DNA of 41,877 nt from Bryobacterales bacterium (GTDB lineage Bacteria; Acidobacteriota; Terriglobia; Bryobacterales; Bryobacteraceae), in assembly GCA_947446025.1 (NCBI GenBank), contig CANFEY010000044.1, positions 1 to 41,877 of the forward strand, written 5' to 3'. Of this stretch, positions 1-41,877 are shown piece after piece (position 1 is the stretch's first letter; the number at the start of each line of letters is the position of its first letter). The notes below the pieces were generated by a model. It ran no database searches. It saw only the letters and a program-made list of their open reading frames with translations, and was not told the origin of the DNA. The position numbers were made by a program, and so were the translations under genes.

Positions 1-235
1 CAAGGTTCATCCCTCATGGTGTCAGCCTCGTGTTTCGTCTTCTGGTATTTCAAATCGCGGCAACTCAAAAGAGGCCTCAACCGCCTACTCTTCAGTTAGT
101 TGCCGTCGGCGTGTCGCGCGTTAGCCGGACACTACTGATTGTTGGGGAACCACGCGGAAAACACGAAGCGGACTTGCGCACACTGAATTGGGCCGGGTTA
201 ACAGTTGGTCGCAGGTGTTAGGCTGCTCTAGTACC
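1..235. other. Intergenic start of window, no gene recognised
   Basis: This stretch lies downstream of the leftward cdsA gene. A 63-residue open frame at 30-221 on the plus strand has no recognisable domain, no ribosome binding site and unusual composition, so I do not call it. I see no tRNA cloverleaf and no terminator with a T-run. A short GTGTC/GACAC inverted repeat is present around 110-135 but is weak. Confidence 0.5.
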
Positions 236-988
236 CTACCTTAGGAGCAGCAGGGCGTAGACGGCGGGGATACTGAAGAGCGACGAATCGATGCGGTCCA
301 GCCAGCCGCCGTGGCCGGGGAGGGTGGAGCCGCTATCCTTCACTCCCGCGCCGCGTTTGAAGGCGGATTCGCAGAGGTCGCCTAGTTGACCTGCGATGTT
401 AGAGGCTGCGCCGATGAGCAGGACTGTGGGGAGCGGCTCGAGGGGGAGAAGCAAGTGGGCGTAGAGGATCGCGGTCGCCGCGCCGCCGATTACGGATGCC
501 ACCGCACCTTCGATGGTTTTGCCGGGGCTCACGCGCGGGGCTAGTTTGCGGCGGCCCCAGGCTTTGCCTACGTACATCGCGGCGGTATCGCCGGCCCAGC
601 TGACTAGGAGTGAGATCATCAGCCAGTGCGGATTCACCTCGCGCAACAGGATGGCGCAGCGCCAAGCGCCGAAGATGTAGATGATGCCGAGCACGGCGGC
701 TCCTACCGCAGGGAGCGCGTCTTTGAGATTGGGAGCGCCGAGCTGGGCTGCCATCAGGACGGCGGCGATCACTACCAGCACGGGAAGGGCGGGCTCCGGC
801 GCGAGCAGCAACGCCACGCCGGCGGCCATGCCGAGCCAACCCGAGCGGGCTCCGGCGATCTCGTCGAATTCGTGGAATGCGGCCATGCCCACCAGCGCCA
901 TCACTAGCAGGAACACCCAGGCGGGAGCTGCGAGCACGGTCCAAACGACCAGCGGGATAAGCACGGCAGCGGTGAGGATGCGCGTCAT
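236..988 (-). CDS. cdsA: Phosphatidate cytidylyltransferase (CDP-diglyceride synthase)
   Basis: The 250-residue product transfers CMP from CTP to phosphatidic acid. This gives CDP-diacylglycerol, the precursor of all membrane phospholipids, and the reaction takes place in the inner membrane. The sequence is a run of hydrophobic segments ending in the family signature (SAFKRGAGVKDSG, then LPGHGGWLDRIDS). That signature contains the K-D and D-R-x-D residues that bind metal and substrate. The frame stays open 48 codons upstream, but that extension overlaps uppS and looks non-coding. The ATG at 988 overlaps the uppS stop in an ATGA junction, so I start there. The uppS-cdsA pair is the standard bacterial arrangement. 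The dxr and rseP genes that often follow are not in view. Confidence 0.95.
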   Translation of the reverse strand: MTRILTAAVLIPLVVWTVLAAPAWVFLLVMALVGMAAFHEFDEIAGARSGWLGMAAGVALLLAPEPALPVLVVIAAVLMAAQLGAPNLKDALPAVGAAVLGIIYIFGAWRCAILLREVNPHWLMISLLVSWAGDTAAMYVGKAWGRRKLAPRVSPGKTIEGAVASVIGGAATAILYAHLLLPLEPLPTVLLIGAASNIAGQLGDLCESAFKRGAGVKDSGSTLPGHGGWLDRIDSSLFSIPAVYALLLLR

Positions 989-1767
989 CTTGTGATTGCT
1001 GCGGCGGCCCCTAATCCGCCGAAACGCCGGTCGCGCTTCTGGTAATCGAGGATGGCGCGCAGCAGCTCGGTGCGCGAGAAATCGGGCCACAGCGTTTCGG
1101 TGACGTAGAGTTCGGCGTAAGCGATTTGCCACAGCAGGAAATTGCTCACGCGCATTTCGCCGGAGGTGCGGATGAGCAGGTCGGGGTCGGGCTGGCCGCT
1201 GGTGTAGAGATGTTCGCTGACGGATTCTTCAGTGATCTCTACGCCGGAATCGCGCAGGCGCTTCATGGCGTCGACCAGCTCGGCGCGGCCGCCGTAGTTG
1301 ATGGCCAGGCTCAGATGCAGGCCGGTGTTGGCGGAGGTGCGGGCGATGGCGCTGGCGAGGGCGGCCTGTGCGGCGGGGGGGAGGGCATCCAGGCGTCCGA
1401 TGGCTCCCAGGCGGACGTTGTTGCGCATCAAGGTGGGCAGTTCCAGACGGAGGTAGACGCGCAGCAGTTGCCACAGCGTCTCGACTTCGGTGCGCGGGCG
1501 CTTCCAGTTTTCGACGGAGAACGCGTAGAGGGTCAGGACTTCGACGCCCAAGCGGGCGCAGGTTTCGACAGCGGTTCGGACGGAGGGGACGCCAGCTTTG
1601 TGGCCCGCCACACGCGGCAGGTTGCGCTGCTTGGCCCAGCGTCCGTTGCCGTCCATGATGACGGCGATGTGGCGCGGGATGCGGGATGGGTCGAGCGCTT
1701 GGGCGAGCCGGAAATCGGGTTCGCCGGGCGCAAGCGCTGCCAGGAGAGCTTGCATGGGAAAGACCAT
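985..1767 (-). CDS. uppS: Undecaprenyl diphosphate synthase (canonical copy)
   Basis: This cis-prenyltransferase (260 residues) condenses eight isopentenyl diphosphates onto farnesyl diphosphate. The product is the C55 carrier for peptidoglycan and surface polysaccharides. Visible motifs are [15 protein letters not shown] near residue 35 (catalytic Asp and diphosphate-binding Arg), SVENWKRP, NYGGRAELVDA, and LIRTSGEMRVSNFLLWQ followed by AYAEL. All are intact and the length is normal. The ATG at 1767 is used here, but an in-frame ATG at 1755 is also possible and neither has a strong Shine-Dalgarno. The gene is coupled to cdsA by a 4-nt overlap. A second, divergent homologue lies at 2853-3539. 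The cdsA partner and the consensus NYGGR motif mark this one as the housekeeping enzyme. Confidence 0.95.
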   Translation of the reverse strand: MVFPMQALLAALAPGEPDFRLAQALDPSRIPRHIAVIMDGNGRWAKQRNLPRVAGHKAGVPSVRTAVETCARLGVEVLTLYAFSVENWKRPRTEVETLWQLLRVYLRLELPTLMRNNVRLGAIGRLDALPPAAQAALASAIARTSANTGLHLSLAINYGGRAELVDAMKRLRDSGVEITEESVSEHLYTSGQPDPDLLIRTSGEMRVSNFLLWQIAYAELYVTETLWPDFSRTELLRAILDYQKRDRRFGGLGAAAAITR

Positions 1768-1806
1768 GGTAGCAATGCCGGGACTCCGCTTTGCATAGAA
1801 AAGTAC

Positions 1807-1835
1807 TTGACAGCCAGCGCGGCGCGGCTTAGTAT
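1807..1835 (+). promoter_or_regulatory. Sigma-70-like promoter for the 1842 operon
   Basis: A perfect TTGACA at 1807-1812 is followed after 17 nt by TAGTAT at 1830-1835. The expected start point, about 7 nt after the hexamer, falls on the ATG at 1842. The transcript would then be leaderless. If it is not, translation could begin at the in-frame ATG at 1890. Confidence 0.65.
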
Positions 1836-1841
1836 AGTGGC

Positions 1842-2471
1842 ATGGCCCTGGTTCGTTCTTTCCGCAAGCCGACGCCGGAACCGTTGCCGATGCATGCGCA
1901 TGCCATCGACAACCTGCGCTACATCCGTGAAACGATGGAGCGCGCGGGTTCCTTCACGGCGGTGCCGGGATGGGGCGGGGTAGCGATGGGCGTAACGGCG
2001 CTGGCAACGGCGGCGTTTGCCTCGCACGCAACGGCGCGCGGATGGTGGTTGGCGATTTGGTTGTGCGAAGGCGCGGTGGCGATCGGCGTGGGCATCTTCG
2101 CCATGTGGCGCAAGGCGCTGGCGGCGGGGCTGCCGTTCTGGTCGCCCGCGGCGCGGAAGTTTTTGTTCAGTTTCCTGCCGCCGTTGATCGCGGGCGCGAT
2201 TCTGACGCTGGCTTTGTGGCGGGCGGGAGCCGTGGCCGCGATCCCTGGCACATGGTTGATGCTGTACGGCGCGGGCGTGATCACGGGCGGCACATTCTCT
2301 GTTCCGGCGATCCCCGTGATGGGCGCGTGTTTCCTGGTGGAAGGCGCGGCGGCTTCTCTGCTGCTGCCGAACGCCGCGTCGCTGATCTGGGCGGACGTCT
2401 GGCTGGGCGCGGGTTTCGGAGGACTGCATATCTTGTTCGGAGCGATTGTGGCAAGGAGGTACGGTGGCTAG
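1842..2471 (+). CDS. Multi-pass membrane protein of unknown function
   Basis: The 209-residue product has a short polar N-terminus with DNLRYIRETMERAGSFTAVPGWGG, then about five or six hydrophobic segments rich in Ala, Gly and Trp. I see no catalytic motif and no named domain. It is the first gene of a rightward operon. Its stop overlaps the GTG of the next gene, a winged-helix regulator, by 8 nt. The tight pairing suggests the regulator and the membrane protein act together, perhaps as sensor and effector, but that is inference. The ATG at 1842 sits where the promoter is expected to start the transcript. An ATG at 1890 (MHAHAIDNLRY) just ahead of the conserved-looking part is the alternative start. 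Confidence 0.75.
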   Translation: MALVRSFRKPTPEPLPMHAHAIDNLRYIRETMERAGSFTAVPGWGGVAMGVTALATAAFASHATARGWWLAIWLCEGAVAIGVGIFAMWRKALAAGLPFWSPAARKFLFSFLPPLIAGAILTLALWRAGAVAAIPGTWLMLYGAGVITGGTFSVPAIPVMGACFLVEGAAASLLLPNAASLIWADVWLGAGFGGLHILFGAIVARRYGG

Positions 2472-2853
2472 AGCACTCGCAAAATCAATGGACGGGGCTA
2501 CGCGTCCTCAGAAAGTAGTCGAAAAGAAGGCGGCCGAAGCGCTGGTTCCGCAGATGGACCGGCTGATCCACGAACGTCTGCGCCTGGGCATCGTGAGCGC
2601 GCTGGCGGCCAACGCCACGCTCACCTTTAACGACCTAAAGCGGTTGCTTGAGACAACCGATGGCAACTTAAGCGTCCACGCCCGCAAGCTCGAAGAGGCC
2701 GGGTACGTTGCTTGCAGCAAGTCCTTTGAAGGCCGTATGCCGAAGACCGAATACTCGCTCACCTCGACAGGACGCAAGGCGCTGGAGAAATACCTGAACC
2801 ACATGGAAGCCCTGATTGAAGCCATGCGCCCGCACCATAAGGACCGCGGCTGA
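2464..2853 (+). CDS. Winged-helix transcriptional regulator (HTH_34/MarR-like)
   Basis: The protein (129 residues) is a small DNA-binding protein. A winged helix-turn-helix runs from about residue 35 to 105. It includes [30 protein letters not shown] (recognition helix) and a wing with [18 protein letters not shown] basic and charged N-terminal extension may help dimerisation. The GTG at 2464 follows AAGGAGGT (2453-2460), which is close but strong. An ATG at 2488 lacks a ribosome binding site. The gene overlaps the membrane-protein gene upstream, and its stop shares one base with the ATG of the second uppS-like gene. It is therefore likely to be translationally coupled to both. No ligand pocket can be named. 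Confidence 0.85.
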
Positions 2854-3539
2854 TGAGCGATCTCTTGCACGCCGCTATCATCATGGATGGCAACGGGCGG
2901 TGGGCCCGGGAGCGGGGACTACCTCGGATAGCGGGGCATCACGAAGGCGCCTCCGCCGTGCGCCGCGTGATTGAAGCCGCGCCGGACTTCGGCATCGGCA
3001 CGCTGACGCTGTACGCGTTCTCAGAAGACAACTGGACGCGGCCGGAACGCGAAGTTTCGGCGCTGATGAAGCTGCTGGGCCGCTATCTGGTGCAGGAAAC
3101 CAAGCGCTGCATGGAGACCGGCGTCCGTTTGCAAGCTATCGGGCGGCGAGACCGTTTGCCCGCGCCGCTGGTGTCGCTGCTGGAAGAGAGTGAGCGCAAG
3201 ACCGCTGCGGGCACCCGGCTGCATTTACGTTTGGCGCTGGATTATTCCTCGCGCAGCGCGATCCTGGATGCCGCGCGGCGCCTCAGTGCTTCGGCTACCG
3301 AAGAGAGCTTTTCCAAATTGCTGGGTCCCGACGTCGACCTGCTGATCCGTACCAGTGGCGAGCAGCGGCTGAGCGACTTTCTGCTGTGGGAATGTGCGTA
3401 CGCGGAGCTGGTGTTTACGCCGCGCATGTGGCCCTCCTTCACTCGCGAAGATCTGGCCGCGTGCGTCGAGGAATTCTACCGTCGCGAGCGCCGCTTCGGC
3501 GGCATCCGGCCTGTGGAAGACGTGCTCCGCAGCGCATAG
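2853..3539 (+). CDS. Second cis-prenyltransferase (UppS paralogue)
   Basis: This 228-residue paralogue keeps the family core: [58 protein letters not shown] and CAYAELVF, then RRERRFGG. The substrate and metal residues of UppS (Asp, Arg, His, Asn-Trp, Arg-x-Ser, Glu) are therefore present and activity is expected. Differences from the nearby uppS are DYSSRSAI in place of [16 protein letters not shown] in place of VSNFLLWQ, and an N-terminus shorter by about 30 residues. It is co-transcribed with a regulator (TGATG junction) and a membrane protein, not with cdsA. It may make a polyprenyl of another length or act under different conditions. That is inference, and the reaction cannot be read from sequence alone. 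Confidence 0.9.
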
Positions 3540-3571
3540 TTGGTCTGCTACACTCGGCTCAAGCACGGGTG

Positions 3572-5218
3572 ATGAAAAGACTTCTCAAGATCGGCGCGGG
3601 CTTGGTAGCGCTCCTCCTTCTAGCCGTCGCGGCCATGTTGTTTTTGATGGACGTGAACCGCTTTCGCCCGCTGCTGGAACAGCAGCTTACCCAGGCGCTG
3701 GGACGCGGCGTCACCATTGGGCAGATCCAGTTGGCGCTTTTCAGCGGCGGGGTTTCGGCCAGCAATCTGGCCATCGCGGAGGACGCGGCGTTTGGGAAGA
3801 ATCCATTCCTGGCCGCGAAATCACTGAGCATCGGTGTGGACCTGCGCGCTCTGATCTTCGACCGCGCGCTGCATGTGCAGTCGGTGACCTTAGATGGTGC
3901 CGATGTCGCGTTGTTGCAGACGGCTGAGGGCCAATGGAATTTCTCCAGCCTGGGTGCCGCCAAACCGGCGGCGCAAGCCGTTAGCGATCCGGCACCCGCG
4001 CCCGCCGCCGTGGAGACCCCGCTCGACCTTTCCGTGAAGCTGGTCCGCATCCAAAACGCGCACGTCACGCTGACGCAGGGCGTGGCCAAGCGCGACTTCA
4101 CCGACGTGAACTTCGAGCTGCGCGATTTTTCCACCACCGCCGCGTTGCCTTTTTCGCTCTCCGCCGCGGTGGGCGGAGGAACTGTCAGATTGACCGGCAC
4201 CGCGGGGCCGATATCCAAGACCGACGCCGCGGAGACTCCTTTCGATACGCAGGTGGAGATCAAGGCATTGGACCTGGCCGGTGCCGGCTTCACGCGCGAA
4301 GAGACGGGCATGGGCGGAGTTCTCTCATTCAACGGCAGCGTCAACTCCAACGGCAAAACCGCCGCGCTGAAGGGTGCCGCCACGGTGGACCGTTTGCGCC
4401 TATCGAGACCCGGTGCCATCGCTTCGCGCCCGGTGGGCGTGAACCTTGCGCTGGTGCATGATCTGAAGACGCGCAAGGGGAATGTGGCCAGGTCCACCGT
4501 CAAGCTTGGCTCCGCGACGGCAACGATCAGCGGCACGTACGATCTTTCCACGGTTTCACCCACCGTCAACGCCGCGCTAGCTGGGCCGGACATGCCGCTG
4601 CAGGAACTGCTCGCCTTCCTGCCGGTGCTCGACGTGGTGCTGCCCACGGGAGCAGCCATCGAAGGCGGCACCGTCACCATGGGACTTGCCGCGCGCGGGA
4701 CAGTGGAGCACCTGAACACCATTGGATCGGTCAAGATTGAGAAGGCCAAGCTGAGCAACTACGATCTGGGATCGAAGCTGCGCATCATTCAGCAACTCGC
4801 TGGCTTGCCCACCGCGGCCGCCACGGACATTGATCTGGCTGGCGCGAGTTTTGACATGGGGCCTTTCGGCACGCGCCTCCGAGCCATCCAGTTCGTCGCG
4901 CCCTCGTTGGGTCGCTTGACTGGCGAAGGAACGGTGAGCCCGCTGCATGAACTCGACTTCCGCATGAGCGCGGCGGTCAAAACGGGAGGCCTGTTGGCAG
5001 CGGCCATTCAGCAGCGCGGCGAGACCACCACGGTGCCGTTCGTCATTCAAGGCACCTCCGCCAGTCCCGTGTTCAAGGCGGATGTAAAAGCACTGGCGAA
5101 TGAGAAGCTGCAGCAAATTATAGAGAATCCCGAAGGCGCGGCGAAGAACGCCAAGGAAATTCTGAACACCGCCAAGGGGATCATCAACTTATTCAAGAAG
5201 GCTCCGGAAAAGAAGTGA
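3572..5218 (+). CDS. AsmA family protein
   Basis: The product (548 residues) has an N-terminal membrane anchor (MKRLLKIGAGLVALLLLAV) and then the AsmA pattern, with DVNRFRPLLEQQLTQALGRGVTIGQI and long beta-rich repeats. A C-terminal AsmA-like region extends to about residue 500. AsmA proteins belong to the bridge-like lipid transfer group and act between the inner and outer membrane. That fits the lipid-carrier genes beside it. The frame is open further upstream, but that part overlaps the uppS paralogue. The ATG at 3572 begins a clear signal anchor. The gene starts 32 nt after the paralogue and its stop overlaps the GTG of fdhD (GTGA), so it belongs to the same rightward operon. The C-terminus is rich in Lys. 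Confidence 0.85.
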   Translation: MKRLLKIGAGLVALLLLAVAAMLFLMDVNRFRPLLEQQLTQALGRGVTIGQIQLALFSGGVSASNLAIAEDAAFGKNPFLAAKSLSIGVDLRALIFDRALHVQSVTLDGADVALLQTAEGQWNFSSLGAAKPAAQAVSDPAPAPAAVETPLDLSVKLVRIQNAHVTLTQGVAKRDFTDVNFELRDFSTTAALPFSLSAAVGGGTVRLTGTAGPISKTDAAETPFDTQVEIKALDLAGAGFTREETGMGGVLSFNGSVNSNGKTAALKGAATVDRLRLSRPGAIASRPVGVNLALVHDLKTRKGNVARSTVKLGSATATISGTYDLSTVSPTVNAALAGPDMPLQELLAFLPVLDVVLPTGAAIEGGTVTMGLAARGTVEHLNTIGSVKIEKAKLSNYDLGSKLRIIQQLAGLPTAAATDIDLAGASFDMGPFGTRLRAIQFVAPSLGRLTGEGTVSPLHELDFRMSAAVKTGGLLAAAIQQRGETTTVPFVIQGTSASPVFKADVKALANEKLQQIIENPEGAAKNAKEILNTAKGIINLFKKAPEKK

Positions 5219-6006
5219 AGCAGAGCGTTGTCACGGTTCCGATTCTGCGCGTGACCGGGGACCGTGCGCGGGAGCAGGATTTTGTCGCCGTGGAAGAGCC
5301 GCTGCAGATCCGCTTGAACGGTTCCGACCTGGCGATCACGATGCGCACTCCGGGCAACGACGAGGAGCTGGCGGTGGGCTTTCTCCACAGCGAGGGCATT
5401 GTTTCAAGCCGCGACGCCATCGCCGGCATCGAGGCCGGAGACAACTCCATTTCGATCACGCTGACGGCGGAGGCCGCGCCGGATGTTTCAGGGCAGACGC
5501 GCCACTTCTATCTGACGTCGAGCTGCGGGGTGTGCGGGAAAGCATCCGTGGATGCACTGGTGGCGGCGGGTTGTTCCGCGCCGCCACGCAACACTCCCCG
5601 GATTTTGCGCGCTGTGCTGCAGCGTTTGCCGGAGACACTGCGTTCGACGCAGGCCGTGTTCGACCGCACAGGCGGACTGCACGCAGCGGCGCTGTTCAAC
5701 GCGCAAGGCGAGCTGCAGTTGGTGCGCGAAGACGTAGGCCGCCACAACGCCGTCGACAAATTGGTGGGGCGCAGCGTGCTGGATGGCCGGGTCCCGCTGC
5801 ACGATTCCATCCTGATGCTCAGCGGGCGCATCAGCTTTGAACTGGTGCAGAAGGCTCTGCTGGCGGGCATCGGAATGGTGGTGGCGGTGGGCGCGCCGTC
5901 GAGCCTAGCGGTGGAGACTGCGTTGCGGTTTGGACTAACGCTCGCGGGGTTCGTTCGCGATGGGCGGTTCAATATCTACGCGGGGGAAGAGCGGATTGAG
6001 GTGTAG
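5215..6006 (+). CDS. fdhD: Formate dehydrogenase accessory sulfurtransferase FdhD
   Basis: FdhD carries sulfur from IscS to the molybdenum cofactor of formate dehydrogenase, which is needed to activate that enzyme. The 263 residues include EEPLQIRLNG near the N-terminus, NDEELAVGFLHSEGI, the sulfur-carrying SSCGVCGK loop (Cys-x2-Cys near residue 106) and REDVGRHNAVDKLVG. All are typical of the family. The GTG start at 5215 overlaps the AsmA stop by 4 nt. No formate dehydrogenase is in view. The only molybdenum enzyme here is the IorB-like protein at 14802-16877, which belongs to another family, so the client must lie elsewhere. The next gene converges with a 3-nt gap. Confidence 0.93.
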   Translation: MKQSVVTVPILRVTGDRAREQDFVAVEEPLQIRLNGSDLAITMRTPGNDEELAVGFLHSEGIVSSRDAIAGIEAGDNSISITLTAEAAPDVSGQTRHFYLTSSCGVCGKASVDALVAAGCSAPPRNTPRILRAVLQRLPETLRSTQAVFDRTGGLHAAALFNAQGELQLVREDVGRHNAVDKLVGRSVLDGRVPLHDSILMLSGRISFELVQKALLAGIGMVVAVGAPSSLAVETALRFGLTLAGFVRDGRFNIYAGEERIEV

Positions 6007-6009
6007 TTC

Positions 6010-7335
6010 CTACTTCTTCTTCCCGTCCTTCGCCGCTGGAGCCGCTTCCTGAACGCCTGTGACTGCCTGCGTCAGACTGGTGATCGTGCTTCCGTCGATG
6101 TGGTAAAGGCCAGCTTCATTGCCGCGGCGGGCTAAGTAGTCGGTGCCGGAGGTTTTGAGATTCACCGTCTCCGTGCGCTTGCCTTCCTTCGAGACTACTG
6201 TGATTTCGATGTCGGAAGAAGTCATGCTCACGTCATCCATGCGGCTTGCGGCAAGGTCGCGGAGTTTGTCGATCAGGCTCTGCACGCCCACCGAATCCAC
6301 CGTACGACCGTTAGAGAGCCAGTCGGTGCCGTTCTTCTCGAAGGTCTTGTCGTCGTCCTTGGACTTGTAGTGGATCTTGCTGGGATCGTCGAAGGCGAAA
6401 TCGAAGAGCTTCTTGTTCTGGAAATCCTCCAGCGACTTGTTGACGCCGGTTCCCAGAGCAGGGGTCACTTTGAATGCGCCGGTGAGGGCGCTGGAATGCG
6501 CGTAGTATTCGTCGGCGGACTTGCGCACCTCCAGCGTCAACACACGATCGGCGGTAGTGACGCGGGCGGTGGCGTGCGGCTTGCCCGAGGCGAATGCCGC
6601 GGCGGCGGACTTTTCGTCGGCGGAGGTGTCCATCTCAGCGTCTTTCAACTGTCGGACGAGTTCGTCCACGGCCAAGCCGTCGGCGCGCAACGGGCGGGGT
6701 TTCAGGATCTGCCACGCGTCGCCTGTGCGGCTGAATTCGAGCGGGGGTTTTCCTGGGACGTTCAATTCCACGCGCGATAGTCTGTCGGTGTCGAAGGAGA
6801 GCAAGTGCTTCTCACGCAGGTCACGGGCACCTTTGTTGAGGGCGTCTTTGTTGAGCGTGGCCATGGCGAAAAGGCGCTTGTCTCCATCAACGGACGCGTA
6901 AACGGAGGACTTGTCGGGCGTCTCGCCACCGATGCGCAAGTGGTGCGTCTTGCCGTCCTTCATGGTGAGTTTCACGGAGACCACCGCGGGTTCCAAGCCA
7001 TAGGCGGCGGGATCGCTAAGGTTTTCATCGATCACGCGGTCCGATGCAAGCGTAGTAACTGCTCCGGCGAGGCCCGCAATGGCGGTGTTATCCGCGGGGA
7101 GTCCGGCGGGCGCGGTGATGGACCATTTGCCGGCATCGTCTTTCACCAGCATCGTGGCGGCTTCGCCCGCGCGCTGCAGGTCGATTTGCTTGACATCCTC
7201 TTCCTTCAGCGCGAGGATCTTTGGGGCGGCCTTGGGATCGGGCAGATCCTTTTTCGCGGCCTCCTGTTTTTCGGACCACCAGATGGCTCCGCCCAAGCCG
7301 GCAAGAATAACGGCGGCGATGAGTAGCTGTTTCAT
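6010..7335 (-). CDS. DUF4340 domain protein of the ABC/Gld-like operon
   Basis: The 441-residue product starts with a single membrane anchor (MKQLLIAAVILAGLGGAIWW). A large extracytoplasmic part follows, rich in beta strands, with repeated modules such as VKQIDLQRAGEAATMLVKDDAGKWSI. This is the DUF4340 pattern. The ATG at 7335 is preceded by GGAGGTAA at a good distance. The frame is open 8 codons further upstream, but without that support. The gene is last in the leftward unit of ATPase, permease, GldG-like protein and DUF4340. In this arrangement the last two proteins are thought to form a periplasmic or membrane complex with the transporter. The substrate is unknown. The C-terminus is Lys-rich. 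Confidence 0.88.
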   Translation of the reverse strand: MKQLLIAAVILAGLGGAIWWSEKQEAAKKDLPDPKAAPKILALKEEDVKQIDLQRAGEAATMLVKDDAGKWSITAPAGLPADNTAIAGLAGAVTTLASDRVIDENLSDPAAYGLEPAVVSVKLTMKDGKTHHLRIGGETPDKSSVYASVDGDKRLFAMATLNKDALNKGARDLREKHLLSFDTDRLSRVELNVPGKPPLEFSRTGDAWQILKPRPLRADGLAVDELVRQLKDAEMDTSADEKSAAAAFASGKPHATARVTTADRVLTLEVRKSADEYYAHSSALTGAFKVTPALGTGVNKSLEDFQNKKLFDFAFDDPSKIHYKSKDDDKTFEKNGTDWLSNGRTVDSVGVQSLIDKLRDLAASRMDDVSMTSSDIEITVVSKEGKRTETVNLKTSGTDYLARRGNEAGLYHIDGSTITSLTQAVTGVQEAAPAAKDGKKK

Positions 7336-7340
7336 GGCGG

Positions 7341-8720
7341 TTACCTCCGGCGCAGCCAAACACCGATTCCGGCTAGCAGCATCAGCGCGGGGATGCCGAT
7401 GACGCTGGTCCAGAACATCAGCGTGACTTGGCTTGAGTTCATGTTGAGGCGGCGGTCTTCGGGGTCTTTTGGCCGGATGGCGATCAGGTCTTCATCCGAG
7501 CTCAGCCAGTTGACCATGTTCATGAAGAGGTCGCGGTTGCCGTTGAAGCTGAGGAAGCTGTTGGCGATCCAGCGCGAGGTTCCCATCACGACAAAGCGGC
7601 CTTTGGAAGCGGTCTGTTCACCGGGTTTTGCTTCGGCCGCGGTGTTCAATTCGCCGGCGACTGCCAAGGTGCGCGCGCCCTTTGTGGATTGGTCCACCTT
7701 TACTTCGGGCGATTTCATGTCGGTTGTGGCGACGGCCTCGCCCGATGTTTTCAGCAGCGGCTTCACGGTGGCTTTGTCGGTTGCCGCTTCGCTCAACGAA
7801 CGCGTCAGCGGGAACGCCGTGGCCATGCCCTTCAGCGCACGCACCACGGCGTGGTCTTCATAGTCGGTGATGACTGGCAGCTCCGGCCCCATGCCGAAGA
7901 GCTGGCCGACGCCGCTGAGGTCGAGGACCAGGTCCTGGTTGGTCTTTACACCCCAGCTTGCCAGCAGCGCGTCGAGCGCGGCGTTGTCATCCACCGAGGA
8001 GCCGAACTTCAACGGCGGATTGAGCAGCACCATGGCGTGGCCACCGGCTTCGACGTAGCTCTTCAGGGCATCGACGGCGGGCTGCAGATAGTCGCGCTTG
8101 GGACCACCGACTACGAGCACCGTGCAATCCTTCGGGATCGCGGGCAGGGGAATCAACGGGACCGCCTGGGTCTTGTAGTTATTCTTCTCGGCGAGTTCCT
8201 TCACGGCGGCATAACCGTCGGGCTGGGTTTCCGCGACGTCACCATCTCCGTAGCCGGAAGTGAAACACACCTTGCGGTCGCCGCCTTTGAGCGCGCGGAC
8301 CATGGCTCCGGTGATTTCTTCCTCCGTGAGGCTCTTGGCCTGTTCAGTCTTGTTGCCGGTTTGAACGGTGATGGCTCCGCGGGCCGCGATGTTCGCCGCA
8401 ATGGCGGCGGTGCGGTTCTTGTCGATGTCCTGGTAGACCACTTTGATGCGCGGAGACAGCAGCGCGTAGCGGTCCAGCAGGTCCTTCGCGCCCACGAAGG
8501 ATTCCGGGCGATCCCAGAAGGAGATCGTCAGATCCTGAGACAGCGCCTTGGCGATGTTCGCCGTCTGGTCCGATAACGTGTAGCGCTTGTTGGACGTGGT
8601 GTCGACCGACTTGTTGTAGCGGTTCGCCAGGAAGTTCACCGCACCCAAGATGGCGATGAAAATGACAGTATAGAGCACTGCTTGCGAAAAGTTGGTGATG
8701 CGTTTGGAATTGGTAGCCAT
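7341..8720 (-). CDS. GldG-like ABC transporter auxiliary protein
   Basis: The 459-residue product matches the GldG/ABC_transp_aux type. It has an N-terminal transmembrane helix (AVLYTVIFIAILGAVNFLA), then NKRYTLSDQTANIAKAL. A long soluble domain has a Rossmann-like stretch (CTVLVVGGPKRDYLQPAVDALKSY), and a C-terminal transmembrane helix ends in Arg residues. The ATG at 8720 forms a TAATG junction with the permease stop and has GGAGGG ahead of it. The in-frame GTG at 8732 is therefore unlikely. In Bacteroidetes the homologues GldF, GldG and GldA serve gliding motility. Outside that group such operons are widespread and their substrate is unknown. Confidence 0.9.
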   Translation of the reverse strand: MATNSKRITNFSQAVLYTVIFIAILGAVNFLANRYNKSVDTTSNKRYTLSDQTANIAKALSQDLTISFWDRPESFVGAKDLLDRYALLSPRIKVVYQDIDKNRTAAIAANIAARGAITVQTGNKTEQAKSLTEEEITGAMVRALKGGDRKVCFTSGYGDGDVAETQPDGYAAVKELAEKNNYKTQAVPLIPLPAIPKDCTVLVVGGPKRDYLQPAVDALKSYVEAGGHAMVLLNPPLKFGSSVDDNAALDALLASWGVKTNQDLVLDLSGVGQLFGMGPELPVITDYEDHAVVRALKGMATAFPLTRSLSEAATDKATVKPLLKTSGEAVATTDMKSPEVKVDQSTKGARTLAVAGELNTAAEAKPGEQTASKGRFVVMGTSRWIANSFLSFNGNRDLFMNMVNWLSSDEDLIAIRPKDPEDRRLNMNSSQVTLMFWTSVIGIPALMLLAGIGVWLRRR

Positions 8721-9487
8721 TATGCCCTCCACCGCATGGAATCCATCGACCGGGCTGTAAGGAACAGGCCTAGCACAATCATGGATACGTAGTAGACAAC
8801 GTCTTTGAGATCAATCACGCCCTTGGCAAAGGACTCAAAGTGCGTGACCACGCTGATGTAGCTGATCACCTGATTCATCGGCGAGGCGTCGAAGGCCGTA
8901 ACCCAATCCAGCACCCACAGCAGCAGGCATACGCAGAATCCGGCAACGCCGGCCACGATCTGATTCTTCGTGGTGCTGGAGATGAATGTGCCGATCGCCA
9001 ACAGGCACCCGCCCTGCAACAGCAAGCCCAAATAGCCGACCACCAAGGGCCGCCAATCGGGCGTGCCGTAGGCGTAGAGCGAGGCCATGTTCACGGCCGA
9101 TAAAAGCAACAGGGTCGCGTAGAGGCCCATGGCTCCCAGCCACTTGCCCAGGATGATTTCGCTGTCTTTCAGGGGAGAGGTGACCAGCAGTTCGATGGTG
9201 CCGCTGCGTTTTTCTTCAGCGAAGATGCGCATCGTCATCATGGGAATGAGGAACAGGCACACCACGCTGATGTTCGAAAGTACGTTGCGCACCACCCACT
9301 CATCCACGTTCATGGGCTGCGCTTGTCCCATCTGCGCGGACTGCATGGCCCGGTTCAGGAAGAAAATGACGGCGGCGTAGAAGAAGTAGCCGGTGATCAA
9401 CGCGAAGAAGCCCATGATGCCGTAGGCGACGGGCGAGCGGAAGTAGCTGTTGAGTTCCTTTTGGGCGATGGTGAAAATGTTGGACAT
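8720..9487 (-). CDS. ABC-2 type transporter permease (GldF-like)
   Basis: The permease has 255 residues and six hydrophobic segments. It opens with MSNIFTIAQKELNSYFRSPVAYGI, a cytoplasmic start typical of ABC-2 permeases, and contains the EEKRSGTIELLVTSPL motif that contacts the ATPase. The start lies 1 nt after the ATPase stop and the end overlaps the GldG-like gene in a TAATG junction, so the three genes are coupled. With the ATPase it should form an exporter or a mechanotransmitting complex in the inner membrane. The transported substance cannot be deduced. Confidence 0.92.
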   Translation of the reverse strand: MSNIFTIAQKELNSYFRSPVAYGIMGFFALITGYFFYAAVIFFLNRAMQSAQMGQAQPMNVDEWVVRNVLSNISVVCLFLIPMMTMRIFAEEKRSGTIELLVTSPLKDSEIILGKWLGAMGLYATLLLLSAVNMASLYAYGTPDWRPLVVGYLGLLLQGGCLLAIGTFISSTTKNQIVAGVAGFCVCLLLWVLDWVTAFDASPMNQVISYISVVTHFESFAKGVIDLKDVVYYVSMIVLGLFLTARSMDSMRWRA

Positions 9488-9488
9488 G

Positions 9489-10448
9489 TTATGCGGCCTC
9501 CGTCTTGGGCGTTTCCGACGCCGGGTCTTTGCCGGAGGTAAGTTCGAGGAAGATGTCTTCGAGGCTCATGCTGACGCCGTGAAGTTCGTTGAGCTCCCAA
9601 CCCGAGCCGATCACCGCTTTGGCGATCTCCGGGCGCACACGCTTTTCCTTCTCGGCTTCGATGGTGAATCGTCCGTCCGCGGCGGCTTCCACCTTCTGAA
9701 TGCCGGCAATGCGGTCCAGCCGTTCACGGATGGATGCCTCATCCGCGCCCAGCACTTGGATCTGAATCGTTTCGGCCCCGCGCAGGTTGGTGGTCAGGTT
9801 CGCCACGGTGTCGGTCGCCACCAGCTTGCCCTTTGCAATGATAACGACGCGTTCGCAGATCTGTTCGACTTCGGGCAGGATGTGCGTCGAAAGGATGATG
9901 GTGTGGTCACCGGCGAGTCCGCGAATCAGCTCCCGCGTTTCCATAATCTGGTGCGGGTCGAGACCGGATGTCGGCTCATCCAGGATGAGAACGTCGGGGT
10001 TGTGGATGATCGCCTGGGCCAATCCGACGCGTTGTTTGTAGCCCTTGGAAAGCTTGCCTGTCTCTCTGTTGCGGACATCGGCAACGGCGCAGCGTTCCAT
10101 AACTTCATTGATGCGGGCCTGGCGGCCGGCTTTGGGAATGTTCTTGATGCGGGCGACGAAGTCGAGATATTCGCCGACCTCCATTTCCGGGTACAAAGGG
10201 GGGGTTTCGGGCAGATACCCGATGCGGCGTTTCACCTCCATCGGCTGCTTGGCAACATCGAATCCGGCTACCTCAGCCGTGCCTTCCGTGGACGGCATGA
10301 AGCAGGTAAGCATGCGCATCGTGGTTGTTTTCCCGGCACCGTTGGGCCCCAGGAAGCCGACGATTTGGCCCTTGGCGACCTCAAACGAAATGTGGTCCAC
10401 CGCTACGTGGCGGGCATAGCGCTTGGTAAGCCCTTCAACTTTGATCAT
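9489..10448 (-). CDS. ABC transporter ATP-binding protein (GldA-like)
   Basis: This nucleotide-binding subunit (319 residues) powers the adjacent ABC-2 permease. Walker A is GPNGAGKTTT near residue 38, the signature is LSKGYKQRVGLAQAI, Walker B is VLILDEPTSGLD, and the switch His is in STHILPEVE. A C-terminal region of about 90 residues (from GAETIQIQVLG) is the accessory domain common in exporter ATPases. It is the first gene of the leftward four-gene unit. TAGAGT on the coding strand lies only 4 nt before the ATG, a weaker version of the leaderless pattern seen elsewhere. The upstream region, about 105 nt away, holds a 27-nt palindrome shared with the ORF6N pseudogene, so coregulation is possible. 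Confidence 0.95.
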   Translation of the reverse strand: MIKVEGLTKRYARHVAVDHISFEVAKGQIVGFLGPNGAGKTTTMRMLTCFMPSTEGTAEVAGFDVAKQPMEVKRRIGYLPETPPLYPEMEVGEYLDFVARIKNIPKAGRQARINEVMERCAVADVRNRETGKLSKGYKQRVGLAQAIIHNPDVLILDEPTSGLDPHQIMETRELIRGLAGDHTIILSTHILPEVEQICERVVIIAKGKLVATDTVANLTTNLRGAETIQIQVLGADEASIRERLDRIAGIQKVEAAADGRFTIEAEKEKRVRPEIAKAVIGSGWELNELHGVSMSLEDIFLELTSGKDPASETPKTEAA

Positions 10449-10552
10449 AGTGACTCTACTCAGGACGAGCGAAGATGGGTTTCGTACCGCTAAACCTTAC
10501 ACATGATAGTGGGCGGAAGCCGGGGGTGTCAATGTGCTGGAGGTGGGTGAAA

Positions 10553-10579
10553 TTCAAGGTCACAAATTGTGACCTTGAA
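10553..10579. repeat. 27-nt perfect palindrome, copy 1 (upstream of ORF6N gene)
   Basis: Two 13-nt arms (TTCAAGGTCACAA and its exact complement) flank a single central A. The copy lies 53 nt before the ATG of the ORF6N pseudogene and about 105 nt before the divergent ABC ATPase. A one-base centre does not suit an RNA hairpin, so a binding site for a dimeric protein is more likely. An identical copy lies at 10871-10897. Confidence 0.9.
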
Positions 10580-10631
10580 AATCGGGCTAGATTTCTTGAG
10601 AATAATGCCCCACTCAAAAGACCCTTCTACT

Positions 10632-11212
10632 ATGAACAAACTACCGGCTAAGCGCCAACCTGTACCTATCAGAGTCATCGAGCGGAAGATCCACATGATC
10701 CGTGGTCAGTAGGTCATGCTGGATACCGATCTTGCGGAACTCTACCACGTGACTGTCAAGGCACTGAAGCAGTCAGTCCGCCGGAATAGGGGCCGTTTCC
10801 CGCAGGACTTCATGATCGAACTCACCCTGGAAGAAGCTGTCATCGCGCAATACAAAGCAGGCGGAAAAAGTTCAAGGTCACAAATTGTGACCTTGAAACA
10901 AGGACAGAATCCCAAGTACCGGCCCTTCGCTTTCACTGAGCAGGGCGTGGCGATGCTGTCCTCTGTGTTGAAGAGTCCACGTTCCGTGCAGGTGAACATC
11001 GCGATCATGCGGGCGTTCGTCGAAATGCGTCAGGCGGCGGGCACGCACAAGGAACTGCTGCGGCGCGTGAATGATATGGAGGCGAAGACGACGGCCAGTT
11101 CAAGGACGTGTTCGCGGCCATCCGAAAGCTGATGGAGCCGCCCAAGAACCGCATCGGTTTCCCCATGCCGCTGGCTCCGCCCAAGGGGGGTTCGCCCCGG
11201 ATCGTGGGTTAG
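10632..11212 (+). pseudogene. ORF6N-domain DNA-binding protein, inactivated by a stop and a frameshift
   Basis: Read through its lesions, this is a phage-type ORF6N domain protein. It begins MNKLPAKRQPVPIRVIERK and runs to IHMIRGQ. An amber codon at 10710-10712 then stands where family members have Lys (RGQKVMLD), and the frame continues [20 protein letters not shown]. The [13 protein letters not shown] motif is intact. After MEAK at 11085-11087 one base appears to be missing. In the next frame the family ending can be read ([18 protein letters not shown], then KNRIGFPMP) as far as the TAG at 11210-11212. Without suppression only a 138-residue fragment from the ATG at 10716 could be made. ORF6N genes are accessory and often mobile. 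Two independent lesions argue for decay and not a single read error. Confidence 0.85.
10871..10897. repeat. 27-nt perfect palindrome, copy 2 (inside ORF6N coding region)
   Basis: This is identical over all 27 nt to copy 1 at 10553-10579, and the A after it also matches. It lies at about codon 80 of the ORF6N frame and encodes the S-R-S-Q-I-V-T-L stretch, which I recall as a recurrent motif of the family (LRSQ-x-VTL). The same DNA therefore serves as protein code and as an operator-like dyad. Confidence 0.9.
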
Positions 11213-11213
11213 G

Positions 11214-11219
11214 TAGAAT
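11214..11219 (+). promoter_or_regulatory. Possible -10 element for the DUF1552 gene
   Basis: TAGAAT lies 38 nt before the ATG at 11258. It would give a leader of roughly 30 nt that contains the AGGAG ribosome binding site at 11245-11249. No good -35 is visible. Confidence 0.35.
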
Positions 11220-11257
11220 GGATACGCCCAGTAGTGGGTTCCGTAGGAGCAACAAAC

Positions 11258-12580
11258 ATGGCGTATCTTTCGAAGACTCTCTCCCGCCGGACGGCGCTGA
11301 AGGCTGCGGGTGCGGCGGTTTCGCTGCCGTTCCTGGATGCAATGCTGCCTCCCATGCGGGGCGCGGTCAAGCCCGTGCACCGCTTCCAGGCGTTCTACGT
11401 GCCCAACGGCATGGCGATGGAATACTGGACGCCCAAGGGAGTCGGGGCCAACTTCGAGATCCCGCCGATCCTCGAGCCGCTCAAGGCCCACAAAGACAAG
11501 CTGCTGATGTTCACGGGCCTCAAGGCCAGCTGGAACTACATCCATGCGGGAGCTTCCGGTTCATTCCTCACCGGCACGCCGCGCGGCGGGCGCAATGAAA
11601 TTGAGATCATCGCCGATACGTCGATTGATCAGATTCTGGGCAAGCATTTTGAGGGCGAGACGCAGCTGGGGTCGCTGTCCATGTCGCTCGATCCGCCGGC
11701 CAACGCGGGAGCCTGCACGGGGAATTTGAGCTGTGCGTATTTGTGTACGCTTTCATGGCGCAACGCGACGCAGCCGTTGCCCATGGAGTGGAATCCGCGC
11801 ACGGTATTCGAGAAGTTATTCGGCGATAGCGGCACAACGGATTGGGCGGCGCGCGAGAAGCGCCTGGTGCAACACAAGAGCATCCTTGATTCGGTGAACG
11901 ACAAGCTGGCGGGCCTGCGGCGCGAACTGGGTCCTGGAGACCAGCGCAAGCTTGAGGAATACACGGAATCGGTGCGGGACGTGGAACGCCGCATCCAGAT
12001 GGCCGAAAAGCAACGCGATGTGGAGTTGCCCTCCGTGGATCAGCCCTTGGGCGCGCCGGCCGTATTCGAAGACCACCTGGCGCTAATGATGGATCTGAAG
12101 CTGCTGGCGTTCCGCTCCGATTTGACCCGCGTCATCGCCTTCATGCTGGCGAAGGAGCAGAGTCCGCGGCCCTATCCGCAGATCGGTGTGAATGAAGCGC
12201 ATCACCCGCTTTCGCACCACAACAACCAGCCGGAACTGGTGGACCGCATGTCCAAGATCAACAAGTATCACGCCCAGCTGTTCGGAAAATATGTGGATAG
12301 GCTGGCGGCTACACCGGACGGCGACGGCAGCCTGCTGGATCATATGACGATCCTCTATGGCGCGGGGCTATCGAACAGCAACGGCCACTCGGGGGTGGAC
12401 CTGCCGCAGATCCTGGTGGGAGGCGGCGCGGGGACCTGGAAGGGCGGCAAGCATCTGGTGCTGGCCGACAAGCCGTCGCAGGCGAATCTGCTGCTGACCA
12501 TCCTGGATAAGTTCGGTTTGCCGCTGGAGAAGGTCGGCGGCAGCAACGGGAAAGTCCTGCTGGACCCCATCACTCTTTAG
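11258..12580 (+). CDS. DUF1552 protein with Tat-type signal
   Basis: The 440-residue product belongs to the DUF1552 family of exported proteins, common in Planctomycetes and Acidobacteria and of unknown function. It begins MAYLSKTLSRRTALKAAG, a twin-arginine signal, followed by a hydrophobic stretch. The family features PNGMAMEYWTPKGVG, SGSFLTGTPRGG, a central coiled region (LEEYTESVRDVERRIQMAEK) and a C-terminal GAGLSNSNGHSG are visible. The ATG at 11258 has AGGAG 8 nt upstream, and the earlier in-frame start at 11234 lacks one. DUF1552 genes usually follow a DUF1592/cytochrome-like partner. Here an ORF6N remnant stands in that place. The ankyrin gene starts 7 nt downstream. Confidence 0.93.
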   Translation: MAYLSKTLSRRTALKAAGAAVSLPFLDAMLPPMRGAVKPVHRFQAFYVPNGMAMEYWTPKGVGANFEIPPILEPLKAHKDKLLMFTGLKASWNYIHAGASGSFLTGTPRGGRNEIEIIADTSIDQILGKHFEGETQLGSLSMSLDPPANAGACTGNLSCAYLCTLSWRNATQPLPMEWNPRTVFEKLFGDSGTTDWAAREKRLVQHKSILDSVNDKLAGLRRELGPGDQRKLEEYTESVRDVERRIQMAEKQRDVELPSVDQPLGAPAVFEDHLALMMDLKLLAFRSDLTRVIAFMLAKEQSPRPYPQIGVNEAHHPLSHHNNQPELVDRMSKINKYHAQLFGKYVDRLAATPDGDGSLLDHMTILYGAGLSNSNGHSGVDLPQILVGGGAGTWKGGKHLVLADKPSQANLLLTILDKFGLPLEKVGGSNGKVLLDPITL

Positions 12581-12587
12581 GAACCAC

Positions 12588-13982
12588 ATGCGCTATATCG
12601 TAATTTTGTGCGCGCTCGCGGGCGGATTGAGTGCCGCAGGAACACTGCTGGACGCTGCTAAGGCGGGCGACAAGGCTGCCATTCGCACGCTGCTAGCGCA
12701 GAAGGCCGATGCAAAGGCCACTCATCCGGACGGCGCGACGGCGCTGCATTGGGCGGCCTATCACGATGACGTGGACAGCGCGGACTTGTTGCTGAAGGCG
12801 GGAGCGGACGTAAACGCGGCCAATGATCTGGGCGCTACACCCTTGTGGCTGGCGGCGCAGAACGGCAGCTCCGCGGTGGTGCGGCGCTTGCTGGCGGCGG
12901 GCGCGAATCCGAATTTGGCATTGATGCCGGGCGAGACTCCGCTGATGGTGGCGGCCCGCGGCGGCTATACCGACGTGGTTTCGCAGTTGCTAGCCAAGGG
13001 GGCGAACATCAACGGGTACGGCACTCGCCGCCAGACGGCGCTGATGTGGGCGGTTTCGCAGAAGCAGGCTGAAGTGGTGAGAGTGCTGATCGCGAACAAG
13101 GTGGATATCCACGCCAAGTCTGAGGTGTGGAGCGAAGTCATGGCGATCCCGCCGCACGGGCACCTGCCGTATAACAAGAATGTTCCGCATGGCGGTGAAA
13201 CGGCACTGATGTTTGCCGCGCGGGTGGGAGACCTGGAATCGGCCAAGCTACTGCTGGCAGCCGGGGCGAACGCGAATGACGCGGATGCATGGGGAGTCAC
13301 GGCGGTGACGCTGGCGGCGCATTCCGGCTTCACGGACCTGGTGCTGCTTTTGTTGGACAAAGGTGCTGATCCGAACAAATACGACCCTGGTTTCGCGGCC
13401 CTGCACGAAGGCATCCTGCGCCGGGACGAAAGAATGGTCGCTGCACTTTTGGAACACGGCGCGAATCCGAATCTGCCGTTGTTAACCTGGACGCCCTCGC
13501 GGCGTTCATCGGAGGATTGGAACTTCGACCCGGCGCTGATCGGCGCGACGCCGCTGTGGATGGCTACCCGCTTCGCGTTGCCCAACGTGATGCGGATGCT
13601 GATCGCGAAAGGCGTGGATACCAAGTTTGTACACGCCGTCGACTACGTAGCCGAGGCGGGTTTCGGAAGCGATCCTCGCAAGGAACGCACCACTCTGATC
13701 ATGGCTGCCGTGGGTATGGGCAGGGCGGGGAACTTGTGGGTACCCATGCCAGCGAAGGAACGCGAGGCTGCGGTGCTGGCAGCGGTGAAGCTTGCCGTGG
13801 AATTCGGAGGTGACATCAATGCCGCTGGCCTCGATGGCCGGACTGCGCTCGACGGCGCAAATCAGTTGCGCATGCCGTCGGTGGTGGCGTTTCTCACGGA
13901 AAAAGGCGCCAAAGGTACAGCGCCTGCGGGCGGCGGGCGTGGGGGCCGGGGCGGCGCTCCTGCGGCCGCCCCCGCGAAATAG
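12588..13982 (+). CDS. Secreted ankyrin-repeat protein
   Basis: The protein (464 residues) has a signal peptide (MRYIVILCALAGGLSAAG) and then about ten ankyrin repeats. Examples are GATALHWAAYHDDVDSADLLL, GATPLWLAAQNGSSAVVRRLL, GETPLMVAARGGYTDVVSQLL and GETALMFAARVGDLESAKLLL. Insertions interrupt the stack near residues 185-205 and 350-390. The end is a Gly/Ala-rich tail (GGGRGGRGG). Ankyrin stacks bind other proteins, and outside the cytoplasm the partner is probably a periplasmic or surface protein. It follows the DUF1552 gene by 7 nt and is likely its operon partner. Confidence 0.93.
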   Translation: MRYIVILCALAGGLSAAGTLLDAAKAGDKAAIRTLLAQKADAKATHPDGATALHWAAYHDDVDSADLLLKAGADVNAANDLGATPLWLAAQNGSSAVVRRLLAAGANPNLALMPGETPLMVAARGGYTDVVSQLLAKGANINGYGTRRQTALMWAVSQKQAEVVRVLIANKVDIHAKSEVWSEVMAIPPHGHLPYNKNVPHGGETALMFAARVGDLESAKLLLAAGANANDADAWGVTAVTLAAHSGFTDLVLLLLDKGADPNKYDPGFAALHEGILRRDERMVAALLEHGANPNLPLLTWTPSRRSSEDWNFDPALIGATPLWMATRFALPNVMRMLIAKGVDTKFVHAVDYVAEAGFGSDPRKERTTLIMAAVGMGRAGNLWVPMPAKEREAAVLAAVKLAVEFGGDINAAGLDGRTALDGANQLRMPSVVAFLTEKGAKGTAPAGGGRGGRGGAPAAAPAK

Positions 13983-13994
13983 TTTACGCGAGCC

Positions 13995-14735
13995 TCACTT
14001 CAGCATGTGCTGCAACGAGGTGTTGTTCTCATTACACACGACCTCGTTGGCGATGGGCTTGTCCACGGAAATATCGAAGGCGTGCCGAATCTGGAACGGT
14101 GCGTTGTACGCGCCCGGATCGTCGACAGTGATATCCACCTCCATCCGCCCGAAGCGCGGTCGGCGGAATCTCTCCACCACGCGGGCCTGCTCAGACAGCG
14201 GGTGCCCGTAGACGTCCAGCCATGACTTCCCGTTGAGGCCGCGCGTTTTGACCACTAATTCATCGCCCTCCCAATGACCAGTGGAATATCCGAGCCAAGT
14301 GGGGCTAGGATCGGTCGGGAGCGCGCGCCCGTCCAGGAAGATCTCCCGTGTAGGATTGAGCCCGTAGAGCACCACCATCAGTTCTGGCGACTGCACCACC
14401 CGCCAGACGCCTGGATAGGCTCTGGCAATACCCACAGGCAAGCATCGAGCAGTGGGTCCGTCGGTCGCGAAGCGTTGCCGCCGGGTCGCCACTAGGGCTG
14501 CCGTTTCTGGCTTCATCAACTTCGCGCCTTCTTCGTCAGTCATAACGGTCTGGAAGGATACGACAGCCATGTCCATATCCCAGAGGCCCGTCAAATCGGG
14601 CTTTCCATCCGCCGCCTTTGGTGCGGGGGCCTCAAGATTCGGTTTACCGTCCGGCAAACGTGGGATGTTCTTGTTGGGTATCGCGGGCCATTGTGCGAAG
14701 GCGGGCAGGCAAAGGAGAAACAGGACGCGTCGCAT
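13995..14735 (-). CDS. Secreted protein of unknown function
   Basis: The product (246 residues) has a short signal peptide (MRRVLFLLCLPAFAQ) and a Pro-rich start. Two DGKP repeats precede LTGLWD, a pattern frequent in exported acidobacterial proteins. The body is likely beta-rich. Motifs such as GYSTGHWEGDELVV and YGHPLSEQARVVERFRRPRFG are distinctive. I know them as recurring in this group without an assigned role. No catalytic residues stand out. The gene converges on the ankyrin gene with 12 nt between. A TAGACT hexamer 7 nt before the ATG suggests a leaderless transcript. Confidence 0.8.
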   Translation of the reverse strand: MRRVLFLLCLPAFAQWPAIPNKNIPRLPDGKPNLEAPAPKAADGKPDLTGLWDMDMAVVSFQTVMTDEEGAKLMKPETAALVATRRQRFATDGPTARCLPVGIARAYPGVWRVVQSPELMVVLYGLNPTREIFLDGRALPTDPSPTWLGYSTGHWEGDELVVKTRGLNGKSWLDVYGHPLSEQARVVERFRRPRFGRMEVDITVDDPGAYNAPFQIRHAFDISVDKPIANEVVCNENNTSLQHMLK

Positions 14736-14742
14736 GCAGAAA

Positions 14743-14748
14743 AGTCTA
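14743..14748 (-). promoter_or_regulatory. TANNNT -10 element before the 14735 start
   Basis: On the coding strand TAGACT ends 7 nt before the ATG at 14735, so transcription should begin at the start codon or within a base or two of it. No Shine-Dalgarno is present. The same hexamer precedes dtd. Confidence 0.5.
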
Positions 14749-14756
14749 CCAAAAGA

Positions 14757-14784
14757 AAAAGCCGCCCCTTGCGGAGCGGCTTTT
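14757..14784 (-). terminator. Rho-independent terminator of the iorB-like operon
   Basis: A 9-bp stem (AAAAGCCGC paired with GCGGCTTTT) with a 10-nt loop lies 17 nt after the iorB-like stop. On the minus strand it is followed by TTCTTTTGG, giving a U-rich end. The run of A before the stem means it could also work on the plus strand. It is the only clear terminator in the window. Confidence 0.75.
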
Positions 14785-14801
14785 GGGGATCGACCAGACA
14801 G

Positions 14802-16877
14802 CTACGCGAGCGACGCAGCCGTCGCGGGTAACATGCGCACGCGCTTCTTGGTAGCCGCGTACACAGCGTTCAACACCGCAGGCGGAGTCGCCGGAGTGCT
14901 GGCTTCACCCGCCCCGCCGGGATTCGCCGTGCTGGGGATGATGTGGACTTCGATCTGCGGCGTCTCATCGATGCGCGTAGGATCGTAGCTGTTGAAGTTG
15001 GTGTTGGTCACACGGCCCTTGTCGAGCGTGATGCCGTGCTTGAGCGCCGGACCCAGGCCGTAGACGATGCCGCTTTCGATCTGCTGGACTACGATGGCCG
15101 GGTTGACCACCACTCCGCAATCGACGGCGCACACAATCTTGTGGACCCTGACCTTGCCGCCGGTGACGGAAACTTCCGCCACTTGGGCGTTGTAGCTGCC
15201 GATGTTGTTGACCACGGCGATGCCTCGGAAACGGCCCGCGGGCAGCGGCTTGCCCCAACCGGCTTTCTCCGCCGCAAGGTTCAGCACGGCCAACATGCGC
15301 GGCTGAGTGGCCAGTAGCTTGCGCCGGAACTCGAGCGGATCTTTGTTGGTGACCGCAGCCATTTCGTCGATGAAGCTCTCCATGAACGGCGTGTTCTGCG
15401 AATAGCCGACGCTGCGCCAATAGCTCACAGGGATGCCGACGTCGGGCGAGTGCTGCTCACAGCGGAAGTTCGGGATGGCGTACTTCATGTCGCGGATGCC
15501 TTCGGTCTGCACGCCCGGTTGCCCGAAGGGCGGGCTCACGATGCGGGCATGCAGCGCCACCGGCCAACCCTCGGCGTCGAGCCCGGCAGTGAATTTGGTG
15601 TACGACATCGGACGGTAGGTATCGTGCTGCAAGTCGTCTTCGCGCGACCAGACCGTCTTGATCGGTGTGCCCTTCATGTGTTTCGCGACTTCGACGGCTT
15701 CGTGGATGTAGTCCTCACCGCCGCGCCGCCCGAATCCGCCGCCCAGATAGAGAGTGTGGATGTCGATGGCTTCTTCCTTGAGACCCGTCGCCGCTGCGGC
15801 TGCTTGGCGTGCCACGGTTTGGATCTGCGTGCCGACCCAGATGTCGACCTTGGCGTCGGTGACGAGCACCGTCGCATTCAGCGGCTCCATGGGAGCGTGC
15901 GACAGGTAGGGGGCTTCGTAGACTGCTTCGAGCTTACGCGCCGCACCGGCCAGTGCTGTATCGACGTTGCCGTTGTTCTGCGCGGACTGTCCCGGTGTGG
16001 CAGCGAGGTCAGCGAACATCTTGCGGAGGTTGACGGTGGAGTTGCCCGCGCGCGGACCTTCGTCCCAGGTGATTGTCACGGCTTTCTTGGCTTGGAGGGC
16101 GGCCCAGGTATTGGTCGCGACTACGGCCACGCCGTGTCCGATGCTGAACACGTCCTTAACACCCGCCATCGCCTTGGCTTTGGTTGCGTCGAACGTCTTG
16201 ACCTTGCCTTCGAAGACGGGGCAGCGTTCCACGGCGGCGTACAGCATCCCCGGCATCTTATAATCCATGCCGAAGGGAGCCGTGCCGTTGGACTTCATCA
16301 CGGAATCGAGGCGCTTCGGCGAGGTGCCGATCAATTTGAACTCCGCCGCGGTCTTCAGCGTTGGATTCGCGGGCACGGGTACCCTGGCCGCATCTGCCGC
16401 GAGAACGCCGTAGGTGAGGCGCGCATTGTTCGCGGTGTTGATGACGGTGCTGTTCTCGGTGCGGATTTGCGTCACCGGCACGTTCCAGCGCGTAGCTGCG
16501 GCCTGCATCAGCATGGCGCGGGCTTGGGCCCCGGTCTTGCGCAACGACGCATACGAGCCGCGAATACTTAGGCTCCCGTAGGTGCCCATCATGGGAGCGC
16601 CGTACACCGGCTTCACGCCGGGGAACTCGGTGCGGAACTTCGTCCAATCGATGTCGGCCTCGTCGGCGAGGATTTGTGAGATCGACGTGGTGACGCCTTG
16701 GCCCATCTCCGACTTGTGGATCTGCAGCGTCACCATGTTGTCCGGCGTGACGCTGATGAAGGCGTTCAGCTCGGCCCCGTTGGCTTGCGCCGCGGCTTCG
16801 TCGGCGCTCAGGTGGAAGCCCAGCAGCAGTCCGCCGGTGGTCGTCGCCGTAGTTTGGAGGAAATTTCTACGATTCAT
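14802..16877 (-). CDS. Molybdopterin-binding aldehyde/isoquinoline oxidoreductase, large subunit (IorB-like)
   Basis: The 691-residue product is the molybdenum subunit of a two-subunit hydroxylase of the IorB/xanthine oxidase family. The N-terminus [16 protein letters not shown] is a twin-arginine signal, so the folded enzyme is exported. Further on are [21 protein letters not shown] (cofactor contact), the [12 protein letters not shown] loop near residue 370, [19 protein letters not shown], and [19 protein letters not shown] with the expected catalytic Glu. The ATG at 16877 has AAGGAGG at the right spacing and overlaps the iorA-like stop (ATGA). The longer open frame is out of phase with any domain. 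The substrate is unknown. Iso-quinoline is only the name of the founding enzyme, and aldehydes or N-heterocycles are equally possible. Confidence 0.92.
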
Positions 16878-17338
16878 GCCCGGCCTCCTTGCAACGTCGC
16901 GGCGAGGTGCACCGCTTTTCGAATGGACTGGTAAGTTCCGCAGCGGCAGATGTTGCCGCGCATGGCTTCGTCGATGTCCGCGTCGGTCGGATTCTTGGTC
17001 TTCGCCACCAGTGCCGCCGCGGTCATGATCTGCCCGGATTGGCAGTAGCCGCACTGCGGTACGTCCTCGCGGACCCACGCCTGCTGCACAGGATGGTTGC
17101 CGCCCAGTCCTTCAATGGTGGTGATTTTCTTGCCCGCTACGCTGGACGCCTGCGTGATGCAGGACCGCGTCGGCGCGCCATCCACATGCACCGTGCAGGC
17201 TCCGCACAGAGCCATTCCGCAGCCGAACTTCGTCCCCGTCAACGCCAACGTGTCGCGAAGCACCCAGAGCAAGGGCATTTCGGCGGGCACGTCGATGGTC
17301 TGGGACTTGCCGTTTAGAGTAAACGTAATTGCAGCCAT
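16874..17338 (-). CDS. [2Fe-2S] small subunit of molybdenum hydroxylase (IorA-like)
   Basis: The 154-residue subunit passes electrons from the molybdenum site to an acceptor. It has two iron-sulfur domains. The plant-type site is [15 protein letters not shown] with a fourth Cys in TRSCITQ. The four-helix domain has [10 protein letters not shown] and CRCGTY. All eight cysteines are present. GGAGGT lies just before the ATG. No cytochrome subunit gene follows, so the electron acceptor is unknown. The subunit has no signal peptide and would be carried across the membrane with the Tat-tagged large subunit, as in related enzymes. Confidence 0.95.
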
Positions 17339-17347
17339 TTTGACCTC

Positions 17348-18457
17348 CTAATCTTGGATTACTCGCTCCAGTATACACGCGGCATCGGCGACGTGCTCTT
17401 GGGTCAGGATGTAGGGCGGCAGGAAGCGCAGCACCGTCGACTGGGTACAGTTGATCAGCAGCCCGGCTTCGCGCGCGGCGGCGACGATGGGGTCGGCGGG
17501 GCGGGGGAGCGGGAGGCCGAGCATAAGGCCCCGGCCGCGGACTTCGCCGAATTGCGCGAGGGCGGCGCGCAGGGCTTCACCGACCTCCGAGATGTGGGGC
17601 AACAGGGCTTCCATCTCCTGCAAGAACTCGAGCGCGACGCGGCAGGCCAGGGGGCCCGCTGCAAATGTGGACCCGTGGGCGCTAGCCGGAAAACGGTCGG
17701 CTACGGCGTGGCTGAATATCACGGCACCGAGTGGCAAGCCGCCCGCTAGGGGCTTGGCGGTGGTCACGATGTCGGGTTGGATGCCGGCCCATTGGAACGC
17801 GAAGTGCCGACCGGTGCGGCCAAGGCCGGTTTGACACTCATCGGCGACTAGCAGCGCTTCGTGCTGAGTGCAGAGTTCGCGCGCGAGTTGCAGGAAGGTG
17901 TCTGTGAGCGGGAGGACGCCGCCTTCGCCCAGGATCGGCTCACAGATCATCGCGGCGGTGCCCGGCGTGAAGGCGGCGCGTAGGGCGGACTCCTCGTTGG
18001 GCGCGACGAAGGTCACGGGGAGTGAGAACGGCTCGAAGGGTTCGCGCAGCGTGGCTTGGCCCGTTACCGACAAGCCGCCGCGAGAGCGTCCGTGGAAGCC
18101 GCCTTGGATGGCGACGATGTGCGCGCGGGGGCGGGCGTAGCAGCTGGCCAGCTTCAACGCGACTTCGGTTGCTTCGGTGCCGCTGTTGGTGAACAACGCC
18201 CGGTCCAGGCCGCTCATGCGGCACAACTCGCGCGCCAAGGGCTCCACGAAGGGATGCGCGTAGAGTCCGCTGGTGTGGATCAGGTCCGGGCGCATGGCTT
18301 GGGCGATGCGCGGGTGGTTGTGGCCCAGCGCGTTGACGCCAAGGCCGGAGACCAGGTCGAGATAACGCCCGCCGGATTCATCGAAGACGTAACAGCCGTC
18401 GCCGCCGGTGATGGTCAGTGGCTGGCGTCGAGGGTTGGGAAGAAAGTGTGTGTTCAT
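17348..18457 (-). CDS. Class III PLP aminotransferase (ArgD-like)
   Basis: The 369-residue enzyme moves an amino group to 2-oxoglutarate using pyridoxal phosphate. Visible features are LDLVSGLGVNALGHNHP, TNSGTEATEVALKLA (phosphate binding), GGFHGRSRG, VADECQTGLGRTG (the Asp that holds the PLP ring) and TTAKPLAGGLPLGA with the Schiff-base Lys. The best family match is acetylornithine aminotransferase. Several omega-transaminases look alike, and the protein is slightly shorter than ArgD. No arginine gene is near. It lies 9 nt upstream of an IorAB-type hydroxylase in the same operon. A catabolic role, making an aldehyde that the hydroxylase oxidises, is therefore plausible but unproven. Confidence 0.88.
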   Translation of the reverse strand: MNTHFLPNPRRQPLTITGGDGCYVFDESGGRYLDLVSGLGVNALGHNHPRIAQAMRPDLIHTSGLYAHPFVEPLARELCRMSGLDRALFTNSGTEATEVALKLASCYARPRAHIVAIQGGFHGRSRGGLSVTGQATLREPFEPFSLPVTFVAPNEESALRAAFTPGTAAMICEPILGEGGVLPLTDTFLQLARELCTQHEALLVADECQTGLGRTGRHFAFQWAGIQPDIVTTAKPLAGGLPLGAVIFSHAVADRFPASAHGSTFAAGPLACRVALEFLQEMEALLPHISEVGEALRAALAQFGEVRGRGLMLGLPLPRPADPIVAAAREAGLLINCTQSTVLRFLPPYILTQEHVADAACILERVIQD

Positions 18458-18463
18458 GGCTCC

Positions 18464-18469
18464 AGACTA
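18464..18469 (-). promoter_or_regulatory. TANNNT -10 element before the aminotransferase operon
   Basis: On the coding strand TAGTCT ends 6 nt before the ATG at 18457, placing the transcript start on or next to the codon. A GGAG also lies in the gap, so a short leader with a ribosome binding site would be possible from a different promoter. Confidence 0.4.
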
Positions 18470-18480
18470 GGTCCGGACTG

Positions 18481-18512
18481 GAGATATGTAAAATATATGA
18501 GACACACATCTC
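18481..18512. promoter_or_regulatory. Candidate LysR operator in the divergent intergenic region
   Basis: An imperfect dyad, GAGATATGT and ACACATCTC (one mismatch), is separated by 14 AT-rich bases including AAAATATATG. It lies between the divergent lysR and aminotransferase starts. This is the usual place for the site of a LysR regulator that controls its divergent neighbour. Confidence 0.5.
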
Positions 18513-18515
18513 TGA

Positions 18516-18521
18516 TATCGT
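18516..18521 (+). promoter_or_regulatory. TANNNT -10 element before lysR
   Basis: TATCGT ends 6 nt before the ATG at 18528, as expected for a leaderless transcript. The same hexamer precedes blaI at 39916. Confidence 0.45.
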
Positions 18522-18527
18522 ATCGGT

Positions 18528-19388
18528 ATGGACCTCCGGCAGCTTCGATACTTCCTCACCGTCGCAGAAGAGTTACACTTCGGACGCGCGGCGGAACGGC
18601 TGGGGATCGCGCAGCCGCCGTTGACGCTCACCATTCAAAAGCTGGAGCGCGACCTGGGGTGCCCTCTGCTGCTGCGGGGGCGGCAGACGCAGCTCACTGA
18701 CGCCGGAGCGAAGCTCGTCGAAGAAGCTCGCCTGGTGCTGGATCAAGCCGAGCACGCTGTCGAAGCCACCCGCCGCATCGCGCGCGGAGAATCCGGTGAG
18801 CTGCGCGTGGGCGTGCCGCCGTCGGTGATGCTGACCAAGCTCCCCGCTGCGATCCGCGCTTACCGCCGCCGCTACCCGCACGTCGCCTTCACGCTGCGTG
18901 AGATGGGGACCGCGGCCATTGAACGCGCGCTGCTCGACGGCGCGATTGATCTCGGATTCCTCCGCGAGAGCCGCGGTCCACAGGCAGTGCGCAGCGATCT
19001 CTTCCTTACAGAGGCGCTGGTTGCGGTACTTCCCGCAGCTCATTCGCTGGCCAAGCAGAAAGCGTTCCGCCTGAGCGCCCTGCGCAAAGAGCCGTTCGTT
19101 TTCTTCCCCCGCCGCATCGGACCTGCATTCTACGACGTGCTGCTGGGCGAATGCGGCGACGCCGGCTTCGCCCCCAACATTGCGCAGGAGGCGACGCAGT
19201 GGCAGACCGTGATCAGTCTGGTGGAAGCCGGCATGGGTGTGTCTCTGGCACCGGCGTGCGTGGAGAAATTCGCGTGGCCCGGCGTGGTGTATCGCAGGCT
19301 GCCCGGACCAGGCACGCGCGTTTATGCGGTCCGTCAGGCCGATTCCCCGGCGGCTGGACTATTTCTCGCAATCGCTGGCCGCGTCTAA
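18528..19388 (+). CDS. LysR family transcriptional regulator
   Basis: The 286-residue regulator starts with the classic LysR helix-turn-helix (MDLRQLRYFLTVAEELHFGRAAERLGIAQPPLTLTIQKLERDLG). A linker helix and an effector-binding domain follow from about residue 90 (GELRVGVPPSVMLTKLPAAI) to the end. It is divergent from the aminotransferase-IorAB operon with 70 nt between, so it most likely controls that operon in response to a substrate. The last 30 nt overlap the 3' end of the convergent DUF2238 gene. The inducer cannot be predicted. Confidence 0.95.
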   Translation: MDLRQLRYFLTVAEELHFGRAAERLGIAQPPLTLTIQKLERDLGCPLLLRGRQTQLTDAGAKLVEEARLVLDQAEHAVEATRRIARGESGELRVGVPPSVMLTKLPAAIRAYRRRYPHVAFTLREMGTAAIERALLDGAIDLGFLRESRGPQAVRSDLFLTEALVAVLPAAHSLAKQKAFRLSALRKEPFVFFPRRIGPAFYDVLLGECGDAGFAPNIAQEATQWQTVISLVEAGMGVSLAPACVEKFAWPGVVYRRLPGPGTRVYAVRQADSPAAGLFLAIAGRV

Positions 19389-19964
19389 GGCACGGTCATG
19401 TACGCGCCCCAACGTGAGCAGCGCCACGGCGGCGCCGAGGCCAGCCATCCACATATCCTTCTGCGTGTCCCACGGGTCACCCTGCGTGCCGAGGAATGCG
19501 TCGGCGGCGGAGCCGGAGAGTTCCGCAGTCCACCATTCGATCAGTTCGTAGATGGCGCTGATGCCCAGGCAGCAGAGAACGATCACCGCAAACAGCCAGG
19601 CCCCGCGCTTCACCACGCGATGCCGCAGGAACAACTCGCGCGCGATCATCGCGGGGACGAAGCCTTGCGCGAAGTGGCCGATGCGGTCGTAGTGGTTGCG
19701 TGTGAAGCCGAAGGCGTCCTGCATCCAGAACCCGAGCGGCACCTGCGCATACGTGTAGTGCCCGCCGAGCATCAGGATCAGCGCGTGAACCAGGATCAGC
19801 GCGTAGAGCAGCGTTGTCAGAGGAAAGCGCCGGTAAGTGGCGATCATCACCGCGGCTCCGATCACGGCCGGGCAAATCTCCAGCGCCCAAGTGAACGGGT
19901 CGAGCGGGCTGTAGCCGGAAACCACTAGCGCGGCGATGCCGATGACAAGGAATGCGAGAGGCAC
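19359..19964 (-). CDS. DUF2238 (YjdF-like) membrane protein
   Basis: The protein (201 residues) has six or so membrane helices and the conserved DUF2238 motifs: HYTYAQVPLG, RNHYDRIGHFAQGFVPAMIARELFLR, AIYELIEWW and GTQGDPWDTQKDMWMAGLGA. The conserved His, Asp, Glu and Trp residues sit at membrane edges, but the function of the family is unknown. The 3' end overlaps lysR by 30 nt on the other strand. No promoter was identified ahead of it. Confidence 0.9.
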   Translation of the reverse strand: MPLAFLVIGIAALVVSGYSPLDPFTWALEICPAVIGAAVMIATYRRFPLTTLLYALILVHALILMLGGHYTYAQVPLGFWMQDAFGFTRNHYDRIGHFAQGFVPAMIARELFLRHRVVKRGAWLFAVIVLCCLGISAIYELIEWWTAELSGSAADAFLGTQGDPWDTQKDMWMAGLGAAVALLTLGRVHDRALDAASDCEK

Positions 19965-20001
19965 GTGACTAGCCTAGCGCACGTCGCTGAAGCGAGGAGT
20001 T

Positions 20002-20340
20002 TCATCTAGCTACCAGATTGACGGTCGTGGTCTCGCCGGCGTGGATGGTTACTTTCTGGCCGGTCTTGGGGTCGACCTTGGAGTCCAGCGCCTCCTGAGG
20101 CGTCGCGACTTGCACGCGGTATTCCCCAGCGGCAAGCGGGCCCGACACATAAGCTCCGTTCTCCACGGGAAACGACAAATCTCTGGTGAGCGTGGGTCCG
20201 CGCGACTCCATGCGCGAGACGAGGACGGTGGCGTCGTAGATGCCGAGGTTGGTTCCGGGCTCGACCACCTTGCCGGTGATCTCCATTTGCGGTTGCGCGT
20301 GCAACGCGACGCAGAGCAGCAGAAGGGCGCCGGACTTCAT
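20002..20340 (-). CDS. Small secreted protein with carboxypeptidase-regulatory-like fold
   Basis: The 112-residue product has a signal peptide (MKSGALLLLCVALHA) and one beta-sandwich unit starting ITGKVVEPGTNLGIYDATVLVSR. It runs through SGPLAAGEYRVQV to a C-terminal TTTVNLVAR. That is the pattern of the carboxypeptidase regulatory-like (CarboxypepD_reg) domain often found in acidobacterial exported proteins. The ATG at 20340 begins the signal peptide, and the frame upstream reads into the divergent Rieske promoter region. TAGAAT lies 7 nt before the ATG on this strand. Confidence 0.75.
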   Translation of the reverse strand: MKSGALLLLCVALHAQPQMEITGKVVEPGTNLGIYDATVLVSRMESRGPTLTRDLSFPVENGAYVSGPLAAGEYRVQVATPQEALDSKVDPKTGQKVTIHAGETTTVNLVAR

Positions 20341-20347
20341 TGGTCGT

Positions 20348-20353
20348 ATTCTA
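20348..20353 (-). promoter_or_regulatory. TANNNT -10 element before the 20340 start
   Basis: TAGAAT on the minus strand ends 7 nt before the ATG at 20340. The divergent Rieske gene has its own hexamer at 20359-20364, so the two promoters sit back to back within 32 nt. Confidence 0.5.
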
Positions 20354-20358
20354 TCGCG

Positions 20359-20364
20359 TATTCT
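20359..20364 (+). promoter_or_regulatory. TANNNT -10 element before the Rieske oxygenase
   Basis: TATTCT ends 8 nt before the ATG at 20373. No Shine-Dalgarno lies in the gap. The pattern matches a leaderless or nearly leaderless transcript. Confidence 0.45.
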
Positions 20365-20372
20365 AGACATGA

Positions 20373-21422
20373 ATGGCTCCGCACACTTTGCCGCAGCGTT
20401 TCTACACGAGTGAAGACGTGTTTCAGGCGGAAATAGACCGATTTTTCTTCTCGCGCTGGGTGTGCGTGGGGCGGGACGAACAAGTAGCGAAAGCCGGAGA
20501 TTTTTTTCTCGCCGAGGTCGCGGGGGAAAGCTTGATCGTTACGCGTGACGTGGCGGGGGCGCTGCGGGCGCACTACAACGTCTGCCGGCATCGCGGGACC
20601 CGCATGTGTGCCGAGCAATCCGGCGCGTTCAAAGACGGGCGCATCCGCTGTCCGTATCACGCGTGGACGTATGCGCTGGATGGAGCACTGGTGGTCGCGC
20701 CGCACATGGAGCCGGACTTTGTGCGCTCGGACTATCCGTTGCATTCGGTGGCGGTGGAGTCATGGCATGGGCATGTGTTCGTCAACTTGTCGAAAACGCC
20801 TGCGCTGCTCGATTTGTCGCTGTTGGCGTTCGATGCGTGGAATATGGGCGAGCTGCGCATGCGCAAGCGCATCTCCTACGACGTGCGAGCGAATTGGAAG
20901 CTGATTGTGGCGAACTACAACGAGTGTCTGCATTGCCCGGTGTTGCATCCGGCGTTGAATCGGTTGACGGATTACATGGGGGCGGATAACGCTCCGCCAT
21001 CCACTGATTGGATCGGCGGCACCATGGGTTTCAAAGCGGGCGTGGAAACGATGAGCACCGATGGTAAGCGCCGCCGCGCTTACTTGCCGGGGTTGAGCCA
21101 GACGCAGAGGCAGCAGGTGGTCTACTATGCGATCCTGCCGAACCTACTGCTGAGCCTCCACCCGGACTACATGATGACGCACACGCTATGGCCCCGCGCG
21201 GTGGATCACACGGAGGTCGTGTGCGAGTTGCATTTCCATCCTGACGAGACGGGTCCGATTGACGACGCGGTGGAGTTTTGGGACCTCACGAATCGCGAGG
21301 ACTGGGGCATTTCGGAGCAGTCGCAGCAAGGCATCAGCTCGCGCGCGTACACGCCGGGGCCGTATTCGAAGCGCGAGGAACTGCTGCATGCGTTCGACAA
21401 GATAGTAGAATCGGGAGCATGA
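20373..21422 (+). CDS. Rieske non-heme iron oxygenase, alpha subunit
   Basis: The 349-residue enzyme has an N-terminal Rieske [2Fe-2S] domain with CRHRGTRMC and, 18 residues on, CPYHAW. The C-terminal catalytic domain has NYNECLHCPVLHP, which supplies the two His ligands of the mononuclear iron, and a likely Asp ligand in EFWDLTNRED. Such enzymes insert oxygen into aromatic rings or cleave C-N bonds of choline or carnitine-like compounds. They need a reductase, and none is encoded nearby. The length fits the one-component alpha-type oxygenases. The substrate is unknown. The stop overlaps the start of a lipoprotein gene by 4 nt. Confidence 0.92.
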   Translation: MAPHTLPQRFYTSEDVFQAEIDRFFFSRWVCVGRDEQVAKAGDFFLAEVAGESLIVTRDVAGALRAHYNVCRHRGTRMCAEQSGAFKDGRIRCPYHAWTYALDGALVVAPHMEPDFVRSDYPLHSVAVESWHGHVFVNLSKTPALLDLSLLAFDAWNMGELRMRKRISYDVRANWKLIVANYNECLHCPVLHPALNRLTDYMGADNAPPSTDWIGGTMGFKAGVETMSTDGKRRRAYLPGLSQTQRQQVVYYAILPNLLLSLHPDYMMTHTLWPRAVDHTEVVCELHFHPDETGPIDDAVEFWDLTNREDWGISEQSQQGISSRAYTPGPYSKREELLHAFDKIVESGA

Positions 21423-21943
21423 GATTCGTCATCGCGCTAAGTGTGCTGCTAGTAGGATGCAGTTCCGCGCCGCAGACCGCCGAGGCTCCCGCGGCGCCCG
21501 TCGAGCAGGTCCAGCCCACCGTCGTCAATGACCGCAACTCGCTCAACGGCGTCTGGCAGCTCGTCAGTTTCGAGCAAAACGAACCCGACGGCAACGTAAG
21601 CTACCACTACGGCGAGATGCCCATAGGCCGCCTGACGTTCGACGCCGCCGGACGCATGTCGGTATTCGTGATGAAGCCCGGCCGTTTCGCCTCGGTCAAC
21701 AGCACCGCCGCGATCACGACCGCGACGGTCGACGACTTGCGCCAAATCGCTGACGGCTTCATGGCCTACTACGGCGACTTCCAGGTGGACGATTCCACCA
21801 AGACGATCACCATGAAAGTGACCGCCGCAACGATCCCCGCGTGGACCGATTCCGTACAAAAGCGCGCCTATGAACTCTCCGGCGACACCCTCGCGCTGAT
21901 CACCCCCGCGACGAAACTGACGTGGATGCGGCTGCCGAATTAA
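21419..21943 (+). CDS. Lipocalin-like lipoprotein
   Basis: The 174-residue product has a lipoprotein signal (MRFVIALSVLLVGCSS, lipobox LVGC) and a Pro/Ala-rich linker. The body is of the lipocalin-like 5 type: LNGVWQLVSFEQNEPDGN, GEMPIGRLTFDAAGRMSVFVM and a C-terminal LALITPATKLTWMRLP. A small beta barrel that binds a hydrophobic ligand is expected. It is translationally coupled to the Rieske oxygenase (ATGA), so the two may act on the same compound. That is inference. Confidence 0.85.
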   Translation: MRFVIALSVLLVGCSSAPQTAEAPAAPVEQVQPTVVNDRNSLNGVWQLVSFEQNEPDGNVSYHYGEMPIGRLTFDAAGRMSVFVMKPGRFASVNSTAAITTATVDDLRQIADGFMAYYGDFQVDDSTKTITMKVTAATIPAWTDSVQKRAYELSGDTLALITPATKLTWMRLPN

Positions 21944-21970
21944 CGCTTTGCTAGAATAATTCTTACCCCC

Positions 21971-22474
21971 TTGCCACCGCAATCTAGTCTTGTCGCGATT
22001 TATCCGGGTTCGTTTGACCCCATCACAAACGGCCACCTGGATCTGATCGCCCGTGGGGCCAAGCTGGCGGGGCGCCTGATCGTGGCCGTGCTGGGAAATC
22101 GCTCCAAGCAGCCGCTGTTTAGCGTGGAAGAGCGGATGGAGCTGATCTCGAGCGTGGCGAAGTTTCCCAACGTCGAGGTCGCATCCTTCGATGGACTGCT
22201 GGCCGACTTCGCGCATGCGCGGGGGGCGTCGATGATTCTGCGCGGCATCCGCGCGGTGTCCGACTACGAACTGGAATGGCAGATGGCGCTGATGAACCGC
22301 CGCCTGCGGCCTGAGATCGAAACTGTTTTTTTGACTGCCGGTGAGGAGTATTCGTTCATCAGCTCCAAACTGGTTAAAGAAGTCGCGTCGCTTGGCGGGA
22401 ATGTGGCGGGCATCGTGCCTGCCCTCGTCGAAGCGCGCTTAAAAGAGAGATATGAAACAACTCGCCGAACGTAA
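21971..22474 (+). CDS. coaD: Phosphopantetheine adenylyltransferase
   Basis: CoaD joins AMP to 4'-phosphopantetheine to give dephospho-CoA, the next-to-last step of coenzyme A synthesis. The protein (167 residues) shows AIYPGSFDPITNGHLDLI (nucleotidyl transferase HxGH-type motif), LRGIRAVSDYELEWQMALMNRRL and the EYSFISSKLVKEVASLGG motif. The start is TTG at 21971, the only in-frame start before the conserved core. TAGAAT at 21952-21957 could give a 7-nt leader. Its 3' end overlaps the aminotransferase gene by 23 nt. Confidence 0.95.
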   Translation: MPPQSSLVAIYPGSFDPITNGHLDLIARGAKLAGRLIVAVLGNRSKQPLFSVEERMELISSVAKFPNVEVASFDGLLADFAHARGASMILRGIRAVSDYELEWQMALMNRRLRPEIETVFLTAGEEYSFISSKLVKEVASLGGNVAGIVPALVEARLKERYETTRRT

Positions 22475-23627
22475 TTCCTGGATCAGTGAATCCTCCACCA
22501 TGAAAGTGGCTGCCGAAGCCGGGCGCCTGAAAGCCAGCGGGGTCGACGTAGTCGACTTCAGCGCCGGCGAACCCGACTTCCCGACGCCGAAGAACATCAA
22601 GGACGCGGCCATCGATTCGCTCAACAAGAACTTCACCAAGTACACCGCCGTGGGCGGCACCATGGAATTGAAGCAGGCCATCTGCGACTTCCACGGCAAT
22701 TTCTACAAGACTTCTTACAAACCGAACGAGTGCATTGTCACCGTCGGCGGCAAGCATGCGATCTTCAACTTGACGCAGACGCTGCTCAATCCGGGCGACG
22801 AGTGCATCATCCCGGTGCCCTACTGGGTGACGTACAAGGATGTGGTGAACTACGCGCAGGCCAAGTGCGTGTTCATCGAAACCAATGAAGCCGAGGGCTT
22901 CGCGCTGACGGCCAAGCAGGTGGAGGCGGCCCTGACGCCGAAGACCAAGATGATCATTCTGAACTCGCCGTCCAACCCCAGCGGCGCGGCGTATGATCGC
23001 AGAGAAATGGAAAAGGTCGTCGCGCTGGCCAAGGAACGCAACTTCTGGGTCATGACCGATGAGTGCTATGACCGCTTCCTGTACGGTTCGGAGCCCTACT
23101 CCATGGCGTCGTTCCCGGATGCGAAGGATACCGTGGTGGTGGCGGGAACTTTGTCCAAGACCTACGCGATGACCGGCTGGCGCATCGGATTCGTGCTGGC
23201 TCCGGCGTACGTGGTGAGCGGGATCAACAAGCTGCAGAGCCACGCGACGTCGAATCCGACTTCGATTGCGCAGAAGGCTGCGCTGGAAGCCTTGCGCGGG
23301 CCGCAGGATTCGGTGGCGGGGATGCTCGCGGAATACACCAAGCGCCGCGAGTACGTGCTGGCACGGCTGCGGGCGATTCCTGGCGTGAAAGTGCAAGATC
23401 CGAAGGGTGCGTTCTACGCCTATCCGAACGTTTCGGCCGCGTACAAGGGCGGGATCACCGATTCGATGTCGTTTGCCGAGAAGCTGCTGGCGGAAGAGTA
23501 CGTGGCGGTGGTACCGGGCGAGGCGTTCGGCACCAACGACCACATTCGCATCTCGTATGCGACGTCGATGGAAGAACTGGCGCGCGGGCTCGACCGCATT
23601 GAGAAGTTCATCCGGGCACGGGTGTAA
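22452..23627 (+). CDS. aspC: Aspartate aminotransferase, class I
   Basis: This 391-residue PLP enzyme interconverts aspartate and oxaloacetate with glutamate and 2-oxoglutarate. Motifs are FSAGEPDFPTPKNIKDAA, the substrate and PLP residues in SPSNPSGAAYDRREME, VMTDECYDRF, the Schiff-base Lys in TLSKTYAMTGWRIGF, and the C-terminal Arg in HIRISYATSMEEL. The pattern is that of the I-gamma subgroup common in bacteria. Some members also use prephenate or aromatic amino acids, and I cannot exclude that. The start lies inside the end of coaD, and the stop is directly followed by the manA ATG. Confidence 0.9.
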   Translation: MKQLAERNSWISESSTMKVAAEAGRLKASGVDVVDFSAGEPDFPTPKNIKDAAIDSLNKNFTKYTAVGGTMELKQAICDFHGNFYKTSYKPNECIVTVGGKHAIFNLTQTLLNPGDECIIPVPYWVTYKDVVNYAQAKCVFIETNEAEGFALTAKQVEAALTPKTKMIILNSPSNPSGAAYDRREMEKVVALAKERNFWVMTDECYDRFLYGSEPYSMASFPDAKDTVVVAGTLSKTYAMTGWRIGFVLAPAYVVSGINKLQSHATSNPTSIAQKAALEALRGPQDSVAGMLAEYTKRREYVLARLRAIPGVKVQDPKGAFYAYPNVSAAYKGGITDSMSFAEKLLAEEYVAVVPGEAFGTNDHIRISYATSMEELARGLDRIEKFIRARV

Positions 23628-24407
23628 ATGATCGAGCGGCTGCCAAACAAGCCTGTGGTCAAACCGTGGGGCTCCACCAGCTTGGAGCCGTGGTTCGGTA
23701 ATTCATCCGAGACGATCGGCGAGCAGTGGTTTGAAGGCCCGCCGGAGTGGCCACTGCTCATCAAGTTTCTTTTCACCAAGAGCGCGCTCTCCGTACAGGT
23801 GCATCCGGGTGACGAGTACGCGCGGCAGCAGGGCCACCTGCGCGGCAAGACCGAGATGTGGCACATTCTTGCGGCGGAACCTGGCGCGCGAATTGCAGCT
23901 GGATTCACCCAGCCGCTCAGCGCCCAAGCGATGCGCGCTGCGGCAGATTCAGGGGAGGTTTTAGATCTCCTGACATGGCACGAAGCCAAGCCGGGTGACA
24001 CGTTCTTCATTCCCGCAGGCACGGTTCATGCCATCGGTGGCGGTCTCACGCTGTGTGAGATCCAACAAAACTCCGACGTCACGTATCGTCTTTACGATTA
24101 CGGGAGTAATCGACAGCTCCACCTTGACGACGGCGTACGCGTCAGTGATTTGGGGCCGCACGACGCACGGCGCACCGCGCGCGAAGGGCTGCTGGTGGAG
24201 TGTCCCTCCTTCACCACCGAAAAATACTTCATCGCGGGGCGCAAGCAAGTTCCGGCACTCGACCGCGATCAGTACATCATCGTCCTGCAAGGCGCAGGTG
24301 AAATTCTGGGCCGCCCGATCCGCGCAGGAGAGGTCTTCCGCAGCCCGGCTGGCGATCCGCCGGTGGACATCGCGGGGCACCTCGCAATCCTGCGGACCTT
24401 CGCCTAG
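23628..24407 (+). CDS. manA: Mannose-6-phosphate isomerase, class I
   Basis: ManA interconverts mannose 6-phosphate and fructose 6-phosphate and depends on zinc. The 259 residues form a short cupin-type isomerase of the Bacillus kind. It has ALSVQVHPGDEYAR (zinc His), GKTEMWHILAAEPGA (zinc Glu), PAGTVHAIGGGLTLCEIQQNSDVTYRLYDYG and a small C-terminal cupin. No base separates it from aspC upstream. A symporter gene follows after 35 nt with its own promoter. Confidence 0.93.
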   Translation: MIERLPNKPVVKPWGSTSLEPWFGNSSETIGEQWFEGPPEWPLLIKFLFTKSALSVQVHPGDEYARQQGHLRGKTEMWHILAAEPGARIAAGFTQPLSAQAMRAAADSGEVLDLLTWHEAKPGDTFFIPAGTVHAIGGGLTLCEIQQNSDVTYRLYDYGSNRQLHLDDGVRVSDLGPHDARRTAREGLLVECPSFTTEKYFIAGRKQVPALDRDQYIIVLQGAGEILGRPIRAGEVFRSPAGDPPVDIAGHLAILRTFA

Positions 24408-24428
24408 GGCTCGTATAGGCCGGCGCGC

Positions 24429-24434
24429 TATAAT
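24429..24434 (+). promoter_or_regulatory. Consensus -10 element before the symporter
   Basis: A perfect TATAAT ends 8 nt before the GTG at 24443 with no Shine-Dalgarno between. The -35 region is weak. A leaderless or near-leaderless transcript starting with GTG is expected. Confidence 0.55.
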
Positions 24435-24442
24435 TCCTCTTC

Positions 24443-26212
24443 GTGCAACTCACCTTCGCGGATTGGACTGTCGTCGCGCTGTACTTCGCCTTCATGCTGG
24501 CGATTGGCCTCTATTACAAGTCGCGCGCCGCGTCGAGCTTTGAAGAATACTTCCTCTCCGGGCGCAATGTGCCGTGGTGGCTGGCGGGCACGTCAATGGT
24601 TGCGACCACATTCGCCGCCGACACGCCTCTTGCGGTCACCGGCATGGTTGCGGCCAACGGTATCGCGGGCAACTGGCTGTGGTGGTGCTTCGTTTCGAGC
24701 GGCATGCTCACGGTGTTCTTCTACGCGCGGCTGTGGCGGCGTTCGGGTGTTTCGACCGATATTGAGTTCGCTGAGATCCGCTACTCCGGAAAGCCCGCCG
24801 CCTTCCTGCGCGGCTTCCGCGCCATCTATCTGGGTATTCCGATCAACTGCATCATCCTCGGCTGGGTGAACAAGGCGATGGTCGATATTCTGTCTCTTGT
24901 TCTCGGCGTGAGCGAGTTGAACGCGCTTTTCCTCGTCATCGGGTTGATCGCGGTGACCAGCTTCATCTCTACGCTCTCCGGCCTATGGGGAGTGTTGGTC
25001 ACGGACATGGTCCAGTTCGTTCTGAAGATGGGAATGGTGATTGTGCTGGCGGTCTACGCGGTGCAAGCCGTAGGCGGCGTCGAAGCAATGAAGACGAAGC
25101 TTGCAGCGATTGACGTGCAACGCGGGGGCTCGGGATCGGTGCTGAACTTCGTGCCGGACCTCGACTCAACATGGATGCCGCTCATCACCTTCCTGGTCTA
25201 CATTTCGCTCAACTGGTGGGCAACCTGGTATCCCGGCGCGGAGCCCGGTGGCGGAGGCTACATTGCCCAGCGCATGTTGAGCGCGCGCGATGAGAAGCAT
25301 TCCCTGCTCGCCACGCTGTGGTTCAACGTGGCGCACTACGCGGTCCGGCCATGGCCGTGGATTCTGGTGGGGCTGGTCTCGCTCATCATGTTCCCGGGCC
25401 TGGAGCGCCCGGAGACCGGCTACATCCGCGTCATGATTGCGACCCTGCCGCCTTCGCTGCGCGGGCTGATGGTGGCGGGATTCGCCGCAGCGTACATGTC
25501 GACCATCGCCACGCAACTGAACTGGGGTGCCAGCTATCTGGTCAACGATTTCTACCGGCGCTTCTTACGCACCGATGCGAGCCAGCAGCATTACGTCAAC
25601 GCGTCCAAGGTTGCCACGGTGATGTTGACGATCATCTCCGCGGTGGTCACGTTCTATCTCGATTCCATTGCGGCGGCGTGGAAATACCTGCTGGTCACCG
25701 GCGCGGGCACAGGCGGAGTCCTGCTTCTGCGCTGGTATTGGTGGCGCATCAACGCATGGAGCGAAGTTTCGTCGATGGCGGTGGCGCTGGCGGTGTCGCT
25801 TACGCTGCAACTCGGCTTCGGCTACGACAGCGACAAGCCGGTGGACTTCGCGTGGTTGATGATCATCACCGTCGCAGTGACCACCGTGACGTGGCTTGCC
25901 GTGACCTTTCTTACGCAGCCCGAGCGGCAGGATGTGCTGATCGCCTTCTACCGTCGCACGCGGCCGTCCCGTTCGGGCTGGGCTCCCATCGCGCGGCTCG
26001 CGCCCGACGTCACCCCCTCTGGCGGCGGGCTCTCAAATCTGTTGTGCTGGGTAGGTGGATGCATGTTGATCTACGGAGCGTTGTTCGGGACAGGGAAGCT
26101 GATTCTGCATGAATTCAAGCAAGCGGTGGTGTTGCTCACGGTGGCGGCGGTGGGACTCGGAATCATCTACAGAGATCTTTCGCGGAGAGGGTGGAGTGCC
26201 GTCGTTGAGTAA
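24443..26212 (+). CDS. Sodium:solute symporter (SSS family)
   Basis: The 589-residue product has about 14 to 15 membrane helices and the SSS pattern. The N-terminal region has YYKSRAASSFEEYFLSGRNVPWWLAG and TTFAADTPLAVTGMVAANG, and a GGGYIAQRMLSARDEKHS loop follows later. The central AAAYMSTIATQLNWGASYLVNDFY contains the likely Na-binding serines and threonines. It should use the sodium gradient to import a solute. The neighbours (manA, an exported protein and a glucose dehydrogenase) suggest a sugar, but that is inference. Translation starts at GTG, placed by the consensus -10 and the first hydrophobic segment. Confidence 0.93.
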   Translation: MQLTFADWTVVALYFAFMLAIGLYYKSRAASSFEEYFLSGRNVPWWLAGTSMVATTFAADTPLAVTGMVAANGIAGNWLWWCFVSSGMLTVFFYARLWRRSGVSTDIEFAEIRYSGKPAAFLRGFRAIYLGIPINCIILGWVNKAMVDILSLVLGVSELNALFLVIGLIAVTSFISTLSGLWGVLVTDMVQFVLKMGMVIVLAVYAVQAVGGVEAMKTKLAAIDVQRGGSGSVLNFVPDLDSTWMPLITFLVYISLNWWATWYPGAEPGGGGYIAQRMLSARDEKHSLLATLWFNVAHYAVRPWPWILVGLVSLIMFPGLERPETGYIRVMIATLPPSLRGLMVAGFAAAYMSTIATQLNWGASYLVNDFYRRFLRTDASQQHYVNASKVATVMLTIISAVVTFYLDSIAAAWKYLLVTGAGTGGVLLLRWYWWRINAWSEVSSMAVALAVSLTLQLGFGYDSDKPVDFAWLMIITVAVTTVTWLAVTFLTQPERQDVLIAFYRRTRPSRSGWAPIARLAPDVTPSGGGLSNLLCWVGGCMLIYGALFGTGKLILHEFKQAVVLLTVAAVGLGIIYRDLSRRGWSAVVE

Positions 26213-27206
26213 AGTGCCGAGTAGATTTGTGTTGTTCTTCGTGTGTGCCGCGTTGTTTGCGGGGCCGTCGGAGTTCGGCCACCAGGAGCTGCGCGCGGCG
26301 CTGACGGAGCGGGGAATCAACCTCAACGTCACCACCGAACTGAACCTGGATCAGCCCGAGACGTTCCACATCTCGGCGGTGACCAGCACCTCGGCACGGA
26401 TCAGCGGCGGCGACTTGCGCGGCTTGATGTACGGGCTGCTCGAAGCTGCCGAGCAGATCCGCAACACGGGGAAGCTCACCGCGACGAACGGCGAACCCGG
26501 CCTCCGCCTGCGTTCCGTGCGCGTAGCGCCGCTCGATACAGACCTCGTCGTGCTCGGGTTCTTCGGCGTGGACCGCTGGACGAAATTCTTTCAGATGCTG
26601 GCGCGTAACCGGATCAACCGCGCGACGCTGGTGCTGCCGCCGGAAAAATGGGAAGGCGACCGCATCCGCATGCTCTCCATGCTGGCCAAGGATTACGGCG
26701 TGGACTTCAATATGGGCGTGCGCGGTGCGCTGAGTCCGCGCCTGGGAGCGCAACTGCGGAAGATGTTGACCGAGTGCGTGCTGGTGCGCGGGGTGGAGCT
26801 GGAAGCGGGCCGCGAGCCGGTGGACTACTTCCGGACCAACGTCTTCGCTCCCCTGGCGGAAGCCGGAAGGCGCGTGACGCTGGACCTGCGCGGCGTTGAT
26901 GCGCGGTCTGATGTGTTGCGGGCCGCTGTAGCAGCAGGCGTTGTGCTCGATGTTGCCAGCCGCACGTCCGCGGCGGCACTCGGTAATTCATTCCATGCGG
27001 TAGCATCTCCGGAGAGCGAACCCGACACCGTGCGTGCCCGTCTCAATATTCTAGCGAGTGCGGGCGCAACTGGATTCGAAGTGGACCTGGCCGGTGTCAA
27101 CGTTGAAGGCTACGAACGGGTGTATTGGACCTGGGGCCGGGCCGGCTACGCCTACCGGACGGCCGGAATGTCCGCTGGAAAAGCCACGTCGAAGAGTAAG
27201 AAATAG
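26196..27206 (+). CDS. Exported protein resembling the N-terminal part of a glycoside hydrolase
   Basis: The protein (336 residues) has a signal peptide (start VPSLSKVPSRFVLFFVCAALFAG). An alpha/beta N-terminal domain ends in ARISGGDLRGLMYGLLEAAEQI. That motif resembles the domain placed before the barrel in alpha-glucuronidases and hexosaminidases. A truncated barrel-like region follows (WTKFFQMLARNRINRATLVLP), but no acid/base pair can be named. The ending is Lys-rich. GGAGAGG precedes the GTG at 26196, which overlaps the symporter gene by 17 nt. Its place between a symporter and a dehydrogenase suggests carbohydrate handling. The function is not established. Confidence 0.7.
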   Translation: MPSLSKVPSRFVLFFVCAALFAGPSEFGHQELRAALTERGINLNVTTELNLDQPETFHISAVTSTSARISGGDLRGLMYGLLEAAEQIRNTGKLTATNGEPGLRLRSVRVAPLDTDLVVLGFFGVDRWTKFFQMLARNRINRATLVLPPEKWEGDRIRMLSMLAKDYGVDFNMGVRGALSPRLGAQLRKMLTECVLVRGVELEAGREPVDYFRTNVFAPLAEAGRRVTLDLRGVDARSDVLRAAVAAGVVLDVASRTSAAALGNSFHAVASPESEPDTVRARLNILASAGATGFEVDLAGVNVEGYERVYWTWGRAGYAYRTAGMSAGKATSKSKK

Positions 27207-27215
27207 GAGGCCGCC

Positions 27216-28325
27216 ATGAAAGCTGTCGGAGTGTTTCCTGCCGAACGCCGCTTTGAGGTTGTCGATCATCCCGAGCCGGGCATCATGGGTGCTATGGACG
27301 TCAAGCTCCGCATGCTGGAAGTCGGCATCTGCGGTACCGATAAAGAGATCGTGCGCTTCGAGTACGGCAATCCGCCGGAGGGTTCGCACTATTTGATCCT
27401 GGGGCATGAGTCGCTGGGCGAAGTTGTGGAAGTGGGCTCAGCTGTGACGGCGCTGATGCCGGGAGATCTTGCGGTGCCCACGGTCCGGCGGCCTTGTTCT
27501 CAGCTCACGTGCGCGGCGTGCCGAGGCGGGCGGCAAGACTTCTGTTTCACCGGCGGCTTCACGGAACGCGGGATCAACGGCCGGCATGGCTTCATGGCGG
27601 AATACATCGTGGAAGGCGCGCTGAATCTGAATCTGGTGCCGCGCAAGCTGCGCGATGTGGCGGTGCTGGTGGAACCGCTCACCATTGCGGAGAAAGGTAT
27701 GACGCAACTGTGGCAGGTGCAGCAGCGGTTGCCGTGGACGCAGAACGGTCCGGATCAGCCGCGCGGTGAGGGATTGCGCGCCGTGGTGTTGGGAGGCGGT
27801 CCGGTGGGGTTGTTGGGCGCGATGAAGCTGGTGCTGGAGGGATTCGAAACGTTCGTGTATTCGCTGTCACCTCCGGGGAGCGATTTGGCGGGCATGGCGG
27901 CGGGCTTCGGCGCGAAGTTCGTGCCTGCGGAGACGGTGAGCGTGGCGCAGATGGCGGAGATCGTGGGCAACATCGATGTGGTGTATGAGGCTACTGGCGT
28001 GTCATCTCTTTCGTATGAGGTGATGAAGTATCTGGGGACCAACGGTGCGTTCATCTTGACCGGTGTGCCCGCGCTGAAGGGGCCGAAGCCTGTGGATGCG
28101 GACCTGCTAATGCGCAATCAGGTGCTGAAGAACCAGGTGGTGATTGGCACGGTGAACGCGAGCAAGCAGAGCTTCGCCGACGCGATTGCGGACATCGGAC
28201 AGTTTTATCAGCGGTGGCCGAAGGCCGTGGGGTCGCTGATTACGCACCGGTTTCCGATTGACGAGGTGCGAGAACCGCTCGCGGGGAACGCGGGCGGGAT
28301 CAAGAGCATTTTGACAATCGGATAA
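27216..28325 (+). CDS. Zinc-dependent glucose 1-dehydrogenase-like enzyme
   Basis: The 369-residue enzyme belongs to the medium-chain dehydrogenases. Its pattern is that of the archaeal-type glucose dehydrogenase: LEVGICGTDKEIVRFEYG (catalytic zinc Cys), LGHESLGEVVEVG, a structural zinc lobe CSQLTCAACRGGRQDFC, and the nucleotide-binding loop VLGGGPVGLLGAMKL. It would oxidise glucose or a similar aldose to the lactone with NAD(P). AGGAGG lies just ahead of the ATG, 9 nt after the upstream gene, so it is in the symporter operon. The sugar specificity is not proven. Confidence 0.88.
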   Translation: MKAVGVFPAERRFEVVDHPEPGIMGAMDVKLRMLEVGICGTDKEIVRFEYGNPPEGSHYLILGHESLGEVVEVGSAVTALMPGDLAVPTVRRPCSQLTCAACRGGRQDFCFTGGFTERGINGRHGFMAEYIVEGALNLNLVPRKLRDVAVLVEPLTIAEKGMTQLWQVQQRLPWTQNGPDQPRGEGLRAVVLGGGPVGLLGAMKLVLEGFETFVYSLSPPGSDLAGMAAGFGAKFVPAETVSVAQMAEIVGNIDVVYEATGVSSLSYEVMKYLGTNGAFILTGVPALKGPKPVDADLLMRNQVLKNQVVIGTVNASKQSFADAIADIGQFYQRWPKAVGSLITHRFPIDEVREPLAGNAGGIKSILTIG

Positions 28326-28355
28326 ATGGACTCAACGAAATTCCCGCGCGCAACG

Positions 28356-28361
28356 TATAAC
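28356..28361 (+). promoter_or_regulatory. Possible -10 element before the ECF sigma gene
   Basis: TATAAC ends 11 nt before the ATG at 28373, giving a leader of about 5 nt. It leaves only 2 nt before the GTG at 28364, which supports the ATG as the start. No clear ECF-type -35 was found. Confidence 0.35.
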
Positions 28362-28372
28362 ATGTGTACGTG

Positions 28373-28894
28373 ATGCACGCGGGAGAACTCACACTGCCGA
28401 TCCGGGTTGCAGCCGAAAGTCAGCCGAACTTTGAGGAGCTGATGGCTGCACACCAGCAGCGCGTGCTACGGACGGCGTATCGTCTGCTGGGGCGGATGGA
28501 AGATGCTCAGGATGCGGCGCAGGAAGTATTCCTGAGGTTGCTGCGGAACATGGACCGGCTCGACGGCGATCCTGCGGCATGGCTGTACCGTGTCACCGTG
28601 AATGTGTGCAACGACCAGTTCCGCCGCAAGCTGGTAGTGGTGGATGCGCCGGAGCGCGCGGACCAGCAACCGCGCGCAGACCACCTCATCGAAATGGACG
28701 AGCGCAAGGCGCTGCTGATGGCGGGACTCGCGACGCTGGCCGAACGCGAGCGCGCGGCGGTGGTGCTCCGGGACATCGAGGGGCTGACGACGCGGGAGGT
28801 GGCGGTGATCCTGGGCGTGGAAGAAGTGACGGTGCGGAGCCAAATCTGCGGGGCTCGGATGAAGTTGGCGAAGTATGTGAGGGGTGCGCGATGA
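28373..28894 (+). CDS. ECF RNA polymerase sigma factor
   Basis: The 173-residue product is a group IV sigma factor. Region 2 is FEELMAAHQQRVLRTAYRLLGRMEDAQDAAQEVFLRLLRNM, then DPAAWLYRVTVNVCNDQFRR. Region 4 is LAERERAAVVLRDIEGLTTREVAVILGVEEVTVRSQICGARMKL. It would direct polymerase to a small regulon that probably includes its own operon. The stop overlaps the start of a zinc-finger membrane protein (ATGA), the usual arrangement with an anti-sigma factor. I prefer the ATG at 28373 over the in-frame GTG at 28364. Confidence 0.93.
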   Translation: MHAGELTLPIRVAAESQPNFEELMAAHQQRVLRTAYRLLGRMEDAQDAAQEVFLRLLRNMDRLDGDPAAWLYRVTVNVCNDQFRRKLVVVDAPERADQQPRADHLIEMDERKALLMAGLATLAERERAAVVLRDIEGLTTREVAVILGVEEVTVRSQICGARMKLAKYVRGAR

Positions 28895-29337
28895 CGTGTA
28901 GTGAATGCCAAGTTCAGATTTTCGATGGCCAGCTGGATCGTGACGCGGTGGTTCACCTGACCGCATGCGACGACTGCCACGAGTTGGATCGCGAGGTGCG
29001 CTTGAATGCGTCGGCGCTGGCGTCGATGCGCGAGGATGTGTTGCCGGTGCGTCGGGCGCGGAGGTGGCCGTGGATGGTCGCAGTTGCTGCGGCGGCTCTC
29101 ATGCTTGTATGGTCGAATACGAAACCGGTGGTGGTCCCGCAGCCGGTCGCGGTTGTACAGCCGGAGCCTGTGGCCGCAGCGTTGCCGGTGCCAGTGAAAC
29201 CGGTGCGGGTGCGCCGGGCGCGACCGGCCAATCCAGCGCCGCCCGCCGAGCCGTTACTGGTGAAGTTCTTTTCCGACGATCCCGACGTCGTCATTTATTG
29301 GCTGGTTGATCCGGTACAGGGAGAACAAGCGTTATGA
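28891..29337 (+). CDS. Anti-sigma factor with zinc-finger N-terminus
   Basis: The product (148 residues) begins MTCSECQVQIFDGQLDRDAVVHLTACDDC. The His and three or four Cys residues match the zinc-binding anti-sigma domain (H-x3-C-x2-C, HLTACDDC). One membrane helix (WMVAVAAAALMLVW near residue 60) follows, then a Pro/Val-rich periplasmic stretch and a short end with KFFSDDPDVVIYWLVDP. It should hold the sigma factor at the membrane until a signal releases it. It overlaps both neighbours by 4 nt. The C-terminal motif about DPDVVIYWLVD is typical of this acidobacterial subset. Confidence 0.88.
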   Translation: MTCSECQVQIFDGQLDRDAVVHLTACDDCHELDREVRLNASALASMREDVLPVRRARRWPWMVAVAAAALMLVWSNTKPVVVPQPVAVVQPEPVAAALPVPVKPVRVRRARPANPAPPAEPLLVKFFSDDPDVVIYWLVDPVQGEQAL

Positions 29338-30044
29338 AAAAGTTGATCCTGATTCTTGCCGCTGCGATGGCGTACGGACAGGGGCCTGGTCCGCTCGCAG
29401 GGTTTGAGGCAGTCCGAGTGATTGAGGTGCGCAATGCGGATCCCGAAAGCATCGTGAACACTCTTAGTGCGGTGATGCCGGGAATCAGCCGGAATGGGCG
29501 GATGCTGGTGGTGCGCGGGTCGGAGTCCGTGGTGACGATGATTGAAGATGCGGTGAAGAAGTTGGATGTGGCCCCGCCGCCGCCGGCTGGAATGCAGCGC
29601 GTTGCAAACGTTGAGTTCACGTTTCAGCTGTTATACGGATCGGCTCAGGAGGGTTCGGGTACGATTCCCAGCGATCTCGAGGCCACCGTGCGCCAACTGC
29701 GTGCGCTGTTTCCCTACAAGAACTACCGCGTCTTGGATACCCAGGTGTTGCGGGGGCGCGACGGCGCCGCCGTTGAGTTTTCCGGCACGCTTCCCGGCAG
29801 CGATGCTGTGTACACCTTGAAATATACGCCGCGCGTCAGTCCAGGTGCGGCTCCTCGATCAGTCCGCGCTCAGATGCTCCAGTTCAGCGCAAGAATGAAG
29901 GTGTCGCCGGGTCAATTTGTTCCGACCGCGATCATCACCGACGTGGATGCCCGCGAGGGCCAGAAGACTGTGGTCGGCAAGTCCAACGTCACGGGCACCG
30001 ACGATGCGATCATCCTGGTGCTCACGGTGAAGGTGATCGAATAA
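29334..30044 (+). CDS. Exported protein with secretin-N-like domain
   Basis: The 236-residue product has a signal peptide (MKKLILILAAAMAYG). A secretin N1-like fold follows near residues 25-80, with VRVIEVRNADPESIVNTLSAVMP, then SRNGRMLVVRGSESVVTMIEDAVKKLD. A second beta-rich part ends AIILVLTVKVIE. There is no secretin pore domain, so it is a stand-alone relative. It starts with a 4-nt overlap in the anti-sigma gene and is probably part of the sigma regulon or a sensor for it. Function unknown. Confidence 0.8.
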   Translation: MKKLILILAAAMAYGQGPGPLAGFEAVRVIEVRNADPESIVNTLSAVMPGISRNGRMLVVRGSESVVTMIEDAVKKLDVAPPPPAGMQRVANVEFTFQLLYGSAQEGSGTIPSDLEATVRQLRALFPYKNYRVLDTQVLRGRDGAAVEFSGTLPGSDAVYTLKYTPRVSPGAAPRSVRAQMLQFSARMKVSPGQFVPTAIITDVDAREGQKTVVGKSNVTGTDDAIILVLTVKVIE

Positions 30045-30047
30045 GCG

Positions 30048-30335
30048 TTAGCTGACGAAACCCTTCCAGGTTGCGCCGCGCTCGTCGCGTAAGGTGACGG
30101 ACTCGCCTTCGGCGATGCCCACTAGCGACTTACCTTTGCCGCTGCGGAAGCGGTAGACGACCGAGTTATCGGGGTTGCGGGTGGCCGAACCCATCCACAC
30201 GTTGCCGTACTCGTCCTTCAATTTGATGTTGTCGCCGTGGCCGTAGCCGGCTACTCGGGTTTTCGTCTTCTCTTCTTCCAGGTGAAAGTAGCCGCCGGGT
30301 TGCGAACTCAATCTACGCTGGTTGGTGAAGATCAC
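30048..30335 (-). CDS. Small protein of unknown function
   Basis: The 95-residue product is hydrophilic, with a likely all-beta fold of two similar halves: NIKLKDEYGNVWMGSATRNPDN, then SVTLRDERGATWKGFVS. No signal peptide and no known domain were recognised. It starts with GTG at 30335. A GATAAT hexamer lies 5 nt ahead on the coding strand. The gene converges on the secretin-N-like gene with 3 nt between. The internal repeat and the regular composition support a real gene. Confidence 0.6.
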   Translation of the reverse strand: MIFTNQRRLSSQPGGYFHLEEEKTKTRVAGYGHGDNIKLKDEYGNVWMGSATRNPDNSVVYRFRSGKGKSLVGIAEGESVTLRDERGATWKGFVS

Positions 30336-30387
30336 GCTCTATTATCGAGCGCGGGCGCGGCACTAGCGATAGGGTGTCCGCCTTAAT

Positions 30388-30393
30388 TAGACT
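30388..30393 (+). promoter_or_regulatory. TANNNT -10 element before dtd
   Basis: TAGACT ends 6 nt before the ATG at 30400, with no Shine-Dalgarno. It is the same hexamer as at 14743-14748 and fits a leaderless transcript. Confidence 0.5.
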
Positions 30394-30399
30394 CGGGTA

Positions 30400-30852
30400 A
30401 TGCGAGTGGTTGTGCAGAGAGTTACTTACGCAAAGGTCGAGGTGGACGCGCGCGTTGTCGGGAAGATTGGGCGGGGGATGCTGGTGCTGCTCGGCGTGGC
30501 GAAGGGCGACACGGCGGCGGATGCGGATTACCTGGCGGCGAAGATTTCGCAGCTGCGGATTTTTTCCGATGACGCGGGAAAGATGAATCTCAGCGTGACT
30601 GAGGCGGGCGGCGCGATGCTGGTGGTCTCGCAATTCACGTTGTATGGAGATTGCCGGAAGGGGCGGCGACCGGGGTTCGATGCTACAGCACTGCCGGAGG
30701 ATGCTCGGGCGCTGTACGAATATTTCGTGGAGACGGTGCGGAGGACCGGGCTTCGGGTGGAGACGGGCGTGTTTCAGGCGGACATGGCGGTGAGTCTGCT
30801 GAACGATGGTCCGGTGACGTTTATCGTGGAGAGCCCCAGTCGAAACGCTTGA
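30400..30852 (+). CDS. dtd: D-aminoacyl-tRNA deacylase
   Basis: Dtd removes D-amino acids, and glycine from tRNA-Ala, which keeps translation accurate. The 150 residues include [16 protein letters not shown], the [18 protein letters not shown] motif and the [13 protein letters not shown] motif. The SQFTL and NxGPVT loops form the active site. Length and order are normal. The last 32 nt overlap the 3' end of cbiO on the opposite strand. Confidence 0.95.
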
Positions 30853-31474
30853 CGATGTCGGCGACGGGGCCGTCGGCGGTGGCGCGGCCTTGGTCGAAGA
30901 AAACGGCTCGGGTGGCTAGAGCTTGGGCGAAGGGGATGTTGTGGGTGACTAGGAGCATGGCCTGCGGCAGGGTTCTCAGCAACTGCACGAGGGCGCGTTC
31001 GGCGGGTGGGTCGAGGGATGTGGTGGGTTCGTCGAAGATGAGCAGGTCGGGCTGCATGGCTAGGACTCCCGCGATGGCGGCGCGGCGCTTTTCACCGGCG
31101 CTGAGGTGGTAGGGGGCTTTGGCGGCAGCGTGGGTCATGCCGACTTGATCGAGCGCTTGCTGTGCGAGGGCGCGGGCCTCGTCCGGGGTGCAGCCTTGGT
31201 TGAGCGGGCCGAAACAGACGTCTTCGAGGACCGTCGGCATGAAGAGCTGGTCGTCCGAGTTTTGGAAGACTACGCCGGCCTTCCCGTGGATGGTGATGGC
31301 GCCTTCCCCCTTGAGCAGGCCGGCGAGCTGCAGAACAAAGGTTGTTTTACCGGAGCCGTTGGGTCCCAGCAGCGCTACGCACTCGCCCGGCTGCATATGG
31401 AAGTCGACGCCGCGCAGGGCTTCGGTGGCGTCGGGGTAGCGGTAGCGGAGATCGCGGACGTCGACAAGTCTCAT
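30821..31474 (-). CDS. cbiO: ECF transporter ATPase CbiO-type
   Basis: The 217-residue ATPase drives the metal importer encoded upstream. It has [18 protein letters not shown] (Walker A), [27 protein letters not shown] (Q-loop, typical of CbiO and EcfA), [16 protein letters not shown] (signature), [12 protein letters not shown] (Walker B) and LLVTHN. It is shorter than usual (about 270) because the C-terminal extension is missing. The ATG at 31474 overlaps the cbiQ stop (ATGA). A much longer open frame covers cbiQ in another reading frame and is not coding. The 3' end overlaps dtd. Confidence 0.93.
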
Positions 31475-32037
31475 GACGCTTGGTAGCCGCGGGCGAGCAT
31501 GGCCTGGTGGACGGATTCGGCCCGGTGCCAACTGCGTGCGAAGAGGACGGCAATGGCTCCGGCGGCGGCGGTGAAGCGGAACCCCCCGCGTGCTCGGGCC
31601 GCGGTGGTGATGGAGTGGGCCTCTTCGGCTAGGACGAAGAGGTAGCGATAGACGAATTCGATGGTAGACACCAGCGTTGCCGGGACGCCAATGCGGCGGA
31701 GGGTGGCGGTCCAGGCGGGGAGCGGGGTTGTCGCGGCGAAGAGGAGGGCGGCTAGGGCGGAGAGGTAGGTTTTGGTGAGGAGTGTCGCTGCTCGCGCGGG
31801 GTCCGCTAGGGCGAGCAGGGCGGCGAAGGGGAGCACGAAGGCGGATCGCTTGAGCACCGCTAGCGCGGGTAGTTTCGAGTAGCTCAGTGCCAGGAGAATG
31901 ATCGCCGCTGGGAGTAGGATGGGAGAGAGAGAGATCGCCGCGAGCGTGCCAAAGAGCGCGCCGAGTTTGGGGCCGGCGGGGATAGCATGGAGAGGACCGC
32001 GGCGGCGGCTCCATTGATCGATGACGAGGTGGCGCAC
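31471..32037 (-). CDS. cbiQ: ECF transporter transmembrane subunit CbiQ-type
   Basis: The protein (188 residues) is the T component that couples the ATPase to the substrate-binding membrane subunit. It has four to five helices, and the cytoplasmic coupling motifs are visible as ITTAARARGGF and HRAESVHQAMLARGY (the Ala-Arg-Gly motifs). The GTG at 32037 follows the cbiMN stop after 2 nt. The protein is about 40 residues shorter than most CbiQ. The metal is cobalt or nickel. Confidence 0.88.
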   Translation of the reverse strand: MRHLVIDQWSRRRGPLHAIPAGPKLGALFGTLAAISLSPILLPAAIILLALSYSKLPALAVLKRSAFVLPFAALLALADPARAATLLTKTYLSALAALLFAATTPLPAWTATLRRIGVPATLVSTIEFVYRYLFVLAEEAHSITTAARARGGFRFTAAAGAIAVLFARSWHRAESVHQAMLARGYQAS

Positions 32038-32039
32038 GG

Positions 32040-32774
32040 TTAACGTCCCAGGCCGATGTCGGTGGCGAGGCGTTGCAGGCTATCGGGGGCGGAGGAGGAG
32101 ATCCAGGCACCTCCGGTGGCCAGGAGCAGAGCAGCGCAGGCGAATACGGCGGTGGCGGGGCGGGACAGCCTCGGTGTTGGGAGCGCTTGCGGGCTGAGGC
32201 GCTCAATGGCTCGCACAGCGGCGACGGTGATCGCGCCTTCGAGGGCTGCGGTGATGGCGAAGAGGGTGCAGGCGATCCACAGGGGGCGGCCAGTGATCGC
32301 GACGCCAGAGAGGGTGAGTTGGCCGAGCACGAGGGCGGCGGTGGTGAGGACGCTGAGCGCTCCGCCTAGGAAGAGGGGCGCGGGGCCGCGACCGAAGAGG
32401 CGTGTGGGGAGATAGCCTGCGAAGACGCCGGCGAGGGCCATATTGAAGATGTTGGCTCCCAGGGCGAGGACTCCGCCGTCTTGGAAGAGCAGCGCTTGCA
32501 GGATGAGTACTGCGGTCATCACGAGCGCGGCGGGGGCTGGTCCCAGGATGACGGCGAGGAGAGAACCGCCGAGCAGGTGGCCGCTGGCGCCGAAGCCGAC
32601 GGGGACGTTGACCATTTGGGCGGCGAAGACGAAAGCTCCCATGACGCCGAGCAGGGGGATGCGGCCGGCGGGCTCGGGGCGGGCTCGGCGGGCCACCCAG
32701 CCGATGGCGGGAATGCTGAGGGCATCCAGGCTGAGCCAAACGGGCGGCGACAGAAATCCGTCGGGGATATGCAT
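32040..32774 (-). CDS. cbiM: Cobalt/nickel ECF substrate-binding subunit CbiM with CbiN-like tail
   Basis: The 244-residue protein binds the metal ion and starts with the required MHIPDGF, whose N-terminal Met-His coordinates the metal. Six to seven helices follow, with VNVPVGFGASGHLLGGSLLAVILG. At the C-terminus a further helix and SSSAPDSLQRL resemble the PDGLE/CbiN domain, so the gene looks like a cbiMN fusion. No cobalamin riboswitch lies in the 41 nt between this gene and acpS. Cobalt is therefore not favoured over nickel. A TATAGT on the coding strand ends 9 nt before the ATG. Confidence 0.92.
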   Translation of the reverse strand: MHIPDGFLSPPVWLSLDALSIPAIGWVARRARPEPAGRIPLLGVMGAFVFAAQMVNVPVGFGASGHLLGGSLLAVILGPAPAALVMTAVLILQALLFQDGGVLALGANIFNMALAGVFAGYLPTRLFGRGPAPLFLGGALSVLTTAALVLGQLTLSGVAITGRPLWIACTLFAITAALEGAITVAAVRAIERLSPQALPTPRLSRPATAVFACAALLLATGGAWISSSAPDSLQRLATDIGLGR

Positions 32775-32783
32775 GGGGGAACT

Positions 32784-32791
32784 ACTATAGT
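32784..32791. promoter_or_regulatory. Palindromic -10 shared by divergent cbiM and acpS
   Basis: ACTATAGT is its own reverse complement and reads TATAGT on both strands (32786-32791 plus, 32789-32784 minus). It lies 9 nt before the cbiM ATG on one strand and about 24 nt before the acpS GTG on the other. The intergenic gap is only 41 nt, so the two promoters must overlap. Confidence 0.5.
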
Positions 32792-32815
32792 TAGCATGGA
32801 TTCGAGGTGCGTCGC

Positions 32816-33205
32816 GTGATTGTGGGGACGGGGATCGACTTGTGCGAGGTGGACCGCATTCGCAAAGCGGTGGATGCCGCGCACGGGGAACGGTTGGTGG
32901 AACGCGTGTTCACGGCGCGGGAGGTCGCGTATGCGCGGAAGAAGGCGAGTCCGTATGAGCGCTTCGCGGCTCGCTTCGCGGCGAAGGAAGCGGGGATGAA
33001 GGCGCTGGGGACGGGTTGGCGAGGCGGCGTGACTTGGCACGATTTTGAGGTGGTCAATTTAGCGTCGGGCAAGCCTACGCTGTTGCTTCACGGGCGCGCG
33101 GCGGAAATCGCCGAGGGGCTCGGAGTGCGGAATATTTCGTTGTCGATCACGCACACCTCGGAGCAGGCTATGGCGCTGGTGATTCTCGAGGGCGGCGCTG
33201 CTTGA
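32816..33205 (+). CDS. acpS: Holo-[acyl-carrier-protein] synthase
   Basis: AcpS moves phosphopantetheine from CoA to the acyl carrier protein. The 129 residues include IVGTGIDLCEVDRI with the metal-binding Asp, VFTAREVAYARKK, and RFAARFAAKEAGMKALGTG (the Glu of the second motif). The frame is open from GTG at 32807. The GTG at 32816 has GAGG 8 nt ahead and gives the usual family start, so I use it. A 7-codon frame from the ATG at 32796 ends in a GTGA overlap with this GTG. The 3' end overlaps the next gene on the other strand by 38 nt. Confidence 0.93.
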   Translation: MIVGTGIDLCEVDRIRKAVDAAHGERLVERVFTAREVAYARKKASPYERFAARFAAKEAGMKALGTGWRGGVTWHDFEVVNLASGKPTLLLHGRAAEIAEGLGVRNISLSITHTSEQAMALVILEGGAA

Positions 33206-33443
33206 GCTCGGACATGACGCTGATGACGAGTTCCTTGGCGTCGGCGAGGCACTTGTCGATCAACTGCACGTCCATGGCTGGCTTGCCGGGCTGCCGCGCG
33301 CTCTGGCAGTAGACGCCGTGCTGGCCGGTAAGGATGAGGGCGTCGGTGAGTAGATCGAGGGCGACGGCGAGGCGGCCGCGTTCGAGGCCCATGCGAAATT
33401 CGTGTTCTTCGAGCGCGTCTTTACGGTCAAGCCAAACGGACAT
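33168..33443 (-). CDS. Small helical protein of unknown function
   Basis: The 91-residue product is mainly helical and charged, beginning MSVWLDRKDALEEHEFRMGLERGRL with a central DLLTDALILTGQHGVYCQSARQPG. No domain was recognised and there is no signal peptide. Its 3' end overlaps acpS by 38 nt. TACGAT lies 5 nt before the ATG. It starts 15 nt after the large propeller gene on the same strand, so the two may be cotranscribed. Regular composition argues for a real gene, but I am not certain. Confidence 0.55.
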   Translation of the reverse strand: MSVWLDRKDALEEHEFRMGLERGRLAVALDLLTDALILTGQHGVYCQSARQPGKPAMDVQLIDKCLADAKELVISVMSELKQRRPRESPAP

Positions 33444-33458
33444 GTTTCATCGTAGCCG

Positions 33459-36400
33459 TTAGGGGACGGTCCATGTGCCCCGGCTGATCCAGCCGCTGCT
33501 ACCCCAGGCGTTCGAGGCCTCCACGTAGACGGATTTGTTGCCGGCGAAGGCTGCCGAGAAGAAGACAATTTGCACAGTCAAAGAGACGGAGCCTCCTGAA
33601 TAATTGGCCACGCTGTAGCCGATGGCGCACTGGTTGTTCTGGAGCGACGACGAGGCCCCGATGGGTTTGGTGCTGACCGTGGTTCCCGCGTTGTTGTAGA
33701 GTCCGATGGTGGCGGTGGCCCGGTTGTATTCGACGTAGCAGGCATTCACGGTGGAGCCGGATGGCGATACCAGGAGCGAAATCTTGGTGAGATCCGAGGG
33801 CGAGACAGCGGTGGTGACCGACGCGGTAAAGTTCTGGTTGAGGCCGCTGCCGGAGGATGGCGAGAGGGCTCCTACGGTGGGCTGGACGCCGGGAACGGTC
33901 CAGGCTCCCATGTGTACCCATCCGGTGTTGAAGCCGTTTTCCGAGACAAAGAGGAACGAGTTCTTCGGACCTGCGAAGCTCTGGGCAAAAGCGATGTTGA
34001 GGGTGACCGTGATTGTGGTGGCCCCGATCACCGCTGTGCTGCCCGTACCGTACAGGGTGCATTGGCTGTTGGAAAGGGTTCCCGTGGAACCGATCACCAT
34101 GCTCCCGGAACCGGTGGACGCTACGTTGTTGAATAGCGAGAAGCGGCTCAGAGTACGGTCGTAAACGATGTAGCAGGAGTTGTTCGTCGTGAACCCTGGA
34201 GCGGCGGTGAACAGCATGGCCGAGGCGACCAGGAAGTTGGAGCCGGCCGCGTCGGACATGACGAAGGTGAAGGGTTGCGCTGCACCGGTTCCCGAGGCCG
34301 GAGAAACGGAGTTGGCGACGGGCACCCCTCCCGCGACGACGGAATAGGTCCCCTTCTGGACCCAGCCGGTATTGCCGTTCGGCCCAACCGCGTACATGTA
34401 AACGTTTTTCGGTCCGGTGAAGGGTCCCCGGAACGCGAGGGGGACGGAAAGAATGGTGGAGTTCCCCGCCACGCTCATCGTGACCGCGCCGACCGCGCAC
34501 TGGCTGTTGTACATCGTGGCTGTTGAGCCGAGCGGCTTGGCGTAGGAGCCGGTGCCGCTGTCCCACAATAGGGAAATGCTCCCCGCCCCGCGGTCATAGA
34601 CCAGCCAGCAGGAGTTGCTTCCTGTGAGCGAGCCGTTGATCATCATGGCGGTGGTCAGGACGTTGGCGGCGGATTTGGTGTCGGAGAAAACGAACGTGAA
34701 GGTCTGTTGATCGCCGCTGCCGGAGCCGGGCGAGACGGAGTCCGCGGAAACCTGCGAGACACCGGCTTTGGCCACCCATCCGGTGTTGACGTTGGCGTCG
34801 GCGGCGTAAAGGTAGACCGTATTGTTGCCGGGGAAACCAGTGTCGAGTACGACCGAAAGGGTCAGCGTGAGTAAGTTGCCAGTAAGGACGGCTCCGCTGC
34901 CGGAACCATTCAGCTGGCACTGGGTGTTTAGGGCGGTGCCGCTGCCAGGGGTGATGGTTGTGGCCCCGGTGGAGACTACATTGTTCGCCAGGGAGAGGGT
35001 GTTGGCGGTGCGATTGTACGTGACAAGACAGGCGAAATCGGATGAGGCCGTGCGCGACAGCAGCACCGCGGCGCTGGCAAGCGTGGCCGCGCCCGCTGGA
35101 TGCGAAAATCGCGCGGTGATGGAGGCGCTGCCTGCGCTTCCGTACACCACGTCGGCCGAGTCTGCTGAAGGGACCTGGGACGGGGGGGCCGTGTCCCCGA
35201 TGCGGGCGATCCAGCCTGTATTGCCGCTCACGTTGTTGGTCTGGTACGCCCCGAGCGCCGGGAAGTCGTACGAGCTGGTCTGCCCGCCGACAAACATGTT
35301 GCCGCTCGCGTCCACCGCAATCGCGCTGATTTGGTCCGATCCAGCGCCTCCGTAGAGCGTGGAAAAGCTGAGGGTGTTGCCTGCCGGACTGAGCTTCGAG
35401 AGGAAACCGTCGTAGAGGCCCTTGAAACCCGTCTGGACGCCGCCGACGTTGGCGAAACTGACTGAGGACGTGTAGCCCGCCACATAGGCGTTGCCGCCGG
35501 AATCGATGGCGATTGCTGTGGCCCAATCGAAGCCCGTCCAGCCGAGATAGGTGCTGTATAGGCGCGCGGTGCCTGCGTTGTTCATCTTGGTGACAAAGGC
35601 GTCGCGGGACCCTCCCGCGTTGGTCTGTAGTGCGCCCGCGGTGACGGGAAAATTCGTGGAGCTGGTCACACCCGCCACGTAAACGTTGCCGCCGGAGTCC
35701 AGCGCGATGGCGTTGGCTTGTTCGGGCGCTGCTAGACTCCCGCCCGTGCCGCCAAGGTAAGTGCTGTGGAGCAGCTGCGTGGGAGCCGTAGTCTTGATCC
35801 TGGCGACGAAGGCGTCCTGGCCTCCCGCATTGGTAGCCTGGGTAGCACCGGCGACCGGGAAGTTGGTGGATAACGTGCCTCCTGCCAAGTACGCCACGCC
35901 CGCGCCATCCACAGCGATGGCTCCCGAGTGTTCCGCTTGCGAGCCGCCCAGCAGCGTGGCAAATACCTGCACGCCCGTGGAGCTGAGCTTGGTCACGAAG
36001 GCATCGTACTGTCCCGCGAAGTTCGACTGCACGGCACTCGTGACTGGAAAATCCGCTGACAGCGTATCTCCGGCAACATACGCAAAGCCCCCGGCGTCCA
36101 CGGCGATGGCCGTAGCGACGTCGTAGTTTGCGCCTCCCAAATACGTGGAATAGGTGAGCGCGCTTCCCGCCGCATTGAGCTTGAAGGCGAAGCCCTCTTT
36201 GCCGCCGACGAAACTACTGCGCGCCGCTGCCAGCATTGGGAAATTGGAAGATCCCGTGGCCCCCGCGACGTGCGCCTGCCCTAGGGAATCGACGGCGATC
36301 CCGGCAGCCCGGTCATCCCCGTTGCCGCCGATGTAGGTGGCATACACCAGCGCCGCCCCGGCCGGATCGAGTTTGACCACGAATGCGTCCACCCCGCCCC

Positions 36401-37202
36401 GATTGGTCGCCTGCAGCGCGCCGGCGATGGGGAAGTCAATCGATTCGGTCCAGCCCGCAGCGTAGAGATTGCCCAAGCCGTCGCGTCCGACCGCCGTGAC
36501 CGCGCCCATGCCGCTTCCACCCAGGTAGGTGGAGTAGCTGATGACGGGATCAATCACCAAGGGGCGCGAAGCGTCGTAGCTCCCAATCTCGAAACCCACG
36601 GTCCGGTCTTCAAACACACGGTATGCCGCGGGCACCGGAATCCTGGCCCCGCTGTTCGACAGCTGATACACCTCAGGCGCCCACTCACGGAACTCCATCG
36701 CGCCTAAGATCACCCGCAATTCTTCTCTCTCAACGCGGATTTCCGACGCGCCCGGATACTCCATGCGGATCGATCCCGGATCCGCCCCCGGCTGCACCAC
36801 GAACTCGCTCTTCAGTAGGCGGCCCGTGCCCGAATAGCTGGCGTCAATTCCTGGGTAGATACCGTGGTAGACAACGTGTTCATAGGTGGGTAGCCCGGTG
36901 CGCCAGAACGCCGGATTGTTGCCCAGCAAGAAGTTCGCGCGCCCCTGGAGCGCCCCGTCGCCCTCAATCCGCGCAGCGCCGTCCGATCCGGCAAACCGCA
37001 TCCGCAGTTGCGCCTCGCCCACTTGAAACCGAGGACCATCCTTCAGAAAGGCAGCCCGCACGTCCGGGGTCTGCACCACGAAGCGCACCGTCGCCTCGAA
37101 CTGCCCGGCGTTCGGTATGAACACCAGCGGCAGTCCTTCCCCAGCACGGCCTTCACCCGCAAGGATCGTAGACCCAAGAATAAGACTGATCGCGAAACGC
37201 AT
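33459..37202 (-). CDS. Large exported seven-bladed SBBP propeller protein with four C-terminal repeats
   Basis: The 1247-residue product has a signal peptide and a DUF7948-like domain to about residue 225 (FIPNAGQFEATVRFVVQ, YHGIYPGIDASYSGTGRL, SEFVVQPGADPGSI). It then has exactly seven SBBP blades, each beginning S/ATYLGG or a variant and containing AIAVDSGGNVYVAG. The last about 560 residues form four tandem domains of roughly 140 residues. Each has a C-x2-Y-x-R strand followed by LxNxQC, so two conserved cysteines per unit. It is probably a surface or periplasmic protein and its partner is unknown. The ATG at 37202 begins the signal peptide. An earlier in-frame start at 37289 would enter the cupin gene. 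Confidence 0.92.
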   Translation of the reverse strand: MRFAISLILGSTILAGEGRAGEGLPLVFIPNAGQFEATVRFVVQTPDVRAAFLKDGPRFQVGEAQLRMRFAGSDGAARIEGDGALQGRANFLLGNNPAFWRTGLPTYEHVVYHGIYPGIDASYSGTGRLLKSEFVVQPGADPGSIRMEYPGASEIRVEREELRVILGAMEFREWAPEVYQLSNSGARIPVPAAYRVFEDRTVGFEIGSYDASRPLVIDPVISYSTYLGGSGMGAVTAVGRDGLGNLYAAGWTESIDFPIAGALQATNRGGVDAFVVKLDPAGAALVYATYIGGNGDDRAAGIAVDSLGQAHVAGATGSSNFPMLAAARSSFVGGKEGFAFKLNAAGSALTYSTYLGGANYDVATAIAVDAGGFAYVAGDTLSADFPVTSAVQSNFAGQYDAFVTKLSSTGVQVFATLLGGSQAEHSGAIAVDGAGVAYLAGGTLSTNFPVAGATQATNAGGQDAFVARIKTTAPTQLLHSTYLGGTGGSLAAPEQANAIALDSGGNVYVAGVTSSTNFPVTAGALQTNAGGSRDAFVTKMNNAGTARLYSTYLGWTGFDWATAIAIDSGGNAYVAGYTSSVSFANVGGVQTGFKGLYDGFLSKLSPAGNTLSFSTLYGGAGSDQISAIAVDASGNMFVGGQTSSYDFPALGAYQTNNVSGNTGWIARIGDTAPPSQVPSADSADVVYGSAGSASITARFSHPAGAATLASAAVLLSRTASSDFACLVTYNRTANTLSLANNVVSTGATTITPGSGTALNTQCQLNGSGSGAVLTGNLLTLTLSVVLDTGFPGNNTVYLYAADANVNTGWVAKAGVSQVSADSVSPGSGSGDQQTFTFVFSDTKSAANVLTTAMMINGSLTGSNSCWLVYDRGAGSISLLWDSGTGSYAKPLGSTATMYNSQCAVGAVTMSVAGNSTILSVPLAFRGPFTGPKNVYMYAVGPNGNTGWVQKGTYSVVAGGVPVANSVSPASGTGAAQPFTFVMSDAAGSNFLVASAMLFTAAPGFTTNNSCYIVYDRTLSRFSLFNNVASTGSGSMVIGSTGTLSNSQCTLYGTGSTAVIGATTITVTLNIAFAQSFAGPKNSFLFVSENGFNTGWVHMGAWTVPGVQPTVGALSPSSGSGLNQNFTASVTTAVSPSDLTKISLLVSPSGSTVNACYVEYNRATATIGLYNNAGTTVSTKPIGASSSLQNNQCAIGYSVANYSGGSVSLTVQIVFFSAAFAGNKSVYVEASNAWGSSGWISRGTWTVP

Positions 37203-37256
37203 GCCTACCGAACTATTCGGCACCGGCGCGCGGGCTATGCGGTAGGATTGTCCCGG

Positions 37257-37262
37257 TATACT
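37257..37262 (+). promoter_or_regulatory. TANNNT -10 element before the cupin gene
   Basis: TATACT ends 6 nt before the ATG at 37269. With no Shine-Dalgarno in the gap, a leaderless start is expected. Confidence 0.55.
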
Positions 37263-37268
37263 GGACCC

Positions 37269-37619
37269 ATGCCCGAACTCATCGCCCAACCCAATCGAAT
37301 TACCGTGCCCGGCAACAAGCTCATCGACGAGTACGTGGGGCGCGTGAACAACGGCGAATCACAGACCAGCATCGCGCACATGCGTAGTCCGGCGGGCTGG
37401 TCCGAACCAGGGCAGCGGCCGGAGTTCGACGAGTTCACGCTGGTGCTCCAAGGCATGATGCGCGTGGAGTACGAAGGCGGCTTGATGGAAGCGCGCGCGG
37501 GGCAGGCGGTGGTCACGCGCAAGGGCGAATGGGTCCGCTACAGCACGCCTGAGGGCGCGGAGTATGTCGCGATCTGCATCCCGGCGTTCGCGCCGGACAC
37601 GGTGCATCGCGACGAATGA
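37269..37619 (+). CDS. Small cupin-domain protein
   Basis: The 116-residue product is a single cupin barrel. GWSEPGQRPEFDEFTLVLQGMMRVE holds the first cupin motif, with few His residues, and ARAGQAVVTRKGEWVRYSTPEGAEYVAICIPAF the second. The lack of the usual His pair in motif 1 suggests an unusual metal site or none. Related cupins bind small organic ligands or act as isomerases. The longer open frame upstream runs back into the propeller gene and is not supported. The gene converges on the next one with 7 nt between. Confidence 0.85.
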   Translation: MPELIAQPNRITVPGNKLIDEYVGRVNNGESQTSIAHMRSPAGWSEPGQRPEFDEFTLVLQGMMRVEYEGGLMEARAGQAVVTRKGEWVRYSTPEGAEYVAICIPAFAPDTVHRDE

Positions 37620-37626
37620 TGCCTAG

Positions 37627-38058
37627 TTATGGAGGGCCTTCGGACAACCCATCCAGCGCCCAGCCTGTGCCGCGATCCCTGAAGTACAACGAGTATTCAT
37701 TGCCGCGGGCCTTCCAGGTGATGGTGTAGCCGTCGAGGCCCCCTTTCACCGGGGTGCGCGTGGCGACTATGTTCTTGATGTCTGAGGTGAAGTAGAAATC
37801 GAAGCGCGCGGCGAAGGCCGTGGCCACCTGCACGTCGCGCGTCGGGCCGTTCTCCCACTGCATGGGGAACTTGGCTCCCTTAGACACCGTGGCTGCGTCG
37901 CGCTTCACCACGGCGGCTTGGAATTGCTTCCACCACGGAGCGAAATCAGCCGCTGCGGCTTGCTCCTTGCCTTTATCCTGGGCCTTGCCTTTATCCTTCG
38001 CTTTGTCCTGTGCGGCAAGCGGAACCAGCAGGAGCAAGGCGAACGCAAGAGTCTTCAT
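37627..38058 (-). CDS. Small exported protein with Lys/Asp repeat
   Basis: The protein (143 residues) has a signal peptide (MKTLAFALLLLVPLAAQ). A charged repeat follows (KAKDKGKAQDKGKEQ) and then a compact domain with WWKQFQAAVVKRDAATVSKGAKFPMQW, ITWKARGNEYSLYFRDRGTGWALDG. The repeat is also visible in the DNA as two copies of a TTGCCTTTATCC block. The fold resembles a small NTF2-like or SnoaL-like domain, but that is a guess. It starts 4 nt after the peptidase gene on the same strand, so it is probably cotranscribed. Confidence 0.75.
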   Translation of the reverse strand: MKTLAFALLLLVPLAAQDKAKDKGKAQDKGKEQAAAADFAPWWKQFQAAVVKRDAATVSKGAKFPMQWENGPTRDVQVATAFAARFDFYFTSDIKNIVATRTPVKGGLDGYTITWKARGNEYSLYFRDRGTGWALDGLSEGPP

Positions 38059-38062
38059 CTGC

Positions 38063-39856
38063 TTAGAAGTGTACCGCGCGGACGACGCCGTCGGCGTTTG
38101 AGCCTTCCGGCGCGATGGTGAATTGCAGACGCAGGGCGGGCGAGGGCTTCTGCGCGCCGCACTGGAATTGGGCTCCGCCTTCGCGGCCAGTGACCACCAG
38201 GCGGTCCGGTTGCAGGACCAGGAATGTCTTGCGGCCACTTTCGATCTCGAGGATGAAGCGCGCGGGCGTGGCGCAGTCGAGATCCACCAGCGTGCCTTTC
38301 ACGTCTTGCAGAATGATCTCCATGTCGGCGCGCGTGGCGGGGGCGGAGTCACGCTGGGTCAGCGCGGGCCGCTCGACAATTTCCGCCGGTGTCGCGACTT
38401 GCGCCTGCGCCACTTGCGCCTGCACCAGCGGACCTTGAATAAGGCGCTGCGGTTGATTCAGGAAGCGCAGCATGTCGTCGGCCCGCTTCTGAAAATCCTC
38501 AACCGTGCTGAGCCGCCGCAACTCTTCCGCCCGCGTGCGGGCATCGGCAACGTCGCCGGTTTGCATGGCGGAAAAGGCGCTGATGTAGAGGGCCCGGTCG
38601 CGCTGCGCGGCGGTTCGCACCGTGGTCACGGCGCGGGTTGTGGCCAACGCGGCAGGATATTGGCGCTGCATCATTTGCAGATTGGCCAGGTCCAGGCGAG
38701 CGTCGATGTTTTTCGGCTCCAGTTCAAGCAACGCGGCGAAGGCGGCAGCGGCGTTTTCGGGTTTGTCGCCCTGCGCCAGCCGGGCGTAGTCCCACAGCAG
38801 GCGCGGATTGCGGTTCCCCAGGTCGAACGCCTTAGCAAAGTGCCCAGTTGCATCGGCGGTCTTGCCGTCGCGCCACGCCAGGTAGCCCAGGTTGGCCCAT
38901 GGCTCCGGGCGCTTGGCGTCTTCGCGGGTGAGCTCCTCGAAGCGGGTCTTGGCCTCGGCTTGTTTTCCCTTGAGCCCCATCAGCAGCTCCGCCTGAGCTT
39001 CGCGGACCTCAAACATGTCGGCGAGCTGGGCTGGCAATTTCTCCACGCCGTCGAGCTTGAGCTTCATGACCAGCCGCTTGAAGGAATTGCTCTTAATGTA
39101 GAACTTCAGGTCCTTCTCGATTTCCGGGAAGGGCTTGCCGTAGACGGTTTCAATCGCTTTCGCCGATGGGGTCCCCTTCTGAACAGTCTCGATCAACTCC
39201 CAAAACTTAATGAACGGTTGCGTGGTTGCCAGCATGTGGACCAGCGCCCAGCTCTGGTTATAAAGGGTGCCGGCTTGCTTGGTCTCGTTGTAATAGGGCG
39301 ACGATTGGTCGGCTGCGAGGATGGTTTCCATGGGCACCCAGGGATCGCGGTTGAGGGCTTGCAGGCGGCCAAGTATGACGGAGCCGAACTCCAAATCCTT
39401 GCCGATGGGGTGCAGCGTGGAAAAGAGCTCCGCGGTACCTTCGTTGAGCCATGGCGGAAGCGTGTAGCCCGCGTGGCGGAACACCAGGTGCGTATATTCG
39501 TGGGTGGCAATCTGGGAACTCTGCTCACCCAGCTTGCCGATGACAATGAAATCCCGGTCTGACTGGCCCGCGTAGTAGGCGATGGCGAACTCATTGAAGC
39601 GGTACGCCTGGTATTCCTTTTCGGTTCCGAAGATGATGATGGAAATAGGCACGGGCTTGGCCGGTGGCGCTCCGGAGGTTTGGAGGAAGAAGCTGCGCAC
39701 GCGCTCGAATTCGTCCAGCGCCTTGCGGGTCTCATATTCTTTGGCGCTTGAATAGACGCGGAAGTTTTCGTTCTGCATCGTGATCCACTTCGGCTGCGCG
39801 GAGAGGGAGGCGGCGCATAGCAGCGCGGGGAAGAGGGTCCAGATTGCCCGGGTCAT
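38063..39856 (-). CDS. Secreted gluzincin-type peptidase with TPR repeats
   Basis: The 597-residue protein has a signal peptide (MTRAIWTLFPALLCAASLSA). The metallopeptidase domain of the MA-like/DUF1570 type has ATHEYTHLVFRH with HExxH near residue 118 and PPWLNEGTAELF, whose Glu completes the zinc site. Helical TPR repeats follow in the middle (residues 300-440). A C-terminal beta domain has LVDLDCATPARFILEIESG and AQFQCGAQKPSPALR. That domain, with two Cys, recurs at the end of TPR proteins in Acidobacteria. The substrate is unknown. TACACT on the coding strand lies 6 nt before the ATG. The upstream gene blaI is divergent. Confidence 0.88.
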   Translation of the reverse strand: MTRAIWTLFPALLCAASLSAQPKWITMQNENFRVYSSAKEYETRKALDEFERVRSFFLQTSGAPPAKPVPISIIIFGTEKEYQAYRFNEFAIAYYAGQSDRDFIVIGKLGEQSSQIATHEYTHLVFRHAGYTLPPWLNEGTAELFSTLHPIGKDLEFGSVILGRLQALNRDPWVPMETILAADQSSPYYNETKQAGTLYNQSWALVHMLATTQPFIKFWELIETVQKGTPSAKAIETVYGKPFPEIEKDLKFYIKSNSFKRLVMKLKLDGVEKLPAQLADMFEVREAQAELLMGLKGKQAEAKTRFEELTREDAKRPEPWANLGYLAWRDGKTADATGHFAKAFDLGNRNPRLLWDYARLAQGDKPENAAAAFAALLELEPKNIDARLDLANLQMMQRQYPAALATTRAVTTVRTAAQRDRALYISAFSAMQTGDVADARTRAEELRRLSTVEDFQKRADDMLRFLNQPQRLIQGPLVQAQVAQAQVATPAEIVERPALTQRDSAPATRADMEIILQDVKGTLVDLDCATPARFILEIESGRKTFLVLQPDRLVVTGREGGAQFQCGAQKPSPALRLQFTIAPEGSNADGVVRAVHF

Positions 39857-39862
39857 GGGAAA

Positions 39863-39868
39863 AGTGTA
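39863..39868 (-). promoter_or_regulatory. TANNNT -10 element before the peptidase gene
   Basis: On the minus strand TACACT ends 6 nt before the ATG at 39856. No good -35 or ribosome binding site was seen. Confidence 0.45.
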
Positions 39869-39892
39869 TCACCTGGAAACAGCAACTTCCCC

Positions 39893-39921
39893 TTGACCTA
39901 CGAGAACCGTCGTAGTATCGT
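39893..39921 (+). promoter_or_regulatory. blaI promoter with operator in the spacer
   Basis: TTGACC at 39893-39898 and TATCGT at 39916-39921 are separated by exactly 17 nt. The -10 ends 8 nt before the blaI ATG. The dyad CTACGA-N6-TCGTAG fills the spacer at 39898-39915. A repressor bound there would block polymerase directly. Confidence 0.7.
39898..39915. promoter_or_regulatory. BlaI/MecI-type operator
   Basis: A perfect 6-nt inverted repeat, CTACGA and TCGTAG, is spaced by 6 nt. It resembles the TAC/GTA half-sites recognised by BlaI family repressors. A further TCGTAG half-site lies at 39923-39928, next to the start codon. Autoregulation is expected. Confidence 0.65.
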
Positions 39922-39929
39922 CTTCGTAG

Positions 39930-40307
39930 ATGTCAATCCCAAGACCAACCGACGCTGAACTGGAGATCCTGACCGTGCTGTGGAGCCGTGGGCCCGCCAC
40001 GGTACGGGCGGTGCATGAGACGATCACGGGACGCCGCCCGGCGCAGTACACCACGGTGCTGAAGCAGCTCCAAATCATGGACGAAAAGGGGCTGGTGAAG
40101 CGCGACGAATCCGAGCGCGCGCATGTGTACACCGCCGCGCAGCCCCGCGAAGCCACGCAGGCGCAGCTGGCGGGAGACCTGCTGGCGCGCGGGTTCGCCG
40201 GGTCAGCCACCAGCCTGCTGTTGGGGGCGCTGTCCGCGAAGAAGCCCTCGAAGAAAGAGCTGGCGGAGTTGCGCAAGTTCCTGGACGATTACGAGGGTCG
40301 GCGATGA
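39930..40307 (+). CDS. BlaI/MecI/CopY family repressor
   Basis: The 125-residue repressor has the winged helix ELEILTVLWSRGPATVRAVHETITGRRPAQYTTVLKQLQIMDEKGLVKRDESERAHVY. A C-terminal dimerisation helix (KELAELRKFLDDYE) follows. In the paradigm, a membrane M56 peptidase senses a signal and causes the repressor to be cleaved. Here the M56 gene overlaps by 4 nt. The promoter contains a matching dyad. A leaderless start is likely. Without resistance genes in view, the signal is probably not a beta-lactam. Confidence 0.93.
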   Translation: MSIPRPTDAELEILTVLWSRGPATVRAVHETITGRRPAQYTTVLKQLQIMDEKGLVKRDESERAHVYTAAQPREATQAQLAGDLLARGFAGSATSLLLGALSAKKPSKKELAELRKFLDDYEGRR

Positions 40308-41877
40308 GCACTGCGCTGTTGCATTTCGTGTGGCAAGGAGCCGCCATCGCATTCCTGCTGGCTGTGGCGCTGGTGTTCGTAAAGAGCGCCCGGGCGCGCT
40401 ACGCGTGGGCGTGCGCGGCGTTGCTGGCGATGCCGGTGGCGTTCGGTGTGACGTTGTGGCTGTCGCAGCCCTCGGAACCCCGGGGCGTGCACCTGCCGGT
40501 TTTCTTCCCTCTCCCGTTCCCGGTGGGCGATTCGGCGGCTCCCCCGCCCGCGCCCTGGTCGCCCGATCCGGCTTCGTGGTGGATGGCGGGCGTCGTGATT
40601 CTTTATGGATACCGCGCCGTCGGCTGGCTGGCCGCGCAACGCCTGCGACGCCGCGGAGTGTGCGCCGCGCCGGTCGAATGGCAGCAGCGCGTCGCTGAAC
40701 TGGGGAGCCGCATCCGGCAGACTCGGCCCGTGCTGTTGCTCGAATCCGCGCTGGCGGAAACACCGATGACCATCGGACTGTGGCGACCGGTGGTGCTGAT
40801 GCCGCTGGGCCTACTAGCGGGACTGCCGGGCGCGCAGGTGGAGGCGATCCTGCTGCACGAACTCGCGCACATCCGCCGCCACGACTACTTGGTGAATCTG
40901 CTGCAAGCCGCCGTCGAGGGGCTGCTCTTCTACCATCCCGCGACGTGGTGGGTGTCCCACGTCATTCGCCGGGAGCGAGAGATGTGCTGCGATGATCTCG
41001 CCGTCGCCGCAACAGGCGATGCACTGGCGTACACTCGAGCCCTCGCAGCGCTGGAAGAACACCGCGTCCGCGTTCCGATTCTTGCCGTTAGTGGAGGTCC
41101 TCTTATGATCCGCATCCAACGCCTGCTCGGCCAGCCGAGCTGCTTCTCGCCTGCCCCTGCCTTGCTGTTCCTGACGCTGGCCGCCGGGGCTGCGCTGTTC
41201 GCGTTCGAGCCAGCGCCCATGCCGGTGCCGACCCCGGCCCCAGCCCCAGCCCCAGCCCCAGCCCCAGCCCCGTCCCCAACTCCTGAACCAGCCCCTACTC
41301 CTGAGCCCGCCCCCGCCCCGCAACCACAAGCCCCGATTCCAGTACCTGCCCCCCAGCAGGCTGGACCTGCAGCGGTACCCTCTGTAGTCACGCCCTATGA
41401 CAACTGGGTCAATCAGGAGGCGGTCTGGATCATCACTCCCGAAGAACGCACTGCCTTCCGCCGCCTGCAATCGGACGACGAGCAGCGAATGTTCATCGAA
41501 CAATTCTGGCTGCGCCGCGACCCCACGCCCGACACCGCGTTCAACGAATTCAAGGAAGAGCATTACCGTCGCGTCGCTTGGGCTAACGACCATTTTGCCG
41601 CCGTCGTCCCTGGCTGGAAGACCGACCGCGGCATGGTTTATATCAAGTTCGGCCCTGCCGATCAGCGCGAAGAACACCCCACCATTGGCCCCGGCATCCG
41701 CCCCGTTGAAGAAGGCGGAGGCCAAACCACCTTCTTCCCGTACGAGCGCTGGCGCTACCGCTACCTGGACAGCGTGGGCCAGGACGTGATCATCGAATTC
41801 GTCGACAAGTCGATGACCAACGAATACCGCATGACCTGGAACCCGTCCGACAAAGACGCCCTCCTCCGTGTTCCCGG
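40304..41877 (+). CDS. M56-GWxTD fusion protein, 3' end outside window
   Basis: About 524 residues are visible and the frame is open at the window end. The N-terminal half is a BlaR1-type M56 peptidase with membrane helices, LLHELAHIRRHDYLVNLLQ (HExxH) and REREMCCDDLAVAATG (third zinc ligand). After a helix near residue 300 comes a Pro-Ala linker encoded by about seven copies of a CAGCCC-type hexamer (41231-41272). A GWxTD domain follows: VWIITPEERTAFRRLQSDDEQRMFIEQFW, then PGWKTDRGMVYIKFGPAD. The fusion is known from Acidobacteria. It probably senses something outside the membrane and relieves repression by the BlaI-like protein. Confidence 0.9.
   Translation, partial: MSTALLHFVWQGAAIAFLLAVALVFVKSARARYAWACAALLAMPVAFGVTLWLSQPSEPRGVHLPVFFPLPFPVGDSAAPPPAPWSPDPASWWMAGVVILYGYRAVGWLAAQRLRRRGVCAAPVEWQQRVAELGSRIRQTRPVLLLESALAETPMTIGLWRPVVLMPLGLLAGLPGAQVEAILLHELAHIRRHDYLVNLLQAAVEGLLFYHPATWWVSHVIRREREMCCDDLAVAATGDALAYTRALAALEEHRVRVPILAVSGGPLMIRIQRLLGQPSCFSPAPALLFLTLAAGAALFAFEPAPMPVPTPAPAPAPAPAPAPSPTPEPAPTPEPAPAPQPQAPIPVPAPQQAGPAAVPSVVTPYDNWVNQEAVWIITPEERTAFRRLQSDDEQRMFIEQFWLRRDPTPDTAFNEFKEEHYRRVAWANDHFAAVVPGWKTDRGMVYIKFGPADQREEHPTIGPGIRPVEEGGGQTTFFPYERWRYRYLDSVGQDVIIEFVDKSMTNEYRMTWNPSDKDALLRVP
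41231..41272 (+). repeat. Short tandem repeat encoding the Pro-Ala linker
   Basis: A hexamer of the CAGCCC type is repeated about seven times and gives alternating Pro and Ala in the M56-GWxTD protein. Copy number is likely to vary between strains through slippage. A change by a whole hexamer keeps the frame. Confidence 0.8.

Follow-up and report, generated by a model that had tools for sequence, protein, structure and literature searches.

In this study, we identified a palindrome inside the genes of the ORF6N family, located in the DNA that encodes a linker of the protein. The in-gene palindrome is a trait of the family, and its two-fold symmetric DNA is likely to be the cognate site of the protein encoded by the same gene. 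The ORF6N protein very probably reads this palindrome of its own gene as a symmetric dimer. Universality, symmetry, covariation with the recognition helix, occurrence in two reading frames and dependence at the codon level can be read directly from the sequences, and from them we infer physical binding and dimerisation.

The palindromes of the window

The window, that is, the whole stretch of DNA analysed here (41,877 nt of a Bryobacterales genome), contains the palindrome TTCAAGGTCACAA-A-TTGTGACCTTGAA at 10553–10579 and again at 10871–10897 (no strand is assigned to either). In both copies, perfect 13-nt arms flank a single central base, and all 27 nt are the same in the two, which confirms the coordinates, arms and identity given by an earlier sequence-only reading. 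The chance expectation for a second copy with at most three mismatches was a mean of 0.00 in 100 shuffles, and a search of the genome with a degenerate 27-mer pattern of the GGTCRCAA type matched the two window sites only.

The copy at 10871–10897 lies in frame in an ORF6N gene (10632–11212, forward strand) and encodes S-R-S-Q-I-V-T-L-K. This gene is not an intact ORF, although its PF10543 match is above the curated cut-off (27.8 bits): it is disrupted by an in-frame TAG at 10710–10712 and, relative to the ortholog from the same genus, by a one-base frameshift near 11085, a disruption absent from the sequence-only reading. The profile score is 100.4 bits when the gene is read across the TAG and 83.5 bits for the ORF after the TAG (10716–11132, forward strand), which retains the recognition helix and the palindrome. 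The in-gene palindrome is intact despite the broken gene. Both window sites are probably relics.

The other ORF6N gene of the same genome is located on a different contig, is open over 197 codons and has a different perfect palindrome in the same place, TTTGAGGTTGCA-AAA-TGCAACCTCAAA, the first sign that the symmetry is kept and the sequence is not. The repeat finder detected no upstream copy of the palindrome at this second gene. The ortholog of the window gene in a genome of the same genus (G187) has the same ABC-transporter neighbour, and its in-gene site differs from that of the window by a compensatory change at pair 11. A simple insertion of a mobile gene in the window was also considered; in another genome of the genus (G289) the ABC-transporter gene lacks an adjoining ORF6N gene, but its other neighbour differs from that in the window, so that G289 gives no clean empty site. 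Separately, positions 10420–10509 of the window, which take in the first part of the ABC-transporter gene and the DNA upstream of it, are identical to G187 at 90 of 90 bases, against about 78% identity on either side; this may reflect a recent exchange, strong constraint or an artefact of the assembly.

Palindromy across the ORF6N family

ORF6N genes were collected from 297 genomes of the same phylum, which represent an even draw, from 80 named genome contigs of many phyla, which are the best 80 of 591 relatives and thus biased to close matches, and from 64 viral contigs. An ORF6N match was present in 69 of the 297 same-phylum genomes. The profile found 201 ORF6N domains above 60 bits, and 177 were kept at less than 80% identity; a second fragment at L062 that lacks a site was then excluded, leaving 176.

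At least 10 of 12 complementary pairs were found in the linker window of 167 of the 177 domains and in the upstream control window, searched with the same freedom of centre, of 4 of 177. Perfect arms of at least 9 nt were present in the linker window of 100 of 177 domains, against 1 of 177 just upstream and 3 of 176 just downstream, and 81 perfect-arm sites are centred 63 nt after the RFP codon. The arm sequences vary from gene to gene. The site centre was taken as the best within a 120-nt stretch, and the codon null was scored at that identical centre: real genes have on average 11.1 of 12 positions paired, compared with 5.3 after synonymous codon redraws. Palindromy in ORF6N homologs therefore far exceeds what the codons require, the point that the sequence-only reading had proposed to check. 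Complementarity is 86% at position 13 (41% expected from the column make-up), drops to 45% at position 14 (30% expected) and stops at ±13. The site has the two-fold symmetry expected of the cognate operator of a dimeric helix-turn-helix protein.

Covariation of the recognition helix and the site

We calculated the mutual information between every protein column and the site bases in the 161 genes that read the site in the commoner frame (frame A), with the linker excluded. Pairs 5/4 covary with column 34 (z 62) and column 31 (z 28), the next column reaching 8.4, and base 7 covaries with column 30 (z 37.5; next column 5.0). In the left arm of the 176 sites, residue 34 is Gln with CA in 93 of 95 cases, Glu (as RE) with CG in 35 of 38 and Lys with TC in 11 of 11; the poorest fit is that of Arg with GC (17 of 27). 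Taken together, the residue and base combinations come close to a code: A/V/T-Q with CA, R-E with CG, N-K with TC, N-L with TG, x-R mostly with GC, and Lys30 with G7. As expected of a cognate operator, base identity in the site depends on the recognition-helix residues. Arm positions 8 and 10–13 covary not with the helix but with columns 84–89 directly after the linker (z up to 19), which may reflect a second contact or plain co-inheritance of adjoining sequence.

In the tree used for the code changes, which was built without the covarying columns, the number of changes is 49 for Q34 and 50 for CA. All six supported independent pairs for Q34 and CA are concordant; for the other classes, the concordant numbers (averages over pairings) are 4.6 of 6 for E-CG, 4.6 of 5 for R-GC, 2 of 2 for K-TC and 5.1 of 7 for Lys30-G7, with at most 0.1 in the opposite sense.

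The codons of the window gene that covary with the site span 10758–10772 (forward strand) and include Lys at 10758–10760 (alignment column 30), Ala at 10761–10763 (column 31) and Gln at 10770–10772 (column 34). Its in-gene site has CA at −5/−4 and G at −7, in agreement with the residue code for Lys/Ala/Gln; the three residues predict GG-T-C-A, which are the observed bases. An AlphaFold model of the ortholog of the window gene (mean pLDDT 84) places the code residues, Lys43, Ala44 and Gln47, in helix 42–51, the second helix of a helix-turn-helix, and the palindrome is encoded by a low-confidence linker (residues 81–100, block means 51 and 66). Comparison of the fold with the PDB gave no match at E ≤0.001 (the best was a Ski-like (SnoN) fragment, E 0.44), and the sequence search found no solved ORF6N relative among its four matches up to E 1, the best of which was a designed coiled coil.

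Two further features of ORF6N proteins were observed. A nearly invariant I-G-F tripeptide near the C-terminus (residues 181–183 in L043, the same-genus ortholog), after a long helix, is present in at least 90% of 65 aligned proteins, and this stretch is possibly a partner-binding tail. In L013, L028 and L029, a good ORF6N domain is accompanied in the same stretch by a weak second one, ORF6N-like, whose code positions have Lys-Ala/Asp-Ala.

Based on these data, we propose that the N-terminal helix-turn-helix of ORF6N would bind the in-gene palindrome as a dimer, with recognition-helix residue 30 reading base pair 7 and residues 31 and 34 reading base pairs 4/5. The predicted contacts include Gln34 to A4, Arg31 and Glu34 to C5-G4, Lys34 to T5-C4, Arg34 to G5-C4, and Lys30 to G7; the part of the protein that the site itself encodes is a linker with little structure. 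The earlier suggestion that the gene carries its own operator fits these results, since the in-gene site is operator-like in its palindromy and in its covariation with the encoded recognition helix.

Reading frames and synonymous codons

Among the 176 sites, 161 are read as R-S-Q-I-V-T-like codons (frame A), and the same type of palindrome is read one frame over in the other 15 (frame B), e.g., as V-V-T-N-C-D-H. Eight frame changes are needed on the tree. The code is also valid in the frame-B sites, where the encoded amino acids differ. In frame A, positions −4 and −7 are third codon positions, so that the helix residue predicts silent choices: Gln34 occurs with the serine codon TCA in 86 of 86 cases and Glu34 with TCG in 30 of 31, while K30 occurs with the arginine codons AGG/CGG in 70 of 70 and with the lysine codon AAG in 10 of 10. 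Because of this silent codon dependence, a contact between linker and helix within the protein cannot account for the covariation.

The viral genes L170 and L172 are 85% identical in their N-terminal and 82% identical in their C-terminal parts, and both retain the TCACAA half-site and the RAQ residues; their linkers differ and are in different frames. The ORF6N proteins of the viral contigs L170, L172, L167 and L178 are almost the same, except that their linkers are exchanged and their palindromes lie in different frames, which looks like segment swapping at the site.

Judged from the sequences, the conserved entity is the DNA site and not the peptide; the linker peptide, and even its frame, follows the DNA. 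S-R-S-Q-I-V-T-L, which the sequence-only reading took for a recurrent ORF6N motif, is one of many peptides encoded by the site. The further proposal of that reading, that the motif may owe its conservation partly to a binding site in its DNA, is supported by the codon-excess palindromy, the two frames and the covariation with the helix.

Application of the code to further genes

We applied the code to 38 further genes from plasmids, more viral contigs and more genomes of the phylum, each less than 80% identical to all earlier ones. At least 9 of 12 pairs were found in 33 of them, and the other five were kept in the counts. The residue-34 rule was correct in 58 of 76 half-sites (27 of 76 for a constant guess of CA), and base 7 was predicted correctly in 60 of 76. 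L230 was scored as an error because of a wrong centre, although an earlier trial had located its fitting site. That trial, on 17 of the 38 genes with a finer pair table and a cruder parse of the helix, was correct in 24 of 34 half-sites (constant guess, 18). The residue-34 rule was simplified after the trial, which left 21 of the 38 genes untouched; in these, 30 of 42 half-sites were correct (constant guess, 11), and both half-sites were correct in 15 of 21 genes. Three of the six untouched genes that fail have a weak palindrome or none (score ≤8).

Two plasmid loci have distinctive surroundings. A Parabacteroides plasmid carries three tandem ORF6N genes with helix codes of two kinds (L231, 1325–3058), and in a Treponema saccharophilum plasmid, an ORF6N gene lies between the genes for a DNA methyltransferase and a restriction subunit S (L234, 538–4700).

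Possible functions of the in-gene site

We lean towards negative feedback as the likeliest use of the in-gene site: the bound dimer would block transcription through its own gene. Such a site would serve as a portable operator, carried along by the gene to any promoter behind which it lands. Because a site inside the gene travels with it, this arrangement fits the patchy distribution of the family (the 69 genomes mentioned above), its unrelated neighbours and its presence on plasmids and in viral contigs. Within genomes, 1 of 25 ORF6N pairs shares a code, against 5.6 expected (P 0.012, with pairs that are not independent), and an earlier count gave 0 of 12 against 2.1 expected (P 0.10). Rare sharing of the code among paralogs is expected if each protein must act on itself alone. 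It is thus conceivable, at a little under even chances, that ORF6N genes are self-addressed units in which specificity and in-gene site coevolve as lock and key under a family-wide code, so that paralogs tend to differ and each regulates or marks only itself.

In helix-turn-helix repressor families such as LacI, a few recognition-helix residues determine a few operator bases. The ORF6N code differs from LacI-type codes in that a single gene is enough to read it, as the same stretch encodes both protein and site. The nearest mechanism to the proposed feedback is that of LacI, whose synthesis is kept down by the repressor itself through a transcriptional roadblock at O3, an operator met by the transcripts of its own gene (PMC3711431). 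The LacI operator also serves the lac operon, whereas the ORF6N site is internal to the coding sequence, at its middle, in almost all members examined, and a roadblock at that place is hypothetical.

Alternatively, the site may be an origin, loading or recombination site that is read by the protein of the same gene, which we consider unlikely. The layout resembles that of ori-lambda, as the accounts drawn on here place the binding sites (iterons) of lambda O in the middle of its own gene (PMC7466680; PMC6022878) and the ORF6N site too is in mid-gene of its own protein. ORF6N genes also occur on plasmids and in viral contigs. However, lambda has four iterons (six in the phages compared in PMC7466680), whereas each ORF6N gene has a single palindrome; we found no array of several iterons, and the bins adjoining the in-gene site are at background. 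The lambda iterons serve replication, whereas ORF6N occurs across many bacterial phyla, for the most part with ordinary genes as neighbours, and many carriers, as in the window, are lone genes among ordinary chromosomal genes. In two small Segatella plasmids that carry ORF6N, replication initiation is assigned to another gene. Unlike what those accounts describe for lambda O, the ORF6N site evolves in step with the recognition residues throughout the family.

ORF6N is grouped with KilA-N, Bro-N, Rha and other phage regulator domains. KilA-N and Rha were considered as carriers of the same trait; no comparable own site was seen in the nine loci scanned. One of these loci (L212) has a 10/12 palindrome of another sequence inside the domain, and an 11/12 palindrome at L217 is the site of a neighbouring ORF6N gene.

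Upstream copies and orphan sites

The sequence-only reading had envisaged a loop between the upstream and in-gene copies as the means of autoregulation, which is improbable in light of the family data; the gene-transfer target that it named as the other option is hypothetical. Among the 176 genes, 22 upstream sites of this type were found at 19 loci, after 6 of 28 candidate palindromes with a centre of another type had been dropped by eye. The predicted recurrence of the site upstream thus exists at other loci of the family, but as the exception. In favour of looping, the upstream and in-gene copies match in the window and in L036, the upstream sites cluster 216–371 nt before the in-gene centre, and their similarity to the local in-gene site at positions 4–12 is 0.70, against 0.62 by permutation (P 0.0008). 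At the discriminating positions 4–5, however, similarity is not above chance for the 22 sites (P 0.12), the local protein's code is fitted by 10 of the 22 (random, 7.8; P 0.20), and the spacing has no clear helical phasing (resultant 0.19–0.32, n=22). The copy at 10553–10579 is also missing in the G187 ortholog. Two-site looping as a general mechanism is not supported by these data, nor are locus-matched upstream operators borne out as a general rule, though the copies are identical in the window. In the window, the upstream copy is genuine and agrees with the code of the protein, yet it is accessory.

We also considered the upstream copies as relics of ORF6N genes, and a profile scan of 22 flanks gave no clear match to the linker. 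The two strongest matches (L079 and L071) fall on the start of a downstream gene, and the weak ones include the orphan site L219.

The non-coding copies, which comprise these upstream sites, the orphans L218–L221 and the triple cluster at L219, would be compatible with a dispersed repeat of the REP kind mobilised by the ORF6N protein. Against this reading, which is very improbable, the sites are rare: the core GGTCRCAANTTGYGACC occurs at 24 places in the 297 genomes, of which 20 lie within ORF6N genes or a short way upstream of one and 4 do not, and the reversed core pattern has zero matches there. The many copies of a REP/RAYT-like system are absent from the window's own genome, where the degenerate 27-mer has its two places only. 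Furthermore, Pfam assigns the two ORF6N proteins of this genome ORF6N alone, plus a sub-threshold Rha match in the window ORF after the TAG. As for the orphans themselves, L218 (1046–1062), L220 (1001–1017) and L221 (1004–1020) are located outside ORF6N genes and have extended, near-perfect or perfect arms. L219 (about 940–1060) consists of three palindromes in a row, each with a different core, in non-coding DNA next to an S9-peptidase-like gene; its genome has no ORF6N match, and part of it weakly resembles the ORF6N linker (E 0.08).

An mRNA hairpin that controls translation or RNA stability, in place of a double-stranded DNA site, has still less probability. The long perfect arms with a centre of 1–5 nt could fold, and pairing is preserved by compensatory changes. 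However, a hairpin would favour G-T over A-C mismatches where the third codon base is free, and the reverse was observed (13 G-T vs 45 A-C), so that G-U is not better tolerated and the wobble test rejects the hairpin; moreover, the pairs covary with a DNA-reading helix, which an RNA stem does not need. Conservation of the peptide, or of a linker–helix contact in the protein, with the DNA palindrome as a by-product, has a negligible probability: the amino acids of the linker do vary together with the helix residues, since they are encoded by the bases in question, but helix residues track synonymous codons (TCA/TCG serine, AGG/AGA arginine), the same DNA site encodes other amino acids in another frame, and the symmetry is lost on synonymous redraws, of which the synonymous codons and the second frame rule this explanation out.

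Significance

A search of the non-subscription literature, at the level of titles and the beginnings of abstracts, found no earlier description of the in-gene palindrome of ORF6N. If the in-gene palindrome is indeed the cognate site of the encoded protein, a widespread and largely unstudied family of regulators would gain a hypothesis for its function and a predictable DNA target for each member, and a protein–DNA recognition code would be decodable from sequence alone. The family would also provide a clear case in which a DNA-binding site dictates the peptide, the codons and even the reading frame of a coding sequence, and it would show how simply a mobile gene can be built to carry its own control.
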